From assembly GCF_006540305.1 (NCBI RefSeq), contig NZ_BJOR01000001.1, forward strand, positions 5,208,001-5,272,000: DNA of 64,000 bases, written 5' to 3'. The DNA comes from Streptomyces sp. 6-11-2. GTDB lineage: Bacteria; Actinomycetota; Actinomycetes; Streptomycetales; Streptomycetaceae. Shown piece after piece: positions 1-64,000 of the stretch. The translations under genes were made by a program, and so were the position numbers. How positions within the stretch are numbered: position 1 is the stretch's first letter; every line of letters begins with the position of its first letter. A model generated the notes under the pieces. It made no database searches and had not been told where the DNA came from. It was given only the letters and a program-made list of their open reading frames with translations.

Positions 1-425
1 GCCAGCGCGGTGTCCTCGCGCAGCGCCGCCCGGTACGACTCCACGGCCACCGTGCCCTGCCGGTCGACCGGCACCCGCGTGACCGATCCGCCGTCCGCCT
101 CGTGCGCCTCGGCGGAATGGAGGACCGAAGAGTGTTCGACCTCTGACACGATCAGGTGGCGTCCGACGCGGCGGCGGCCCGCCAGCGCCCCCGTGATCCC
201 GCTGTGCACCGCCCGCGTCCCGGACGAGGTGAACGTCAGCTCGTCGGCCCGGCACCCCACCGCCTCCGCGGCCGCCTCCCGGGCCGCGTCCAGCAGCAAC
301 CGGGCCCGCCGCCCCTCCCGGTAGAGACGAGCGGGGTCGGCCCACCCCTCGTCGAGGGCGGCCAGCAGAGCCTGCCGGGCGACGGGATGAAGGGGAGCAC
401 TGGAAGCAGCGTCGAAGTAGGCCAC
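1..425 (-). CDS. Cysteine desulfurase-like aminotransferase class V, 5' part only
   Basis: N-terminal ~141 residues of a PLP-dependent NifS/IscS-type protein; the gene runs off the left edge, so the PLP lysine and catalytic cysteine are not visible. It begins with a GTG at 425 giving VAYFDAASSAPLHPVAR, the usual opening of this family ('YxDxAAxxPxxP'), followed by a helix-rich segment and ELTFTSSGTRAVHSG, the family's substrate/PLP phosphate region. A -10-like TAGCGT lies at 432-437 on the minus strand, 6 nt from the GTG, so the mRNA is probably leaderless. It diverges from ctaC. Family members donate sulfur for Fe-S clusters or thiolation; which role applies here cannot be told from the fragment. 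A second, different class V aminotransferase lies at 11747. Confidence 0.85.
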   Translation of the reverse strand, partial: MAYFDAASSAPLHPVARQALLAALDEGWADPARLYREGRRARLLLDAAREAAAEAVGCRADELTFTSSGTRAVHSGITGALAGRRRVGRHLIVSEVEHSSVLHSAEAHEADGGSVTRVPVDRQGTVAVESYRAALREDTAL

Positions 426-767
426 ACGTCAACGCTAAGCGCTCCGAAGGCACACGGGACAGCGCCGAGGTGCGGCTTCGCCGCCCGGGCACGGGAGACC
501 ACAACCCGCCCGCAGCCACGACAAGGGGCGCATACATACCTCATCGGGCGCCCCGAACCCCCCTCACAAACCGGCCCACGAAGGGGTATCCCACCCCTTC
601 GGGCTGACCCGCGGCGCGTATGGCACCCTCCCCGCGACCCGCCGGAAGGCGTCCAGTAGGGTTTGGTCCGCATAAACATCCAAACCCCTGCCCGACGCGG
701 GGCCGCGACCGACCAGCGAGAAGGCCGCAGCCGAACAGCGCGGGCGAGACTCTCGGGAAGGCGCTAC
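426..767. other. Intergenic region between divergent desulfurase and ctaC
   Basis: No gene is supported in these 342 bases. They must hold the promoters of both divergent genes. A hairpin with 8-bp arms (CGAAGGGG/CCCCTTCG, 579-601) and a possible -10 TAGGGT at 657-662, about 105 bases ahead of ctaC, are visible. The ctaC ribosome-binding site GGGAAGG is at about 756-762. No regulator site was recognised with confidence. Confidence 0.5.
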
Positions 768-1727
768 GTGAGTCCCAACGGCTCCGACCGCTCGCCGCGG
801 CGCCCGATGCGGCGGAAGCTGCTGCAGGCACTGACTGCGGGCCTGGTCCTGGCGACCGCAACCGGTTGCACATACAAGGACTTTCCCCGGCTGGGTATGC
901 CCACCCCGACCACGGAAGAGGCTCCCCGGATCCTCTCGCTGTGGCAGGGGTCCTGGGCGGCCGCGCTCGCCGTCGGCTGCCTGGTGTGGGGTCTGATCCT
1001 GTGGAGTGCTTTCTTCCACCGGCGCAGCCGCACCAAGGTAGAGGTTCCTCCGCAGACCCGGTACAACATGCCCATCGAGGCGCTGTACACGGTGGTCCCC
1101 CTCGTCATCGTCTCGGTGCTCTTCTACTTCACGGCCCGTGACGAGTCCAAGCTCCTGGACCTCTCCAAGAAGCCGGACGTCACGGTGAACGTCGTCGGCT
1201 ACCAGTGGAGCTGGGCCTTCAACTACATCGAGCCCGTCGCCGGTTCGTCGGGCGACGCGAAGACCGACAAGAACCTGAACGCGATTCCGGACCGGTTCAA
1301 GGCGGACTTCCCGGCGAACGCCGGCGGTGTCTACGACTACGGCATTCCGGGCACGCGGAACCCGCAGAACGGCAACCCCGGTCCGACGATGTGGCTGCCC
1401 AAGGGCAAGACCGTCCGATTCATCCTCACCTCGCGCGACGTCATCCACTCGTTCTGGGTGCTGCCGTTCCTGATGAAGCAGGACGTCATCCCCGGCCACA
1501 CCAACTCCTTCCAGGTGACCCCCACCATGGAGGGCACCTTCCGGGGCAAGTGCGCCGAGCTCTGCGGCCAGGACCACTCCCGGATGCTGTTCAACGTGAA
1601 GGTCGTCTCGCCCGAGCGCTATGAGCAGCACCTCAAGGACCTCGCCAAGAAGGGGCAGACCGGTTACGTTCCCGCAGGCATCGCGCAGACGAGCCACGAG
1701 AAGAACCGGGAGACGAACAAGCTGTGA
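768..1727 (+). CDS. ctaC: Cytochrome c oxidase subunit II (CuA subunit)
   Basis: 319-residue subunit II of the aa3 terminal oxidase; it passes electrons from the bcc complex through the binuclear CuA centre to subunit I. The GTG at 768 has GGGAAGG upstream; the frame is open further upstream, but only this start places a lipoprotein signal at the N-terminus, with lipobox ATGC and lipidated Cys34. Two membrane helices follow (about 55-80 and 100-118), then the QWSWAFNY segment and a periplasmic cupredoxin domain. CuA ligands are present: His227 (DVIHSF), then Cys262, Cys266, His270 and Met273 in [12 protein letters not shown]. The stop overlaps the GTG start of ctaD (GTGA), so the two are translationally coupled. 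It is first gene of ctaC-ctaD-ctaF. Confidence 0.97.
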
Positions 1728-3460
1728 GCATCCTCAACGAACCTCAGGGTGCCGCGGCAGCTGAGGACTCTTACGAGAGCGAGCTGCCGGTCCGGCGCAG
1801 GCAACCGGGCAATCTCGCGGTGAAGTGGCTGACGACCACCGACCACAAGACGATCGGAACGCTGTACCTGGCGACGTCGTTCGCGTTCTTCTGCATCGGC
1901 GGCGTGATGGCGCTCCTCATGCGCGCCGAGCTGGCCCGTCCGGGCCTGCAGATCATGTCGAACGAGCAGTTCAACCAGGCGTTCACGATGCACGGCACGA
2001 TCATGCTGCTGATGTTCGCGACGCCGCTGTTCGCGGGCTTCACGAACTGGATCATGCCGCTGCAGATCGGCGCCCCGGACGTGGCCTTCCCGCGGCTGAA
2101 CATGTTCGCCTACTGGCTGTACCTGTTCGGCTCGCTGATCGCGGTGGGCGGTTTCCTCACCCCGCAGGGTGCCGCCGACTTCGGCTGGTTCGGCTACACC
2201 CCGCTGTCGGACGCGGTGCACTCGCCGGGCCTCGGCGGCGACCTGTGGATCATGGGTCTGGCCCTGTCCGGCTTCGGCACCATCCTCGGCTCGGTCAACT
2301 TCATCACCACGATCATCTGCATGCGCGCGCCCGGCATGACCATGTTCCGCATGCCGATCTTCGTCTGGAACGTGCTGCTGACCGCCGTGCTGGTCCTGCT
2401 GGCCTTCCCGGTGCTGGCGGCGGCGCTGCTCGCGCTGGAGGCGGACCGCAAGTTCGGCGCCCAGATCTTCGAGGCGTCCAACGGCGGCGCGCTGCTGTGG
2501 CAGCACCTGTTCTGGTTCTTCGGGCACCCCGAGGTGTACATCATCGCGCTGCCGTTCTTCGGCATCGTCAGTGAGATCATCCCGGTCTTCGCCCGCAAGC
2601 CGATGTTCGGCTACATGGGTCTGATCGGCGCGACGATCGCCATCGCCGGTCTGTCGGTGACGGTGTGGGCGCACCACATGTACGTCACCGGTGGCGTGCT
2701 GCTGCCGTTCTTCTCCTTCATGACCTTCCTGATCGCGGTCCCGACCGGTGTGAAGTTCTTCAACTGGGTCGGCACCATGTGGAAGGGCAGCCTCTCCTTC
2801 GAGACGCCGATGCTGTGGGCGACCGGCTTCCTGATCACCTTCGTCTTCGGTGGTCTGACCGGTGTGATCCTGGCCGCGCCGCCGCTGGACTTCCACATCT
2901 CGGACTCGTACTTCGTGGTGGCGCACTTCCACTACGTCGTCTTCGGCACCGTGGTGTTCGCGATGTTCGCCGGCTTCCACTTCTGGTGGCCGAAGTTCAC
3001 CGGCAAGATGCTCGACGAGCGGCTCGGCAAGATCACCTTCTGGCTGCTGTTCATCGGCTTCCACGGCACCTTCCTGGTCCAGCACTGGCTCGGCGTGGAG
3101 GGCATGCCCCGCCGGTACGCCGACTACCTGGCGGCCGACGGCTTCACCGCGTTGAACACGCTGTCGACGATCTTCTCGTTCGTGCTCGGCCTGTCGGTCC
3201 TGCCGTTCTTCTACAACGTCTGGAAGACGGCCAAGTACGGCAAGCCGGTCGGCGTCGACGACCCGTGGGGCTACGGCCGCTCCCTGGAGTGGGCGACCTC
3301 CTGCCCGCCGCCGCGCCACAACTTCCTCACCCTGCCGCGGATCCGCAGCGAATCCCCGGCGTTCGACCTGCACCACCCCGAGATCGCCGCGCTCGACCAG
3401 CTCGAGAACGCCGGTCACGGGACGGCAGCCCTCGCTGGCGGCAAGGAGGCTGGCAAGTGA
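1724..3460 (+). CDS. ctaD: Cytochrome c oxidase subunit I
   Basis: 578-residue catalytic subunit of the proton-pumping aa3 oxidase, with 12 predicted membrane helices, binding heme a and the heme a3/CuB centre where O2 is reduced. Ligand residues are in their family positions: His90 (FTMHGT) for heme a, His268 and Tyr272 in HPEVY (CuB and the cross-linked Tyr), His317-His318 for CuB, and His401/His403 (HFHYV) for heme a3 and heme a. The GTG start at 1724 overlaps the ctaC stop. The reading frame closes by overlapping the ctaF start. The tail after the last helix (about residue 530 on) is hydrophilic and poorly conserved. Confidence 0.98.
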
Positions 3461-3855
3461 AGATCCAGGGCAAGATGTTCATGTGGCTGAGCGTCTTCCT
3501 GCTCATCACCGCCATCGTCTACGGCGTGTGGTCGAAGGAAGCGGTCGGCGCGACGGCGCTCTTCATGGCCTTCGGCCTGTCCATCATGATCGGTTTCTAC
3601 CTGGGCTTCACGGCCCGGCGGGTCGACGTGGGCGCCCAGGACGACAAGGAGGCCGATGTCGCGGACGACGCCGGCGAGCTGGGCTTCTTCAGCCCGCACA
3701 GCTGGCAGCCGCTCGGCCTCGGCATCGGTGGCGCGCTGGCCTTCCTCGGCATCGCGGTCGGCTGGTGGCTCGTGTACTTCGCGGCGCCCATCATCATGAT
3801 CTCCGTATGGGGCTGGGTCTTCGAGTACTACCGCGGCGAGAACCGCACCCAGTAA
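3457..3855 (+). CDS. ctaF: Actinobacterial cytochrome c oxidase subunit IV
   Basis: 132-residue membrane protein of the actinobacterial CtaF type, a small accessory subunit of the aa3 oxidase in the bcc-aa3 supercomplex. It has paired helices at about residues 5-22 and 28-47, a charged loop ([25 protein letters not shown]) and a second pair at about 85-125, ending [11 protein letters not shown]. The GTG start at 3457 overlaps the ctaD stop (GTGA) and has AAGGAGG a few bases upstream. It is last gene of the operon, followed 25 bases on by a strong terminator. Confidence 0.93.
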
Positions 3856-3880
3856 CCAGCGCCGAGCATCGCTGAACACC

Positions 3881-3925
3881 AGGGAGTCCGGACTCTCCAC
3901 CTGGAGAGTCCGGACTCCCTCTTTT
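3881..3925 (+). terminator. Intrinsic terminator of ctaCDF
   Basis: Perfect long stem AGGGAGTCCGGACTCTCC / GGAGAGTCCGGACTCCCT with a 4-base loop, followed by CTTTT. It ends the ctaCDF transcript before the separately promoted transpeptidase gene. Confidence 0.95.
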
Positions 3926-4006
3926 GGTTGACTTATCCCCTCGAAAATTCCCTCGGACGGGTGAGCCACCGTGCCGGAGGTGACGAAGCTACCTAGCGTA
4001 AGGGCC

Positions 4007-5263
4007 ATGAGCACCACTGTGATTTCCCGCGGAGCGGGAGCCGTCCTGCTGGTCGCCGCCCTCGGCACGAGTGCCACTGCCTGCGGTTCGGACGGCAATC
4101 CGCTGGCTGCCTACCCGTACGACGCGGCGGACCAGATCTCCTTCAGCGGCCCCACGGACGCCGGGAAGAAGGCCGACCCGGACAAGCCCCTGGAAGTCAC
4201 CGCTCAGGGCGAGGACGGGCGCATCACGGACGTCACGGCCGTGGACGCCACGGGGCGTCAGGTCTCCGGCGAGCTGGCTGCCGACGGCAGCCGCTGGCAC
4301 AGCACCTCACCGCTCGCCGGGGGCGCCCACTACACGGTCCGCGTGAGCACCGAGGACGAGGACGGAAGGCCCGGTCGCAAGGTCCTCACGTTCGACACGA
4401 ACAAGCCCACGGGCCGGCAGCTCCTGAATGTCAAGTTCGGGCCGGAGGCGGGCACCTACGGTGTCGGCCAGCCCATCACGGCCGAACTCGACCAGCCCAT
4501 CAAGGACAAGGCCCAGCGGGCCGTCGTCGAGCGTGCCCTCAGGGTCGACTCCAAGCCCGCCGTGCAGGGCTCCTGGTACTGGGTGAACGACAAGGAGCTC
4601 CACTACCGCCCCCAGGACTACTGGCCCGCCAACGCCACCGTCGAGGCGCACAGCAACCTGGAGAACATCAAGATCAGCGACAAGTTGCGGGGCGGCACGG
4701 CCAAGCCGCTGAAGATCACCACGGGTGACCGCATCGTGGCGGTCACGGACGCCGCCAAGCACCTGATGACGGTCTACAGGAACGACGAGAAGATCAAGGA
4801 GATCCCCATCACCACCGGCAAGCCCGGCTTCGAGACCCGCAACGGGATCAAGGTCGTGCTGGCCAAGCAGTACTACGTCCAGATGAAGAGCTCCACCGTC
4901 GGCATCGCCGCGGGCTCCAGCGATTCGTACGACCTGCCGGTGTACTACGCCACCCGCGTCACCTGGAGCGGCGAGTACGTCCACGCCGCCCCGTGGTCCG
5001 TCGGCTCCCAGGGAGCGGCCAACGTCAGCCACGGCTGCACCGGCATGAGCACCCCCAACGCCTCCTGGTTCTTCAACACCATCCACGAGGGCGACCTGGT
5101 CCAGGTCGTCAACTCCGCCGGCCACAGCATGGAGCTCTTCGACAACGGCTTCGGCGACTGGAACATGCCCTGGCCGAAGTGGGTCCAGGGCAGTGCCATC
5201 GCCGGCGCCGACGGCGCCGTGGCGCAGACGAACAAGGCGCGGCTGACCCCGCAGGGTGTGTGA
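4007..5263 (+). CDS. L,D-transpeptidase lipoprotein with Ig-like domains
   Basis: 418-residue exported enzyme of the YkuD family, expected to form 3-3 meso-DAP cross-links in peptidoglycan. The ATG at 4007 was chosen over the GTG at 3971 because it gives a clean lipoprotein signal (lipobox ATAC, Cys about residue 25) and because a -10-like TAGCGT at 3994-3999 sits 7 nt before it, pointing to a leaderless mRNA. Two Ig-like domains cover about residues 50-240, as in mycobacterial LdtMt2, and the YkuD domain about 245-375, with catalytic SHGC (Cys344) and His in YVHAAPWS. It is inserted between the two respiratory operons; mycobacteria carry unrelated envelope genes at this place. Function is firm at family level. 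Confidence 0.93.
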   Translation: MSTTVISRGAGAVLLVAALGTSATACGSDGNPLAAYPYDAADQISFSGPTDAGKKADPDKPLEVTAQGEDGRITDVTAVDATGRQVSGELAADGSRWHSTSPLAGGAHYTVRVSTEDEDGRPGRKVLTFDTNKPTGRQLLNVKFGPEAGTYGVGQPITAELDQPIKDKAQRAVVERALRVDSKPAVQGSWYWVNDKELHYRPQDYWPANATVEAHSNLENIKISDKLRGGTAKPLKITTGDRIVAVTDAAKHLMTVYRNDEKIKEIPITTGKPGFETRNGIKVVLAKQYYVQMKSSTVGIAAGSSDSYDLPVYYATRVTWSGEYVHAAPWSVGSQGAANVSHGCTGMSTPNASWFFNTIHEGDLVQVVNSAGHSMELFDNGFGDWNMPWPKWVQGSAIAGADGAVAQTNKARLTPQGV

Positions 5264-5273
5264 GACGCGGCGC

Positions 5274-5342
5274 GGCGGGGCCCGGACGGGGACACGGACG
5301 GCCCGCGGCCGCACAGGGCGGGGCCGTCCGCCGGGCCCCGCC
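5274..5342. terminator. Bidirectional hairpin between convergent genes
   Basis: A 12-bp stem GGCGGGGCCCGG / CCGGGCCCCGCC encloses a GC-rich loop with a second inner stem (GGACGGCCC...GGGCCGTCC type). There is no U-run, as is usual in Streptomyces. It lies between the stops of the transpeptidase (5263) and the receiver gene (5351). Confidence 0.7.
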
Positions 5343-5350
5343 CGAGTGCC

Positions 5351-5752
5351 TCAGACGCCGCTCAGCGCCTTCTTGCGCAGCAGGGAGGCCAGAGCGGCGG
5401 CGAACTCCACCGGTTCCACCGGAAGCGTGACCGCGGCGTCCGCCCGGCTCCACGTGGCCAGCCACGCGTCCTGCGGCCGCCCGATGAGCAGCAGCACCGG
5501 AGGGCAGTTGAAGACCTCGTCCTTGATCTGCCGGCACATCCCCATGCCGCCCATGGGCACAGCCTCGCCGTCCAGGACACAGACGTCGATGCCGCCCCGG
5601 TCCAGCTCCTTGAGGACCGCGGCGGGCGTGGCGCACTCCAGGAACTCCACCACGGGGGCGTCCGGAGCGGGCCGGCGGCCGGTCGCCAGCCGCACCTGCT
5701 CCCGGGTGTTGGCGTCGTCGCTGTAGACCAGCACCGTGGCGGTCGCCTGCAT
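5351..5752 (-). CDS. Stand-alone degenerate response-regulator receiver
   Basis: 133-residue single receiver domain without an output domain. It opens with the b1 strand TVLVYSDD, giving the usual acidic pair, and has a candidate phospho-acceptor Asp in VCVLDGE, followed by GMGMCRQI like the usual 'DGxxLCRxI' loop. The conserved Thr/Ser at the end of b4 is replaced (LLLIGRP) and the b5 'KP' lysine is missing (TLPVEP), so normal phosphoryl switching is unlikely; it may act as a pseudo-receiver by protein contact. ATG at 5752 has GGAGG five bases upstream. It diverges from ctaE. Three copies of TTCCCGAC lie in its leader. Partner and role are unknown. Confidence 0.8.
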
Positions 5753-5770
5753 TGTTCCTCCGCGTCGTTG

Positions 5771-5802
5771 GTCGGGAAAACCCCGTCGGGAACTGTCGGG
5801 AA
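5771..5802 (-). repeat. Three direct TTCCCGAC repeats upstream of the receiver gene
   Basis: On the minus strand TTCCCGAC occurs three times (5802-5795, 5792-5785, 5778-5771), spaced 10 and 14 bases, between the divergent receiver gene and ctaE. They could be operator half-sites for either gene; no known regulator is matched with confidence. Confidence 0.5.
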
Positions 5803-5963
5803 CTTCCGGGTACCGATGGCGCGGATGCTACCCCCTTCAACTCGTGGTAGACAGCGGTTGGAACAGCCCTTCGAGGGGCCGTTCGGGCAGGGCACACCCC
5901 CGGGACACTCCGAACGGCACCCCCCGGGGTGAGGGCGGGATAAGCGACCGACATAATGTCGGC

Positions 5964-6575
5964 GTGGCGACAGCAACGACAGTAGAAACCGGGCACGCGC
6001 ACCCGTCGGTCAACCGACCGAACCTCACCAGCGTCGGAACCATCATCTGGCTGAGTTCCGAGCTGATGTTCTTCGCGGCCCTCTTCGCGATGTACTTCAC
6101 CCTGCGATCGGTGACGGGTCCGGCGCACTGGAAGGAGATGGCGGGCGCTCTCAACGTCCCCTTCTCGTCGGTGAACACCACGATCCTGGTGCTCTCCTCA
6201 CTCACCTGCCAGCTCGGCGTCTTCGCCGCCGAGCGCGGTGACGTGAAGAAGCTCCGGGGCTGGTTCATCGTCACCTTCATCATGGGTGCGATCTTCATCG
6301 GCGGTCAGATCTTCGAGTACACCGAACTGGTGAAGAAGGACGGCATCTCGCTGTCCTCCGACCCGTACGGCTCGGTGTTCTACCTGACCACCGGCTTCCA
6401 CGGGCTGCATGTGACGGGCGGTCTCATCGCCTTCCTGCTGGTCCTCGGCCGCACCTACGCGGCCCGGAGGTTCACTCACGAGCAGGCGACCGCGGCCATC
6501 GTCGTGTCCTACTACTGGCACTTCGTCGATGTCGTCTGGATCGGACTCTTCGCCACGATCTACCTGATCAAGTAG
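5964..6575 (+). CDS. ctaE: Cytochrome c oxidase subunit III
   Basis: 203-residue subunit III, five membrane helices, the actinobacterial short form. Conserved segments include [19 protein letters not shown], the glutamate-containing helix that takes part in proton uptake, [12 protein letters not shown], and the closing [15 protein letters not shown] that marks COX3. The GTG at 5964 is preceded at 6 nt by CATAAT (5952-5957), a near-perfect -10, and no ribosome-binding site is seen, so the mRNA is probably leaderless. It begins the second respiratory operon: ctaE is followed after 62 bases by qcrC. Separation of ctaE from ctaCDF and linkage to qcrCAB is the usual actinobacterial arrangement, reflecting the bcc-aa3 supercomplex. 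Confidence 0.97.
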
Positions 6576-6637
6576 CCGACGAACCGATCCAAGTCCGCAA
6601 AGCATCGACGCAGAAGATCCTGACACCGGGGTAATCC

Positions 6638-7447
6638 GTGAAAAAGCTCTCCGCACGACGACGCCATCCGCTGGCGGCGGTCGTCGTCCTACTCTTCGCG
6701 CTGGCGGCCACTGGGGGGCTGTACACCGCGTTCGCGCCCGCGAGCAAGGCGAAGGCCGAGGACACCGCCCAGTCCCTCACCATCGAGGAGGGCAGGAAGC
6801 TCTATCTGGTCGGCTGCGCCAGCTGCCACGGCACCGGTGGGCAGGGCACCACTGACGGTCCCAGCCTGGTGGGTGTGGGCGCGGCGGCGGTCGACTTCCA
6901 GGTGGGCACCGGCCGTATGCCGGCCCAGCAGCCGGGCGCGCAGATCCCGCGCAAGAAGGTCATCTACAACCAGGCCGAGATCGACCAGCTCGCCGCGTAC
7001 ATCGCGTCCCTGGGCGCTGGTCCCAACGTGCCGACGAAGAACCAGTACAGCCCCGAGGGCGCGGACGCCGCCAAGGGCGGTGAGCTGTTCCGCACCAACT
7101 GCGCCCAGTGCCACAACTTCACCGGCAAGGGCGGTGCGCTGACGCACGGCAAGTACGCCCCGGACCTCACGGGTGTGAGCAACAAGCACATCTACGAGGC
7201 CATGCAGACCGGCCCGCAGAACATGCCTTCCTTCCCCGACACGCTGCTGACGGAGAAGAACAAGAAGGAAATCATCGCGTACCTCGACGCGGTCAACGGT
7301 GACGAGACCACGACCCCGGGCGGTATGGACCTGGGTGGCCTCGGACCGGTCACCGAGGGTCTGTTCGCCTGGATCTTCGGGCTGGGTGCCCTTGTCGCGG
7401 TCGCCGTCTGGGTCGCCGCTCGGACCGCAAAGGCCAAGAAGTCATGA
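6638..7447 (+). CDS. qcrC: Diheme cytochrome c subunit of the bcc complex
   Basis: 269-residue cytochrome cc, which replaces a separate cytochrome c and hands electrons directly to CuA of CtaC. There is an N-terminal membrane anchor (about 11-32), two c-type domains with heme motifs CASCH (Cys60, Cys63, His64) and CAQCH (Cys155, Cys158, His159), with Met ligands likely in GRMPA and NMPSFPD, and a C-terminal helix at about 240-262 followed by a basic tail. The start is GTG at 6638. The TGA overlaps the ATG of qcrA. Length and layout match the family. Confidence 0.97.
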   Translation: MKKLSARRRHPLAAVVVLLFALAATGGLYTAFAPASKAKAEDTAQSLTIEEGRKLYLVGCASCHGTGGQGTTDGPSLVGVGAAAVDFQVGTGRMPAQQPGAQIPRKKVIYNQAEIDQLAAYIASLGAGPNVPTKNQYSPEGADAAKGGELFRTNCAQCHNFTGKGGALTHGKYAPDLTGVSNKHIYEAMQTGPQNMPSFPDTLLTEKNKKEIIAYLDAVNGDETTTPGGMDLGGLGPVTEGLFAWIFGLGALVAVAVWVAARTAKAKKS

Positions 7448-8511
7448 GTAGCCAAGACATTCCTGAAGAGAACCTGCCCGCAGAGCAGGCAGCCCACGAG
7501 CACGGGCGCGGCGCGGTCTCCGTGGCGGACGAGCGGGCCCCGTTCGCCGACCCGGGACTGCCGCCCCACGAGCACCGGATCCAGGACATCGACGAGCGGG
7601 CCGCCAAGCGCTCCGAGCGCGCCGTCGCCCTGATGTTCACGGTGTCGATGCTGGCCACCATCGGCTTCATCGCCTCGTATGTGACGATCCCGCACGACAA
7701 GTCGATCTTCGTCTTCCCGCTCGGGCACATCAACGCGCTGAACTTCGCGCTCGGCCTCACGCTGGGCGTGGCGCTGTTCGCGATCGGCGCGGGCGCGGTC
7801 CACTGGGCCCGCACCCTGATGTCCGACGTCGAGGTCGCCGACGAGCGTCACCCGATCGCGGCGTCCCCCGAGGTCCGTGCGAAGGTCCACGCGGACTTCA
7901 AGCAGGGGGCCAAGGAGTCGGCGATCGGCCGTCGCAAGCTGATCCGCAACACGATGCTCGGCGCGCTCACGCTGGTGCCGCTGTCCGGCGTCATGTTGCT
8001 GCGCGACCTGGGCCCGCTGCCCGGGACCAGCCTGCGCCACACGCTGTGGGCCAAGGGCAAGCGCCTCGTCAACATGAACACCAACCTGCCGCTGCGTCCC
8101 GAGGACGTCTCCGTCGGCTCGCTCACCTTCGCGATGCCGGACGGTCTGAAGGAGACGGACGAGGACTTCGCCAACGAGATCGCCAAGGCCGCCCTGATGA
8201 TCATCCGGCTCGAGCCGGCCGACATCAAGGACAAGCGCGAACTCGACTGGGGCCACGAGGGCATCGTCGCCTTCTCGAAGATCTGCACCCACGTGGGTTG
8301 CCCGATCTCCCTGTACGAGCAGCAGACGCACCACGCCCTGTGCCCGTGCCACCAGTCCACCTTCGACCTCTCCGACGGTGCCCGAGTGATCTTCGGCCCC
8401 GCCGGCCACGCTCTGCCGCAGCTGCGCATCGGCGTGGACAGCGAGGGTTACCTCCAGGCGCTCGGCGACTTCGCGGAGCCCGTCGGTCCTGCATTCTGGG
8501 AGCGCGGATGA
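7444..8511 (+). CDS. qcrA: Rieske iron-sulfur subunit of the bcc complex
   Basis: 355-residue Rieske subunit carrying electrons from menaquinol to cytochrome cc. It has the actinobacterial form with three N-terminal helices (about 60-80, 95-120, 168-186) rather than one. The [2Fe-2S] ligands are visible: Cys281 and His283 in CTHVGC, Cys300 and His303 in CPCHQS, with Cys286 and Cys302 for the disulfide. ATG overlaps the qcrC stop (ATGA) and its own stop overlaps qcrB (ATGA), so qcrC, qcrA and qcrB are translated as a coupled set. The N-terminus (residues 1-55) is acidic and cytoplasmic. Confidence 0.97.
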   Translation: MSSQDIPEENLPAEQAAHEHGRGAVSVADERAPFADPGLPPHEHRIQDIDERAAKRSERAVALMFTVSMLATIGFIASYVTIPHDKSIFVFPLGHINALNFALGLTLGVALFAIGAGAVHWARTLMSDVEVADERHPIAASPEVRAKVHADFKQGAKESAIGRRKLIRNTMLGALTLVPLSGVMLLRDLGPLPGTSLRHTLWAKGKRLVNMNTNLPLRPEDVSVGSLTFAMPDGLKETDEDFANEIAKAALMIIRLEPADIKDKRELDWGHEGIVAFSKICTHVGCPISLYEQQTHHALCPCHQSTFDLSDGARVIFGPAGHALPQLRIGVDSEGYLQALGDFAEPVGPAFWERG

Positions 8512-10169
8512 GTACATCAGCAGCCAACACGAATCCGTCTGCCGCCGGCGCGGCGGGCCGCTCTCGCGGGCAGGCACCGGCCGGCGAGAGGCTCGCCGAC
8601 TGGGCCGACGGCCGGCTTGGGATCTACTCCCTGGCCAAGGCCAACATGCGCAAGATCTTCCCCGACCACTGGTCGTTCATGTTGGGCGAGGTCTGCCTCT
8701 ACAGCTTCATCATCATCATCCTCACGGGTGTGTACCTGACGCTGTTCTTCCACCCCTCGATGAGCGAGGTGGTGTACAACGGCTCGTACGTCCCGCTGCA
8801 GGGTCAGCTGGTGTCCGAGGCGTTCAACTCGACCATGCACATCTCCTTCGAGGTGCGCGGTGGTCTGCTCATCCGGCAGATCCACCACTGGGCCGCGCTG
8901 ATCTTCCTGGCCGGCATGTTCGTGCACATGATGCGCGTGTTCTTCACCGGCGCGTTCCGCAAGCCGCGTGAGATCAACTGGCTGTTCGGCTTCCTGCTGT
9001 TCGCCCTGGGCATGTTCACCGGTTTCACCGGTTACTCGCTCCCGGACGACCTGCTCTCCGGCACCGGTGTCCGCTTCACCGAGGGTGCGATCCTGTCCAT
9101 GCCGATCGTCGGCACGTACATCTCGTACTTCCTCTTCGGCGGCGAGTTCCCCGGTCACGACTTCGTGGCGCGGTTCTACTCGATCCACATCCTGCTGCTG
9201 CCCGGCATCATGCTGGGCCTGGTGGTGGCCCACCTGATCCTGGTCTTCTACCACAAGCACACGCAGTTCGCGGGTCCCGGCAAGAGCAACAAGAACGTCG
9301 TCGGCATGCCGCTGCTGCCGGTGTACATGGCCAAGGCCGGCGGCTTCTTCTTCCTGGTCTTCGGTGTCCTCGCGATGATCGCGGCGCTCGTGGAGATCAA
9401 CGCGATCTGGGTGATCGGCCCGTACCGTCCGGACCAGGTGTCCACCGGCGCCCAGCCCGACTGGTACATGGGCTTCGCCGAGGGTCTGGTCCGCTTCATG
9501 CCGGGCTGGGAGGTCAACTTCTGGGGCCACACGCTCGTCCTGGGCGTGTTCATCCCGCTGGTCCTCTTCGGTCTGGTCCTGGCGGCGCTGGCGCTCTACC
9601 CGTTCATCGAGTCCTGGATCACCGGCGACAAGCGCGAGCACCACATCCTGGACCGTCCGCGCAACGCCCCGACGCGTACCGCGTTCGGTGTCGCCTGGAT
9701 CACGATGTACATGATCACGCTGGTCGGCGGCGGCAACGACCTGTGGGCCACGCACTTCCACCTGTCGATCAACGCGGTCACCTGGTTCGTCCGGATCGGC
9801 TTCTTCGTCGGACCGATCATCGCGTTCGTCGCCACCAAGCGGATCTGCCTCGGCCTCCAGCGCCGCGACAAGGAGAAGGTGCTGCACGGTCGCGAGACCG
9901 GCATCATCAAGCGCCTGCCGCACGGTGAGTTCATCGAGGTCCACGAGCCGCTCAGCCAGGAGCAGCTCTACACGCTCACGGCGCACGACCAGTACGAGCC
10001 GGCCGAGATCGGTCCGGCGGTCGACGAGAACGGCGTCGAGCGCAAGATCAAGGGCTCGCAGAAGCTGCGCGCCAAGCTCAGCAACGCGTACTACGGCGAG
10101 GACAACCAGATCCCGAAGCCGACCGTCGAGGAGTACAGGGAGATCACGAGCGGCCACGGCCACCACTGA
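8508..10169 (+). CDS. qcrB: Cytochrome b subunit of the bcc complex
   Basis: 553-residue menaquinol-cytochrome c reductase cytochrome b, the target of Q203-type inhibitors in mycobacteria. It has 8-9 membrane helices with two bis-His heme b sites (His pairs in IHHWAALIFLAGMFVHMMR and in FYSIHILLLPG...VVAHL) and the quinol-site loop QPDWYMGF, the actinobacterial version of PEWY. A hydrophilic C-terminal extension of about 120 residues is typical of this phylum. The ATG at 8508 overlaps the qcrA stop, which fixes the start. A GC-rich terminator follows after 32 bases. Confidence 0.97.
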   Translation: MSTSAANTNPSAAGAAGRSRGQAPAGERLADWADGRLGIYSLAKANMRKIFPDHWSFMLGEVCLYSFIIIILTGVYLTLFFHPSMSEVVYNGSYVPLQGQLVSEAFNSTMHISFEVRGGLLIRQIHHWAALIFLAGMFVHMMRVFFTGAFRKPREINWLFGFLLFALGMFTGFTGYSLPDDLLSGTGVRFTEGAILSMPIVGTYISYFLFGGEFPGHDFVARFYSIHILLLPGIMLGLVVAHLILVFYHKHTQFAGPGKSNKNVVGMPLLPVYMAKAGGFFFLVFGVLAMIAALVEINAIWVIGPYRPDQVSTGAQPDWYMGFAEGLVRFMPGWEVNFWGHTLVLGVFIPLVLFGLVLAALALYPFIESWITGDKREHHILDRPRNAPTRTAFGVAWITMYMITLVGGGNDLWATHFHLSINAVTWFVRIGFFVGPIIAFVATKRICLGLQRRDKEKVLHGRETGIIKRLPHGEFIEVHEPLSQEQLYTLTAHDQYEPAEIGPAVDENGVERKIKGSQKLRAKLSNAYYGEDNQIPKPTVEEYREITSGHGHH

Positions 10170-10201
10170 TCACTGACCGCTGAGCGTCGCCACGCCACGG
10201 T

Positions 10202-10238
10202 CGAAGGGCCCCGTCCGATCCCCGGACGGGGCCCTTCG
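10202..10238 (+). terminator. Terminator of the ctaE-qcrCAB operon
   Basis: Perfect 15-bp stem CGAAGGGCCCCGTCC / GGACGGGGCCCTTCG with a 7-base loop; no U-run. Confidence 0.85.
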
Positions 10239-10315
10239 CCATGCCCGGGGCTGGATAGGGTGGACCTGTTCGAGACTCGCGTCCCGCATACGGGACACCG
10301 ACCCAGGAGCGGCAT

Positions 10316-11380
10316 ATGAACGCTGTGACCCCCGCTGGAGGCAACACCGCGGCGGGCCGCTCCTGGCCCGCCCTGCTGAACGGCCTGCTGGACGGCCGGA
10401 ACCTCACCGCCGACGAGACCGCCTGGGCGATGGACCTGATCATGCGCGGCGAGGCGACCGACGCGCAGATCGCCGGGTTCGTGGTGGCCCTCCGGGCCAA
10501 GGGCGAGACGGTGGAGGAGATCACCGGCCTGGTCCGGACGATGTACGAGCACGCCAATGTGATCGAGGTGCCCGGCGAGACCGTCGACATCGTCGGCACC
10601 GGCGGCGACGGCGCCAAGACCGTGAACATCTCCACCATGTCCTCGATCGTCGTGGCCGGCACGGGGGCCGGCGTCGTCAAGCACGGCAACCGGGCCGCGT
10701 CCTCCGCCTCCGGAGCCTCCGACGTACTGGAGAAGCTCGGCGTCAATCTGGAGCTGACGCCGCGGCGGGTGGCCGAGGTCGCGCAGGAGGCCGGAATCAC
10801 CTTCTGCTTCGCGATCAAGTTCCATCCGGCGCTGCGCCACGCGGGCGCCGCCCGCGGCCAGTTGGCCATCCGCACGGTCTTCAACGTGCTGGGCCCGCTG
10901 ACCAACCCGGCCAGGGTGCGGGCCCAGGCCGTCGGGGTCGCGGACCCGCGCATGGCACCGGTCGTCGCGGGCGTCTTCGCCGAGCGTGGCCACTCCTCCC
11001 TGGTCTTCCGGGGCGACGACGGCCTCGACGAGCTCACCACGACCGCCACCTCCCAGGTCTGGATCGTCCGGGACGGCAAGGTGACCCAGGAGCGCTTCGA
11101 CCCGCGGGACGTCGGCATCGAACTGGTGCCCGTGGAGGCGCTGCGGGGCGGTGACGCCTCCTACAACGCCGAGGTGGCCCGCCGCCTGCTGGACGGAGAG
11201 CAGGGGCCCGTACGGGACGCCGTCCTGCTGAACTCCGCGGCGGCGCTGGTGGCCCTGCGGCCGGGTCCGGGCACTCTCGCCGAACAGATCCGGTCCGGGA
11301 TGGACCGCGCGGCGGAGTCGATCGACTCCGGGTCCGCCAAGCGCACGCTGGAGCGCTGGGTGGCCGTCAGCAACGCCTGA
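10316..11380 (+). CDS. trpD: Anthranilate phosphoribosyltransferase
   Basis: 354-residue enzyme of tryptophan synthesis, joining anthranilate and PRPP to phosphoribosylanthranilate in the cytoplasm. The PRPP-binding [14 protein letters not shown] segment, the KHGNRAASS loop, the [10 protein letters not shown] segment and the DELTT motif are all present, and length is as in the family. ATG at 10316 has AGGAG nine bases upstream. It is monocistronic, between two terminators, and far from other trp genes except the attenuator-controlled anthranilate synthase 24 kb away. Adjacency to qcrCAB is shared with M. tuberculosis (trpD, Rv2192c). Confidence 0.97.
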
Positions 11381-11396
11381 GACCCGAACCTCCCGT

Positions 11397-11433
11397 CGCA
11401 AGGCGCAGTCCACGATCCGGACTGCGCCTTGCG
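11397..11433 (+). terminator. Terminator after trpD
   Basis: Perfect 15-bp stem CGCAAGGCGCAGTCC / GGACTGCGCCTTGCG with a 7-base loop, 16 bases after the trpD stop. Confidence 0.9.
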
Positions 11434-11463
11434 CGTGGAAGATCGTGTGGCAGGATGCTGAAA

Positions 11464-11580
11464 CAGGTCATGAGTGACAGCCATGTGGCCCCGGCCGGCT
11501 GTCCGGCAACCCTCCGTCCGTGGCGGGGTGCCCCGGGTGAAGACCAGGCCGTAGGCAGCGAGGCCCACGGCAAGCGCGGA
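11464..11580 (+). promoter_or_regulatory. SAM-IV riboswitch
   Basis: The sequence carries the SAM-IV core: the GGTCATGAGTG opening that pairs with the later GAAGACC, the conserved CCGGCAACCCTCC internal loop shared with SAM-I, the GGCGGGGTGCCCCGGGTGA pseudoknot segment, and a further 3' hairpin region (GGCCGTAGG...) up to AAGCGCGGA, as expected for this actinobacterial class. It lies 166 bases ahead of the class V aminotransferase at 11747 in the same direction, so S-adenosylmethionine should repress that gene. How the remaining leader (11581-11746) turns binding into control is not evident; no clear terminator was found. Confidence 0.9.
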
Positions 11581-11746
11581 CCCCTCGCGTCACCAGGGGT
11601 CCTGGTCGTACGAGGGAGCCTCCCGTGAGCAAGCGAATGCGTTAGGGCGTAGAGCCCCGCCTCCGCATCACCCCTTTCACCCTTCTCCACGCTCGAGCCG
11701 TGCCCGCTCGCGTGGTGATTTCGCCTGCTTTCACGGGAGTTCACCC

Positions 11747-13120
11747 ATGTCCGTTTCCGCCGTCCCCACCGTCGCCGCCGCCGACCAGTCCGTCCGTGCC
11801 CCGCTGCCCGTGCTGGGCCGGGACGTCACCGTTCCGCTCGTCACCGGCGGGGAGGTCACCTACGCGGCGCTCGACTACGCGGCCAGCGCGCCCGCCCTCC
11901 AGCGCGTCTGGGACGACGTGGCGGCGTACGCGCCGTACTACGGCAGCGTCCACCGCGGCGCCGGCTACCTCTCCCAGCTCTCCACCGACCTGTTCGAGAA
12001 CGCCCGGAAGACGGTCGCGGAGTTCCTGGACTGCCGTGCGGAGGACCAGGTGGTCTTCACCCGGTCCACCACCGACTCCCTCAACCTGCTCGCCCGGGCG
12101 CTGCCCGCGGACTGCCAGGTCTTCGTCTTCGAGACCGAGCACCACGCCTCGCTGCTTCCGTGGCGGGACGCGCGGGTGACCTGCCTCGACGCCCCGCGCA
12201 CCCCGGAGCAGGCCGTGGCGACCCTGGAGCGGGCCCTCGCCGGCCGCGACCCCCACGGCCCCGCCCTGGTGTGCGTCACCGGCGCCTCCAACGTCACCGG
12301 CGAGCTGTGGCCCGTGCGGGAGCTGGCCGCCGCCGCCCACGCGCACGGCGCCCGGATCGTCCTGGACGCCGCCCAGCTCGCCCCGCACCACCCGGTGTCC
12401 GTCCGCGACCTCGACGTCGACTGGGTCGCCTTCTCCGGCCACAAGCTGTACGCCCCGTTCGGCTCCGGCGTCCTGGCCGGCCGCGCCGACTGGCTGCGCG
12501 AGGCCGAGCCGTACCTCGCGGGCGGCGGCGCGAGCCGCACGGTGGCGCGGCGTGCCGACGGGTCCGTGGACGTGCGGTGGCACGAGTCGGCCGCCCGCCA
12601 CGAGGCCGGGTCGCCGAACGTCATCGGCGCCTACGCCGTCGCCTCGGCCTGCACGGCGCTGACCGAGGCCGGTTTCGACGAGCTCGTCGCGCGTGAGCGG
12701 TACCTGATCCGCAAGGTGCGGGCGGGCCTCGCCGAGGTGCCCGAGGTCAGGGTGCTTTCCCTGTTCGGCGACGACGCCCCGCGGGTCGGAGTGATCTCCT
12801 TCGTCGTGGCGGGCTGGAACAGCTCCCACTTCGCCGCCGCCCTCTCCGCCGAGTACGGCATCGGCGTCCGCGACGGCCTCTTCTGCGCCCACCCCCTGGT
12901 CCGCACCCTGCTGGGCGGCGATCCGCAGAGCCAGGGCGAGTGCGGCGCGCCCGAGGCCGCCCCGGGCGAGAAGTCCCTCAACGCCATCCGCGTGAGCTTC
13001 GGCGCGGGCACGCCCGACGAGCACGTGGACCGCTTCGTGGCGGCGGTGCGGGAGCTGGTCAGGGACGGCGCGAAGTGGACGTACCGCACGGAGGACGGCC
13101 GCTGCGTGCCCGCGGTGTGA
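11747..13120 (+). CDS. SAM-IV-controlled aminotransferase class V (cysteine desulfurase-like)
   Basis: 457-residue PLP enzyme of the NifS/CsdA fold. Visible landmarks: TYAALDYAASAPALQ near residue 40, the aromatic-His pair of ETEHHASLLPW, LDAAQLAPH with the Asp that holds the PLP pyridine nitrogen, and the Schiff-base lysine in FSGHKLYAPFGSG. The usual catalytic-cysteine loop of true desulfurases is not obvious, although Cys residues occur late (LFCAHPL, QGECGAPE). Start ATG at 11747 has GGGAG before it. Riboswitch control by SAM suggests sulfur-amino-acid metabolism, for example using cysteine or a related thiol, but the substrate is unknown. It is monocistronic. Confidence 0.88.
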   Translation: MSVSAVPTVAAADQSVRAPLPVLGRDVTVPLVTGGEVTYAALDYAASAPALQRVWDDVAAYAPYYGSVHRGAGYLSQLSTDLFENARKTVAEFLDCRAEDQVVFTRSTTDSLNLLARALPADCQVFVFETEHHASLLPWRDARVTCLDAPRTPEQAVATLERALAGRDPHGPALVCVTGASNVTGELWPVRELAAAAHAHGARIVLDAAQLAPHHPVSVRDLDVDWVAFSGHKLYAPFGSGVLAGRADWLREAEPYLAGGGASRTVARRADGSVDVRWHESAARHEAGSPNVIGAYAVASACTALTEAGFDELVARERYLIRKVRAGLAEVPEVRVLSLFGDDAPRVGVISFVVAGWNSSHFAAALSAEYGIGVRDGLFCAHPLVRTLLGGDPQSQGECGAPEAAPGEKSLNAIRVSFGAGTPDEHVDRFVAAVRELVRDGAKWTYRTEDGRCVPAV

Positions 13121-13146
13121 TCCGCCCGCTCAGGAGCCGGGGGCGG

Positions 13147-13428
13147 TCAGGAGTCCAGCCCGATGGCGAACGCCGCCTCCAGGTCGTGCTGCGAGTAGGT
13201 GCGGAAGGCCACGTGCGTGTCCGTCCCCTCGACGCCCGGGATCTTGCTGATCCGCCCCGGGATGACCTCCGCCAGGTCCTCGTGCTGCCGCACCCGGACC
13301 ATGGCGATCAGGTCGTACGTGCCGGTGACGGAGAAGACCTCGCTGACCGAGTCCAGTGAGGCGATCCGCTCGGCGATCTCGGGGATCCGGTCCACGCTGG
13401 TCTTGATGAGGACGATCGCGGTGATCAC
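13147..13428 (-). CDS. Stand-alone Lrp/AsnC ligand-binding (RAM) domain
   Basis: 93 residues forming only the C-terminal effector domain of Lrp/AsnC regulators (babbab, beginning MITAIVLIKTS and with VTGTYDLIAMVRV, the usual glycine-rich ligand turn). The DNA-binding HTH half is absent, so it cannot act as a classical repressor; such stand-alone RAM proteins are thought to form oligomers that sense amino acids. Its ATG overlaps the stop of the upstream rhomboid gene (ATGA), so the two are translated together. Orthologues are widespread in actinobacteria; function unknown. Confidence 0.9.
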   Translation of the reverse strand: MITAIVLIKTSVDRIPEIAERIASLDSVSEVFSVTGTYDLIAMVRVRQHEDLAEVIPGRISKIPGVEGTDTHVAFRTYSQHDLEAAFAIGLDS

Positions 13429-14177
13429 GGCTGGTTCTCTCCCTCGGGGGCCGGAGCAGGGGCGGCCTTCACTCTAGTCTTCCGGCCGAACCCGGCCCAC
13501 GCGCAGGCGAAGCCCAGGGCGAAGCCCACCACGTGGGCCAGGTAGGCGACCTGCGGTCCCTCGGCGGCGCGCCCGGCGGCCAGCCACTGGAGGGCCGCCC
13601 AGAAGGGCAGCACCACCCACGCGGGAAAGCGCAGCGGCAGGAAGAACAGGAACGGGAAGAGACTGGTCACCCGGGCGCTGGGGAACAGGTAGAGAAACGC
13701 GCCGAGGACCGCCGAGATCGCGCCCGAGGCCCCCACCAGGCTCTGCCCGGAGGCGGCGTTGGCGACCGCGTAGCCCACCAGGGCCAGGTAGCCGCAGCCG
13801 ACGTAGAACAGCGTGAACCGGACGCGGCCCATGCGCTCCTCGGTCATCGCCCCGAAGACGTAGAGGAAGAGCATGTTGCCGAGCAGGTGCACCCAGCTGC
13901 CGTGCACGAACAGGGCCGTCGCGGGGGTGAGGGCGGCCCGGAACGAGCCGGTGAACAAATCGGCGGGGATCACGCCCCACCGCCGGAAATAGGCCCGCTG
14001 GGCGAGCAGCAGCGCGTCCCCCGTGCCGTAGGAGGGATTGAGGCCCGCCGCCGGGCCGGCCACGAAGATCAGACAGCACAGGACGATCAGGGCGCACGTC
14101 ACCGGCGCCTGCATGTTCCGTACCGCCCTGGCCGCCCTGATCGTCCGGGCGGCCACCGTGTACCTGTTGCCGATCAT
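13425..14177 (-). CDS. Rhomboid-family intramembrane serine protease
   Basis: About 250 residues with six membrane helices. Catalytic Ser151 is in GASGAISA and His215 in YLAHVVGFALG; the HLLGNMLFLYVFG segment is the family's oxyanion/structural HxxxN region. The frame is open to 14279; ATG 14177 is chosen because it follows a -10-like CATGCT by 8 nt and begins just before the basic pre-helix segment; ATG 14114 is an alternative. It is coupled to the RAM-domain gene downstream and diverges from the zinc-ribbon gene at 14332. Substrates are unknown. Confidence 0.88.
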   Translation of the reverse strand: MIGNRYTVAARTIRAARAVRNMQAPVTCALIVLCCLIFVAGPAAGLNPSYGTGDALLLAQRAYFRRWGVIPADLFTGSFRAALTPATALFVHGSWVHLLGNMLFLYVFGAMTEERMGRVRFTLFYVGCGYLALVGYAVANAASGQSLVGASGAISAVLGAFLYLFPSARVTSLFPFLFFLPLRFPAWVVLPFWAALQWLAAGRAAEGPQVAYLAHVVGFALGFACAWAGFGRKTRVKAAPAPAPEGENQP

Positions 14178-14331
14178 GTGCACAGAGCATGGCGTAACCG
14201 GACGCAAGCGCACAGACCGCCTCGCCGCCGTGGACGGACCGGCGCCGAGTCGCCGCCAGGCCGTAGGGTTACGTGCCACACGCCCAGGGAAGCTGGCGCG
14301 TCATGGACACAGAAGGAAGCGAACAGTCGCG

Positions 14332-14571
14332 ATGACGGTTCCCCTGCCGACCGCCACGACCCGGTGGCGCTGCACCCTGTGCGGCAACCTCACCCGTTTC
14401 GACGTGACCCGCTCGTCGAAGGTCGTCGAGTACGTCCACCTCGATCTGGCCGGAGAGCCGCAGGTCGAGGAGCGCGAGGTGGTCAGTGAGACGATCGAGT
14501 CGGTGCGTTGCCGCTGGTGCAACGCCGTGGACCAGGTGGAACTCGTGGACAGGCCGGGCGCCGGCTCCTGA
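14332..14571 (+). CDS. Small double-CxxC zinc-ribbon protein
   Basis: 79 residues with two cysteine pairs, WRCTLCGNLT near the start and VRCRWCNAVD near residue 60, spaced as a zinc ribbon around a strand containing VVEYVHLDL. GAAGGAAG lies about 13 bases before the ATG at 14332; the longer open frame upstream overlaps the divergent rhomboid gene and is not needed. It is 66 bases ahead of the NYN gene and may share its transcript. Conserved in streptomycetes; no function is known. Confidence 0.82.
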   Translation: MTVPLPTATTRWRCTLCGNLTRFDVTRSSKVVEYVHLDLAGEPQVEEREVVSETIESVRCRWCNAVDQVELVDRPGAGS

Positions 14572-14637
14572 GCGGAGCGGGCCCGCACAGGCGACCCCCG
14601 CGGGGGTCCGCGAAGCACAGAGGCATTGGGGTGACGG

Positions 14638-15987
14638 ATGGCGGAGACACAAGGCGGGGGGCCGGGCGACGGCGCCGCCGAGGTGCTCGACCGTCCCCTG
14701 CCCGACGGAGTGCGCCACCGGGTCGTCCAGATCGTCTCCGACTCCTTCGGCACGCTGACGTTCGCCGAGCTGCCGCCGCAGCTGCGGCAGTACGCCCGGT
14801 TCACCCCCAGCCGCCGGGCGAAGTTCGCGGGCAACGCGATGGCGGCCGCGCTGGAGACCGATCCGCTGTTCCGCCAGCGCATCGGCGAGAAGTTCAAAGA
14901 GGACCAGCCCGAGCTGTCGGGTGCCCTCGACTCCGGCTCGCCGCCCCCGGCCGCGGATCCGCTCGACGTGGCGGCCGCGGCCTACGTACTGCGCCCGCCG
15001 GGCTGGGTGAAGCTGGTCGCCGCTGCGGGCGAGGAGGCCCAGCGGGCGGACGCCGAGCGTGCCGACGAGGAGAGCCGCGCCGAACTGGAGCGGCTGCGGG
15101 CCGAGCTGGCGGCGGCCCGCGAGCAGACCCGCGCCGACACCGAGCGGCTGCGGGCCGAGCTGGACGCCGCCAGGAAAGAGGCCGAGTCGCTGCACCGCAA
15201 GCTGCGGGCCGCGCACAGCGACGTCAAGCGCAGTGAGGCCGCGCTGCGCAAAGCGCGGGGCGAGATCGAGGCCCTGCGCGCCGAGGGGCAGGCGCAGGTG
15301 TCGTCCGCCGAGAGCGAGACCCGGCGGCTCAAGGCCCGCCTGGGGGAGGCGGAGGCCGCGCTGGAAGCCGCCCGCAGGGCGGCCCGCGAGGGGCGCAGCG
15401 TGGAGGACATGCGGGTGCGGCTGCTGCTGGACACCGTCCTCGACGCGGCCCAGGGGCTGCGCCGGGAGCTGGCGCTGCCGCCGGTGTCGGTGCGGCCGGC
15501 GGAGACCGTGGACGCGGTCGAGCCGGGCCGGATGACCCCCAAGGACATCGCCGCCCGCGCGCTGTCCGAGCACGACCCGGCGATCCTCGACCAGTTGCTC
15601 GCGCTGCCGCAGGCCCATCTGGTCGTCGACGGCTACAACGTCACCAAGACCGGCTATCCGCAGATGCCGCTGGAGAAGCAGCGGCTGAGGCTGCTGGGGC
15701 AGCTGTCGCAGCTCGCCGCGCAGACCGGCGCCGAGGTCACGTGTGTCTTCGACGGGGCCGAGCTGGTCGCGCCGGTGCTCCTCGCGCCTCCGCGCGGTGT
15801 GCGGGTGCTGTTCTCCAAGCCGGGGGTCACGGCGGACGAGCTGATCCGTCAGCTGGTGCGGGCCGAGCCGCCCGGCCGTCCGGTGATCGTCGTCTCGACC
15901 GACCGTGAGGTCGCCGACGGGATCGCGAAGGCGGGGGCGCGGCCGGTGGCCTCGGCGGTGCTGCTGAAGCGGCTCTCGCGCGGCTGA
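14638..15987 (+). CDS. Coiled-coil protein with C-terminal YacP-like NYN RNase domain
   Basis: 449 residues in three parts: an N-terminal helical domain (about 15-100), a long Ala/Glu/Arg coiled coil (about 120-270, with repeated LRAELAAAREQ/LRAELDAARKE heptads), and a C-terminal NYN domain (about 320-445) related to YacP/Rae1, which in Firmicutes cleaves mRNA on ribosomes. NYN acidic residues are present: VVDGYNVTKTG, CVFDGAEL, and STDREVADG. The domain order is the actinobacterial form. ATG at 14638. The substrate is not established in this phylum. Confidence 0.88.
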   Translation: MAETQGGGPGDGAAEVLDRPLPDGVRHRVVQIVSDSFGTLTFAELPPQLRQYARFTPSRRAKFAGNAMAAALETDPLFRQRIGEKFKEDQPELSGALDSGSPPPAADPLDVAAAAYVLRPPGWVKLVAAAGEEAQRADAERADEESRAELERLRAELAAAREQTRADTERLRAELDAARKEAESLHRKLRAAHSDVKRSEAALRKARGEIEALRAEGQAQVSSAESETRRLKARLGEAEAALEAARRAAREGRSVEDMRVRLLLDTVLDAAQGLRRELALPPVSVRPAETVDAVEPGRMTPKDIAARALSEHDPAILDQLLALPQAHLVVDGYNVTKTGYPQMPLEKQRLRLLGQLSQLAAQTGAEVTCVFDGAELVAPVLLAPPRGVRVLFSKPGVTADELIRQLVRAEPPGRPVIVVSTDREVADGIAKAGARPVASAVLLKRLSRG

Positions 15988-16143
15988 AACCGGACGTAGG
16001 GCTACGTAAGCCTCAAGCGCAACATACAGGCAGCATTCCCGAATTCACCGGAAGCGTCGCGCGACGCAGGGTCAAGTGGTCCTCACTGCCGGTGAGTTAT
16101 GGGCAAAGAATGAAGTGACTGGTGGGATTTTCCGCCTCAGGAT

Positions 16144-16173
16144 TTGAATTCATCACGATGAGGTCACTAGGGT
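16144..16173 (+). promoter_or_regulatory. Predicted sigma70-type promoter of the first NlpC/P60 gene
   Basis: -35 TTGAAT (16144-16149), 18-bp spacer, -10 TAGGGT (16168-16173); transcription would start near 16180, 46 bases ahead of the start codon. The wider intergenic region (15988-16225) is unusually AT-rich for this genome. Confidence 0.55.
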
Positions 16174-16225
16174 CGAGCCTCGAACCTCCGAGCGGGTGAT
16201 CACTCAGAAGAAGGAGCTCGCTTCC

Positions 16226-17260
16226 GTGGCGTCCCACCGTCGACCCAAGCAACCCAGCCGTGCGCGCGTGACCGTGCTCACCACCGCGGCGGCAGCGGCC
16301 GTAGCCATCAGTGCCCAGGCCGCCAATGCCGCCCCGAGCGCGAAGCCGAGCAAGGACGAAGTCAAGTCCAAGGTCGACGAGCTCTACGAGCAGGCGGAGC
16401 AGGCCACCGAGAAGTACAACGGGGCCAAGGAGAAGCAGGAGAAGCTCCAGAAGGAGATCTCCACCATCCAGGACAACGTCGCCCGCGGCCAGCAGGAGCT
16501 CAACAAGCTCCGCGACGGCCTCGGTTCGATGGCCGCCGGCCAGTACCGCACCGGCGGGATAGACCCGTCGCTCCAGCTCTTCCTGTCCGCCGACCCGGAC
16601 GACTACCTCGACAAGGCCTCCACGCTCGACCAGTTGAGCGGCCAGCAGGTCGAGGCGCTGAAGAAGATCCAGGACAAGCAGCGCGAGCTCACCCAGGAGC
16701 GGTCCGAGGCCTCCTCGAAGCTCAAGGACCTCGCCGCCACCCGCACCGAGCTGGGCAAGAAGAAGAGCGAGGTCCAGGGCAAGCTCGCCGAGGCGCAGCG
16801 GCTCCTGAACAGCCTCACCGCAGCGGAGAAGGCCGCGCTCGCCGCCGAGCAGGACAGGGCCAGCCGGGCCTCCGCCGACCGCGTGCAGCTGGGCAGCTCC
16901 ACCCCCGCCTCCGGCCGGGCCGGCGCCGCGTTCTCCGCCGCCCAGACCAAGATCGGCTCGCCCTACGTCTACGGCGCCACCGGCCCGTCCTCCTACGACT
17001 GCTCGGGTCTGACCTCCTGGGCGTACGCCCAGGCCGGTGTCAGCATCCCGCGCACCTCCCAGGCGCAGGCCAACGCGGGCACCCGGATCTACTCGCAGAG
17101 CCAGCTCCAGGTCGGCGACCTGGTCATCTTCTACGGCGACCAGCACCACGTCGGCCTCTACGCGGGCAACGGCCAGGTGCTGCACGCCCCGCGCACCGGC
17201 ACCGTCGTGCGCTACGAGTCGATCAACAACATGCCCTTCCAGTTCGGCGTCCGCATCTGA
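16226..17260 (+). CDS. Secreted NlpC/P60 peptidoglycan endopeptidase with coiled coil
   Basis: 344 residues. GTG at 16226 is preferred to the GTG at 16196 because AAGGAG lies ten bases before it. A Sec signal peptide (cleavage near AANA-APSA) is followed by a long two-helix coiled coil (about 35-215) like RipA/RipC, and a C-terminal NlpC/P60 domain with catalytic Cys in YDCSGLTSWAYAQAG, His in HHVGLYAG and a third polar residue in LHAPR. It should cut the D-Glu-DAP stem bond during growth or division. A paralogue follows at 17505. Position next to the mannosyltransferase and trpD matches mycobacterial Rv2190c. Confidence 0.95.
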   Translation: MASHRRPKQPSRARVTVLTTAAAAAVAISAQAANAAPSAKPSKDEVKSKVDELYEQAEQATEKYNGAKEKQEKLQKEISTIQDNVARGQQELNKLRDGLGSMAAGQYRTGGIDPSLQLFLSADPDDYLDKASTLDQLSGQQVEALKKIQDKQRELTQERSEASSKLKDLAATRTELGKKKSEVQGKLAEAQRLLNSLTAAEKAALAAEQDRASRASADRVQLGSSTPASGRAGAAFSAAQTKIGSPYVYGATGPSSYDCSGLTSWAYAQAGVSIPRTSQAQANAGTRIYSQSQLQVGDLVIFYGDQHHVGLYAGNGQVLHAPRTGTVVRYESINNMPFQFGVRI

Positions 17261-17388
17261 CGCCACCCCGGGAGAACGCCTCGTACTCGCCCGAACGGGC
17301 GAATCCCGGCACCCCACGGTGACCCCACGCCCCGCCGATGACCTGCGTCAGAGGCGGGGCGCCCGTGTTCGGTGCCCCCTCCGCGGCT

Positions 17389-17418
17389 TTGGTCGCCGTG
17401 TGTCCGCGCGGCTACTGT
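17389..17418 (+). promoter_or_regulatory. Predicted promoter of the second NlpC/P60 gene
   Basis: -35 TTGGTC (17389-17394), 18-bp spacer, -10 TACTGT (17413-17418), about 80 bases ahead of the start codon, so the two hydrolases can be expressed separately. Confidence 0.5.
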
Positions 17419-17504
17419 CTGGCGCGTTTCCCGCAGGACGGGCGCTCGGCGCCCCGGCCCCGGGAAGCGGTCAGTGTCCGCCAGTGGAGGGAGTAGGGCT
17501 TCTC

Positions 17505-18527
17505 GTGGGGTCTCATCGCCGCCCGGCACCGTCCGGGTTCGACCGGGGCGCGGGCGCCGCGTTCTGCGTTCTGTCCGCCGCGGCCGCCGCCCTCGGCGCC
17601 GTTCCGGCCACCTCGGCCGTCGCCGCTCCGCACGGCGACGCCCGGTCCGAGGTGGACCGCCTCTACCAGGAGGCCGAGAAGGCGACCGAGGCCTTCGACA
17701 AGGCCGGCGAGCGCGCCGACCTCCTGCGCACCCGGGTGCGGGACTTGCAGGACCGCATCGCCCGACGGCAGCAGCGCGTCAACGACCTCAGGGAGTCGCT
17801 GGGTTCGCTGGCCGGAGCCCAGTACCGCTCCGGCTTCGACCCGTCGATCGCCCTGCTGTTCTCCCACGACCCGGCCGAATACCTCGACAGGGCCGCCACG
17901 CTCGACCGGATCACCGACCACCAGACCGGCGAACTGAAGGACCTGCGGCGGGCGCTGCGCGCACTCTCCCAGGACCGCGCCGAGGCCACCCGCGCCCTCG
18001 CCGAACTGGACAAGAGCCGCAAGGCGGTCGCGACCCACAAGCGGACGGTCGAGCAGAAGCTCGCCAGGGCCCGCCAACTCCTCGGCTCCCTGTCCCCGTC
18101 GGAGCGCGAGGCCTACGACCGGGCCTCCCGCTCCGGCCGCGAGGACTTCCTCCCCGGCTTCGACGCCGGACCGGCCGCCTCGGTCCGCGCGGCCGCCGCC
18201 CTCGCCGCCGCCCGCTCCGCCCTCGGCCGCCCTTACATCTGGGGCGCCAACGGGCCCACGGGATTCGACTGTTCGGGCCTGATGCAGTGGTCGTACGCGC
18301 AGGCCGGGGTGCATCTGCCGCGCACCTCGCAGGAGCAGCGCAACGCGGGCCGGCGGATCCCGCTGTCCCAGGCCAGGCCCGGCGACCTGGTCGTCTACCG
18401 CTCCGACGCCGGCCATGTCGCGATGTACGCGGGCAACGGCCGGGTGATCCACGCGCCCCATCCGGGCGCTCCGGTGCGCTACGACCTGGTGAACATGATG
18501 CCGGTCTCGTCGGTCACCAGGGTCTGA
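17505..18527 (+). CDS. Second secreted NlpC/P60 endopeptidase
   Basis: 340 residues, a tandem paralogue of the preceding gene with the same plan: signal peptide (cleavage near AVAAPHG), coiled coil (about 45-225) and NlpC/P60 domain with FDCSGLMQWSYAQAG, GHVAMYAGNG and VIHAPHPG. GTG at 17505 gives VGSHRRPAPSG, parallel to VASHRRPKQPS of the first copy; GGAGGGAG lies about 12 bases upstream. Divergence in the coiled coil (more Arg-rich) suggests different partners for the two enzymes. Confidence 0.94.
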   Translation: MGSHRRPAPSGFDRGAGAAFCVLSAAAAALGAVPATSAVAAPHGDARSEVDRLYQEAEKATEAFDKAGERADLLRTRVRDLQDRIARRQQRVNDLRESLGSLAGAQYRSGFDPSIALLFSHDPAEYLDRAATLDRITDHQTGELKDLRRALRALSQDRAEATRALAELDKSRKAVATHKRTVEQKLARARQLLGSLSPSEREAYDRASRSGREDFLPGFDAGPAASVRAAAALAAARSALGRPYIWGANGPTGFDCSGLMQWSYAQAGVHLPRTSQEQRNAGRRIPLSQARPGDLVVYRSDAGHVAMYAGNGRVIHAPHPGAPVRYDLVNMMPVSSVTRV

Positions 18528-18559
18528 CGGCCGTCCCGGTGCCGCCGTACGATCGGGAA

Positions 18560-19750
18560 ATGGCTGGTCGTGGGCGGGCGTCGAAATCCTCGGTGACGGT
18601 GGTGTGCCTGCTGCTCGCGTCCCTGACGGCTTGCGGCGGGCCGTCCGCGGCCGACACCGCGAAGGCCGAGGTGCAGCGGGTGCTCGACCGGCGGGCGGCG
18701 GCGGTCCTGCACCACGACCCGAAGGCGTACGCCGCCACCGGGACCCGGGCCCCGTACGCGCGGCTGCGGGCCGTCCCGCTGACGGACTGGTCCTACCGGC
18801 TGAAGAGCCTGCGCCGCGGCGGCGACACCGCGGTCGCGCGGGCCGAACTGCGCTACCGGGTCACCGGGTACGACAAGGCGCCCGTCACCGCGGGCCGCAC
18901 GCTGACCCTGTCCACCGGCGGCGACGGGAAGTGGTACGTCGACTCCGACCGGCCGGAGAAGAAGTCCGCCGAGCAACTGTGGGACCAGGGCACGGTCTCG
19001 GTGGTGCACGGGCGGAGCAGCCTCGTGCTCGGCGTCGGACACGGCGACGCGGTCCTGCGCGGCTACGCGGGCCTGGCCGACCGCGCGATACCCGCGGTGT
19101 CGGACGCGTGGGGCACGGACTGGAGCCGGCACGTCGTCCTGCTGGTGCCCAAGTCCCTGGAGGGCATGGCCGGACTGCTCGGCTCGCCCGCCTCCAACTA
19201 CCGCGGGATCGCCGCCGTCACCACGGGCGAGACCGGGGGCGCGGGCCGGGCGCCCGCGGACCGGATCATCGTCAACCCCGCCGCCTACGGCATGCTCGGG
19301 TCGCTCGGCAAGCAGGTCGTCCTCACCCACGAGACGACCCACGTCGCCACTCGCGCCCACACCAACGCCGCCACCCCGCTGTGGCTCTCCGAGGGCTACG
19401 CCGACTGGGTCGGCTACCGAGGCACCGGCCGCCCCCCGGACCAGGTCGCGCCCGAACTGCGGCGCGCCGTGACCGACGGGGAGGTTCCCGCCACGCTGCC
19501 GTCCGACGAGGACTTCGGCTTCGCCGGCGACCCGGCCCGGCTCGCCCGGGCCTACGAGAGCGGCTGGATGGCCTGCCGCATGATCGCCGACGGGTGGGGC
19601 GAGCGGCGCCTCGACGACTTCTACCGCTCCGTCGGCGCGCACGGCGCCCGCGAGGGCGCGGTCGAGGACGCCCTGCGGAAGGTCCTCGGCACCACCCTGG
19701 ACCGGTTCACCGAGCAGTGGCGCGCGTATCTCGGACGTCAGCTGGGCTGA
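18560..19750 (+). CDS. Gluzincin metalloprotease lipoprotein
   Basis: 396-residue exported lipoprotein (lipobox LTAC, Cys about 25) with a C-terminal zinc-peptidase domain of the peptidase-MA type: HETTH (His257, Glu258, His261) and the third ligand in LSEGYADW (Glu278). The region before it (about 35-200) is an NTF2-like fold with b-strand pattern, possibly substrate-binding. ATG 18560 stands 6 nt behind TACGAT (18548-18553), suggesting a leaderless mRNA. Its 3' end overlaps the convergent GT87 gene by 13 bases. Substrate unknown; the setting among wall hydrolases suggests an envelope role. Confidence 0.85.
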   Translation: MAGRGRASKSSVTVVCLLLASLTACGGPSAADTAKAEVQRVLDRRAAAVLHHDPKAYAATGTRAPYARLRAVPLTDWSYRLKSLRRGGDTAVARAELRYRVTGYDKAPVTAGRTLTLSTGGDGKWYVDSDRPEKKSAEQLWDQGTVSVVHGRSSLVLGVGHGDAVLRGYAGLADRAIPAVSDAWGTDWSRHVVLLVPKSLEGMAGLLGSPASNYRGIAAVTTGETGGAGRAPADRIIVNPAAYGMLGSLGKQVVLTHETTHVATRAHTNAATPLWLSEGYADWVGYRGTGRPPDQVAPELRRAVTDGEVPATLPSDEDFGFAGDPARLARAYESGWMACRMIADGWGERRLDDFYRSVGAHGAREGAVEDALRKVLGTTLDRFTEQWRAYLGRQLG

Positions 19751-21069
19751 TCGAGCCGGGCGGTGGGCCGGGCGGCCCGGTGCGGTGCCCGCGTCCGGGG
19801 CGCGGCGGTGACCGTCGAGCGCCACAGGGCCCGGCAGGCGGTCACGCCCGCGGCCACCAGCAGGCCGTTGCGCAGCAGCAGGAGGGTGACGCCGAGGCGG
19901 TCGCTCGCGACGACATGCGCGAAGTACACCGGGAACTCCAGGGCCGTCACCGGGGCCGCCGCCAGGACGAGGCCGGCCGGCAGCCGCATGCCGTCGTCCC
20001 GGAAGCACAGGCAGACGGCGGCCAGCCCGATCAGCCACACCAGGTACTGGGGGCTGAGGACCCGGCTGGTGACCGTGAACAGCAGTACGGCCGTGAACGC
20101 GGCCTGGGCGGCCGTGTGCGGGCGGAAGCGGCGGGCCCGCAGCCGCCACAGCACCAGCCAGCCGAAGGCGGCCGCGGTCAGGGCCAGGGACGCGGTGCCG
20201 ACCACGTCGGTGTACGGGCCGACGAACTCCAGCGAGCCGTAGGTGAGCAGCACCTGTCCGTTCCAGCCGAGGTGCCGGGCCACGTGGAGGACGAGCGCGG
20301 CCGGCGACTCCACCTCCACGCCCCGGTCGCGCTGCGCGGTCACGAAGGACAGGGCGCCGGGCATGGTGAGCGCGAACAGCGAGGCGAGCGCCGCCGCGGT
20401 CAGTGCCGCCGCCGTCCACGCACGGCGCCCGGCAGCACCCCGGAGGCCGGGCAGCAGCAGGACCGGCCACACCTTCAGCAGCGCCCCGAAGCCGGCCAGC
20501 GCGCCCATCGCGCGCGGGTGACGGACGCCCGCGAGCAGCGCGGCCACGGCCACCGCGGTCACCATCACGTCGTAGCGCGCGTACAGGATCGGGCCGAGCA
20601 GGGGCGCGCCCGCCGTCCACACCCAGGCACCGCGCAGCGGCCGGCCGGGCCGCCGCCCGGCGCACAGCAGCAGGCACAGCACCGCCAGGTCGGCCAGCAG
20701 CGCCAGCACGTGGAAGGCCGCGGTGTAGCCGAGGAACGGCAGGGTGGCGGGGGAGAGGATCGCCAGCGCGGCGGCGGGCGGGTACTGCCACGTGACGTCG
20801 CCGACGGGGAAGCCACCCTGCCGCAGCACCTCGTACCAGCCCTGGTAGATCACCGACACGTCCGCCGAGACGTCTTCCGCCCCCGCGAGGACGAACACCT
20901 TGAACACGAGGAGCACCAACACGGCCCGGCTCACACCCCAGACCGCCAGTACCCCGGTGAGCCTGCGCCGGGTACCTGTCCCGTCCACCTCGGTCCTCTC
21001 CCGTGAGCCCGACCGGTCCGATGGTTCCGACCAGTTCGCGTGGTTCACGCGATTCGTGGTGCGGGGCAC
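19738..21069 (-). CDS. GT87-family polyprenol-phosphate-mannose-dependent mannosyltransferase
   Basis: About 443 residues, 10 or more membrane helices, with the early segment YQGWYEVLRQGG...WQYPPAA seen in GT87 (DUF2029) proteins and ARYDVMVTAVAVA further on. GT87 enzymes such as mycobacterial PimE and Rv2181 use polyprenyl-phosphomannose outside the membrane. The GTG at 21069 has GGGAG six bases before it; the open frame continues upstream but is hydrophilic and overlaps the divergent gene's promoter. The neighbouring PimB'-like gene supports a role in lipid mannosylation, although Streptomyces does not make full lipoarabinomannan, so the acceptor is uncertain. Confidence 0.85.
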   Translation of the reverse strand: MPRTTNRVNHANWSEPSDRSGSRERTEVDGTGTRRRLTGVLAVWGVSRAVLVLLVFKVFVLAGAEDVSADVSVIYQGWYEVLRQGGFPVGDVTWQYPPAAALAILSPATLPFLGYTAAFHVLALLADLAVLCLLLCAGRRPGRPLRGAWVWTAGAPLLGPILYARYDVMVTAVAVAALLAGVRHPRAMGALAGFGALLKVWPVLLLPGLRGAAGRRAWTAAALTAAALASLFALTMPGALSFVTAQRDRGVEVESPAALVLHVARHLGWNGQVLLTYGSLEFVGPYTDVVGTASLALTAAAFGWLVLWRLRARRFRPHTAAQAAFTAVLLFTVTSRVLSPQYLVWLIGLAAVCLCFRDDGMRLPAGLVLAAAPVTALEFPVYFAHVVASDRLGVTLLLLRNGLLVAAGVTACRALWRSTVTAAPRTRAPHRAARPTARLDQPS

Positions 21070-21151
21070 ATGATCTCCCGGGGGGCCGGTGCGGGGCGGG
21101 TGGCATGGCCGTGGCCGGGTGTCCCGGTCGGGTTCGGTAGGGTCGGCCGGT

Positions 21152-22294
21152 GTGCGCAAGACCCTCATCGTGACCAACGACTTTCCGCCCCGGCCGGGTG
21201 GGATCCAGGCGTTTCTGCACAACATGGCGCTGCGGCTGGACCCGGAGCGGCTGGTCGTCTACGCCTCCACCTGGAAGCGGGGCCGGGAGGGTGCCGAGGC
21301 GACGGCCGCGTTCGACGCGGAGCAGCCCTTCACCGTCGTACGCGACCGCACGACGATGCTGCTGCCGACGCCGGGCGCGACCCGGCGCGCTGTCGGACTC
21401 CTGCGCGAACACGGGTGCACCGCGGTGTGGTTCGGGGCGGCGGCGCCGCTCGGGCTGATGGCGCCGGCCCTGCGGAGGGCGGGCGCCGAGCGGCTGGTGG
21501 CCACCACCCACGGGCACGAGGCGGGGTGGGCGCAACTGCCCGCGGCGCGCGGACTCCTGCGCCGCGTCGGGGAGTCGACGGACACGATCACCTACCTCGG
21601 CGAGTACACCCGCTCCCGGATCGCCACCGCGCTGACGCCCGAGGCGGCCGGCCGGATGGTGCAACTGCCCCCGGGCGTGGACGAGAAGACGTTCCACCCC
21701 GGCTCGGGCGGTGACGAGGTGCGGGCCCGGCTCGGGCTCACCGACCGGCCGGTCGTCGTGTGCGTCTCACGGCTGGTCAGGCGCAAGGGGCAGGACACGC
21801 TGATCCGGGCCATGCCCCGGATCCTGGCCGCCGAACCGGACACCGTGCTGCTGATCGTCGGCGGTGGCCCGTACGAGAAGGAGCTGCGCGCCCTGGCGGA
21901 GCGGACCGGGGTAGCCGGCTCCGTGCGCTTCACGGGCGCGGTCCCCTGGGCCGAGCTGCCCGCGCACTACGGCGCCGGTGACGTCTTCGCCATGCCCTGC
22001 CGCACCCGGCGCGGCGGACTCGACGTCGAGGGGCTCGGCATCGTCTACCTGGAGGCGTCCGCGACCGGGCTGCCCGTCGTCGCCGGGGACTCCGGCGGCG
22101 CCCCCGACGCGGTGCTCGACGGCGAGACCGGCTGGGTCGTGCGCGGCGGCTCCCCCGAGGACACCGCCGACCGCGTCGTCACGCTCCTGGGGGACGCCGA
22201 GCTGCGCCGCCGCATGGGGGAGCGCGGACGCTCCTGGGTCGAGGAGAAGTGGCGGTGGGACCTGCTGGCCCAGCGGCTCCGGGAACTGCTGTAG
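21152..22294 (+). CDS. pimB: PimB'-like GT4 mannosyltransferase
   Basis: 380-residue cytoplasmic GT-B fold glycosyltransferase. The N-terminus VRKTLIVTNDFPPRPGGIQ matches the mycobacterial PimB' opening, and the GT4 donor site is clear: VSRLVRRKGQDTLIRA, VGGGPYEKELR, and the E-x7-E segment DVEGLGIVYLEASATG. PimB' adds the second mannose to phosphatidylinositol monomannoside from GDP-mannose. GTG 21152 lies 8 nt behind TAGGGT (21138-21143), so a leaderless start is likely. Gene order with the acyl-CoA ligase next door is as in M. tuberculosis (Rv2188c, Rv2187). Confidence 0.87.
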   Translation: MRKTLIVTNDFPPRPGGIQAFLHNMALRLDPERLVVYASTWKRGREGAEATAAFDAEQPFTVVRDRTTMLLPTPGATRRAVGLLREHGCTAVWFGAAAPLGLMAPALRRAGAERLVATTHGHEAGWAQLPAARGLLRRVGESTDTITYLGEYTRSRIATALTPEAAGRMVQLPPGVDEKTFHPGSGGDEVRARLGLTDRPVVVCVSRLVRRKGQDTLIRAMPRILAAEPDTVLLIVGGGPYEKELRALAERTGVAGSVRFTGAVPWAELPAHYGAGDVFAMPCRTRRGGLDVEGLGIVYLEASATGLPVVAGDSGGAPDAVLDGETGWVVRGGSPEDTADRVVTLLGDAELRRRMGERGRSWVEEKWRWDLLAQRLRELL

Positions 22295-22306
22295 GGGAGC
22301 GGCGCG

Positions 22307-24103
22307 CTACTTGGCGTAGAGCGTCTCGATCTCGTCCGCGAAGTCCTGCGCCACCACGTTCCGCTTGAGCTTCAGCGACGGGGTGAGGTGACCCGAGTTC
22401 TCCGTGAGCTGGGAGGGCAGGATGCGGAACTTGCGCACCGACTCCGCCTTCGACACCGCGGCGTTGCCGTCGTCGACCGCCGCCTGGATCGCCGCGTTCA
22501 GGTCCGGGTCGTCGCGCAGCGTCTGCGCCGTGGAGTCGGCCGGCTTGCCGTGCTCGGCGCACCAGCGGCGCAGGAACTCCTCGTCGAGGGTGACCAGCGC
22601 GCCGACGAACGGCCGCCCGTCGCCCACCACCATGCACTCCGCGACCAGCGCGTGCGCCCGGATACGGTCCTCGATCACGGCCGGGGCGACGTTCTTGCCG
22701 CCGGCGGTGACGATGATCTCCTTCTTGCGGCCGGTGATCCGGAGGTAGCCGTCCTCGTCGAGGGTGCCGATGTCACCGGTGTGGAACCAGCCGTCGGCCA
22801 GCGCCTCCCGGGTCGCGCCGGGGTTGTTCCAGTACTCCTTGAACAGGTGCTCGCCGTGCAGCAGCACCTCCCCGTCGTCGGCGATGCGGATCACCGAGCC
22901 GGGCAGCGGCTGGCCGACCGTGCCGATCTTCTGCCGGTCCCAGGGGTTGAAGGCGGTCGCCGCGCAGGACTCGGTCAGGCCGTAGCCCTCCAGGACCGTG
23001 AAGCCGATACCGCGGTAGAAGTGCCCGAGGCGCTCGCCGAGCGGGGCGCCGCCGGAGATGGCGTACTCGCCGCGCCCGCCGAGCACCGCGCGCAGCTTGC
23101 CGTAGACCAGCTTGTCGAACACCTTGTGCTTGATCCGCAGCCCGAGCGAGGGGCCCGAGGGGCTGTCCAGCTCCTTGCTGTAGGCGATCGCCGTGTCGGC
23201 CGCCTTGTCGAAGATCCGGCCCTTGCCGTCCCCCTGCGCCTTGGCGCGCGCCCCGTTGTAGACCTTCTCGAAGACCCGCGGGACACCGAGGATCAGCGTG
23301 GGGCGGAACGCGGCCAGCTCGTCGGTGAGGTTCTTGATGTCCGGGACGCAGCCCAGCTTGATCGGCGCCATCATCGGGGCGACCTGGACCAGCCGGCCGA
23401 AGACGTGCGCCAGCGGCAGGAAGAGCAGCACCGAGCACTCGCCCGTGCGGAACAGGGGGCGCAGCCGCTCCACGACGTTGCCGCACTCGGCGAAGAAGGC
23501 GCGGTGGGTGAGCACGCAGCCCTTGGGGCGGCCGGTCGTGCCGCTGGTGTACACGATGGTCGCCGGGTCGTCGGCCTTCGCCAGCGAGCCGCGCTCCTCC
23601 ACCATGGCGTCGCTGATGTCCCGCCCGGCCCGGCCGAGCTCCTCGATCGCGCCGTCCTCGATCTGCCAGACGTTCTTCAGCGCGGGCAGCGTGTCGCGCA
23701 CCGCGTCGACGGCGGCGGCGTGCTGGTCCAGCTCCACGACGCAGGCGGTCGCGCCCGAGTCGCCGAGGATCCACCGCACCTGCTCCGGCGAACTGGTCTC
23801 GTACACCGGCACGGTGATCGCGCCCGCGCTCCAGATCGCGAAGTCCAGCAGCGTCCACTCGTAGCGCGTACGGGACATCAGGCCCACCCGGTCGCCGGGC
23901 TGGATGCCGGAGGCGATCAGCCCCTTGGCTGCGGCGTGCACCTCGGCGAGGAAGGCCCGTGCCGTGACGTCCCGCCAGGCGCCGTCCACCTTGCGCGCGA
24001 TGACGGCGACGTCGGGATGCTGCGCGGCGTTTCTGCGGACGATGTCGGTCAGATTCCCGTCCGCAGGGACCTCGTACAGAGCCGGAAGGCTGAACTCGCG
24101 CAA
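22307..24103 (-). CDS. Long-chain fatty-acid-CoA ligase (AMP-binding, FadD15-like)
   Basis: 598-residue adenylate-forming enzyme. The P-loop YTSGTTGRPKG, the YGLTESCAATAFN aromatic/ATP segment, WFHTGDIGTLDEDGYLRITGRKKE hinge and the GGKNVAPAVIED segment before the late lysine region are present. It should activate long-chain fatty acids to acyl-CoA. The start is TTG at 24103 with GAGGAG nine bases upstream; no ATG or GTG near it fits. It converges on the mannosyltransferase with only 12 bases between stops. The 24104-24344 gap before the divergent phosphoesterase holds both promoters and nothing else recognised. Confidence 0.93.
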   Translation of the reverse strand: MREFSLPALYEVPADGNLTDIVRRNAAQHPDVAVIARKVDGAWRDVTARAFLAEVHAAAKGLIASGIQPGDRVGLMSRTRYEWTLLDFAIWSAGAITVPVYETSSPEQVRWILGDSGATACVVELDQHAAAVDAVRDTLPALKNVWQIEDGAIEELGRAGRDISDAMVEERGSLAKADDPATIVYTSGTTGRPKGCVLTHRAFFAECGNVVERLRPLFRTGECSVLLFLPLAHVFGRLVQVAPMMAPIKLGCVPDIKNLTDELAAFRPTLILGVPRVFEKVYNGARAKAQGDGKGRIFDKAADTAIAYSKELDSPSGPSLGLRIKHKVFDKLVYGKLRAVLGGRGEYAISGGAPLGERLGHFYRGIGFTVLEGYGLTESCAATAFNPWDRQKIGTVGQPLPGSVIRIADDGEVLLHGEHLFKEYWNNPGATREALADGWFHTGDIGTLDEDGYLRITGRKKEIIVTAGGKNVAPAVIEDRIRAHALVAECMVVGDGRPFVGALVTLDEEFLRRWCAEHGKPADSTAQTLRDDPDLNAAIQAAVDDGNAAVSKAESVRKFRILPSQLTENSGHLTPSLKLKRNVVAQDFADEIETLYAK

Positions 24104-24344
24104 GACTGCTGCTCCTCATAGGGCGCCGGCGCCACGACGTTGTTGAAATCCAGAAACGACTGGACGGGCCGGACGTTACCCGTCGGTATGCTTCTTCGAC
24201 AGGGGGACCCGGCGAGATGTTCGCTGCGTCACACGGATCGATGTTCCCCTGCGCACAGTAGTCGACCCGCCGAATGACCGGCCAGTAACGCCGTTTCCGG
24301 CCGCCACTGTTCACGTATGCCACGCCCGCCTACGCTTGATCGTC

Positions 24345-25142
24345 ATGGCACCCACACCGGCCCGTCACGGCAGAACACGTATCCATGTGGTCAGCGACGT
24401 GCACGGCAACGCGCGCGACCTGGCCCGAGCCGGAGAGGGCGCCGACGCCCTGGTGTGCCTCGGCGACCTGATCCTGTTCCTCGACTACGCCGACCACTCG
24501 CGCGGGATCTTCCCCGACCTGTTCGGCGTGGAGAACGCCGACCGCATCGTCGCGCTGCGCACCGCCCGCCGCTTCACCGAAGCACGCGAGTTCGGCGCCC
24601 GGCTGTGGGCGGGCATCGACGGCGACCGGGCCACGGTGATGGAGCAGGCGGTGCGCAAGCAGTACGCGGAACTCTTCGCCGTGTTCCCCACCCCGACGTA
24701 CGCCACCTACGGCAACGTCGACATGCCGGCCCTGTGGCAGGAGTACGCCCGCGAGGGCACCACCGTGCTCGACGGGCAGCGGGTGGAGATCGGCGGCCGT
24801 GTCTTCGGCTTCGTCGGCGGCGGCCTGCGCACGCCCATGCGCACCCCGTTCGAGATCGGCGACGAGGAGTACGCGGCGAAGATCGAGGCGGTCGGCGAGG
24901 TCGACGTGCTGTGCACGCACATCCCGCCCGAGGTGCCGGAACTCGTCTACGACACCGTCGCGCGCCGCTTCGAACGGGGCAGCCGGGCCCTGCTGGAGGC
25001 CATCCGCCGCACCCGGCCCCGGTACGCCCTCTTCGGCCATGTCCACCAGCCGCTGGTCCGGCGGATGAGGATCGGCGCGACCGAATGCGTGAACGTGGGG
25101 CACTTCGCCGGGAGCGGCCGGCCCTGGGTGCTCGAATGGTGA
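24345..25142 (+). CDS. Calcineurin-like metallophosphoesterase
   Basis: 265 residues with the complete di-metal phosphoesterase signature: HVVSDVHGN, LVCLGDLILF, YGNVD (in place of GNHD), a late CTHIPPE and FGHVHQP. Motif variation GNVD is common in the YfcE/MJ0936-like class. ATG 24345 lies 8 nt after TACGCT (24331-24336), implying a leaderless mRNA. It is 145 bases ahead of the SRPBCC gene on the same strand. Substrate is unknown (phosphodiester or phosphomonoester). Confidence 0.88.
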   Translation: MAPTPARHGRTRIHVVSDVHGNARDLARAGEGADALVCLGDLILFLDYADHSRGIFPDLFGVENADRIVALRTARRFTEAREFGARLWAGIDGDRATVMEQAVRKQYAELFAVFPTPTYATYGNVDMPALWQEYAREGTTVLDGQRVEIGGRVFGFVGGGLRTPMRTPFEIGDEEYAAKIEAVGEVDVLCTHIPPEVPELVYDTVARRFERGSRALLEAIRRTRPRYALFGHVHQPLVRRMRIGATECVNVGHFAGSGRPWVLEW

Positions 25143-25287
25143 GCATTCCGGCCGATCGCGCAGGTGGGGGTGGAGTCCGGCGGTCGGCCGCGCGGTAGCC
25201 TTCACGCTGCACACACGTGCGCACGAGGAGCGCACCCCCGGCCTCACCCGGCCGCACTACCGGCCCGCATCTGGAGGAGCCACGGCG

Positions 25288-25731
25288 ATGGCGGAACACA
25301 CCAGCTCGAGCATCACGATCGAGGCGCCACCGGCCGAGGTCATGGAGGTGATCGCCGACTTCGCCCGCTACCCCGACTGGACCGGCGAGGTGAAGGAGGC
25401 CGAGGTCCTCAAGACCGACGGCCAGGGCCGTGCCCATCAGGTCCGCCTGGTCATGGACGCGGGCGCCATCAAGGACGACCAGACCCTCGCGTACACCTGG
25501 ACCGGTGACCACGAGGTCTCCTGGACCCTGGTGAAGTCCCAGATGCTGCGCTCCCTGGACGGCTCCTACGTCCTCAGGCCCGCGGGCGTGTACGCCACCG
25601 AGGTGACCTACCGCCTCACCGTCGACGTCAAGATCCCCATGCTCGGCATGATCAAGCGCAAGGCCGAGAAGGTCATCATCGACCGCGCCCTCGCGGGCCT
25701 GAAGAAGCGCGTGGAGTCGGGCGAGAAGTAA
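25288..25731 (+). CDS. SRPBCC (polyketide cyclase/dehydrase-type) lipid-binding protein
   Basis: 147 residues covering one START/SRPBCC helix-grip domain: SSITIEAPPAEVMEVIADFARYPDWTGEVKE at the start, YTWTGD, and the long C-terminal helix KAEKVIIDRALAGLKKRVES. These proteins hold hydrophobic ligands. ATG 25288 with GGAGGAG upstream. Together with the ArsA-like ATPase next door it forms a pair conserved in actinobacteria (mycobacterial TB16.3/Rv2185c beside Rv2184c), in a neighbourhood of acyl and mannosyl lipid genes; ligand not known. Confidence 0.88.
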   Translation: MAEHTSSSITIEAPPAEVMEVIADFARYPDWTGEVKEAEVLKTDGQGRAHQVRLVMDAGAIKDDQTLAYTWTGDHEVSWTLVKSQMLRSLDGSYVLRPAGVYATEVTYRLTVDVKIPMLGMIKRKAEKVIIDRALAGLKKRVESGEK

Positions 25732-25892
25732 GGCCCGCCCGGCCCGCGGGCGGTCCCGGACCGACGGCGCGGGCCCACCCGCGACACGCGTCGCCGGGCG
25801 CCGGCGCGACGGAGCCGGAGGGCGCGCCGCCGACACCGGCGGAGGGCGCCCGTGGGCGACCGGGACGTCAAAGCCAGCTACCGTTCAACGTC

Positions 25893-27062
25893 ATGCGCAC
25901 CCTCCTGATCACGGGCCCGGGCGGCAGCGGCCGTACGACCGTTTCCGCCGCCACCGCCCTGACCGCCGCCCGTGACGGCGTCGACACCCTCGTGCTCAGC
26001 GCCGACCGAACGGACTCCCTCGGCGCGGCGCTCGGGGTGCCGACGGGTGCGGAGCCGGTGCCCGTCGCGCCGCGGCTGACCGCCTGGCGCCCCGACGCGG
26101 CGGCCGGCTTCCGGGCCGACCTCACCGCCTTCCAGGACCGCGCGGGCAACGTACTGGACCTTCTCGGGGCCTCCCGCCTGGACACCGAGGAGGTCACGCC
26201 GCTGCCGGGCGCCGAGGAACTCGCCCTGCTGCGCGCGCTGCGCGACGCGGCCCTGTCGGAGCGGTTCGAACTGCTGGTCGTCGACCTGCCCCCGGCGCCG
26301 CAGGCACTCGCCCTGCTCGCGCTGCCCGAGGAACTGCGCCGCTATCTGCGCCGGCTGCTCCCGCCCGAGCGGCAGGCGGCCCGCGCCCTGCGGCCGGTGC
26401 TCGGCCGCCTCGCCGGTGTCCCCATGCCGGCCGAGTGGCTGTACGAGACGGCGGCACGCTGGGACGTCGAACTCGCCGCCGTGGCCGCGGTCCTCGCCGA
26501 CCGCGCCACCCGCGTACGCCTGGTCGCCGAGCCCGGCCCGGCCGGCGCCGACGCCGTCCGCAGCGCCGCCCTGGGCCTGGCCGTGCGCGGACTGGCCGTG
26601 GAGTGCCTGGTCGCCGGCCGGGTCCTGCCGGAGGCCGCCGCGGACTCCTGGCTGGCCGGTCCGGTCGCACAGCAGCGCAAGACCCTCGACGAGTGGCGGG
26701 AGACGTACGCCGTCCATCCGGCCGCCCACCTGGGGCGGGACCCGCGCGGCCTGGACGATCTCGCCGCCCTCGCCGTGCCCGGCGCGAACCCGGCGAGCGC
26801 GCCGGTCGAGTGGCCCGTGACCGACCGGCTCACCGAGGACGGGGTCCTCGTGTGGCACATCCCGCTGCCCGGCGCCATACGCGAGGAACTGGACCTCATC
26901 CGGCTCGGCGACGAACTCGCGGTCACCGCCGGGCCGTTCCGCCGTGTCGTACCGCTGCCCTCGGCCCTGCGCCGGTGCACCGTCGACGGGGCCGCCCTGC
27001 GCGACGGCGAGCTGCGGATCCGGTTCGCGCCGGACCCCGCGCTGTGGCCCCGCGAGAGATGA
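25893..27062 (+). CDS. ArsA/GET3-like P-loop ATPase
   Basis: 389 residues of the SIMIBI ATPase class. Walker A GPGGSGRTT (about 8-16, deviant form) begins right at the N-terminus; LVLSADRTDSLGAALG is the A-loop/switch I, and LLVVDLPPAP the switch II/Walker B Asp. The C-terminus carries a small b-domain (LVWHIPLPGA...ELRIRFAPDP), like the a-crystallin-like domain of actinobacterial ArsA homologues. There are no arsenic genes nearby, so arsenite export is unlikely. ATG 25893 stands 8 nt behind TACCGT (25879-25884), suggesting leaderless translation. Probable partner: the SRPBCC protein. Confidence 0.85.
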   Translation: MRTLLITGPGGSGRTTVSAATALTAARDGVDTLVLSADRTDSLGAALGVPTGAEPVPVAPRLTAWRPDAAAGFRADLTAFQDRAGNVLDLLGASRLDTEEVTPLPGAEELALLRALRDAALSERFELLVVDLPPAPQALALLALPEELRRYLRRLLPPERQAARALRPVLGRLAGVPMPAEWLYETAARWDVELAAVAAVLADRATRVRLVAEPGPAGADAVRSAALGLAVRGLAVECLVAGRVLPEAAADSWLAGPVAQQRKTLDEWRETYAVHPAAHLGRDPRGLDDLAALAVPGANPASAPVEWPVTDRLTEDGVLVWHIPLPGAIREELDLIRLGDELAVTAGPFRRVVPLPSALRRCTVDGAALRDGELRIRFAPDPALWPRER

Positions 27063-27119
27063 ACCGCGTACCCCCGTTCGGGTAACGTCGTAGGGACGAA
27101 CCGTAGTCAGGAGTCCGCC

Positions 27120-27701
27120 ATGAGCGAAGAGCGCCCACCGTCCGACGCCGCTCGGGACGACGCCGCTCAGGAGGAGCCCGGCGGCCGTGGGGACACCCCC
27201 CGTTCGAGCGAAGCCGAGAAGCCGGGGGAGCGGCGCGCCACGGACGCCGACGCCTGGTCCACGGCCTGTGCCGAGGACCTCGCCGCGGAGCAGGCCCGCC
27301 GCCGCGAGCGGTACGGCCCGCCGCCGGGCTCGGCCGCCGAGGAACTGCGCAAGTTCGTCGACACCGTCGCCGACAGGCTGTCGTCGCTCCAGGCACCGCT
27401 GCTCGGCGCGCTCGCCGGACCCGCTGCCGAGCAGGTGGTGCGGCAGATGGTCCAGCAGGCCAAGGCGGCCGTCGAGCCGGTCGTGGAGCGCAACCCCGAG
27501 GTCTTCGAACATCTGGCGGCGGCCGGCGGCGAACTCCTCGCCGCGTACCGCTCGGCCGTCGAGTCCCAGGAGCACCGCTGGACGTCGTCAGGCACGGGCG
27601 GGTCCCCGCGGGACGAACCCGGCGAGCCGGACACCGGCTCCGACGACCGCCGCGACCCCGGTGAGGGCACCGGCGGCGGCGAGCGCATCGACTTGGACTG
27701 A
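27120..27701 (+). CDS. DUF5304-family protein
   Basis: 193 residues, acidic, with no membrane segment. The N-terminal 45 residues are low-complexity and include a palindromic repeat insertion (27188-27230). The conserved core ATACAEDLAAEQARR (seen here as STACAEDLAAEQARRR), ELRKFVDTVADRLSSLQAPLLG and VVRQMVQQAKAAVEPVVERNPEVFEHLAAAGGELLAAYRS is helical; the tail is disordered and acidic. It directly precedes glkA in the same direction, as in S. coelicolor, where the gene ahead of glkA has been linked to glucose kinase expression. ATG 27120 with GGAG. Molecular role unknown. Confidence 0.85.
   Translation: MSEERPPSDAARDDAAQEEPGGRGDTPRSSEAEKPGERRATDADAWSTACAEDLAAEQARRRERYGPPPGSAAEELRKFVDTVADRLSSLQAPLLGALAGPAAEQVVRQMVQQAKAAVEPVVERNPEVFEHLAAAGGELLAAYRSAVESQEHRWTSSGTGGSPRDEPGEPDTGSDDRRDPGEGTGGGERIDLD
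27188..27230. repeat. Palindromic Streptomyces element inside the DUF5304 gene
   Basis: About 43 bases with the core CCCCCGTTCGAGCGAAGCC followed by GAGAAG and closing GGGGGAG, able to fold as GGGGACACCCCCC...GGGGGAG. It is nearly the same as the element in moxR (63733-63774), and codes for a stretch (GDTPRSSEAEKPGE) in the non-conserved N-terminus. Confidence 0.7.
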
Positions 27702-27802
27702 CCGGCCGGACGACTTGGATCAGCGTCCGGACGACGCGAATCCGACGGCAGGGCCTCGGGTACGGTTGGCCGTAGCGGGGCTCGACCGGAACTGAGGGAT
27801 TC

Positions 27803-28756
27803 ATGGGACTCACCATCGGCGTCGACATCGGCGGCACGAAGATCGCGGCCGGCGTGGTCGACGAGGAAGGCAACATCCTCTCGACCTTCAAGGTGCCGAC
27901 CCCCAGTACGCCCGAGGCCATCGTGGACGCCATCGCCTCGGCGGTGGAGGGCGCACGCGCGGGGCACGAGATCGTCGGTGTGGGCATCGGCGCCGCCGGA
28001 TACGTCAACCGGCAGCGCTCCACGGTCTACTTCGCGCCCAACATCGACTGGCGCAACGAGCCGCTGAAGGAGGAGGTCGAGGCGCGCGTCGGCCTGCCGG
28101 TCGTCGTGGAGAACGACGCCAACGCCGCGGCCTGGGGCGAGTACAAGTTCGGCGCCGGCAAGGGCCACCGCAACGTCATCTGCATCACGCTCGGCACCGG
28201 CCTGGGCGGCGGCATCGTCATCGGCAACAAGCTGCGCCGCGGCCACTTCGGCGTGGCCGCCGAGTTCGGCCACATCCGGATGGTCCCGGACGGCCTGCTG
28301 TGCGGCTGCGGCTCGCAGGGCTGCTGGGAGCAGTACGCCTCCGGACGCGCCCTGGTGCGGTACGCCAAGCAGCGCGCCAACGCCGCCCCCGAGAGCGCGG
28401 AGGTGCTGCTCGCCCTCGGTGACGGCACCCCCGACGGCATCGAGGGCAAGCACATCTCCATGGCCGCCCGCCAGGGCTGTCCGGTGGCCGTCGACTCCTA
28501 CCGTGAGCTGGCGCGCTGGGTGGGCGCCGGCCTGGCCGACCTGGCCTCGCTGTTCGACCCGTCCGCGTTCATCGTCGGCGGCGGTCTCTCCGACGAGGGC
28601 GAGCTGGTCCTGGATCCGATCCGCAAGTCCTACAAGCGCTGGCTGGTCGGCGGCAACTGGCGCCCGGTCGCCGACGTCCTCGCCGCCCAGCTCGGCAACG
28701 AGGCAGGTCTGGTGGGCGCCGCGGACCTCGCCCGGGAGCCCGACCCGATCATGTAA
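27803..28756 (+). CDS. glkA: ROK-family ATP-dependent glucokinase
   Basis: 317 residues. N-terminal phosphate-binding DIGGTKIAAG, sugar-site ENDANAAAWGEYKFGAG with the catalytic Asp, LGTGLGGG, and the ROK zinc motif CGCGSQGCWEQ are complete. It phosphorylates glucose and in S. coelicolor is the central mediator of glucose repression. ATG 27803 has TGAGGGA before it, and TACGGT at 27761-27766 may be its own promoter in addition to read-through from the DUF5304 gene. A hairpin terminator follows. Confidence 0.96.
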   Translation: MGLTIGVDIGGTKIAAGVVDEEGNILSTFKVPTPSTPEAIVDAIASAVEGARAGHEIVGVGIGAAGYVNRQRSTVYFAPNIDWRNEPLKEEVEARVGLPVVVENDANAAAWGEYKFGAGKGHRNVICITLGTGLGGGIVIGNKLRRGHFGVAAEFGHIRMVPDGLLCGCGSQGCWEQYASGRALVRYAKQRANAAPESAEVLLALGDGTPDGIEGKHISMAARQGCPVAVDSYRELARWVGAGLADLASLFDPSAFIVGGGLSDEGELVLDPIRKSYKRWLVGGNWRPVADVLAAQLGNEAGLVGAADLAREPDPIM

Positions 28757-28776
28757 TGCCGGTCGCACCCCGAGCG

Positions 28777-28812
28777 CGCCCACCGTCCCCGTCCGGCCGG
28801 GACCGGTGGGCG
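28777..28812 (+). terminator. Hairpin terminator after glkA
   Basis: Stem CGCCCACC / GGTGGGCG extended by GTCCC / GGGAC with a one-base bulge; no U-run. Confidence 0.65.
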
Positions 28813-28856
28813 TCGCCGTACCCGCTCCGACACGGCCGCGGCGTATGTTGATCGTC

Positions 28857-29603
28857 ATGCTGCTGCCCAACTCCCGTACGGAGCCCGATGGTTCCGCCGT
28901 CATCCGCGTCCTGAGCCACAACATCCGGTCGATGCGGGACGACACCGAGGCGCTGGCCCGGGTGATCCGCGCCTGTGCGCCCGATCTCGTCCTCGTGCAG
29001 GAGGCGCCGCGCTTCTTCCGCTGGCGCAAGAAGCTGGCCCGGCTCGCGGCGGCCGCCGACCTGGTCATCCTCACCGGCGGCGCGACGGCCGCGGGCCCGG
29101 CGATCCTCTGCTCGCTCCGGGCCGTCGTGGAGCGCACCGAGGACGTACTGCTGCCGCTCACCCCCGGACTGCACCGGCGGGGCCTCGCGACGGCGGTCGT
29201 CCGGTTCGGGGGCGCCCGGCTCGGCGTCGTCAGCTGCCACCTCTCGCTCGACGCGGACGAGCGGTACGAGCAGGCCGGTGTGCTTTTGGACCGGCTGGCG
29301 GGGATGGGTGTGGAACACGCGGTGGCGGGCGGCGACCTCAACGAGCGGCCGGACGGGCCGGCGTTCCGGCGGCTGGCCGGCTCGCTCCAGGACGGCTGGG
29401 CCACCGCCCCCTGGGGCGCGGAGGACACCTGGACGTCCGCCGATCCGCACCGGCGCATCGACGCGGTCTTCGCCACCCGCGGCGTCGAGGTCCTCGGCTG
29501 CGGGGTGCCCCTCGGCCGGCCCGGCGTGACGGAGGCGGACCTGAGGGCGGCCACGGACCACCTGCCGGTGCTGGCCGCCCTCAGGGTCCCGGCGCTTGCC
29601 TAG
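28857..29603 (+). CDS. Endonuclease/exonuclease/phosphatase family protein
   Basis: 248 residues of the EEP fold: RVLSHNIRSMRDD (Asn), VLVQEAPRFF (metal Glu), VSCHLSLDADERYEQ, AGGDLNERPDG (catalytic Asp-x-Asn), and ATDHLPVLA (final Asp-His pair). All catalytic positions are present, so it should be an active phosphodiesterase or nuclease. No signal peptide. ATG 28857 is 7 nt after TATGTT (28844-28849); ATG 28845 is too close to that -10. Its last codon merges with a MITE-like element: the TAG stop (29601-29603) overlaps the element's first two bases. Confidence 0.88.
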   Translation: MLLPNSRTEPDGSAVIRVLSHNIRSMRDDTEALARVIRACAPDLVLVQEAPRFFRWRKKLARLAAAADLVILTGGATAAGPAILCSLRAVVERTEDVLLPLTPGLHRRGLATAVVRFGGARLGVVSCHLSLDADERYEQAGVLLDRLAGMGVEHAVAGGDLNERPDGPAFRRLAGSLQDGWATAPWGAEDTWTSADPHRRIDAVFATRGVEVLGCGVPLGRPGVTEADLRAATDHLPVLAALRVPALA

Positions 29604-29826
29604 TGCTGTGACCGGAAGGGTTCACCGGCTCGCGACGCCCGGCACGGCACTCCCCCAGCCTTCGGCCGGGGGTACCCCCACGCCGCGTTGTCGCATCACC
29701 CGAGTACATCCAGTACGCGGGCAATGCTCCGCCTTGCGATGCTCCCCCACTGCCTGAAGGGCGTGGGAGGTGCCCCCAGCACCGGACGCCGCGAGCTTCC
29801 CGGCAAACCTTCCCGGTCACAGCACT
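29602..29826. mobile_element. MITE-like non-coding element with terminal inverted repeats
   Basis: 225 bases bounded by AGTGCTGTGACCGG at the left and its complement CCGGTCACAGCACT at the right. The inverted similarity continues inward with small gaps for about 45 bases (AAGGGTTCACCGG...CTCGCGACGCCCGG versus AAGGTTTGCCGG...CTCGCGGCGTCCGG). Inside lie two GGGGGTACCCCC-type palindromes (29650-29681, 29741-29780) around an AT-richer core. It has no ORF, so any movement would need a transposase from elsewhere. It fills the space between the phosphatase gene and the gene ending at 29907. Confidence 0.75.
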
Positions 29827-29843
29827 GGTGCTGTGACCGGAAG
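29826..29843 (+). repeat. Extra partial copy of the MITE terminal repeat
   Basis: TGGTGCTGTGACCGGAAG repeats the left terminus in direct orientation immediately after the right end, so the junction GGTCACAGCACTGGTGCTGTGACC is a near-perfect palindrome. It may be the remains of a second element. Confidence 0.7.
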
Positions 29844-29906
29844 CCGGCTGCAGGACCGGGGTCCGGTGCGCGGGGCCGACGTCCGGTCGGCCGGTCGGCC
29901 CCGGGC

Positions 29907-30668
29907 TCAGACCACCGCCCCGCGGCCCGGGTCGTCCTCGTCGTCGTCGCCCGGCTTCATACGCATCACCAGCGTCGCGAAGCCGCCCAGGAAGCCGCCG
30001 ATGCCGAGTATGGTCAGCCACCACGTCATGTCCCAGCCGAGCAGGACGGCCAGCAGGAGCAGGACGGGCCCGCCGATCACCGCGAGCCAGGCGAACTTCG
30101 CGGTCGGGTCGGCGGACGGCAGCGGGGGCGGCTCCGGCGGGACGAAGTGGCCCTCGTCGCCCTCCTCGAAGTCTTCGTCGGACGGTTCGGCGAGCGAGTA
30201 GTCGCGCGGCCCCGCACCGGACTTTCCGACACCGGGAGCGAAGGACACCGAGCTGCCCAGCCGGCCGGACGGGCCCTCCGTGCTCCCCCCGCCCTCGCCG
30301 TTCTTGCCGCTCTCGTCGTTCGTGTCGCCCTGGGCGTCCTCGGCCCTGCCGTCCTTCCTCTCCTTCCACAGCTTCTCGTCGGGCGTCCCGGGGTCCGGCG
30401 GCAGCGCCAGGTCCTCGATCGGCCGGAACGGCCTGGAGCCCGGCGGGTCCGGCGGCTCCGCGCCGTACCCGGCGACGATCGCCGCCCACGCGGCCGCCTC
30501 GTCGAAGGCGACGCCTTCCTTCCCGGCGGGCACACCGGGCTCGGCGCGCTGCTCGGTCGGCCCGACGGCATCCGCCGGCCCGACGGGGCCGGCCGGCGTG
30601 ACCGGTTCGGCCGGTTCCACCGGCTCGCGGCCGTCGAGGTCCTCGCGGTCGGAGTCGTGCTCAGCCAC
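29907..30668 (-). CDS. Acidic protein with C-terminal membrane hairpin
   Basis: 253 residues. The first ~180 are Pro/Glu/Asp-rich and look disordered, with a short conserved-looking segment FDEAAAWAAIVAGYGAEPPDP; two adjacent helices follow (about 192-212 and 215-235, AWLAVIGGPVLLLLAVLLG and WLTILGIGGFLGGFATLVMRM), and an acidic tail DDDEDDPGRG. GTG 30668 has AAGGAAGGGAC before it and overlaps the end of the esterase gene by 8 bases, so they are one operon. I do not recognise a function; orthologues are common in streptomycetes. Confidence 0.78.
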   Translation of the reverse strand: MAEHDSDREDLDGREPVEPAEPVTPAGPVGPADAVGPTEQRAEPGVPAGKEGVAFDEAAAWAAIVAGYGAEPPDPPGSRPFRPIEDLALPPDPGTPDEKLWKERKDGRAEDAQGDTNDESGKNGEGGGSTEGPSGRLGSSVSFAPGVGKSGAGPRDYSLAEPSDEDFEEGDEGHFVPPEPPPLPSADPTAKFAWLAVIGGPVLLLLAVLLGWDMTWWLTILGIGGFLGGFATLVMRMKPGDDDEDDPGRGAVV

Positions 30669-31440
30669 CTGCGGTCGTCCCTTCCTTGCCGACACTGGGT
30701 GCGAGCCGGCCGATGAAGGCGTAGCTCTCATCGAAGATCCGGTCCGCGTCGTGGTCCAACGTCGCGACGTGGTAGCTGTGTTCCAGCAGGACCTCCGTGA
30801 CGTCCGTGGAGGAGACCCGGCCGAGGATCCGGGCCGAGTCGACCGGCGGCACCACGTGGTCCTGCGGGCTGCGCAGAAGCAGCAGCGGCTGGGTGACCTG
30901 CGGCAGCTCGCCGTCGACCATCCGGAAGAAGTTCCTGAGCGAGTGCGCGGCGTGCAGCGGCACCCGGTCGTACCCCAGCTCGGCGGCGCCCTCCAGCGCG
31001 ATGTCGCTCGCGATGCCCTTCGTGGTCCGTACGACATGGCGGGCCACCGGCAGGGCGTACGCGGACAGTCCGTGCACCTTGTTGGCCGGGTTGACGACCA
31101 CGACGCCCGCGAGCGCGTCCCCGTGCCGGGCGGCCAGCCGCAGCGCCAGCGCGCCGCCCATGGACAGTCCGGCCACGAACACCCGCGTGCAGGACTCGCG
31201 CAGGACACGCAGCTCGCGGTCCACCTCCGCGTACCAGTCCGGCCAGCCCGTGAGCTGCATGTCCTCCCAGCGCGTGCCGTGCCCGGGCAGCAGCGGGAGC
31301 GAGACGGTCAGACCGCGCTCGGCGAGGTACCGCCCCCAGGGGCGCAGGGACTGGGGGGAACCGGTGAAGCCGTGGCAGAGGAGGACGCCGACCTCCCCGC
31401 CCTCGTGGCGGAACGGCTCGGCTCCGGGGAGCACCGGCAC
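30661..31440 (-). CDS. Alpha/beta hydrolase (carboxylesterase/monoacylglycerol lipase-type)
   Basis: 259 residues. Oxyanion segment LLCHGFTGSPQSLRPWG, nucleophile elbow AGLSMGGALAL, Asp in RSPQDHVVPP and His in LEHSYHVATLDHD form the full catalytic triad of the Est30-type cytosolic carboxylesterases. GTG 31440 has GGAGAG nine bases upstream. It is ahead of the membrane-hairpin gene and diverges from the PlsC-like acyltransferase. A RecA-NDp-like promoter lies at 31497-31476 with its predicted start about 30 bases ahead of the start codon, so induction by DNA damage is possible. Confidence 0.9.
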   Translation of the reverse strand: MPVLPGAEPFRHEGGEVGVLLCHGFTGSPQSLRPWGRYLAERGLTVSLPLLPGHGTRWEDMQLTGWPDWYAEVDRELRVLRESCTRVFVAGLSMGGALALRLAARHGDALAGVVVVNPANKVHGLSAYALPVARHVVRTTKGIASDIALEGAAELGYDRVPLHAAHSLRNFFRMVDGELPQVTQPLLLLRSPQDHVVPPVDSARILGRVSSTDVTEVLLEHSYHVATLDHDADRIFDESYAFIGRLAPSVGKEGTTAGG

Positions 31441-31475
31441 GTTGCTCTCCTGTGGTCGTCGATTGCAGGTACTTC

Positions 31476-31497
31476 ACCGTACGCGACCGCACTGACA
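31476..31497 (-). promoter_or_regulatory. RecA-NDp-like (PafBC-type) promoter of the esterase operon
   Basis: On the minus strand TGTCAGTG (31497-31490), 8 bases, TACGGT (31481-31476). The established actinobacterial damage promoter is TTGTCAGTGGC-N6-TAGGGT, that is TGTCAGTG-N8-TANNNT; this fits with the exact spacing. Transcription would begin near 31469. Confidence 0.65.
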
Positions 31498-31571
31498 CCG
31501 ACCAGGGCCGTCGGTCCCACGGGTCGTACCCGGCGGTATCGTCTGATCGACACACACAGGAAGGCACTCGG

Positions 31572-32381
31572 TTGTTCTACGGCACGATGAAGGTCGCCAT
31601 CGGGGGGCCGCTGAAGCTCGCCTTCCGGCCCTGGGTGGAAGGCATGGAGAACATCCCGGCCGAGGGCCCCGCCATACTGGCGAGCAATCACCTGTCCTTC
31701 TCGGACTCCTTCTTCCTGCCTTCGGTGCTCCACCGCAAGGTCACCTTCATCGCCAAGGCCGAGTACTTCACCACGCCGGGCGTGAAGGGCCGGCTGACGG
31801 CCGCGTTCTTCAAGGGCGTGGGCCAGCTGCCCGTGGACCGCTCCGGGTCGCGCGGCGCGGGTGAGGCGGCGGTGAAGAGCGGCATAGAGGTGCTGGAGCG
31901 AGGCGAGCTGTTCGGCATCTACCCGGAGGGCACCCGTTCGCCCGACGGCCGCCTCTACCGAGGCAAGCCGGGCGGCCTGGCCCGCGTCGCCCTGGCCACC
32001 GGAGCGCCCGTCATCCCGGTCGCCATGATCGACACGGAGAAGATCCAGCCTCCCGGGAAGGTCGTGCCCAAGCTGATGCGCCCGGGCATACGCATCGGCA
32101 AGCCGCTGGACTTCAGCCGCTACCGGGGCCTCGCGCACGACCGTTTCGTGCTGCGGGCGGTGACGGACGAGGTCATGTACGAGATCATGAACCTTTCCGG
32201 CCAGGAGTACGTCGACATCTACGCGACCGCGGCCAAGCGGCAGATCGCGGAGGCGGCCAAGGCCGGGAAGGAAGCGGGGAAGGCGGCGGGAAAGACGGCC
32301 GACGAGGCCCGGAAGGCGGCGAAGGCGTCGCCCGGACCGGCCGGGACGGAAGAGGCCGAGAAGGAGAAGCAGGCGGAGTAG
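31572..32381 (+). CDS. 1-acyl-sn-glycerol-3-phosphate acyltransferase (PlsC-like)
   Basis: 269 residues. The acyltransferase motifs are NHLSFSDSFF (motif I, H-x4-D), FPEGTRS-type YPEGTRSPDG (motif III) and VIPVAMI (motif IV); GVGQLPVDRSGSRG is motif II. It acylates lysophosphatidate in phospholipid synthesis. The start TTG 31572 is preferred to ATG 31587 because AGGAAGG lies 8 bases before it. The last 50 residues are an Ala/Lys helical tail (AAKAGKEAGKAAGKTADEARKAA), probably a membrane-surface or DNA-like basic helix unusual for the family. Equivalent to mycobacterial Rv2182c. Confidence 0.92.
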   Translation: MFYGTMKVAIGGPLKLAFRPWVEGMENIPAEGPAILASNHLSFSDSFFLPSVLHRKVTFIAKAEYFTTPGVKGRLTAAFFKGVGQLPVDRSGSRGAGEAAVKSGIEVLERGELFGIYPEGTRSPDGRLYRGKPGGLARVALATGAPVIPVAMIDTEKIQPPGKVVPKLMRPGIRIGKPLDFSRYRGLAHDRFVLRAVTDEVMYEIMNLSGQEYVDIYATAAKRQIAEAAKAGKEAGKAAGKTADEARKAAKASPGPAGTEEAEKEKQAE

Positions 32382-32403
32382 GGCGAACCGCCAAGGGGGG
32401 GAC

Positions 32404-33693
32404 ATGCCGAAGCGGCAACGCGTGATGAGGATGTCGGTCGAGCAGCCGCTGTGGCGCGCGCTCGCCGGATACCGGGTGCTGACCATGCTCTACGCGGTCG
32501 GCCTGTTCACCACCGGCTACGGCCGGTTCCCGCGCCCCTGGGTCGCCATCGCCTACTACTGCGTGCTGTCCGTGTGGACCCTGGCCACGCTGCCCAAGGT
32601 CGCGAACGCCGCGAGCTGCACCAAGCGCTTCCTGGCCGCCGACCTCGCCCTGGCGCTGACCGGCATCCTCCTCACCCCCGTCGCCGACACCCAGGCGCGG
32701 ATCGCGGACGGCGGCCCGACCCTGCCGTCGATCTGGACCGCCGGCTCCGTCCTCGCCTTCGCCGTCAAGGGCGGCTGGCGCTGGGCCGCCTTCGCCTCCA
32801 CCGCGGTCGCCCTCGCCAACCTGGTCGAGCGCGGCGCCCCGGCCCGCGACACCGTGCACAACGTGATCCTGGTCTGGGTCGCCTCCATCGCCATCGGCTA
32901 CGTCGTCGAGGTCGCCCGCGCTTCCGAACGCACCCTCGCCCGCGCCCTGGAGATCGAGGCGGCCACCCGTGAACGGGAGCGCCTGGCCCGGGACATCCAC
33001 GACGGCGTGCTCCAGGTGCTGGCCATGGTGCAGCGGCGTGGCGCGGTCATCGGGGGCGAGGCCGCCGAACTGGGCCGGCTGGCGGGCGAGCAGGAGGTGG
33101 CGCTGCGCACCCTGGTCTCCGGCGGGCTGGTCCCGCTCCCCGGGGCGTCGAGGGACATGTCCGGAGACACGGCCGGGGGCGCGGTCGTCCGGACCGTCGA
33201 CGAGGACACGGACGACGCCGCCGACGGGCCCGTGGATCTGCGCGCGCTGCTCGCCCCGTACGCCGGCGCCCGGATCAGCCTCGCCGAACCGGGCGCCCCG
33301 GTGCTGCTGCGGCCCGCCGCCGCCCACGAGGTGGCCGCCGCCGTCGGGGCCGCCCTGGACAACGTCCGCCGGCACGCGGGCGAGGACGCGCGGGCCTGGA
33401 TCCTGGTCGAGGACGAGCCGGAGTCGGTGATCGTGACCGTGCGGGACGACGGTCCGGGCATCCCCGAGGGGCGGCTCGCCCAGGCCGAGGGCGAGGGCCG
33501 GCTCGGTGTGGCCCTGTCGATCCGGGGCCGGCTGCGCGACATCGGCGGCACCGCCGAGCTGATCTCGGTGCCTGGCCAGGGCACGGAGGTCGAACTGAAC
33601 GTGCCCAAGAACACGAACACCACGAACGACAGCGAGAACACGAAGAGCGCGAAGGGCGCGCCGTGGACACGGGGGAAGGCGGAGAGCCGATGA
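32404..33693 (+). CDS. macS: Sensor histidine kinase, NarX-type (probable MacS)
   Basis: 429 residues. An N-terminal membrane domain of four to five helices (about 20-170), a short linker, a HisKA_3 dimerisation helix with His199 in ERERLARDIHDGVLQVLAM, and an ATPase domain with the N-box ALDNVRRHAG and G-box DDGPGIPEG. The insert SRDMSGDTAGGAVVRTVDEDTDDAADG between them is low-complexity. Position immediately ahead of pfkA and after plsC matches the S. coelicolor MacRS locus, reported to affect morphology and actinorhodin. The stop overlaps the regulator's ATG. Kinase family is certain, the name is by synteny. Confidence 0.88.
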   Translation: MPKRQRVMRMSVEQPLWRALAGYRVLTMLYAVGLFTTGYGRFPRPWVAIAYYCVLSVWTLATLPKVANAASCTKRFLAADLALALTGILLTPVADTQARIADGGPTLPSIWTAGSVLAFAVKGGWRWAAFASTAVALANLVERGAPARDTVHNVILVWVASIAIGYVVEVARASERTLARALEIEAATRERERLARDIHDGVLQVLAMVQRRGAVIGGEAAELGRLAGEQEVALRTLVSGGLVPLPGASRDMSGDTAGGAVVRTVDEDTDDAADGPVDLRALLAPYAGARISLAEPGAPVLLRPAAAHEVAAAVGAALDNVRRHAGEDARAWILVEDEPESVIVTVRDDGPGIPEGRLAQAEGEGRLGVALSIRGRLRDIGGTAELISVPGQGTEVELNVPKNTNTTNDSENTKSAKGAPWTRGKAESR

Positions 33694-34367
33694 GCGCGGA
33701 GCAGGGCCCGATCAAGGTGATGGTGGTCGACGACCACCCGATGTGGCGCGACGCCGTGGCCCGTGACCTGGCCGAGTCCGGCTTCGAGGTGGTCGCCACC
33801 GCGGGCGACGGCGAGCAGGCGGTGCGCCGCGCCCGGGCCGCCGCGCCCGACGTGCTCGTGCTCGACCTGAACCTGCCCGCGAAGCCCGGGGTCCAGGTCT
33901 GCAAGGAACTCGTCGGCGCCAACCCGGCGTTGCGCGTGCTGGTGCTGTCCGCGAGCGGTGAGCACGCCGATGTGCTGGAGGCCGTGAAGTCGGGCGCGAC
34001 GGGCTACCTGCTGAAGTCGGCCTCGACCCGGGAACTGCTGGACGCGGTGCGCCGCACGGCCGTGGGCGACCCGGTGTTCACACCGGGGCTCGCGGGCCTG
34101 GTGCTCGGCGAGTACCGGCGGCTGGCCGCCGAGCCCGCGCCCGCCGCGGACGCCGGTGAGCCGAAGGCGCCCCGGCTCACCGACCGCGAGACCGAGGTGC
34201 TGCGGCTGGTCGCCAAGGGCCTGAGCTACAAGCAGATCGCCGAGCGCCTGGTGATCTCCCACCGCACGGTCCAGAACCACGTGCAGAACACCCTGGGCAA
34301 GCTCCAGTTGCACAACCGGGTGGAGCTGGTGCGGTACGCCATCGAGCGCGGGCTCGACGGCGAGTAA
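33690..34367 (+). CDS. macR: NarL/FixJ response regulator (probable MacR)
   Basis: 225 residues: receiver with Asp14-Asp15, phospho-acceptor Asp59 (LVLDLNLP) and Lys109 (YLLKS), then a C-terminal LuxR-type HTH (RLTDRETEVLRLVAKGLSYKQIAERL, with recognition helix ISHRTVQNHVQNTLGK). ATG 33690 overlaps the kinase stop (ATGA); the GTG at 33663 would add nine residues with no ribosome-binding site. Output is DNA binding; no target site in this window was proven. Confidence 0.9.
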   Translation: MSAEQGPIKVMVVDDHPMWRDAVARDLAESGFEVVATAGDGEQAVRRARAAAPDVLVLDLNLPAKPGVQVCKELVGANPALRVLVLSASGEHADVLEAVKSGATGYLLKSASTRELLDAVRRTAVGDPVFTPGLAGLVLGEYRRLAAEPAPAADAGEPKAPRLTDRETEVLRLVAKGLSYKQIAERLVISHRTVQNHVQNTLGKLQLHNRVELVRYAIERGLDGE

Positions 34368-34521
34368 AGCCGCGTACGCGCGGCAACCACCCTTTCGAGT
34401 GGATTCGCCTTGATCAACTACCCGACAATTCAGTGGAATTGACTCTCCGCCCCATGCCGAAGTGATGTGCGTCACCATTAGCGTGACCTTCACCAGGCAA
34501 CCGCGGCGAAGGGACTTTTCC

Positions 34522-35550
34522 ATGCGGGTCGGAGTACTGACCGGAGGCGGCGACTGCCCCGGGCTCAACGCCGTCATCCGGGGCATCGTCCGCAAGGGCG
34601 TGCAGGAGTACGGCTATGACTTCGTCGGCTTCCGGGACGGCTGGCGGGGCCCACTGGAGAACGACGCCATCCGTCTCGACATCCCCGCGGTGCGCGGCAT
34701 CCTGCCCCGCGGCGGCACCATCCTCGGCTCCTCGCGGACCAACCCCCTCAAGCAGGAGGACGGCATCCGGCGGATCAAGGACAATCTCGCCAAGCAGGAG
34801 GTCGAGGCGCTCGTCGCGATCGGCGGCGAGGACACCCTCGGCGTGGCCGCGCGGCTGAGCGACGAGTACGGCGTGCCCTGCGTGGGCGTGCCCAAGACCA
34901 TCGACAACGACCTGTCGGCCACCGACTACACCTTCGGCTTCGACACCGCGGTCGGCATCGCCACCGAGGCGATCGACCGGCTGCACACCACCGCCGAGTC
35001 CCATATGCGGGTCCTGGTCTGCGAGGTGATGGGCCGTCACGCCGGCTGGATCGCCCTGCACTCCGGCCTCGCCGGCGGCGCGAACGTCATCCTCATCCCC
35101 GAGCAGCGTTTCGACGTCGACCAGGTGTGCGCCTGGATCACCTCCCGCTTCAAGGCGTCGTACGCCCCGATCGTCGTCGTCGCCGAGGGCGCCATGCCCA
35201 AGGACGGCGACATGGTCCTGAAGGACGCCTCGCTCGACTCCTTCGGGCACGTGCGGCTGTCCGGGGTCGGCGAGTGGCTGGCCAAGGAGATCGAGGCGCG
35301 CACCGGCAAGGAGGCCCGGACCACCGTCCTCGGCCACATCCAGCGCGGCGGCACGCCCAGCGCCTTCGACCGCTGGCTGGCCACCCGGTTCGGGCTGCAC
35401 GCCATCGACTGCGTCCGCGACGGCGACTTCGGCAAGATGGTCGCCCTGCGCGGCACCGACATCGTTCGCGTCCCGATCGCGGAGGCCACCGTCAAGCTGA
35501 AGACGGTCGACCCGAAGCGGTACGAGGAGGTCGGGGTCTTCTTCGGCTGA
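34522..35550 (+). CDS. pfkA: 6-phosphofructokinase
   Basis: 342-residue glycolytic kinase. GVLTGGGDCPGLNAVIRG, catalytic PKTIDNDL (Asp128), MGRHAGWIAL and GHIQRGGTPSAFDR are intact. The nucleotide-site motif is GGEDT (101-105) instead of E. coli GGDGS; Streptomyces enzymes with this motif are ATP-dependent (group III), unlike many PPi enzymes that share it in part. ATG 34522 with GAAGGGA; TAGCGT at 34479-34484 is a possible -10. It stands alone between macR and a terminator, and with glkA 6 kb away makes this a small glycolytic neighbourhood. Confidence 0.96.
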   Translation: MRVGVLTGGGDCPGLNAVIRGIVRKGVQEYGYDFVGFRDGWRGPLENDAIRLDIPAVRGILPRGGTILGSSRTNPLKQEDGIRRIKDNLAKQEVEALVAIGGEDTLGVAARLSDEYGVPCVGVPKTIDNDLSATDYTFGFDTAVGIATEAIDRLHTTAESHMRVLVCEVMGRHAGWIALHSGLAGGANVILIPEQRFDVDQVCAWITSRFKASYAPIVVVAEGAMPKDGDMVLKDASLDSFGHVRLSGVGEWLAKEIEARTGKEARTTVLGHIQRGGTPSAFDRWLATRFGLHAIDCVRDGDFGKMVALRGTDIVRVPIAEATVKLKTVDPKRYEEVGVFFG

Positions 35551-35577
35551 CCCGCCACCGGCCTCCCGCGGACCGCG

Positions 35578-35614
35578 CCGAGGGCGCCGCCGACCTGACC
35601 GGCGGCGCCCTCGG
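35578..35614. terminator. Bidirectional terminator between pfkA and trpEG
   Basis: Perfect 14-bp stem CCGAGGGCGCCGCC / GGCGGCGCCCTCGG with a 9-base loop, between convergent stop codons. Confidence 0.85.
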
Positions 35615-35629
35615 TGCGCGCGTACCCGG

Positions 35630-37552
35630 TTACCGGACGGGCCGCGGCTCGCAGTGCGTGCCGGCGCCGCTCAACTGCTCGGCCAGCAGCGCGCGGACGA
35701 TCGCCTGGCCGTTCAGCGTCAGCACGGACTCGGGGTGGAACTGCACCGACGCGAACCTCGCGGAGCGCAACGCGTGCACCTCACCGGACGCGCTCCGGCT
35801 GACCTCGATTCCGTGCGCGGACAGCTCGGCGTGCGCCTCGTCGTCGCAGCGCGCCACGTAGCTGTTGTAGAAGCCCACGGTCTCGGCCCGGCCGAACAGG
35901 TCGATCCCGGTCTGGGCGCCCTGGTGGGGCACTTCCTTGCGGACGATGTCCAGGCCGAGTTCGGCCGCGATCAGCTCGTGTCCGAGGCAGACCCCGAGAA
36001 CGCCGTGCCGGTGCCCGGTGAGCACTTCCGCGGTCAGCGCCCGCAGCAGCCGCATCTTCGGGTCGTCCGGATCGCACGGGTCGCCGGGACCCGGGCCCAG
36101 GACGACCGGCCCCTGGTGCGCGAGCACGGCCGCGCGCAGTCCGGGCTCGTCGTAGCGGCGCACGGTGACGGTCAGCCCCGACGACCGCAGCACGTGCGCG
36201 AGCATCGCGGTGAAGGTGTCCTCGCCGTCCACGACCAGGGTGTGCCCGGTGAGCCCCGGAGCGCCTTCCCCTGCCTCCGACTGCGCCCGTGCGGCGGAGA
36301 CCCCGTTCTGCATCCGCAGCCAGAACGGCGCGAGCATCGCGCGCCGCCCGTCCAGCGCCGCCCGCACCCGGGGGTCGTCGGCGAGCCGGGGCCGGGACCG
36401 CTCCGCGCGCGGCCGTGCGGGCCGTACGCCCAGCGCCGCCAGCACGCCCGCCGCCTTCGCGTGCGTCTCGGCGACCTCGCCCGCCGGGTCCGAGCCGCGG
36501 ACGAGGGTGGCGCCGACCGGCACGCGCAGCCGGCCACGGGCGTCGATGTCGGCGGTGCGGATGAGGATGGGGGAGTCCAGGGTCTGGGCGCCGCCGGAGT
36601 CGCGGCCGAGGAGGGCGAGGGCACCGGCGTAGTAGCCGCGCCCGCCGGTCTCGTGGCGTTCGATGACCCGGCAGGCGTTCTGCACCGGCGACCCGGTGAC
36701 GGTCGCGGCGAACATGGTCTCCTTGAGCACCTCGCGCACGTCCAGGGAGGACCGGCCGCGCAACTCGTACTCGGTGTGCGCGAGGTGCGCCATCTCCTTC
36801 AGACGCGGGCCGACGACCACCCCGCCCATGTCGCCGACGGTGCACATCATCTTGAGCTCCTCGTCGACGACCATCGACAGCTCCTCGATCTCCTTGCCGT
36901 CGGCGAGGAAACCCAGCAGGTGCTCGGGCGTCGGCCCCTCGGCCGGGTAGCGGTACGTCCCGCTGATCGGGTTCATCACGACCGTCCCGCCGGACATGCG
37001 CACGTGCACCTCGGGGCTGGCGCCGACCAGGGTCCGGTCCGCGGTATGCACGACGAACGTCCAGTACGCCCCCCGCTCGCCCTCCAGCAGCCGCCGGAAC
37101 AGCGCCAGCGCGTCGGCCCGCCCGAAGCCCGGGACCTCCCCCTCGTACGTCCTACGGATCACGAAGTTCGCGCCCTCGCCCGCGCCGATCTCCTCGCGCA
37201 GCACCCGCCCGACGATCTCCGCGTACTCCTCGTCGCCGACGTCGAAGCCGCCGCCCTCCACACGCACCTGGTGCGCGGGGAGCTGCGCCAGGGCCTCGGC
37301 GAGCGGGACCGTGCCCGTCTCCTCGGGCGTCAGCACCAGTAGCGGGGTGCCGTCGTCCCGGACGTCGAAGCCGCGCTCGCGGATCTGCCGGAACGGTACG
37401 AGCGCCAGGCCCTCGTCGGGCAGGTCGGCCAGGTGGTCGCGGGCGGTCACCGGGCCGAGCAGCACCTCGACCAGGTCCTGGTCGTGCCCCGGGGTACGGC
37501 GGCGCAGCAGGGCGAACGGGCGGGGGTCGTGCAGCAGCCGTGCCAGGTCCAT
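35630..37552 (-). CDS. trpEG: Fused anthranilate synthase (TrpE-TrpG)
   Basis: 640 residues: chorismate-binding TrpE part (about 1-430; NPISGTYRY, ELSMVVDEELKMM, GSPVQNACRVIERHETGGRGYYAGALAL, TADIDARGRLRVPVGATLVRGSDP) and glutamine amidotransferase TrpG part (about 445-635; GPGPGDP, GVCLGHELIAAE with the catalytic Cys, VQFHPES with the His-Glu). ATG 37552 follows GAGGAA; the open frame upstream is leader sequence. The fused type is also known from PhzE-like ADIC synthases, but the Trp-codon attenuator upstream shows control by tryptophan supply, as described for the S. venezuelae enzyme, so anthranilate synthesis is the better call. Confidence 0.92.
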   Translation of the reverse strand: MDLARLLHDPRPFALLRRRTPGHDQDLVEVLLGPVTARDHLADLPDEGLALVPFRQIRERGFDVRDDGTPLLVLTPEETGTVPLAEALAQLPAHQVRVEGGGFDVGDEEYAEIVGRVLREEIGAGEGANFVIRRTYEGEVPGFGRADALALFRRLLEGERGAYWTFVVHTADRTLVGASPEVHVRMSGGTVVMNPISGTYRYPAEGPTPEHLLGFLADGKEIEELSMVVDEELKMMCTVGDMGGVVVGPRLKEMAHLAHTEYELRGRSSLDVREVLKETMFAATVTGSPVQNACRVIERHETGGRGYYAGALALLGRDSGGAQTLDSPILIRTADIDARGRLRVPVGATLVRGSDPAGEVAETHAKAAGVLAALGVRPARPRAERSRPRLADDPRVRAALDGRRAMLAPFWLRMQNGVSAARAQSEAGEGAPGLTGHTLVVDGEDTFTAMLAHVLRSSGLTVTVRRYDEPGLRAAVLAHQGPVVLGPGPGDPCDPDDPKMRLLRALTAEVLTGHRHGVLGVCLGHELIAAELGLDIVRKEVPHQGAQTGIDLFGRAETVGFYNSYVARCDDEAHAELSAHGIEVSRSASGEVHALRSARFASVQFHPESVLTLNGQAIVRALLAEQLSGAGTHCEPRPVR

Positions 37553-37565
37553 GGGTTCCTCTTCC

Positions 37566-37615
37566 GTCGATGCCGGTCGATGCCGGTCGATGCCGGTCGA
37601 TGCCGGTTGATGTCG
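37566..37615 (-). repeat. 10-bp tandem repeat in the trpEG leader
   Basis: Four exact copies of GTCGATGCCG (plus-strand reading) and a fifth degenerate one (GTTGATGTCG) lie between the attenuator and the trpEG start codon. On the transcript they read CGGCATCGAC. Copy number may vary among strains. Confidence 0.8.
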
Positions 37616-37644
37616 GTGAGGAACGGCCAAGGCGCCGGAAACGC

Positions 37645-37671
37645 CGAAGGCCGCCCCTCGGGCGGCCTTCG
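37645..37671 (-). terminator. trp attenuator terminator
   Basis: Stem CGAAGGCCGCCC / GGGCGGCCTTCG with a 3-base loop, followed on the minus strand by GCGTTTCC. It comes 21 bases after the stop of the Trp-rich leader peptide and 92 bases ahead of trpEG, the place expected of an attenuator. Confidence 0.85.
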
Positions 37672-37692
37672 CGAAGTGTGGGATACGCGCAG

Positions 37693-37755
37693 TCAGCGGG
37701 CCGCCGGAGGAGCGGTCCACCACCAGTTCTGGTTCTGGGTCGAGTGCGCGAACAT
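37693..37755 (-). CDS. trpL: trp leader peptide (attenuator)
   Basis: 20-codon ORF with three consecutive Trp codons (TGG TGG TGG, residues 11-13) followed by TAPPAAR and a stop. Ribosome stalling at these codons when charged tRNA-Trp is scarce would favour an antiterminator over the hairpin at 37671-37645. The ATG at 37755 is 7 nt after TAGGGT (37768-37763, minus strand), and has no ribosome-binding site, so the leader is probably translated from the very 5' end of the mRNA. Confidence 0.88.
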   Translation of the reverse strand: MFAHSTQNQNWWWTAPPAAR

Positions 37756-37939
37756 GCCCGGCACCCTACCGCATCGGGCCGCCGCGCGGCCCCGTCCGGC
37801 CCTCGGCGGCCGTGTCGCCCGTACGCAGCACAGGCCGGTTTCCGGCGGCCGCGCGGGGTGGAAGGACGGTCCGCGTCGACCGTGTGCCGCTCGGGCCCCG
37901 GCGTTCGCCGCGCGCTCGTGCCCGACCGAGGAGTACGCC

Positions 37940-39169
37940 ATTCCCGCACCACGATCGCCCCACCCGGCACGGCCCCGCCTCCGTACGAGGCGTGCGCTGA
38001 GCGCGCTGAGCGCCTGCGCGGTGCTCGCCGCTGCCGCGCCGGCCGCCGCCCGGCCGGCGGCCGACGACGCCACGAAGACCGTCAGTTACCGCGGTCACAC
38101 GTTCACCGTCCCGGCCGGCTGGCCCGTCGTCGACCTCGACCAGGAGCCGACCGCCTGCGTCCGCTTCGACCGGCACGCCGTCTACCTCGGCACCCCCGGC
38201 GAGCACCAGGACTGCCCGGCCCGTGCCGTCGGGCGCACCGAGGTCCTCTGGGTGCAGCCCGCGGTGGCGGCGAAGGCCTCGGTGACCGAGGACCGCACGT
38301 CCCGCGTCTACCGGGCGACCGCCACCAACGAGGGAATCTCCATCACGGCTCCGTACGGCGAGGACCGCGCGGAGATCCAGCGGGTGCTGCGCAGCGCCGG
38401 ACTGCCCGTCGCCACCGCACGCGCCGCGGGGCCCGCCCGGGCGCCGGCCGCGGGCGCCGTGCCCGCCGACGCGACCGCGTACCAGGGCAGGGGCTTCGAC
38501 ACCTGCACCGCGCCGAGCCGGACGGCCATGAACGCCTGGAGGACCGGCTCGCCGTACCGGGCCGTCGGCGTCTACATCGGCGGGGTCAACCGCGCCTGCG
38601 CCCAGGCGAGGCTGACCGCCGAGTGGGTGCGCACGCAGTACGCGAACGGGTGGCGCTTCTTCCCGCTCTACGTCGGCCCGCAGCCCTCCTCCGGCGCCGG
38701 CAGCTGCCAGAACTCCTGCGCGTCGATCACCGATCCGGTGCCGCAGGGCAAGGAGGCCGCGGAGGACGCGGCCGCCCAGGCGGTGGCGCTCGGCTTCGCC
38801 AAGGGGGCGGTGCTCTACAACGACCTGGAGCAGTACGCGACGGGCGGCACCCTCACCAAGCGCGTACTCGGCTATCTGGAGGCTTGGACCGAGCGGCTGC
38901 ACGAGCTGGGCTACCGGTCCGGCGCGTACGGCAGCGTCTCGTCCCTGGTCGCCGACCTGGTCGGCAACGCCGGGAAGGTCACCCTGCCCGACGTGATCCA
39001 CTTCGCGCACTGGAACGACGAGAACACCACCCTCCACACCGCCATCCCGGCCGACCTGTGGGCCGGTCACCAGCGCATCCACCAGTACGCGGGCAACAGG
39101 ACCGAGACGTACGGCGCGGTGACCATCAACATCGACCGGGACCAGCTGGACGTCGGCACCGGCGACTGA
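37940..39169 (+). CDS. Secreted DUF1906 (glycoside-hydrolase-like) protein
   Basis: About 409 residues. A twin-Arg-flavoured signal peptide (RLRTRRALSALSACAVLAAAAPAAARPA) precedes a b-rich N-terminal domain (about 45-165) and a C-terminal TIM-barrel DUF1906 domain as in mycobacterial Rv2525c: GRGFDTCTAPSRTAMNAW, AVGVYIGGVN, FFPLYVGPQPSS, GAVLYNDLEQYA and the closing INIDRDQLDV. The start is uncertain: the only codon with a good ribosome site (GAGGAG, 6-nt spacer) and a signal peptide is ATT at 37940. The upstream ATG at 37754 would overlap the divergent trp leader start and give a non-signal N-terminus. Possible wall glycan hydrolase; activity unproven. Confidence 0.85.
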   Translation: MPAPRSPHPARPRLRTRRALSALSACAVLAAAAPAAARPAADDATKTVSYRGHTFTVPAGWPVVDLDQEPTACVRFDRHAVYLGTPGEHQDCPARAVGRTEVLWVQPAVAAKASVTEDRTSRVYRATATNEGISITAPYGEDRAEIQRVLRSAGLPVATARAAGPARAPAAGAVPADATAYQGRGFDTCTAPSRTAMNAWRTGSPYRAVGVYIGGVNRACAQARLTAEWVRTQYANGWRFFPLYVGPQPSSGAGSCQNSCASITDPVPQGKEAAEDAAAQAVALGFAKGAVLYNDLEQYATGGTLTKRVLGYLEAWTERLHELGYRSGAYGSVSSLVADLVGNAGKVTLPDVIHFAHWNDENTTLHTAIPADLWAGHQRIHQYAGNRTETYGAVTINIDRDQLDVGTGD

Positions 39170-39206
39170 ACGGCGCCGGGCGGGACGTCCCGCCACCGGG
39201 CGCCGT
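39170..39206 (+). terminator. Hairpin terminator after the DUF1906 gene
   Basis: ACGGCGCC-GGGCGGGAC pairs with GTCCCGCC-(ACC)-GGGCGCCGT directly after the stop codon; no U-run. Confidence 0.65.
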
Positions 39207-39265
39207 CCGTCTCATTGGATGAACGGAGGAAGGGACCCGCCGGGCGACCCCGTAATCTTGGTGGG

Positions 39266-40618
39266 GTGACCGTGAACGCTAAGACCAGCGCGAGCGCTGG
39301 CAACACCTGGCGAGACCTGCCCGCGGCGCAGCAGCCCGAGTACCCCGACACCGAGGCTCTGCGCGCAGTGATCGCGGACCTCGAGTCGTATCCGCCGCTC
39401 GTCTTCGCGGGCGAGTGCGACCAGCTGCGCGCCCGGATGGCGGCCGTCGCCAAGGGAGAGGCGTTCCTCCTCCAGGGCGGCGACTGCGCCGAGGCGTTCG
39501 ACGCGGTGTCCGCCGACCACATCCGCAACAAGCTCAAGACCCTGCTCCAGATGGGCGCCGTGCTGACGTACGCCGCCTCGGTGCCGGTGGTCAAGGTCGG
39601 CCGGATCGCCGGCCAGTACTCCAAGCCGCGCTCCAAGCCGACCGAGACCCGCGACGGCGTGACCCTGCCGACCTACCGCGGCGACTCCGTCAACGGCTTC
39701 GACTTCACCGAGGCCGCCCGGGTCCCGGACCCCGAGCGGCTGAAGCGGATGTACCACACGTCCGCCTCCACGCTGAACCTGGTGCGCGCCTTCACCACCG
39801 GCGGCTACGCCGACCTGCGCCAGGTGCACGCCTGGAACCAGGACTTCGTGAAGTCCTCCCCGTCCGGCCAGCGCTACGAGCAGCTCGCGCGCGAGATCGA
39901 CAACGCGCTGAACTTCATGCGGGCCTGCGGCACGGACCCGGAGGAGTTCAAGACCGTCGAGTTCTTCTCCTCGCACGAGGCGCTGCTGCTCGACTACGAA
40001 TCGGCGCTGACCCGCGTCGACTCGCGCACCGGGCAGCTGTACGACGTCTCCGGGCACATGGTGTGGATCGGCGAGCGCACCCGGCAGCTGGACCACGCGC
40101 ACATCGAGTTCGCCTCGCGCATCCGCAACCCGATCGGCGTCAAGCTGGGCCCGACGACCACGCCCGAGGAAGCGCTGCGGTACATCGACCGCCTCGACCC
40201 CGAGCGGGAGCCGGGCCGGCTGACGTTCATCGTCCGCATGGGCGCCGACAAGATCCGCGACCGGCTCCCCGAGCTGGTGGAGAAGGTCACGGCCTCGGGC
40301 GCGGTGGTGGCCTGGGTGACCGACCCGATGCACGGCAACACCTTCGAGGCTGCCTCCGGTCACAAGACCCGCCGCTTCGACGATGTGCTCGACGAGGTCA
40401 AGGGCTTCTTCGAGGTGCACAAGGGGCTCGGCACGCACCCCGGCGGCATCCATGTGGAGCTGACCGGCGACGACGTCACCGAGTGCGTCGGCGGCGGGGA
40501 CGAGATCTTCGTCGACGACCTGCACCAGCGCTACGAGACGGCCTGCGACCCGCGTCTGAACCGCAGCCAGTCCCTGGACCTGGCGTTCCTGGTCGCGGAG
40601 ATGTACCGGGACCAGTGA
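39266..40618 (+). CDS. aroH: Class II 3-deoxy-D-arabino-heptulosonate 7-phosphate synthase
   Basis: 450 residues, plant-like AroA-II family, first step of the shikimate pathway. Landmarks: TWRDLPAAQQPEYPD at the N-terminus, LLQGGDCAE with the metal Cys, VGRIAGQYSKPRS, WIGERTRQLDHAHIEFASRI, KLGPTTTPEEAL, VTDPMHGNTFEA (metal His) and GGIHVELTGDDVTECVGG (metal Glu). GTG 39266 stands 7 nt after TAATCT (39253-39258) with no ribosome site, so probably leaderless; GTG 39272 is possible. It is 1.7 kb from anthranilate synthase, so pathway entry and the Trp branch are close but separately controlled. Equivalent to mycobacterial Rv2178c. Confidence 0.96.
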   Translation: MTVNAKTSASAGNTWRDLPAAQQPEYPDTEALRAVIADLESYPPLVFAGECDQLRARMAAVAKGEAFLLQGGDCAEAFDAVSADHIRNKLKTLLQMGAVLTYAASVPVVKVGRIAGQYSKPRSKPTETRDGVTLPTYRGDSVNGFDFTEAARVPDPERLKRMYHTSASTLNLVRAFTTGGYADLRQVHAWNQDFVKSSPSGQRYEQLAREIDNALNFMRACGTDPEEFKTVEFFSSHEALLLDYESALTRVDSRTGQLYDVSGHMVWIGERTRQLDHAHIEFASRIRNPIGVKLGPTTTPEEALRYIDRLDPEREPGRLTFIVRMGADKIRDRLPELVEKVTASGAVVAWVTDPMHGNTFEAASGHKTRRFDDVLDEVKGFFEVHKGLGTHPGGIHVELTGDDVTECVGGGDEIFVDDLHQRYETACDPRLNRSQSLDLAFLVAEMYRDQ

Positions 40619-40652
40619 GGCGCGCGCCCCTCGCGGGAGCGTGAACGTGAAG

Positions 40653-40693
40653 TGGGGCGCGGATCACATGGGATCCGCGCCCCATCCCCTTTT
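40653..40693 (+). terminator. Intrinsic terminator after aroH
   Basis: Perfect 13-bp stem TGGGGCGCGGATC / GATCCGCGCCCCA with a 6-base loop, followed by TCCCCTTTT. Confidence 0.92.
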
Positions 40694-40712
40694 CGGGCAT
40701 TCGTGCGGTGAG

Positions 40713-40731
40713 TAAGGTTAGGTTTGCCTCA
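40713..40731 (+). promoter_or_regulatory. DmdR/DtxR-type iron box upstream of bfd
   Basis: TAAGGTTAGGTTTGCCTCA agrees with the Streptomyces iron-box consensus TTAGGTTAGGCTCACCTAA at 14 of 19 positions by direct comparison. It lies 53 bases ahead of the bfd start codon and probably overlaps its promoter, so bfd should be repressed when iron is plentiful. Confidence 0.75.
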
Positions 40732-40783
40732 CCGAGAAGTCGGGACGGCACCATGGAACCGATCCCGGCGGGAGGTGAACCGC

Positions 40784-41044
40784 GTGTACGTGTGCAGTTG
40801 CTTCGGTGTCACCGAGCAGCAGGTCAAGCAGCACGCGGACAACGGCGCCTGCACGCCCCGCAAGATCGCCTCCGCCTGCAAGGCGGGCACGGACTGCGGC
40901 GGGTGCGTACGCCGCATCCAGGCGCTGCTCGGCCGCGGCACCTGCCCGCGGCGCGAGCTGATCGACCAGGGCGGCCCGGCGCTCGCGCCGCTCACGGGCG
41001 GGGCTTCCGGCGCGAGCCCGAAGGAACTGGGCGACGCCGCCTAG
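40784..41044 (+). CDS. bfd: Bacterioferritin-associated ferredoxin
   Basis: 86-residue BFD-like [2Fe-2S] protein with the four ligand cysteines in VCSCFGVTE (C-x-C) and CKAGTDCGGC (C-x2-C as final pair), the usual Bfd layout, followed by a 30-residue variable tail. It reduces ferric iron in bacterioferritin so that iron can be released. GTG 40784 has GGGAGGTGA five bases upstream. The iron box ahead and the convergent bacterioferritin gene fit: Bfd is needed under iron shortage. Confidence 0.93.
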   Translation: MYVCSCFGVTEQQVKQHADNGACTPRKIASACKAGTDCGGCVRRIQALLGRGTCPRRELIDQGGPALAPLTGGASGASPKELGDAA

Positions 41045-41065
41045 GTGTCAAGGCCGCCGGCCGCC

Positions 41066-41584
41066 TCAGGGGCTGGAGAAGCCGTGCGTTCCGGGGCCCG
41101 ACGGGTCCGGCTGGCTCTGCTCGACCACGGTCGAGAGGTAGAGCGCCTCACCCAGCTTGTCGACCAGCTCCAGCTGGGTGTCCAGGTAGTCGATGTGGTG
41201 CTCCTCGTCGGCGAGGATCGCCTCGAAGATGTTCGCCGACGTGATGTCGTTCTTGTCGCGCATCAGGTCCACGCCCCGGCGCAGCCGGTCGATGGCCTCG
41301 ACCTCGATCTGCCGGTCGGCCCGGAACATCTCGGCCACCGTCTGCCCGACCTGGACGTGGAAGAGGCGCTGATAGTTCGGCAGGCCGTCCAGCAGCAGGA
41401 TCCGGTCGGTCAGGAGCTCCGCGTGCCGCATCTCGTCGAACGACTCGTCGCGGGTGTACTTGGCGAGCTTCGTCCAGCCCTTGTGGTCCTGGATCTTGGA
41501 GTGCAGGAAGTACTGGTTGATCGCGGTGAGCTCGGCGGTCAGCTGCTCGTTGAGCAGTTCGATCACCTCGGGGTCGCCTTGCAT
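41066..41584 (-). CDS. bfr: Bacterioferritin
   Basis: 172 residues, four-helix heme ferritin. Ferroxidase ligands are in place: Glu18 (TAELTAINQYF), DEMRHAE (Glu51, His54 and heme-ligand Met52), and the C-terminal pair in LADEEHHIDYLD. Starts ATG 41584 (MQGDPEVIELLN, the standard N-terminus) with AAGGAG upstream. The tail VVEQSQPDPSGPGTHGFSSP is longer than in E. coli. Convergent to bfd with 21 bases between stops. No iron box was seen at its own promoter. Confidence 0.96.
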   Translation of the reverse strand: MQGDPEVIELLNEQLTAELTAINQYFLHSKIQDHKGWTKLAKYTRDESFDEMRHAELLTDRILLLDGLPNYQRLFHVQVGQTVAEMFRADRQIEVEAIDRLRRGVDLMRDKNDITSANIFEAILADEEHHIDYLDTQLELVDKLGEALYLSTVVEQSQPDPSGPGTHGFSSP

Positions 41585-41738
41585 GGCGGCGGGGCTCCTT
41601 CCGGACGTCTCTGGGCCGATCTCGCGCATGATTGCACCGGCGCACACGGCCGTCCAGTAAGTGCATGCTTAGTGCGAGTTGTCCGAATCGCCCCCCGGCT
41701 GGTCATGTGCACCCTCTCCGGTCTGTCAGGATGGAGTC

Positions 41739-42395
41739 ATGGGTCAGCCGGTGGAACGCGCGTCAGGGGACGCGTCTGGAGCAGTGCCGACGGGGGCGGC
41801 GCAGCCGGAACTTCCGCCGGGACAGCGGCTCCAGCGCGGCTGGCCGGTCACGCACTACGGGCCGGTACCCAAGTTCCGTTCCGAGCGCTGGGACTTCCGG
41901 GTCTTCGGCGCCACCGCCGACGGCGAGAAGCACTGCTGGACCCACGAGGAGTTCACGGCCCTTCCGTACACCACCGTGGTGGCCGACCTGCACTGCGTCA
42001 CGAAGTACAGCATGGTCGGCGCCGAGTGGGGCGGCATCCCCGCGCGCACCGTCCTGGACATCGCCCCGCCCGCGGCGAACGTCACCCATGTGATGGTGTG
42101 GGCGGAGTACGGGTTCAGCTCCAACCTGCGCCTGTCCGACTTCACCTCGGAGCGCACCCTCTTCGCCACCCACAAGGACGGCGAACTGCTCACCGCCGAG
42201 CACGGCTTCCCGCTCCGCCTGATCGTCCCGCACCTGTACGCCTGGAAGGGCCCCAAGTGGGTCCGCGGCGTGGAGTACATGACCGCCGACCGCCGCGGCT
42301 TCTGGGAGGAACGCGGCTACCACAACCTCGGCGACCCCTGGAAGGAACAGCGCTACTCCTACCAGGAGGAACCGGGAGACGGGCCGGAACTCTGA
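41739..42395 (+). CDS. Molybdopterin-dependent oxidoreductase (sulfite oxidase-type fold)
   Basis: 218 residues covering one SUOX-fold molybdopterin domain: FRSERWDFRVFG, TVVADLHCVTKYSMVGAEWGGIPARTVLD with the Mo-binding Cys (LHCVT), GFPLRLIVPHLYAWKGPKWVRGVEYM and the final WEERGYHNLGDPWKEQRY. It lacks a signal peptide and heme domain, so it resembles the short actinobacterial relatives of YedY/MsrP and is probably cytoplasmic. ATG 41739 is 6 nt after CAGGAT (41727-41732), so possibly leaderless. Substrate unknown. Confidence 0.88.
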   Translation: MGQPVERASGDASGAVPTGAAQPELPPGQRLQRGWPVTHYGPVPKFRSERWDFRVFGATADGEKHCWTHEEFTALPYTTVVADLHCVTKYSMVGAEWGGIPARTVLDIAPPAANVTHVMVWAEYGFSSNLRLSDFTSERTLFATHKDGELLTAEHGFPLRLIVPHLYAWKGPKWVRGVEYMTADRRGFWEERGYHNLGDPWKEQRYSYQEEPGDGPEL

Positions 42396-42437
42396 CGCCG
42401 CCCCCGGCGGCCGTACCGGTGCCGGCTCACCCCTCCG

Positions 42438-43328
42438 TCATCCGTCCCTGAGCCGCTTCAGGCGCTCCACGTCCGCAGTGTGTCCCTCCTTGCCGCCCGG
42501 GGTCTCGATGATCAGCGGGACGCCCTTGGTGGCGGGGTGGGTCATCAGGGCGCGGAAGGGGTCCTCGCCGATGTGGCCGGCGCCGATGTTCTCGTGCCGG
42601 TCCTTGTGCGCGCCGGCCACGTCCTTGGAGTCGTTGGCGTGGATCAGCCGCAGCCGGCCCTCGCCGACCGTCTCCACCAGCAGGTCCAGCGTCCGGTGCA
42701 TGCCGTCCGGGCCGGTCAGGTCGTGCCCGGCCGCGAATATGTGGCAGGTGTCCAGGCACACGCCCAGCCTCGGGTGGGCGTCCAGCGCCTCGAAGTACGG
42801 CCCGAAGTCCCAGGTGCGCGAGCACAGCGAGGCACCCTGGCCGGCGGTGGACTCCAGGAGCAGATACGGGTCGTCGTCGTGGGTGAGCTCGTCGAGCAGC
42901 GGAAGCATGTGCTCCCGCACCTGCTTCAGTGCGACGGACCGGTCCCGGCCGCCGGTCGCGCTCCCGGTGTGCACGACGACGCCCAGCGCGCCGATCTCCC
43001 GGCCGCGCCGCAGTGAGTGCCGCAACGACTCCACCGACCGCTCCACGGTCGCCTCGGTGTGCGAGCCGAAGTTGATCAGGTACGGGGCGTGGACGTACGC
43101 CGGAACCGACTGCTCCGCGCAGGCCGCGCGGAACTGCTCGTCCTGCCGCGGGTTGCCCGCGGGCGTGGCCCAGCCGCGCGGATTGGCGACGAAGACCTGC
43201 ACCGTCTCGGCCCCGAGGTCACGGGCGTAGGACAGGCCCACGGAGTGCAGCCCGCCGGCGACGGGCACATGGCCGCCGATCGGGTTGCGGGAGGGGCCGG
43301 GGAGGGGGCGGGACCGCTGACTGCTCAC
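42438..43328 (-). CDS. nfo: Deoxyribonuclease IV (endonuclease IV, AP endonuclease)
   Basis: 296-residue TIM-barrel AP endonuclease of base-excision repair. Zinc ligand segments are present: YVHAPYLINFGS, GVVVHTGSATG, LLLESTAGQG, CLDTCHIFAAGHD, IHANDSKDVAGAHKDRHENIGAGHIG and IIETPGGKEG. GTG 43328; a CACCCT -10-like hexamer lies 6 nt upstream, so a short or absent leader is likely. It follows the PASTA kinase gene in the same direction with a 48-base gap. Confidence 0.95.
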   Translation of the reverse strand: MSSQRSRPLPGPSRNPIGGHVPVAGGLHSVGLSYARDLGAETVQVFVANPRGWATPAGNPRQDEQFRAACAEQSVPAYVHAPYLINFGSHTEATVERSVESLRHSLRRGREIGALGVVVHTGSATGGRDRSVALKQVREHMLPLLDELTHDDDPYLLLESTAGQGASLCSRTWDFGPYFEALDAHPRLGVCLDTCHIFAAGHDLTGPDGMHRTLDLLVETVGEGRLRLIHANDSKDVAGAHKDRHENIGAGHIGEDPFRALMTHPATKGVPLIIETPGGKEGHTADVERLKRLRDG

Positions 43329-43376
43329 CCGTTCAGGGTGTCACGTGCCCGGCGGCCGGTGGCCGCCGGGCGGCCG

Positions 43377-45329
43377 TCACCGGATGGTGATCGTTATCGT
43401 CGAGCCCTTCGGTGCCCGGTCTCCGCCCTTCACCGACTGCTTCTTGACGGTGTCGCCGAACAGTCCGAGCAGCCCGCGGTCCTCCTGCACCTGGAAGCCG
43501 GCCTTCTGGAGGGTGTTCTTCGCGTCGCCGACGCTGTTGCCGGTCACGTCCGGCACCTCGATCATCTCCGGACCCTTGGACAGCGTCAGTGTGACCGTGT
43601 CGCCCTGGGCGGCCTGGCTGTCGCCCTCCGGGCTCTGCCCGGCGACCCGGCCCTTGTCGTAATCGGAGTTGACCTGCTCCGCGGAGATCCGCACCTTCAG
43701 GCCGGCGTCCTGAAGCTGGGACCGCGCCTCGTCCAGGTCGTCGCCGGTGACGTCCGGCACGTCCACCGCGCGGCCCTTGCTGACGGTGAGCGCGATCGCC
43801 GAGCCGGCCCGCCGCTCGGTGCCCGCCTCGGGGTCCGTGCCGATCACGGCGTCGCGGGGGACGTCGTCGCTGAACTCCCGGCTCACCATGCCCGGCTCCA
43901 GGCCCTCCTTCTTCAGCAGGGTCCGGGCCTCGCCCAGCCGGTGGCCCTTCAGGTCGGGCACCCGCACGGTCTCGGGCCCGTCGGAGACCGTGAGCGTCAC
44001 CGAGTCGTGGCTGCGGATCCGCGCGCCCGCCTGCGGGTCGGTGCTGATGACCGTGCCGCGCCCGACCGTGTCGCTGTAGGCGTGCTCGACGCGGTCGACG
44101 CCGAGACCGGCCTCCTTGAGCCGCTCCCTGGCCTGCGCCTCGGTCTTCGCCAGCAGCGGCGGGACCTTCGTGAACTGTCCGGAGTTGATGTACCAGACGC
44201 CCCCGCCGGCCCCGAGGACCAGCAGGACGGCGACGACCACCGTGAGCAGTGTGCGCCGAGGCCGCCCGGGACGTGCCGCGCCGGCCGGCGGCTGCGGGGG
44301 CGGGGGAGCTTGAAGGCGGCTGGTGCGGTTGAGGGCGGCCTCGGACCGCGCGCCGTCCCCACCGGTCCCGCCGTCCCCGCCGCCGATCCGCGTCGTCAGC
44401 GCGCGCGGGATGACGCTCGTACGGTCCTCCGCGTTGTCGTGGTCCGCGGTGAGGGCCTGCGGCGGCAGTGCGTCCAGCTGGTCCTGGTCGAGCGCGGACC
44501 GCGCCTCGCGGACCCGCGCGAGCAGCGCGACCGCGTCGTGCGGCCGGATGTCCGGGGTGCGCGCGGTGGCCTCCGCGACCAGTTCGTCCAGCTCGAAGGC
44601 GAGTCCCGGCACGGCGGCCGACGGGGCCGGCACGTCCTCGTGGAGGTGCTGGTACAGCACCTGGGCGGGGGACTCCCCCTGGTGGGGCTTGCCGCCGGTC
44701 AGCATCTCGTACAGCACGACCCCGCACGCGTACACGTCGACCCGGGGGTCGGCGGTGCCGCGCTCGATCTGCTCCGGCGCCAGGTAGGAGACGGTGCCGA
44801 GGACGGCACCGGTGGTGTTCGTCACCGTGTCCACGGACCGCACCAACCCGAAGTCGGCGACCTTGACCCGGCCGTCGTCGCCTATCAGGACGTTCTCCGG
44901 CTTCATGTCGCGGTGCACGAACCCGGCCCGGTGCGCGGCCCCCAGCGCGGCGAGCACCGGCTCCAGGATGTCCAGCGCCGCGCGCGGCTGGAGCGCCCCG
45001 CGCTCGCGCAGCACGTCGCGCAGGGTGCAGCCGGCCACGTACTCCATGGCGAGGTACACGTACGACCCGTCCGTGCCCTGGTCGAAGACCTGCACGACGT
45101 TCGGGTGGGCCAGCCGCGCGACCGACTTGGCCTCCCGGATGAACCGCTCCACGAACGAGCCGTCGGCCGCGAGCGCGGGGTGCATCACCTTGAGCGCGAG
45201 GACCCGGTCCAGGCGGGTGTCCAGGGCCCGGTAGACCGTGGCCATCCCGCCGACGGCGATCCGCGCGTCGACGCGATAACGGCCGTCGAGCACCTGCCCG
45301 ACGAGAGGGTCCTGAAGGGTCGTATCCAC
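43377..45329 (-). CDS. PASTA-domain serine/threonine protein kinase
   Basis: 650 residues. A complete eukaryotic-like kinase domain (about 17-280) has VGGMATVYRA, Lys47 (LALKV), HRDMKPEN with Asp141, DFG at Asp159 and activation loop TVTNTTGAVLGT. A Pro/Thr-rich linker and one membrane helix (about 345-367) precede four extracellular PASTA repeats (about 375-650), which bind muropeptides or lipid II. GTG 45329 is 7 nt after TAGACT (minus 45342-45337): leaderless. In this position mycobacteria have PknL (Rv2176), which lacks PASTA repeats, next to its substrate Rv2175c; the Rv2175c-like gene here is 4 kb away (49510). Confidence 0.94.
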   Translation of the reverse strand: MDTTLQDPLVGQVLDGRYRVDARIAVGGMATVYRALDTRLDRVLALKVMHPALAADGSFVERFIREAKSVARLAHPNVVQVFDQGTDGSYVYLAMEYVAGCTLRDVLRERGALQPRAALDILEPVLAALGAAHRAGFVHRDMKPENVLIGDDGRVKVADFGLVRSVDTVTNTTGAVLGTVSYLAPEQIERGTADPRVDVYACGVVLYEMLTGGKPHQGESPAQVLYQHLHEDVPAPSAAVPGLAFELDELVAEATARTPDIRPHDAVALLARVREARSALDQDQLDALPPQALTADHDNAEDRTSVIPRALTTRIGGGDGGTGGDGARSEAALNRTSRLQAPPPPQPPAGAARPGRPRRTLLTVVVAVLLVLGAGGGVWYINSGQFTKVPPLLAKTEAQARERLKEAGLGVDRVEHAYSDTVGRGTVISTDPQAGARIRSHDSVTLTVSDGPETVRVPDLKGHRLGEARTLLKKEGLEPGMVSREFSDDVPRDAVIGTDPEAGTERRAGSAIALTVSKGRAVDVPDVTGDDLDEARSQLQDAGLKVRISAEQVNSDYDKGRVAGQSPEGDSQAAQGDTVTLTLSKGPEMIEVPDVTGNSVGDAKNTLQKAGFQVQEDRGLLGLFGDTVKKQSVKGGDRAPKGSTITITIR

Positions 45330-45440
45330 GCAGGCGAGTCTACGAGCCGCCACGGACACGCACCGATCGCGGACGCTCTCGCGGCGGGACTGAAGCCGAC
45401 CTGTGACGCGGCCCACGCACCGGTGGGAGGAGGTGACGGC

Positions 45441-46238
<798 letters not shown>

Positions 46239-46439
46239 TCAGCCTCCCTGGACGGCGGTCAGCACTTCGACGCGGTCGCCCTCGGTCAGGGCCGTGGACG
46301 ACCACCGCGCGCGCGGGACGACGGTCTCGTTGAGGGCGGCGGCCACCCCGGAGGGCGCCGCGCTCAGGGTCCGCACGACGGTGTCGAGGGATGTGCCGGG
46401 CGTGACCCGGCAGGGCTCGCCGTTGACGGAGATGTTCAT
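46239..46439 (-). CDS. thiS: Sulfur carrier protein ThiS
   Basis: 66-residue ubiquitin-like b-grasp protein ending in Gly-Gly (VQGG), the residue adenylated and converted to a thiocarboxylate for thiazole formation. MNISVNGEP at the N-terminus is typical. Its ATG overlaps the thiO stop (ATGA). The activating enzyme ThiF is not in this window. Confidence 0.96.
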   Translation of the reverse strand: MNISVNGEPCRVTPGTSLDTVVRTLSAAPSGVAAALNETVVPRARWSSTALTEGDRVEVLTAVQGG

Positions 46440-47602
46440 ACGGGCTGCTCCGTGAGTGCCCTGGCGTGGAAGCGCCCAGGGGAGAAGGGACGGACCTCGT
46501 CCGGCAGCTCGCCGGTGGTCAGGACGTGCGCCATGGCGTCACCGGTGACCGGCGTGAGCAGCACGCCGTTGCGGTAGTGCCCGGTGGCCAGCAGCAGGCC
46601 GTCAAGCCCGGTCGGGCCGATCAGCGGCGCGTTGTCCGGGGAGCCGGGCCGGAGTCCCGCCCGGGTCTCCGTGAGCGGCAGCTCGGTGATCCCGGGCACC
46701 AGCTCGTGCGCGTCGCGCAGCAGCTCGTACACGCCGCCCGCCGTCACCGTCGTGTCCCAGCCCAGCTCCTCGCTCGTGGCCCCGACGACCAGCTCGCCGC
46801 TGAGCCGCGGCACCAGGTAGACCTGGCTGCCGCGCACCACGGCGCGCACGGTACGGCTCAGGAACGGCGCGTACCGCTTCGGCACCGTCAGCCGCAGCAC
46901 CTGCCCCTTCACCGGCCGCACCGGTGGCAGCACGTCGTCCGGGACGCCCCCGAGCCGTCCGCTGTGGCCGCCCGCCGCGATCACCACCCGGTCCGCGGCA
47001 TGCGCGGTGCCGTCGCGCAGCACACAGCCCGTGGCGCGGTCGCGGGTGACGGTGAGCCGCTCGGCCCAGCCGCGGTGGAAGACCACCCCCGCCCGCTCGC
47101 AGGCCGCGACCAGGGCGCCGGCGAGCCGCCGCGGGTCGATCTGGTGGTCGCCGTCCACCCGCAGCCCGCCGCGCACGCCCGGCGCGAGCATCGGCTCGAG
47201 CCGGCGGCACTCCCGCCCGGACAGCCACTCGGAGTCCAGGCCCGAACGGCGCTGAAGGTCGTGCAGTTCCCGCAGGTGGGCGCGGTCGTCGGCGTCCAGC
47301 GCCACGGCGAGGGTGCCGCAGCGGCGGTAGCCGAGGTCGTGGCCGGTCAGCCCGGTCAGCTCGGCCACGAAGTCGGGGTAGCGGCGGGCGGAGGCCAGGT
47401 TGAGTCCGAGCAGGGTCTGCTCGCCGTAGTGCAGTTCGGTGACGGCGGCCAGCATCCCGGCGGCCACCTGTGCGACCCCGCCGCCCGGCTCGGGGTCCAC
47501 CACGGCCGTGGTGAACCCGCGCTGCGCCGAGCGCCAGGCCGTCACCAGCCCGATGATCCCGCCCCCCACGACGAGGACGTCTGACGTACGTGGCAACGAC
47601 AT
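46436..47602 (-). CDS. thiO: Glycine oxidase ThiO
   Basis: 388-residue FAD-dependent D-amino-acid-oxidase-fold enzyme giving dehydroglycine for the aerobic thiazole pathway. The Rossmann motif VLVVGGGIIGLVTAW is at residues 7-21, with VDPEPGGGVAQVAAGMLAAVTE, HQIDPRRLAGAL, VIAAGGHSG and the C-terminal ATGHYRNGVLLTPVTGDAMA. ATG 47602. Presence of thiO rather than thiH fits an aerobe. First gene of the thi operon, 10 bases after the riboswitch region. Confidence 0.96.
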   Translation of the reverse strand: MSLPRTSDVLVVGGGIIGLVTAWRSAQRGFTTAVVDPEPGGGVAQVAAGMLAAVTELHYGEQTLLGLNLASARRYPDFVAELTGLTGHDLGYRRCGTLAVALDADDRAHLRELHDLQRRSGLDSEWLSGRECRRLEPMLAPGVRGGLRVDGDHQIDPRRLAGALVAACERAGVVFHRGWAERLTVTRDRATGCVLRDGTAHAADRVVIAAGGHSGRLGGVPDDVLPPVRPVKGQVLRLTVPKRYAPFLSRTVRAVVRGSQVYLVPRLSGELVVGATSEELGWDTTVTAGGVYELLRDAHELVPGITELPLTETRAGLRPGSPDNAPLIGPTGLDGLLLATGHYRNGVLLTPVTGDAMAHVLTTGELPDEVRPFSPGRFHARALTEQPV

Positions 47603-47611
47603 GGGCGTCCA

Positions 47612-47705
47612 GCCCCTCCCTTCGCCGGCATGACCCGGATCAGGTTCGTACGGTCGGAGGCCGCCAGCCTCCCTCTCAGCCCGGTGCGTCCGGGCTCCCG
47701 CGAGT
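47612..47705 (-). promoter_or_regulatory. TPP (thi-box) riboswitch
   Basis: On the minus strand the THI-box blocks are clear: GGGAGCCCGGACG at P1/P2, the conserved CTGAGAGGGAGG, and the pyrophosphate-binding ACGAACCTGATCCGGGT followed by CGGCGAAGGGAGG. The final GGGAGGGG lies just before the thiO start, so ligand binding probably hides the ribosome site of thiO rather than forming a terminator. Confidence 0.95.
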
Positions 47706-47764
47706 GCTTGTACGGTGGCCACCCTAGCCCGCAGAGCATTGCCCCGGTAAGGGAGCCTCCCGCC

Positions 47765-48184
47765 ATGACCCGCCCGCCCGTCTCCCGCCACGACTCTCGG
47801 GCGGGTGGCTCCGCCCGGCCCTTTCCCTCGCTCGACGGCCGCGTTCTCGCCCCGGTCGCCGACCAGGCCCCGGGCCAGGTGGGCACGCGCACCCGCTTCA
47901 CGTATCACGAGCGGAGCGGGGAGATCTGGGCCGAGTACGCGGGCGGCGACGTCGTACGCGGCCATCTGGTGGGTACCAGGGAAAGTGACCGGCTCGACTT
48001 CCGGTACGTCCAGCTCAAGCAGGACGGGACCACCTCCTCCGGGCACTGCGTGTCGACGGTGGTCGAACTGCCCGACGGGCGGGTGCGGTTGGAGGAGACC
48101 TGGCGCTGGGAGTCGCAGCCCGGCAGTGGGACGAGCGTGGTGGAAGAGGTTGTGGAGCAGGTCACCTCGCACGCCCCTGACTGA
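47765..48184 (+). CDS. Conserved hypothetical protein (b-barrel-like)
   Basis: 139 residues, no signal or membrane segment. After a variable 40-residue N-terminus, alternating strands RTRFTYHERSGEIWAEYAGGDVVRGHLVGTRE, LDFRYVQLKQDGTTSSGHCVSTVVEL and VRLEETWRWES suggest a lipocalin-like barrel. ATG 47765 was chosen with GGGAG upstream; the frame is open from 47630 but that part is the thi riboswitch. It diverges from thiO. I do not recognise a function. Confidence 0.75.
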   Translation: MTRPPVSRHDSRAGGSARPFPSLDGRVLAPVADQAPGQVGTRTRFTYHERSGEIWAEYAGGDVVRGHLVGTRESDRLDFRYVQLKQDGTTSSGHCVSTVVELPDGRVRLEETWRWESQPGSGTSVVEEVVEQVTSHAPD

Positions 48185-48213
48185 CGGTTTGTCAGTTGAC
48201 TTATGGTGATCAG

Positions 48214-49443
48214 GTGAGCGACCAGACGCAGGAACAGGGCACATCAGGGCCGCGGCGCGTGGTCGTCGCGGGCGCGGGCATGGCCGGGGTGCAGACCGCG
48301 GTCGCCCTGCGCGAGCAGGGCTTCACCGGCACCGTGACACTGATCGGCGCCGAACCCCACCAGCCCTACGACCGACCGCCGCTGTCCAAGGCCGTCCTGC
48401 TGGGCAAGGCCGAGGGATCCGCCTTCGACATCGACTTCGAGGCGCTCGGCCTCGAACTGCGGCTCGGCTGCGAGGCGCTGGCCGTGCGGCCCGACGCGCA
48501 TGTGCTGGAGACCTCGGCGGGTCCGGTGCCGTACGACGTCCTCGTCCTGGCCACCGGTGCCGAACCGATCCGGCTGCCCGGCGCGGAGGGCGTTCCCGGG
48601 GTCCACCTGCTGCGCACCCTGGACGACGCCGAACGGCTGCGGCCGGTGCTCACCGAGCAGCACGACATCGTGGTCGTCGGCGCGGGCTGGATCGGCGCCG
48701 AGTTCGCCACCGCCGCGCGCGAGGCGGGCTGCGCCGTGACCGTCGTGGAGGCCGCGGACCGGCCGCTCGCGGGGGCGCTGCCCGCGGCGGTGGCCGAGCC
48801 GATGACCGCCTGGTACGCCGACAGCGGCGCCGAACTGCGCACCCACGCGCGCGTGGAGCGCGTCGAACCCGGCGTGGTGGTGCTCGACGACGGGGCGCGG
48901 CTGCCCGCGGGCGCCGTCGTGGTGGGCATCGGCGCGCGCCCCGCCACCGGCTGGCTGGCCGGCTCCGGCATCGAGCTGGGCCGGCACGGGGACGTGCTGG
49001 CCGACGACCACCTGCGCACGTCCGTGCCGGACGTGTACGCGGTCGGCGACTGCGCCTCCTTCCCCTCGGGCAGGTACGGAGAGCGCCTGCTGATCCACCA
49101 CTGGGACAACGCGCTCCAGGGCCCGCGCACGGTCGCGGCCGACATCGTCGGCCTCACCCCCGTGGTCTACGACCCGGTCCCGTACTTCTGGTCCGAGCAG
49201 TTCGGGCGCTTCGTGCAGTACGCCGGCCACCACGCGTCGGCCGACACCGTCGTCTGGCGCGGCGATCGCACCGGACCGGCGTGGACGGTCTGCTGGCTCC
49301 GCGAGGGCCGGCTCGTCGCTCTGCTGGCCGTCGGCCGACCGCGGGATCTGGCGCAGGGACGGCGGCTGATCGAGTCCGGCACGCCCATGGATCCGCGGCT
49401 GCTGGCGGACCCGGCGAAGCCCCTGAAGGCGGCGACGGCGTGA
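48214..49443 (+). CDS. FAD/NAD(P)-dependent ferredoxin reductase-type oxidoreductase
   Basis: 409 residues with two dinucleotide-binding motifs, FAD VVVAGAGMAGVQTAVAL and NAD(P) IVVVGAGWIGAEFATAA, the PYDRPPLSK segment of rhodocoxin/putidaredoxin reductases, VYAVGDCASF for FAD, and a C-terminal reductase domain (VPYFWSEQFGRFVQYAG). It should shuttle electrons from NAD(P)H to a ferredoxin or other acceptor. GTG 48214 is 6 nt behind TATGGT (48202-48207): leaderless. The partner ferredoxin is not adjacent. Confidence 0.9.
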   Translation: MSDQTQEQGTSGPRRVVVAGAGMAGVQTAVALREQGFTGTVTLIGAEPHQPYDRPPLSKAVLLGKAEGSAFDIDFEALGLELRLGCEALAVRPDAHVLETSAGPVPYDVLVLATGAEPIRLPGAEGVPGVHLLRTLDDAERLRPVLTEQHDIVVVGAGWIGAEFATAAREAGCAVTVVEAADRPLAGALPAAVAEPMTAWYADSGAELRTHARVERVEPGVVVLDDGARLPAGAVVVGIGARPATGWLAGSGIELGRHGDVLADDHLRTSVPDVYAVGDCASFPSGRYGERLLIHHWDNALQGPRTVAADIVGLTPVVYDPVPYFWSEQFGRFVQYAGHHASADTVVWRGDRTGPAWTVCWLREGRLVALLAVGRPRDLAQGRRLIESGTPMDPRLLADPAKPLKAATA

Positions 49444-49479
49444 GGCGCGCGGCCCCGAGTGGACGGGCCTGGCTTCCGA

Positions 49480-49502
49480 GTGTCAGTGGCAGATGGCACG
49501 CT
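49480..49502 (+). promoter_or_regulatory. RecA-NDp-like (PafBC-type) promoter of the Rv2175c-like gene
   Basis: TGTCAGTGGC (49481-49490), six bases, CACGCT (49497-49502); agrees with RecA-NDp TTGTCAGTGGC-N6-TAGGGT at the whole upstream element except the first T and in spacing. The predicted start coincides with the GTG at 49510, giving a leaderless mRNA. Confidence 0.65.
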
Positions 49503-49509
49503 TGTTTCC

Positions 49510-49875
49510 GTGACCGAGATTGACACGAAGATCGACGCTCTCGTCCCTGCCTGGCTCACCCTTCCCGACATCGCCGAACAACTCGGCGTCGAGGTGACAC
49601 GTGTGCGGCAGTTGGTCAAGGAGGGCCAGCTCATCGCCGTACGCCGGGGTGAGAACCGCGCGCTGCACGTCCCCGCCGCCTTCATCGACGGCGACAAGGT
49701 CGTCAAGGGCCTGTCCGGCACCCTGACGCTCCTGAGGGACGACGGCTTCACGGTCGAAGAGATGATCGAATGGCTGTTCACCCCCGACCCGACCCTGCCG
49801 GGCACCCCCGCCCAGGCCCTGAGTGAGAACCGCGGCACAGAGGTGAAGCGCCGCGCCCAGGCCCTCGCCGTTTGA
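49510..49875 (+). CDS. Rv2175c-family winged-HTH DNA-binding protein
   Basis: 121 residues matching the mycobacterial PknL substrate Rv2175c: an HTH near the start (LTLPDIAEQLGVEVTRVRQLVKEGQLIAVRRGENRALHVPAAFI), then a helical part (VVKGLSGTLTLLRDDGFTVEEMIEWLFTPDPTLPG) and a basic C-terminus KRRAQALAV. The N-terminal VTEIDTKIDALVPAWLT carries Thr residues, including one that could correspond to the phosphorylated site of the mycobacterial protein. GTG 49510 chosen because it lies 7 nt behind the -10 of a RecA-NDp-like promoter. The PASTA kinase 4 kb away is a candidate kinase. Confidence 0.88.
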   Translation: MTEIDTKIDALVPAWLTLPDIAEQLGVEVTRVRQLVKEGQLIAVRRGENRALHVPAAFIDGDKVVKGLSGTLTLLRDDGFTVEEMIEWLFTPDPTLPGTPAQALSENRGTEVKRRAQALAV

Positions 49876-50015
49876 CCCGGCCACCCGCCTGCGCACCCGG
49901 CCCCGGCCCCCCGCCGGGGCCTCGGTGTCCTCGTCGGCCCGGCGGGCGCGGCGGGTAGGGTCCGTTCGGGTGGTCGGACGAACCACCCGACCGACGAGCC
50001 GGGGGGAACCCGCGT

Positions 50016-50681
50016 ATGCCTGAGACCGCTGCCGCAGCCGACGCCCGTGACCGGCTCGGTGACGCGCGCCTGTATCTGTGCACGGACGCCCGGAGGCGGC
50101 AGGGGGACCTGGCCGAGTTCCTGGATGCGGTGCTGGCGGCGGGGGTCGACGTCGTGCAGTTGCGGGACAAGGGCATGGAGGCCGGGGAGGAGCTGGACCG
50201 GCTGGAGGTGTTCGCCGACGCCTGTGCCCGGCACGGGAAGCTGCTCGCGGTCAACGACCGCGCGGACGTCGCCCACGCGGCCCGTGCCGATGTGCTGCAC
50301 CTGGGGCAGGGGGACCTTCCCGTGCCCGACGCCCGCGCGATCCTCGGCGACGGCGTCCTGATCGGCCGGTCCACGCACGCCGAGGACGAGGCCGCCGCCG
50401 CGGCCGTGCAGGCCGGCGTGGACTACTTCTGCACCGGACCCTGCTGGCCCACGCCCACCAAGCCCGGCCGCCCCGCCCCCGGCCTCGACCTGGTCCGGTA
50501 CACGGCCTCGCTCGGGACCGACCGGCCCTGGTTCGCCATCGGCGGCATCGGCCTCGGCAATCTGGACCAGGTCCTGGAGGCCGGCGCCCGCCGCGTCGTC
50601 GTGGTCCGGGCGATCACCGAGGCCGACGACCCCGGAGCGGCGGCGGCCGAGTTCGCCGCGCGGCTGCGCCAGGCGGGGTAG
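50016..50681 (+). CDS. thiE: Thiamine-phosphate synthase
   Basis: 221-residue TIM barrel that joins HMP-PP and thiazole phosphate. Motifs: [70 protein letters not shown] and [19 protein letters not shown] (phosphate site). ATG 50016 with GGGGGGAA. It is transcribed away from thiOSG and has no TPP riboswitch in the 140 bases upstream, so control of the two halves differs; a small hairpin GGGTGGTC...GAACCACCC lies at about 49965-49990. Confidence 0.95.
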
Positions 50682-50822
50682 GGCGCGGCGCGACACGGCC
50701 GGGCGCGGCAGCGGTCGTCTCATAGCTCGGACGGCAGACCCGGCCCGACCCGCTCATTTCCGGCCGTGTTGTCCGAGGGATGGACAAGAAGCCGACAATT
50801 CAGGCAAATTTCCAGGGCTCGG

Positions 50823-50851
50823 TTGGGAGACCGCCGCACCCTGGATAGCCT
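50823..50851 (+). promoter_or_regulatory. Promoter of metF
   Basis: -35 TTGGGA (50823-50828), 17-bp spacer, -10 TAGCCT (50846-50851), 6 nt ahead of the ATG at 50858; the clearest vegetative-type promoter with a leaderless start in the window. Confidence 0.7.
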
Positions 50852-50857
50852 GCCAGT

Positions 50858-51781
50858 ATGGCCCTCGGAACCGCATCCACCAGGACTGATCGCGCGCGCA
50901 CCGTGCGTGACATGCTCGCCACCGGCAAGAGCACGTACTCCTTCGAGTTCTGGGCGCCGAAGACGGCGAAGGGCGAGCGCAGCCTGTGGAACGCGCTACG
51001 CAGGATCGAGGCCGTCGCCCCCGACTTCGTCTCGGTCACGTACGGCGCCGGCGGCTCCACCCGCGCGGGCACGGTGAGGGCGACCGAGCAGATCGTGTCC
51101 GACACGACGCTCACCCCTGTGGCGCACCTCACTGCCGTCAACCACTCCGTGGCCGAGTTGCGCAACATCATCGGCCAGTACGCCGACGCCGGGATCCGCA
51201 ACATGCTCGCCGTGCGCGGCGACCCGCCCGGCGACCCGATGGGCGAGTGGGTCCCGCACCCCCGCGGACTGACGTACGCCGCCGAACTCGTCCGGCTCAT
51301 CAAGGAGTCGGGCGACTTCTGCGTCGGCGTGGCGGCCTTCCCCGAGATGCACCCCCGCTCCGCCGACTGGGACACCGACGTCGCGCACTTCGTCGACAAG
51401 TGCCGCGCGGGCGCCGACTACGCCATCACGCAGATGTTCTTCGATCCGGAGTCGTACCTCCGCCTGCGCGACCGCGTCGCCGCGGCCGGTTGCGCGACAC
51501 CCGTCATTCCCGAGATCATGCCGGTCACGAGCGTGAAGATGCTCGAGCGGCTGCCCCAACTCAGCAACGCCGCCATCCCGGACGACCTCAAAGAGCGGAT
51601 CCGCGCGGCGGAGCACGATCCGGCGGCGGTACGCTCCCTTGGGATCGAGTTCGCCACCGAGTTCTGCGCACGACTGCAGGCCGAGGGAGTGCCCGGGCTG
51701 CACTTCATCACGCTCAACAACTCCACGGCGACGCTGGAAATCTACGAAAACCTGGGTCTGCACCACCGGCCGCGGACCTAG
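50858..51781 (+). CDS. metF: 5,10-methylenetetrahydrofolate reductase
   Basis: 307-residue TIM-barrel flavoenzyme that makes 5-methyl-THF for methionine synthesis. [16 protein letters not shown] holds the catalytic Glu region (the family's SFEFFPPK), followed by [40 protein letters not shown] and PVIPEIMPV; the C-terminal regulatory domain of eukaryotes is absent, as in bacteria. No ribosome-binding site; ATG 50858 directly follows the promoter. Equivalent in place to mycobacterial Rv2172c. Confidence 0.95.
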
Positions 51782-51837
51782 ACCGGCCGCACCCGCGTAC
51801 GACACACTGCGTAGCGGCCACTGGGAGAGGGGCGTAC

Positions 51838-52818
51838 ATGGGCTGGACGGTCCTCTACATCGCGTTCGGCATCGTCGCGCTGTGGCTGCTGGGCGAGGTG
51901 CTGCTGCAGTACAAGGCACGGTTGCGCTGGCGGCTGCTGGCCTTCGCCGGCTTCCTCTGTGTCGTCCTCGGGGTCCTGATTCCGTCCGTCGTCGTGATCG
52001 GTCTGGGCGCGGCCGCCTTCGCGGTCGGCCAGACCTACGTCACGCTGTCCTTCCGGCGCGGCTTCGCGGCGGGCTGGGCGGTCAACCGTCCCGGAGCCGA
52101 AGGCGACAAGCCGCGCCGCCGCGGCAAGGCCGAGTACCAGGATCCGGCCCTGGAGGTCTCCGACCTCGAGGTGTCCGACGGCGAGACCGGCACCATGGAA
52201 GCCCTGCCCAGCCACGAGGGCCTGTCCTACGGCCACGGCGACGACGACCGCGACGACGTCTTCACCCCCGCCCGCCCCGGCCAGCCCGCGGCCGCCGAGG
52301 CCACCGCGGTGTACGAGCCACAGCCCCTGCCCGACGACACCGGTTCCTACGGCGTCTACGGCGACCCGGCCCACCGGGACGGCACGCAGTCGCCCTACCC
52401 GGGGGCCGACCAGACCCAGGACCAGTACGCCACCGCGGCCCAGGGCGCCGACCAGAGCCACACCTACGACTACTCCGGCTACGGGCAGCAGGGTTACGGC
52501 TACGACGCCTCCGGCCAGCAGCAGTACGCCGCCTACTCCGACCCGTACGCCGGTACCCAGACCTACGGCGGCGGCTCCTACGACACCGGCTACGGCGGCC
52601 AGCAGGGGTACGGGCAGCAGGGCTACGGCACCCAGGACGCCTACGCCGGCGGCTACGGCGGTGAGACGCCGGCCGGCGGGGTGTGGGTCCCGCAGCAGCG
52701 CACCGACGAGTCCTACGGCGGCGAACTCCCGCAGGAGCAGCAGTCCTACCCGTACCAGGACAACAACCACGGTCAGCCGCAGCACGGCACGGGCTTCGAC
52801 GAGCAGTACCGTTTCTGA
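51838..52818 (+). CDS. Membrane protein with Tyr/Gly/Gln-rich low-complexity tail
   Basis: 326 residues. Three helices in the first 75 residues (about 3-22, 33-50, 52-70), then a charged linker, then about 170 residues rich in Tyr, Gly, Gln, Ser, Asp and Thr with many YG, GYGQQ and SYG steps (DYSGYGQQGYGYDASGQQQY and similar) and no predicted fold. ATG 51838 with GGGAGAGGGG. The tail resembles the prion-like domains of eukaryotic FET proteins in composition and could self-associate at the membrane. No known domain recognised; convergent with the FAD oxidoreductase gene. Confidence 0.85.
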   Translation: MGWTVLYIAFGIVALWLLGEVLLQYKARLRWRLLAFAGFLCVVLGVLIPSVVVIGLGAAAFAVGQTYVTLSFRRGFAAGWAVNRPGAEGDKPRRRGKAEYQDPALEVSDLEVSDGETGTMEALPSHEGLSYGHGDDDRDDVFTPARPGQPAAAEATAVYEPQPLPDDTGSYGVYGDPAHRDGTQSPYPGADQTQDQYATAAQGADQSHTYDYSGYGQQGYGYDASGQQQYAAYSDPYAGTQTYGGGSYDTGYGGQQGYGQQGYGTQDAYAGGYGGETPAGGVWVPQQRTDESYGGELPQEQQSYPYQDNNHGQPQHGTGFDEQYRF

Positions 52819-52830
52819 ACGCTCCCCGGC

Positions 52831-54327
52831 TCACTGGGAGCCGCGGAACTCCGGTCCCTCCACGATCAGTCCGGCCACCAGCGCCCCCGACATCCCGGCG
52901 TGCGGCAGCCCGCCCCCGGGGTGCGACCAGCCGCCCACGGTGAACAGGCCGGTGAGTCCCGTGGTGTTCGCCGGGTGCAGCAGGCGCCCCCCGGCGGCCG
53001 CGAACGCCGGCGCGGGGACGGCCCCACCCTCCGCGCCCGTCACCCGGGCGATGTCGGCCGGGGTGCGCACCTCGTGCCAGAGCAGGCGGTCGCGGAGCCC
53101 GGGTATCGCCCGCGAGGCGACGGCGATCATGCGGTCGGCCTGCTTCCGCGGATCCGCCGAGGCGGACGCCGGGACCGTCGCCGTGAGCGTGACCGCCTCG
53201 TGCTCCGGGTCCGGGACCAGCGCGGGATCGCCCGGGCGCGACACCGCGACCGTGGGCCGCTCGGGCAGCTCCGGGGCCGTACCGAACAGCGCGTCGAGTT
53301 CGGCCGCGCGGTCCTCGGTGTGCACCACGGTCCGGTGGGCCGTCCCCTCGGGACGGCCGCCGCGCAGTGCCAGCAGCACGGTCAGGCGGCTGGGCGCACC
53401 GGGCTGCGGCGGCACCTCGCCCGCACCGCGCAGGGCCGTACCCCGGACCATGCCGTCCAGCGTCCGGGGAGGCACACCGGCGACCACGAACTCCGCTTCG
53501 GCCACGGTCCCGTCGGCGAGCTCCACGCCCGCCGCCCGGCCGTCCTTGTCGACGATCCCCGTGACCTCGGTGCCGAGGACGAACTCGACCCGGCGGGCCA
53601 GGCACCGCTCGTACACCGCGCGCGCCAGTTCACGCAGGCCGCCGCGCACGTACCAGGTGCCGAAGGCGTGGTCCAGGTACGGCAGTACGGCCGTGCTCGC
53701 CGGGGCGGTCCGCGGATCGAGGCCGTAGGCGAGCGCGTGGCTCTCCAGGAGGGCGGCGAGGCGCGGGTCGCGCAGTTCCCAGGCGCCCACCTCGGCGAGC
53801 GTGCCGGCCTGCCGGGTGCGCAGCAGGCGCTTGTGCGGCACCGCCGGGTAGGGCTCGCGCTCGGCCAGCACCTGCCAGTTGGGCCACAGCGGCTCCTCCA
53901 GGAGCGGGCGGCGGGCGCGGTCCCAGGCCTCGCGGGCCCGCACCAGGAAGTCGCCCCAGCGCCGTCCGGCGCCCGCGCCGAGGGCTTCGTCCAGAGCGGC
54001 GACGACGCCCGCGCGCGAGACGTTCGGCAGGGACACCTCGGCGCCGTCGGCGAAGACGTGCCGTGCGGACGGGTCCACCTGGACCAGCTCGACGCGGTCC
54101 TCCAGCGGCTCCTTGCCGGTCTTGAGGAACAGATCGCGGTAGACCGCGGGCAGCGGGAGCAGGCCGGGGCCGGTGTCGAAGGCGAAACCGTCCCGCTCGA
54201 AACGGCGCAGCGCGCCGCCGTACGTCTCCGTACGCTCGTACACCGTCACCCGGTGGCCCGCGACGGCCAGCCGGGCGGCGGCCGCCATCGCGCCCATCCC
54301 GGCGCCGATCACCGCAATCCGTGCCAT
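52831..54327 (-). CDS. Phytoene-desaturase-like NAD(P)/FAD oxidoreductase
   Basis: 498 residues of the CrtI/CrtO-like flavin oxidoreductase family. N-terminal FAD motif RIAVIGAGMGAMAAAARLAVAGHRVTVYERTETYGG, FDTGPGLLPLP, an internal Rossmann strand VEFVLGTEVTGI, and C-terminal GLFTVGGWSHPGGGLPHAGMSGALVAGLI. There are no carotenoid genes around it, so it may act on another prenyl or lipid substrate. ATG 54327 lies 7 nt after TAAAGT (minus 54340-54335): leaderless. It is 12 bases from its convergent neighbour. Confidence 0.9.
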   Translation of the reverse strand: MARIAVIGAGMGAMAAAARLAVAGHRVTVYERTETYGGALRRFERDGFAFDTGPGLLPLPAVYRDLFLKTGKEPLEDRVELVQVDPSARHVFADGAEVSLPNVSRAGVVAALDEALGAGAGRRWGDFLVRAREAWDRARRPLLEEPLWPNWQVLAEREPYPAVPHKRLLRTRQAGTLAEVGAWELRDPRLAALLESHALAYGLDPRTAPASTAVLPYLDHAFGTWYVRGGLRELARAVYERCLARRVEFVLGTEVTGIVDKDGRAAGVELADGTVAEAEFVVAGVPPRTLDGMVRGTALRGAGEVPPQPGAPSRLTVLLALRGGRPEGTAHRTVVHTEDRAAELDALFGTAPELPERPTVAVSRPGDPALVPDPEHEAVTLTATVPASASADPRKQADRMIAVASRAIPGLRDRLLWHEVRTPADIARVTGAEGGAVPAPAFAAAGGRLLHPANTTGLTGLFTVGGWSHPGGGLPHAGMSGALVAGLIVEGPEFRGSQ

Positions 54328-54416
54328 GTGCGCGACTTTATCGGCCGCCACCGACAATCCCGGCCACGGGGGCGTTGACCAGCAGTTTCCCCGGATGTGC
54401 GGGGCCGCGGGCGCGG

Positions 54417-55034
54417 TCAGCCCGGCGGTGACCCCGCCTCGGCCGCGAGCCGGCGTTTCTCCTCCCGGCGCTGGGCCCGGCGGCGCAGGAAGCGGCGGAT
54501 CCGGGAGACCAGGAAGGCGACGATCACGGCCCCGGCGAGCAGCAGGACGCCCGCGACGACCGCCGCGGCCACCGGATGGAAGATCGCGAAGGTGACGAGT
54601 CCGGCCACTCCGAGGTCCTCGGCCAGGCTCACGAGCATGTTGCTCACGGGCTCGGGGGAGGTGTTGACCGCCATCCGCGTCCCGGCCTTCACCAGATGGC
54701 TGGCCAGCGCCGTACCTCCGCCGACCAGGCCCGCCGTGACGTCCGACAGCGAGCCGCTCTGCCCCGCGAGCAGCGCGCCGACCCAGGCCCCGGCGACCGG
54801 GCGGATCACGGTGTGCGCCGTGTCCCACACCGAGTCCACGTAGGGGATCTTGTCGGCGACCGCCTCCAGCAGGAACAGCACGCCCGCCGCGATCAGCACC
54901 TCCGGCCGCTGCAGGGTGCCGGGGACGTCGTCGCTCAGTCCCGTCGCGCCGAACACACCGAGCAGCAGCACCACCGCGTACGCGTTGATGCCGCTGGCCC
55001 AGCCGCTTGTGAACACCATGGGGAGTACGGACAC
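54417..55034 (-). CDS. DUF4126-family membrane protein
   Basis: 205 residues, five to six membrane helices with Gly-rich turns (TSGWASGINAYAVVLLLGVFGATGL, PEVLIAAGVLFLLEAVADKIPYVDSVWD, GLVGGGTALASHLVKAGTRMAVN, LVTFAIFHPVAAAVVAGVLLLAG) and a basic tail of KR/RR residues. GTG 55034 sits 7 nt after TACGAT (minus 55047-55042), so this start was taken over ATG 55019. Same strand as, and 89 bases ahead of, the FAD oxidoreductase. Function unknown. Confidence 0.85.
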   Translation of the reverse strand: MSVLPMVFTSGWASGINAYAVVLLLGVFGATGLSDDVPGTLQRPEVLIAAGVLFLLEAVADKIPYVDSVWDTAHTVIRPVAGAWVGALLAGQSGSLSDVTAGLVGGGTALASHLVKAGTRMAVNTSPEPVSNMLVSLAEDLGVAGLVTFAIFHPVAAAVVAGVLLLAGAVIVAFLVSRIRRFLRRRAQRREEKRRLAAEAGSPPG

Positions 55035-55407
55035 GGAGGCGATCGTAGTCAGCGGGCCGCCCGGCGTCCTGGGCGCGGGCACACAGGAGTGAGTATCCGT
55101 ACCTAGCAAGCGAGATGAGTACGCGCGCGGATGGGCCGCGAACCGCGTGCACGAGAGAGTGGGAGCACGGAAGGGGGCACGGCGCCGGCACCGCCGACAC
55201 GGGGCGGCGGAACGGCGCGGCCCTCGACCGCTCCTTCCGCCGGCCCAGGCCGCCGGGAGCGAGGCACGGGGGAGCCCGGGGGAAACGACCGGACGGGGCT
55301 CGACGGGGGTACGGGAAACGCCGGTGCGCGGTGGCCCGCGGGGGACGCGGCCACGGCGCACCGGCGTTTTCGCCCGCCCGGCCCGAGCGCGCCTGGCGGC
55401 CGCGGCA
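55035..55407. other. Intergenic region with bidirectional terminator
   Basis: No gene is supported in these 373 bases between the DUF4126 gene and the stop of the TetR gene. The left part holds the DUF4126 promoter; the right part holds the terminator at 55319-55366. The middle is low in sequence complexity (G/A-rich: GGGGGAGCCCGGGGG and similar). Confidence 0.6.
55319..55366. terminator. Long terminator after the TetR gene
   Basis: Outer stem CGCCGGTGCGC / GCGCACCGGCG continues into an inner stem GTGGCCCGCG / CGCGGCCAC with a small bulge; TTTT follows on the plus strand and TTTCCC on the minus strand, so it can act both ways. Confidence 0.85.
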
Positions 55408-56037
55408 TCAGAGGCGCTCGCCGACCCGTCCCTGAAGGAGTCGGGACAGCGCCGCGTGCACGTCGTCCAGGGAACGCTGGGGCTGGAAGGACTTCCAGTC
55501 CAGCGCGGCCACCAGCACCATGCCGACCAGCGCGGCCGCGGTCAGCGGCACGTCGACGTCCTCGCCGAACTCCCCGTTCGCCATGCCGTCGCGCAGTACG
55601 CCCTCGACGACCGCGACCGCCTCCTGCCGCACCACCAGGAGCGTGGACTGCCAGGACCGGTTGGTGCGCCACAGTTCGGCCACGTAGAGCTGGGTGAAGG
55701 CCGGGTAGCGGTCGATGAAGACGAGCCCGGCGCGGACCATGGCGTCCAGGGCGTCCACCCGGCTGCCGCCCTCCCGCGCCGTCTCTTCGGCCGCCTCGCG
55801 CAGGGAGGCGGTGAGCAGTCCCACGCCGTGCCGCAGCAACTCCTCGAAGAGGACGGACTTGCTGGCGAAGTTGTAGTAGACCGTGCCCTTGGCGACCCCC
55901 GCCCGCTCGGCGATCTCGTCCACCGTGGTGGCGGAGAACCCCTGCTCGGCGATGAGGGTGACGGCCGCCTCGTAGAGCTTCTGCCGGGTGGCCTCGCGGC
56001 GGGTACGGCCGCCCGGCGTGGCGCTGCTGCGTTCCAT
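55408..56037 (-). CDS. TetR-family transcriptional regulator
   Basis: 209 residues. Typical N-terminal HTH: RREATRQKLYEAAVTLIAEQGFSATTVDEIAERAGVAKGTVYYNFASKSVLFEELL; the rest is an all-helical ligand domain with aromatic residues (FIDRYPAFTQLYVAELWRTNRSW). ATG 56037 is the first in-frame codon matching the family start (MERSSATPGGRTRREAT). It diverges from the HEPN gene across 212 bases, so it could control that gene, itself or both. Ligand unknown. Confidence 0.93.
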   Translation of the reverse strand: MERSSATPGGRTRREATRQKLYEAAVTLIAEQGFSATTVDEIAERAGVAKGTVYYNFASKSVLFEELLRHGVGLLTASLREAAEETAREGGSRVDALDAMVRAGLVFIDRYPAFTQLYVAELWRTNRSWQSTLLVVRQEAVAVVEGVLRDGMANGEFGEDVDVPLTAAALVGMVLVAALDWKSFQPQRSLDDVHAALSRLLQGRVGERL

Positions 56038-56178
56038 GGCCCTGATTGTCACAGGTCGGCACCTCCCGCAGGACGCGGAAGGGGAGGCCGGCGGCGCGGT
56101 CACGGGGGCGCGCCCCGAGAGCCGCCGACCCCGGGCCGCCGAACGTACGGTCGAAGCAGAATCCCAGGTCAGAACGGA

Positions 56179-56201
56179 TTGTCAGTGCCATACCTCACGA
56201 T
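56179..56201 (+). promoter_or_regulatory. RecA-NDp-like (PafBC-type) DNA-damage promoter of the HEPN gene
   Basis: TTGTCAGTGCC (56179-56189), six bases, CACGAT (56196-56201). It matches the established RecA-NDp pattern TTGTCAGTGGC-N6-TAGGGT at 10 of 11 upstream positions with exact spacing; the -10 agrees at its key A2 and T6. Predicted start near 56208 leaves a 42-base leader with AGGAGG before the ATG at 56250. Confidence 0.7.
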
Positions 56202-56249
56202 GGGCACATACGGCACCCGTGCCGTCACCCAGACGACAGGAGGTTCGTC

Positions 56250-56864
56250 ATGGCCAACTCGTCCGCAGCCGCCGCTCGTCGGCACCGCGCCACCGGCCCT
56301 GCCCCCTCACTGACCGGCCCGGCGAGCGACGTGCACCCCGTCCCGCGCCGCTCCCCGGCCCCTCCCGCCGCCCTCGGCCTGCTCGCCCAGGCCCGCGCGA
56401 GCCTGGAGGAGGCCACCACCCACCGCACGCCGAACGAGCGGTACGCGACGGCCCACCTCGCCGCGCTGCGCACCGCCGCCGCCGTACTCGCCGCGCGGGG
56501 ACGTCCGGATCCCACCCCGCGCCGCCGGGCCCGCATCAGGAGTGCCTGGGAAGTGCTCCCCGAGATCGCGCCCGAACTCGCCGAGTGGAGCGCGCTGTTC
56601 GCCGCGGGCGCCGCGCGCCGCGCCCGTGCGGAGGCCGGGATCCGGGGCGCGGCCGGCCGGCGGGACGCCGACGACCTGATACGGGACGTGGCGATGTTCA
56701 TCCGCCTGGTCGAACGCATGCTCCTCCTCCAGCCGGTCCTGCCCCAGCCCCGCCCCGACACCGACACCGACATCGACCCCGCGACCGGGGCGGGCGAACC
56801 GACCGGAGCGAACCCCTCCCACCCCGAGCGCACCCCGTGCCGCGACCTGCCGGACGCGGGCTGA
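56250..56864 (+). CDS. SAV_6107-type HEPN-domain protein
   Basis: 204 residues. The core (about 42-165) is the SAV_6107 HEPN family: LGLLAQARASLEEATTHRTPNERYATAHLAALRTAAAVLAARGRP, then SAWEVLPEIAPELAEWSALFAAGA and the closing DADDLIRDVAMFIRLVERML. RYATAH (Arg64-His69) has the RX4H spacing of catalytic HEPN ribonucleases, though its place in an early helix needs structural confirmation. N- and C-terminal tails are Pro-rich and disordered. ATG 56250 has AGGAGG seven bases upstream. Promoter type and divergence from a TetR gene suggest stress-controlled expression. Confidence 0.85.
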   Translation: MANSSAAAARRHRATGPAPSLTGPASDVHPVPRRSPAPPAALGLLAQARASLEEATTHRTPNERYATAHLAALRTAAAVLAARGRPDPTPRRRARIRSAWEVLPEIAPELAEWSALFAAGAARRARAEAGIRGAAGRRDADDLIRDVAMFIRLVERMLLLQPVLPQPRPDTDTDIDPATGAGEPTGANPSHPERTPCRDLPDAG

Positions 56865-57080
56865 CACGCACGGCGCGCGTCCGTACGGCAGTTGCCGCCC
56901 CGGCGAACGGCCACGGCGGGGTGGCGACTGCGGCGGCGGAGCCGAGCGGCAGGTCGGGGGGTGGAGGCAATAGGGTGGAAGGCGCCTGAAGCCCTTCCAG
57001 TTCCCGTGCGCCGGGCGGGGAGGGGCAGTCCGATCGCTCCGCCGTGCAAGAGGCGGTGCCGCGCCGAGGAGTCAACTGCC

Positions 57081-57905
57081 GTGTCGGACCCGATGCGCCC
57101 GCCCGTCTCCCACCACCCTCAACCGACGTCGCCGCGCCCCGATCCCTCTCGCCCCCGCGCTTCTCTCCGTACCGCCGTGGTCTGGGAGGTCCTGCACGAC
57201 GCCCTCGACCGCCGGGTCAAGGCCGCGGGCCGGGAGTCCCTGGACGTCCTCGACACCGGCGGCGGCAGCGGCAACTTCGCCGTGCCCGCCGCCCGGCTCG
57301 GCCACCGGGTCACCGTCGTCGACCCCAGCCCCAACGCGCTGTTCGCGCTGGAGCGCCGTGCCGCCGAGGCCGGCGTGGCCGACCGGGTGCGGGGCGTCCA
57401 GGGCGACGCCCGCGGCCTCTTCGACGTGGTCGAGCGCGGCGGCTACGACGCCGTGCTGTGCCACGGCGTCCTGGAGTACGTCGACGACCCCGCCGAGGGC
57501 GTGCGCAACGCGGTGGCCGCCCTGCGCGCCGAGGGCGTCCTGAGCGTGCTCGCCGCCGGTCTCGGCGGCGCCGTGCTCGCGCGCGCTCTGGCCGGGCACT
57601 TCAAGGAGGCCCGGCAGGCGCTCGACGACCCGGACGGGCGCTGGGGCGAGGGCGACCCGGTGCCGCGCCGCTTCACCGCCGAGCAGCTCACCGCACTCGT
57701 CGAGGGCGCGGGCCTGCGGGTCGGCGCCGTGCACGGGGTGCGGATCTTCGCCGACCTGGTGCCCGGGGTGCTCGTGGACACCGAGCCCGGAGCGCTGGAC
57801 GCCCTGCTGCAACTGGAGGCGGCGGCGGCCGAACGGCCCGCGTTCCACTCCGTGGCCACGCAGCTCCACGTACTCGGTGAGACCCGGGGTGCGGCGGAGG
57901 ACTGA
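57081..57905 (+). CDS. SAM-dependent methyltransferase
   Basis: 274 residues, class I methyltransferase fold: motif I VLDTGGGSGNFAVPAARLG, motif II Asp in VTVVDPSPNAL, motif IV GYDAVLCHGVLEYVDDPAEGV, and post-motif ALRAEGVLSVLAAG. The arrangement resembles the SmtA/CmoA-like group acting on RNA or small molecules; substrate not known. A disordered N-terminus of about 30 residues precedes the fold. GTG 57081 with GAGGAG nine bases upstream. It follows the HEPN gene by 216 bases on the same strand. Confidence 0.9.
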   Translation: MSDPMRPPVSHHPQPTSPRPDPSRPRASLRTAVVWEVLHDALDRRVKAAGRESLDVLDTGGGSGNFAVPAARLGHRVTVVDPSPNALFALERRAAEAGVADRVRGVQGDARGLFDVVERGGYDAVLCHGVLEYVDDPAEGVRNAVAALRAEGVLSVLAAGLGGAVLARALAGHFKEARQALDDPDGRWGEGDPVPRRFTAEQLTALVEGAGLRVGAVHGVRIFADLVPGVLVDTEPGALDALLQLEAAAAERPAFHSVATQLHVLGETRGAAED

Positions 57906-58103
57906 GCCGCTTCGCGGGGCGGGCCGCCGACCGGCCCTTCGGCCGGGCATGCAGTCCGCCACAGGCCGCCCGGTCGGCCGCTTCGCGCCGTATGATCGAG
58001 GGAGACCGTCCGGCATGACGGCCCGCCCGCCGGGGAATGCAAGCCTCAGCGGACCGGGACGACATGGCGGATTCCGGTTGGCCAATTGGCGCAGAGGGGC
58101 GGG

Positions 58104-58132
58104 TTTCACGGGGGCGATTCCCTGCCTATCCT
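58104..58132 (+). promoter_or_regulatory. Predicted promoter of the DUF3040 gene
   Basis: -35 TTTCAC (58104-58109), 17-bp spacer, -10 TATCCT (58127-58132), about 43 bases ahead of the start of transcription-translation at 58182. Confidence 0.45.
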
Positions 58133-58181
58133 GAAGGGACCCCCCGAGTCGCCCCGGCGACTGCACGATGAGGAGGACTCC

Positions 58182-58577
58182 GTGCCGCTCTCGGAGCACG
58201 AGCAGCGCATGCTCGAGCAGATGGAGCGAGCGCTGTACGCCGAAGATCCCAAGTTCGCGTCGGCGCTCGAGGGAAGCGGGCTGCGTACGTACACCCGGCG
58301 GCGGGTCTACCAGGCGGTCGTGGGCTTCCTCGTAGGTATCGCGCTCCTCATGGCAGGAATGGTCGTCCAGCAGCTCATCTGGGTCAGTGTGGTGGGCTTC
58401 CTGGTCATGCTGGGCTGCGCCGTACTGGTCGTGACCGGCTGGCGCAAGGCGCCCAAGCCGGGCGAGCAGGCCGCCGGCGGCCCGCAGGCCCGCCGTCAGG
58501 CCCGTGCGAAGCGCTCCATGATGGACCGCATCGAGGAGCGCTGGCAGCGCCGCCGCGACGAGCAGGGCGGCCGCTAG
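58182..58577 (+). CDS. DUF3040 membrane protein
   Basis: 131 residues. The N-terminal PLSEHEQRMLEQMERALYAEDPKFASAL is the DUF3040 hallmark, followed by two helices (about 43-63 and 66-86) and a basic Arg-rich C-terminus (RRQARAKRSMMDRIEERWQRRRDEQ). GTG 58182 with GAGGA eight bases upstream. In actinobacteria this gene sits near mraZ and the division cluster (mycobacterial Rv2169c); role unknown. Confidence 0.9.
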   Translation: MPLSEHEQRMLEQMERALYAEDPKFASALEGSGLRTYTRRRVYQAVVGFLVGIALLMAGMVVQQLIWVSVVGFLVMLGCAVLVVTGWRKAPKPGEQAAGGPQARRQARAKRSMMDRIEERWQRRRDEQGGR

Positions 58578-58600
58578 CCCGCCGAGCACCACGGTTGTGG

Positions 58601-58637
58601 GTGAGGGGGTGACCACCACTGGTGGTCACCCCCTCAC
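58601..58637. terminator. Perfect bidirectional hairpin between convergent genes
   Basis: 17-bp perfect stem GTGAGGGGGTGACCACC / GGTGGTCACCCCCTCAC with a 3-base loop, serving the DUF3040 gene and the convergent transglutaminase operon. Confidence 0.85.
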
Positions 58638-58680
58638 GCATGTCCGGGAGCCGGAACGGGAGCCGGCCGCCTCAGCCGGA

Positions 58681-58728
58681 ACCTCAGCCGGCCGGAACCT
58701 CAGCCGGCCGGACCCCCAGCCGGCCGGA
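58681..58728. repeat. 16-bp tandem repeat after the transglutaminase gene
   Basis: Two exact copies of ACCTCAGCCGGCCGGA and a third with three changes, preceded by a partial copy, between the terminator and the stop codon at 58758. In the transcript of the minus-strand operon it lies in the 3' untranslated part. Confidence 0.75.
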
Positions 58729-58757
58729 ACCCCGGCCCGAGACCTCGGCAGGGCCCC

Positions 58758-61181
58758 TCAGCCGGAGGCCCCGGCCCCGTCCCCCGAGCCCTGCTGCTCC
58801 GACGGCCCGCGCAGCGTCGTCCGGGCGGCGGCGACACGGGCACTGACACGGGACCCGAGCGCGTTCCACCGGGCCGACGCCGTCCAGACCACGCGCGCCA
58901 TGGAGCGCGGGGCGAGCGCGGCCCGCAGCCTGGTGCGCCGGGACGACGTGTCCCGCAGGCCGCCGGCGACCCGCCGGACGTCCTCGGCGAGCCCCGCCAC
59001 CGGACGCGGGCGCGGCGCGTAGAGGACCTGCTCCACCGCGTCCGCCAGCCGGTGCGCCGACGCGGCGGCCACCTCGTCGAGGCGCCCGAGGCGGACGATC
59101 CGGGCGGCCGCCCTGCGCGGGGTCTGCGACTCGTCCGGCAGGATCCCGAAGTCCCAGGCGGTGTCGCCCAGTTCCTGCCAGACCGCCAGGATGTGCGGCC
59201 CCGCGTCCGCCTCGCCGCGCCCGTGCGCGCCCAGTCGCACGGCGCGCATCCGCCGGCGCCACAGGAGCGGGGACAGCGGCAGGGCGAGGACCAGCAGGCC
59301 GCCCAGCGTCCACCCCAGGACGGCGTACCACTTCGGGCCGCCGTCGCCCTGGGCCTGCCCGGCCTGCGCGGAGGGGCCGCCGCACTCCTGGAGCCGCCGC
59401 AGCTCCGGCGGGCAGCTCTGGTTCGCCGACGGCGCGGCGGAGGGCGCCGTGCTCGCGTCCTGCGACGGCGCCGTCTGCTCCGGCAGACTGGTGCCCGGCG
59501 TGTCCGACTGGGTGTACGCCGGCACCGAGCCGCGCGTCGGGGTCGGCTCGAAGCGGGTCCAGCCGACGCCCTCGAAGTACAGCTCGGGCCAGGCGTGCGC
59601 GTCCTTCAGGCCCACCGCCACGGTTCCGTCGCTCTGCAGGGTGCCGGGCGCGAAGCCCACCGCGACCCGGGCCGGTATGCCGAGGGTGCGGGCCATGGCG
59701 GCCATCGCGAAGGAGTAGTGCACGCAGAAGCCGCGCTTGTCCTTCAGGAACCGCGAGATGGCCCGCGGTCCGCTGCCCGCCTCGACCTGCGTGTCGTACT
59801 GGAAGCCGCCGTCGAGGGCGAACCAGTCCTGGAGCTCGACCGCCTGCTCGTAGTGGTTCGTCGCGCCCTCGGTGACCCGGCGGGCGGTGCTCGCGACGTC
59901 CGCCGGCAGAGATTTGGGCACTTTGGTGTACTCGCGCCTCAGTGCCGCCGACGGCTCCGGCGCCGTGGCGAGCTGCTCGGCGGTCGGCCGCACCTGAAGG
60001 CTCTTCACCTCGTAGGTCAGCCCGCGCGTGGTCTGCTTGTGGTCGCCGACGAGGGTCATGCCCACGGGCTCGTAGCGCCAACTGCCCTTGATCCGCACGG
60101 CGCTCGGCGGGTACGGCATCGGCAGCCAGTCCTGGACGTACGAGTCCGCCGCCGAGATCGTCGTGGTGATCTCCGTACGCTTGACGCCGCCGTCCAGGCC
60201 CAGCGGGGCGGGGAGCGGGTCGGGCACGCTCACGATGTGCCGCTGGGACGGCTTCCAGGTGGTGCCGTCGAAGTCGTCCAGGGACAGGATCCGCAGGTAC
60301 AGGTTCGAGGTGTCGGACGTGTCCGTGCGCAGGGTGATGACCGTGTGGTCCTCGTCGACGTTCAGGCTGTCGCGCAGGGAAACCAGCGGGTTCACCGCGG
60401 AGATCGTGCCACCGTTGCCGCTGCCCGAGCCGACTCCGGTTCCGGTGCCGCCGAGCAGCCCGCCCTGCATCGCCGGCAGGGCGAGCGGCACCACCAGGGC
60501 GATGCCGAGGGCGAGGGCGCCGATCCGGCGCCCGGTGCGCACCGGAGCGGTCGCGCCGCCCTGCTCGCCGTCCCCCGCGCGCGGTGCCCCGGAGAACACC
60601 CGCCCCCACTGCGAGAGCCGGTCCCGGCCCTCGGCCAGCAGCAGTACCAGGTAGCCGGCGGCCGCGATCAGGAACCACCACCAGCCGGTGCCGCCGTCGG
60701 ACAGGCCCGCGGCCACGGAGTACACGGCGAGCAGCGGCAGGCCCGCCGGGGCCGCGCTGCGGAAGGTCACCGCGAGCGTGTCCACGATCAGCCCGATCAC
60801 CAGGACGCCGCCGACGAGCATCAGGCGGATGCCGTCGGTCTGCGGCGCCGGAATGGCGTACCGTCCGACGTCGTCCGCGCCCTCCCGCAGCAGTTCGGCC
60901 AGGTGCCGGAAGGCCTCCGGGCCCGGGAACAGCCCGGCGAAGGCCTGTCCCCGGGCGAAGACCAGGGTGAGCAGCATCAGCGTGGCCAGGGCCTGCGCCG
61001 CCACGGTCAGCGGCCGCGCCAGCGGCACCCGCCGGGCCACCGCGCCGACCCCCGACTGCACCGCCAGCATCAGGATGGCCTGGAGGATCCACGAGGCGGG
61101 GGAGACCAGCGGCAGCAGCGCGCACGACGCCGCCAGCGTCGCCGCCGCCGCACACAGCGCCAACCGCGTCCGCCCGCTCAT
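58758..61181 (-). CDS. TgpA-like membrane transglutaminase/protease (DUF3488-transglutaminase)
   Basis: 807 residues: five to six N-terminal helices (to about 240), a soluble domain, a transglutaminase-like core with Cys486 (RGFCVHYSFAMAAMARTLGIPARVAVGF), His529 (DAHAWPELYFEGVGWTRFEPTP, with Glu where the usual third residue is Asp), a Pro/Ser/Thr-rich linker (TQSDTPGTSLPEQTAPSQDAS), one more helix (about 615-637) and a cytoplasmic C-terminal domain (DUF4129-like). ATG 61181 overlaps the stop of a small repeat ORF (ATGA). Together with MoxR and DUF58 genes it forms the widespread operon thought to act in envelope protein maturation; substrate unknown. Confidence 0.92.
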   Translation of the reverse strand: MSGRTRLALCAAAATLAASCALLPLVSPASWILQAILMLAVQSGVGAVARRVPLARPLTVAAQALATLMLLTLVFARGQAFAGLFPGPEAFRHLAELLREGADDVGRYAIPAPQTDGIRLMLVGGVLVIGLIVDTLAVTFRSAAPAGLPLLAVYSVAAGLSDGGTGWWWFLIAAAGYLVLLLAEGRDRLSQWGRVFSGAPRAGDGEQGGATAPVRTGRRIGALALGIALVVPLALPAMQGGLLGGTGTGVGSGSGNGGTISAVNPLVSLRDSLNVDEDHTVITLRTDTSDTSNLYLRILSLDDFDGTTWKPSQRHIVSVPDPLPAPLGLDGGVKRTEITTTISAADSYVQDWLPMPYPPSAVRIKGSWRYEPVGMTLVGDHKQTTRGLTYEVKSLQVRPTAEQLATAPEPSAALRREYTKVPKSLPADVASTARRVTEGATNHYEQAVELQDWFALDGGFQYDTQVEAGSGPRAISRFLKDKRGFCVHYSFAMAAMARTLGIPARVAVGFAPGTLQSDGTVAVGLKDAHAWPELYFEGVGWTRFEPTPTRGSVPAYTQSDTPGTSLPEQTAPSQDASTAPSAAPSANQSCPPELRRLQECGGPSAQAGQAQGDGGPKWYAVLGWTLGGLLVLALPLSPLLWRRRMRAVRLGAHGRGEADAGPHILAVWQELGDTAWDFGILPDESQTPRRAAARIVRLGRLDEVAAASAHRLADAVEQVLYAPRPRPVAGLAEDVRRVAGGLRDTSSRRTRLRAALAPRSMARVVWTASARWNALGSRVSARVAAARTTLRGPSEQQGSGDGAGASG

Positions 61182-61363
61182 ACCCGCCCCTCCACGACGC
61201 CCGTGCCGCTCGTGGGCACGTCGCGCTGGTTCTTACGTCGGTTCGGGGCCGCCCGGTCCGTCACGCCGTTCATGGTCATCGTGCGGGTGCCGCTCGTGGG
61301 CACGTCGCTCTGGTTCCGGCGCCGGCCCGGGGTTGCCCCGTCCGTCACGTCGATCATGACCAT
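61178..61363 (-). CDS. Possible 61-residue repeat protein coupled to the transglutaminase gene
   Basis: A short ORF fills the gap between the DUF58 and transglutaminase genes, overlapping the first by 10 bases and the ATG of the second by ATGA. It consists of two 28-residue units, each M-x2-VTD-x-A-x-P-x-RR-x-NQ-x-DVPTSGT, from an 84-bp tandem duplication. GGCGGGGGATGG before the ATG is a weak ribosome site; ATG 61357 is an alternative. Composition is polar and basic, with no signal or membrane part. Base differences between units include four silent third positions as well as replacements, so coding is plausible but not proven. Confidence 0.45.
   Translation of the reverse strand: MVMIDVTDGATPGRRRNQSDVPTSGTRTMTMNGVTDRAAPNRRKNQRDVPTSGTGVVEGRV
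61190..61357. repeat. 84-bp tandem duplication between DUF58 and transglutaminase genes
   Basis: Two copies (61190-61273 and 61274-61357) share GTGCCGCTCGTGGGCACGTC at 61203 and 61287 and several other exact blocks; period 84 bases, a multiple of three. Confidence 0.85.
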
Positions 61364-62726
61364 CCCCCGCCCGGCCCCGTCCCGCCGGCCGCGCCCGCGC
61401 TGGTGCGCTCCTGGTCCGCGCGGCGCCACAGGTCGTCCAGGCCGGCGCCCCGGGGCACCGGCACGGCTGTCCAGCCCGCGTCGCGCAGCAGCCGGAGGCG
61501 GTCGTCGGTCCGGGACGCCGGCCCCGGTACGTCGCCCGGTTCCCGGACCCAGGTCTCGCTGTCCAGGACGAAGGCGACCGCTGCGCCGCTGCGCTGCCGC
61601 ATCTTGGCCGCGACGTCGGTCTGCGCCTCGTCGAGGTCGCCGAGGAAGGCCACCAGCAGTCCCTCGTTGCCGCCGCGCAGCACGTCGTAGGCGCGGGACA
61701 GGCCCGCCCCGTCGGAGTGGTCGATCACGGCGAGGGTGTCCATCATCAGTCCGGCCGCGTCCGCCGACTCCTGGCTGGCGCCCGCGAACCCGTCGCCGCC
61801 CTCGCCGGGCACGGAGTTGCCGGTGTCGGTCAGCAGCCGTACCGAGAAGCCCCGCTCCAGCATGTGCACCAGCACCGACGCGGCGCCGGACACGGCCCAC
61901 TCGAAGGCCGAGTCGGGTCCCGCGCCCCGGTAGGCGAGCGCCCGGGTGTCGAGGAGCACCGTGCAGCGGGCGCGCTGCGGCTGCTCCTCGCGGCGCACCA
62001 TCAGCTCGCCGTAGCGCGCGGTGGACCGCCAGTGCACACGGCGCAGATCGTCGCCGTAGCGGTACCCGCGCGGGATGACGTCGTCCTCGCCGGCCAGTGC
62101 CAGCGAGCGCTGCCGCCCGTCGCCGTACCCCTTGGCCTCCCCGCTCAGGCGCAGCGGCGACAGCGGCTCCACCCGCGGGATCACGGTCAGGGTGTCGTGG
62201 GCCGAGAAGGAACGGGTCAGTTCGCACATCCCGAAGGGGTCGGTCAGCCGCAGTTGCAGCGGGCCCAGCGGATACCGCCCGCGCAGGTCGGAGCGGACCC
62301 GGTAGGAGACCTCACGGCGGCCGCCCGGCTCGACCCGGTCGAGCACGAAACGCGGCCGTGGTCCGAGCACGTACGGCACCCGGTCCTGGAGCATCAGCAG
62401 GCCGGTGGGCAGCCGTGAGACGTTGTCCATCCGCAGATGCACCCGGGCCTCACTGCCGGCGGGCACGCGCGCGGGGGAGAGCCGGCGGCTGCCGGCGACC
62501 CGGTAGCGCGTGCGGAAGAGCACCGTGGCGCACACCAGCGGCAGCGCCGCCAGCAGTAGCCCGACCCGCAGCAGGTCGCTCTGGCCGAGGACGTAGGCGC
62601 AGATCGCGGCGGCGATTCCGGCGGCCAGGAAGGAGCGCCCGCGGGTGGTCAGACCGGCCAGCGCGGTGCGGACGCCGCCCCGGTCCCTGCGGTCGTCGTC
62701 CGCGTGCGCCGTCCCCGCGTCGGCCA

Positions 62727-62727
<1 letters not shown>
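61354..62727 (-). CDS. DUF58 (von Willebrand A-like) membrane protein
   Basis: 457 residues with two N-terminal helices (about 30-70), a b-rich segment (RMDNVSRLPTGLLMLQDRVP), and the DUF58 core LAGEDDVIPRGYRYGDDLRRVHWRSTARYGELMVRREEQ (family GExxxxRxYxxGDDxRxIHW), followed by a vWA-like fold with CTVLLDTRAL. It is the usual partner of MoxR ATPases. ATG 62727 shares bases with the moxR stop (TGATG); GTG 62730 is an alternative. The C-terminus ends in Gly-rich residues. Confidence 0.92.
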
Positions 62728-63800
<1,073 letters not shown>

Positions 63801-64000
63801 CCGGCGGCCCTCCTCGGCCCTTCCCCACGCTCTTCGGCGAGCGGGGGATACCCCAACTTTCCGGGCCGACGCTCTGCTGTGCGGACCGGCCCACCCCGAA
63901 TCAGGCACCACGCGTGAAACGTTCCGCGTGAGGCCACCCCCGCATTCTTGCCGCCGTTACCGATTCGTGTCACTCGCCTGTGGACAACTGGCCGCGATAT
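63801..64000. other. Region upstream of moxR
   Basis: 200 bases to the window edge with no gene supported. They hold a further GGGGGATACCCC-type palindrome (63823-63854) and the moxR leader with GAGGAGG. AT-richer sequence near the edge (CCTGTGGACAACTGG) may belong to the promoter region of the next gene, expected by synteny to be mraZ. Confidence 0.5.
63823..63854. repeat. Degenerate palindromic element upstream of moxR
   Basis: CCCCACGCTCTTCGGCGAGC followed by GGGGGATACCCC is the same kind of element as at 63733-63774, 27188-27230 and the two inside the MITE-like element, 49 bases away from the one in moxR. Confidence 0.55.

Follow-up and report, generated by a model that had tools for sequence, protein, structure and literature searches.

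A SAV_6107-type HEPN gene of Streptomyces behind a RecA-NDp-like promoter, and its probable place in the actinobacterial DNA-damage response

The window analysed in this study is a stretch of 64,000 nucleotides from Streptomyces sp. 6-11-2 (contig NZ_BJOR01000001.1), in which a gene for a SAV_6107-type HEPN protein is preceded by a promoter-like site and a divergent regulator gene and followed by two conserved neighbours. The features of the locus are:

55408..56037, minus strand, divergent gene of a TetR-family regulator (profile match; conserved neighbour)
56139..56154, no strand assigned, CCGAACGTACGGTCGA, LexA-like word 40 nt ahead of the NDp site (fits the S. venezuelae LexA consensus)
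56179..56187, plus strand, TTGTCAGTG, upstream element of RecA-NDp type (window sequence, genome counts, orthologue conservation)
56196..56202, plus strand, variant -10 hexamer CACGAT (56196-56201) plus G, C class CAnnATG (orthologue conservation, genome class count)
56208..56208, plus strand, predicted transcription start (placed by the distance, 6-7 nt, from the -10 to the leaderless-type starts of sister sites)
56238..56243, plus strand, AGGAGG, likely ribosome binding site (read from the window sequence)
56250..56864, plus strand, SAV_6107-type HEPN protein of 204 aa (Pfam PF18726 match, AlphaFold2 model, fold matches)
57081..57905, plus strand, SAM-dependent methyltransferase, conserved neighbour (profile match, neighbour comparison)
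58182..58577, plus strand, DUF3040 protein, end of the conserved block (profile match, neighbour comparison)

The HEPN protein matches PF18726 (HEPN_SAV_6107) over residues 55-155 with an E-value of 3e-36 and 124.3 bits against a cut-off of 27.2, and its AlphaFold2 model together with the structural matches displays the HEPN helical-bundle fold. The gene occurs as a single copy in the source genome, and the named proteins nearest to its product are from Streptomyces. Its distribution covers 112 of 121 genomes of the genus, 39 of 41 in the family sample, 163 of 246 in the class sample and 20 of 197 in the phylum sample, 15 of the last 20 scoring above the cut-off.

Positions 56179-56201 read TTGTCAGTGCCATACCTCACGAT, which has the layout TTGTCAGTG-N8-CACGAT. 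An earlier note on this DNA had seen here a RecA-NDp-type site ahead of the SAV_6107 HEPN gene, and the observation is confirmed, with a spacer of N8 and 48 nt from the end of the -10 to the ATG at 56250. As to its assignment to the RecA-NDp/PafBC promoters, the upstream part stands, as the TTGTCRGTG element is present at the correct spacing from the -10, but the -10 itself breaks TAnnnT at the first base, CACGAT being a case of the conserved variant CAnnAT. Read from its sequence, the HEPN promoter is a RecA-NDp-like variant rather than a textbook member, and by analogy TTGTCAGTG at 56179..56187 is probably the counterpart of the -26 motif read by PafB in mycobacteria (PMC11804915, partial text). 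In the window alone the motif match is not significant, with 12 matches at up to three mismatches against a mean of 6.8, a number reached in 6 of 100 shuffles, and the window-only count, being within chance, was rejected as proof of a promoter. The decisive evidence is conservation ahead of orthologues, because of which the match was judged non-chance. An NDp site lies ahead of the HEPN gene in 51 of 59 Streptomycetaceae loci and in 31 of the 32 named ones. For the set of 59, 30 loci of the genus were taken by top score out of 112 matching genomes, and the search of the family sample supplied another 28. The motif is therefore kept upstream of orthologues, a point on which the earlier note had made its reading depend. 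Eight of the 59 loci are without an NDp site by the criterion used; in five of them an SOS box with no more than one mismatch lies within 700 nt, and the remaining three have no such box either.

The genome (8.73 Mb in 3 contigs) was searched with the reversed pattern as control. With one mismatch allowed, TTGTCRGTG-N8-TAnnnT, here called the T class, was found at 109 sites and its reverse at 4. Promoters of this general type, in the T form or the C form described below, lie upstream of recA, uvrA, uvrB, ruvC, dinB, holB and other repair genes. Downstream ORFs were called for all 30 perfect T sites and 17 of them were profile-scanned; these 17 were chosen partly for their repair-like look and are not an unbiased sample. 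Repair products among them are RecA, UvrB, UvrA, RuvC, uracil-DNA glycosylase, RarA/MgsA, the exonuclease VII large subunit, two UvrD-type helicases, DnaX, an AlkZ-like glycosylase, O6-methylguanine methyltransferase and a DEAD helicase, and the others are a DUF2797 protein, a HAD hydrolase, a flavin oxidoreductase and one without a match. Judging from these products, TTGTCRGTG-N8-TAnnnT marks a gene set rich in DNA repair. Two adjacent WYL genes (C1:5782961-5784155), among eight WYL matches in the genome, are likely pafB and pafC in view of their tandem arrangement. According to PMC9380542 (partial text), an initial search gave no sign that the PafBC motif of M. smegmatis is conserved in S. 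venezuelae, a statement with which the NDp site counts of the present genome disagree. The same text reports LexA bound at recA, ruvC, dnaE2/dinP and uvrA in S. venezuelae, and for this reason Streptomyces repair genes with NDp sites can be controlled by LexA too; the PafBC and LexA pathways may share targets in Streptomyces.

Several sites of the T class are recorded here for their own sake. The perfect sites at loci L003 and L005-L027 outline what appears to be a PafBC-type repair regulon that takes in dnaX, xseA and the genes of the AlkZ-like glycosylase and O6-methylguanine methyltransferase and has many leaderless-type starts, and other perfect sites are upstream of a transposase-like ORF (L029, by eye) and of two ORFs of contig C2 (L030, L031). 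In the window, a perfect T-class site at 54335-54357 on the minus strand, 7 nt before the ATG and of leaderless type, precedes a flavin amine-oxidase/phytoene-desaturase-like gene (about 52831-54327, minus strand); a site of this type with at most one mismatch is retained in 10 of 15 Streptomyces loci, and there is none in the Streptacidiphilus locus. A RecA-NDp-like site with one mismatch, GTGTCAGTGCGGTCGCGTACGGT, lies at 31476-31498 on the minus strand.

The site of the HEPN gene belongs to a second class, C, for which TTGTCAGTG-N8-CAnnATG with at most one mismatch was found 20 times in the genome against 0 for the reversed pattern. The exact C pattern was counted 146 times, and its reverse not once, across 21 genomes of the genus; one word (GCGAGTGCCACCATG) that recurs in many of these 146 matches is possibly coding. 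Seven of the 20 C-site genes were scanned, and their products are the HEPN protein, an ATP-dependent helicase which we take to be of the Lhr type, HolB, DinB, an AlkZ-like protein, a DUF5937 regulator and an iron-dependent (DtxR-type) repressor. Leaderless-type start codons 4-11 nt past the -10 accompany 18 of the 30 T sites and 9 of the 20 C sites, while a random position has one in 5-6% of cases, and the distance to such codons is equal in the two classes. Comparison of orthologous promoters indicates that the choice of -10 is kept by gene across species, with CAnnAT at HEPN and dinB and TAnnnT at recA: the T form was found at recA in 29 of 30 genomes (L210 gave no site) and the C form at dinB also in 29 of 30, with G in the other one, while among the 51 Streptomycetaceae HEPN loci with a site the first base is C in 47 and G in 4 and the fifth base is A in all 51.

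Such gene-bound sites might belong to another activator that resembles PafBC, in which case the C class would not consist of PafBC promoters at all. Two coupled -10 positions do differ, the fifth base being A in 16 of 23 CA sites but in 0 of 30 TA sites among the sites listed (Fisher p 1.7e-8), and across the 30 genomes no T form was seen at dinB and no C form at recA. However, the C class shares TTGTCAGTG and its spacing with the T class, its leaderless-type starts lie equally far off and repair genes follow it, and we regard a separate activator as very unlikely.

Beyond the Streptomycetaceae, 40 loci (L110-L149) from 30 other families were chosen by hand from the 163 class-sample genomes with a match. 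An SOS box, taken as TCGAAC-N4-GTTCGA with one mismatch allowed and lying no more than 1.1 kb ahead of the HEPN gene, is present in 38 of these 40 (L110 and L134 have none), compared with 1 of 151 equal-length downstream segments taken as control. It is also present in all 48 named non-Streptomycetaceae loci, 35 of which are from Nocardioidaceae and so not independent, and in 2 of the 32 named Streptomycetaceae loci, each time with one mismatch. A strict TGTCnG-N10-TAnnnT precedes the SOS box in 15 of the 38 loci, and in 14 of the 15 its TGTC begins 30-32 nt before the box; shuffled sequences gave a mean of 0.016. No strict NDp-like element was seen in the other 23. A sigma70-type TTGAC-N17-20-TAnnnT lies at the SOS box in 19 of the 38. 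From the 15 composite elements, several lineages therefore seem to place a LexA operator across the start site of a PafBC-like promoter, and for recA a joint control by LexA and PafBC has been described (PMC8223512, partial text). NDp conservation in Streptomycetaceae and the SOS box elsewhere together make the link to the damage response strong and wider than was first proposed. What had been read as a DNA-damage promoter at one gene now appears, from its sequence context, conserved in Streptomycetaceae, part of a repair-gene set and matched by an SOS box in other actinobacteria, and it is very likely that the HEPN gene is under DNA-damage control.

In the window itself, CCGAACGTACGGTCGA at 56139..56154 is the sole match to the S. 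venezuelae LexA consensus CGAAC-N4-GNNCGa (PMC9380542, partial text), and with 2 departures from the palindrome it is weak and ambiguous. Such a LexA-like word was found in 34 of 82 loci with an NDp site, compared with 21 among 6479 control segments; it precedes the NDp site by 40 nt, except in three loci with 51 nt and one with 39. Of the 32 named Streptomycetaceae loci, 28 have the divergent TetR gene, which the earlier note had raised as a possible second control of HEPN, and CCGAACGTACGGTCGA could be a putative LexA site or part of the divergent tetR promoter/operator.

The company of the HEPN gene was compared across the same groups. Twenty extended loci give, with gaps, the order SOS box, DUF6504, HEPN, DnaE-type polymerase, methyltransferase, DinB and DUF3040, with DnaE in 9, DinB in 10, either of the two in 14 and DUF6504, for which no literature was found, in 6 of the 20. 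For the named non-Streptomycetaceae loci, some of them clipped by the 5-kb reach and by contig ends, either polymerase is present in 31 of 48, and DUF6504-HEPN-DnaE-MTase is the most frequent order (14 of 48). The DnaE is called here only a C-family alpha subunit because the replicative and error-prone NCBIfam models score alike, both below their cut-offs, with only the broad TIGR00594 above its own. The DnaE proteins beside HEPN at L154, L162, L163 and L164 may form a separate DnaE subgroup. At L314, a contig filed as a Bifidobacterium breve MAG and possibly mis-binned, a DUF6504-HEPN-DnaE-DinB block with an SOS box was seen.

Streptomycetaceae keep a shorter block: within 5 kb, 30 of the 32 named loci, some clipped by contig ends, have only HEPN-MTase-DUF3040, as does the window, and HEPN stands alone in the other 2. 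The C-class dinB of the source genome is located away from the HEPN block and differs in its best DinB model (PRK03348 against PRK03858), and for these reasons it is not simply a displaced operon gene. Since Streptomyces keeps HEPN though its block is without polymerases, a strict polymerase-partner role is not required. The same 30 of 32 loci would suit the idea that damage control is a matter of descent only and that HEPN works with the methyltransferase and DUF3040 in some other process; the damage-type promoter, SOS box or NDp site, has nevertheless been retained and not lost, and other lineages do hold polymerase genes among those of the block, so that this idea seems to us quite unlikely. 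That HEPN is the toxin of a toxin-antitoxin pair triggered by DNA damage is highly improbable, as a single-copy gene present in 112 of 121 genus genomes and often beside repair polymerases speaks against it, and this reading was rejected with no nucleotidyltransferase (MNT) among the scanned neighbours (3 in the window, 10 from other loci).

The biochemical side of the earlier note took the RX4H motif of R64 and H69 as the sign of an RNase, and this does not hold as stated. R64-Y-A-T-A-H69 is the sole R-x4-6-H in the 204-aa protein, and in the AlphaFold2 model helix 2 is 23 residues long, with R64 at its fourth and H69 at its ninth position. According to PMC3710099 (partial text), HEPN RNases have their catalytic R-x4-6-H at the end of helix 3, a position at which the window protein lacks it, and that paper enters the SAV_6107 family in its survey as without catalytic motif and with '-' for operon. 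Furthermore, if the structural alignments are sequential, model residue 64 matches at most chain residue 46 in 5yep_C (model residues 38-161 aligned with 114 of the 132 chain residues, the chain beginning at residue 2) and 54 in 7ae2_A, compared with R102 and H107, which are named as toxin mutants in structure entry titles and are presumably the motif residues. With the helix 2 location and, given sequential alignments, these bounds, R64/H69 was rejected as a canonical HEPN active site. A profile search of PDB sequences returned no HEPN match, its two matches having E-values of 0.3 and 0.95.

A different site can be imagined, in which a damage-induced RNase would use H69 of helix 2 with R124 at the end of helix 3, rewired in the style of AF0298 (2hsb). 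The latter is the best structural match of the model, and its alternative site is described in PMC3710099 (partial text), according to which AF0298 is without the motif His and an upstream His may substitute. In an alignment of 48 sequences (A1; 39 of the 40 loci of other families, L119 being left out for want of a start codon by the rule applied, and 9 Streptomycetaceae or near-window sequences), R124 is Arg in 47 and occurs together with H69 in 43, and R64 is Arg in 46 and Lys in 2. But position 69, with His in 43 of the 48, has Tyr or Gln in the remaining 5, only 2 of 48 sequences show an R-x4-6-H anywhere in the span of residues 105-160, and the survey entry for the family is one without motif, so a rewired RNase is held to be unlikely and the RNase claim for SAV_6107 HEPN is weak.

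We therefore return to damage control and the gene company. In mycobacteria, PafBC is activated by single-stranded DNA from damage, and PafB reads the -26 motif with SigA RNA polymerase (PMC11804915, partial text). Damage in Streptomyces would likewise produce single-stranded DNA and active PafBC, by which housekeeping RNA polymerase would be recruited to the HEPN and dinB promoters; outside Streptomycetaceae the upstream SOS box, which in 15 of 38 loci lies over a promoter of PafBC-like type, would act, often at the start of the polymerase block. The HEPN fold without the canonical motif may then bind nucleic acid or a polymerase partner via conserved Arg, His and Asp. SAV_6107 HEPN is probably an overlooked component of the DNA-damage response and not a classical RNA-cutting enzyme. 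From the gene company and the missing catalytic motif, its likeliest role would be that of a damage-induced accessory of translesion synthesis, to which we give a little less than an even chance. The best explanation as a whole, a long-kept member of the actinobacterial damage regulon with a translesion accessory function, has a probability of roughly 0.6. A bolder version, which we put forward tentatively and at clearly less than even chance, is that HEPN is an unrecognised subunit or regulator of actinobacterial translesion synthesis with ancestral control by LexA and PafBC, and that Streptomyces, having given up the strong SOS box, retained a PafBC promoter with C at -12 and A at -8; promoters of this kind (HEPN, dinB) would form a sub-class of their own, induced more tightly or later than the T class (recA).

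A link of SAV_6107 HEPN to DNA damage was not found in the titles among the matches listed or in the partial text of PMC3710099. In a literature word search, SAV6107 and HEPN were mentioned together only in the 2013 survey, and searches of HEPN with PafBC or RecA-NDp, and with LexA, DinB and Actinobacteria, gave no title on a damage role of SAV_6107 among the matches listed. A family of uncharacterised function would be moved into the DNA-damage response of a whole bacterial class and tied to mutagenic polymerases. At the level of sequence, the analysis also supports a regulon of PafBC type spanning a Streptomyces genome, which PMC9380542 (partial text) had left open, and defines two stable promoter sub-classes, a division that a single base change would put to the test.

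Regarding known systems, RecA-NDp promoters in Streptomyces are already on record, for example at the UV-inducible SCO6735 (PMC5087735, partial text), and the present set resembles the mycobacterial PafBC regulon and that S. coelicolor gene in TTGTCRGTG, the 8-nt spacer, the repair genes and a pafBC-like WYL pair; it differs in the -10 of the window site, CAnnATG, kept as CAnnAT at HEPN and dinB. The window protein is of the same family as HEPN-M (SAV_6107) of Anantharaman 2013 (PMC3710099, partial text) and PF18726, with the damage context being new here. With the HEPN RNases HepT, Csm6 and RNase L it has the fold in common but not the R-x4-6-H at the end of helix 3. The actinobacterial LexA/SOS regulon shares TCGAAC-N4-GTTCGA with the non-Streptomycetaceae HEPN orthologues, some of which have an overlapping NDp-like element, whereas the window has just the weak, ambiguous LexA-like site at 56139-56154. 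The ImuA'-ImuB-DnaE2 mutasome is a damage-controlled cluster with Y- and C-family polymerases. The HEPN block is likewise a probable damage-controlled cluster with polymerases of these two families, but it adds HEPN, DUF6504 and the methyltransferase, and its DnaE is called only C-family.
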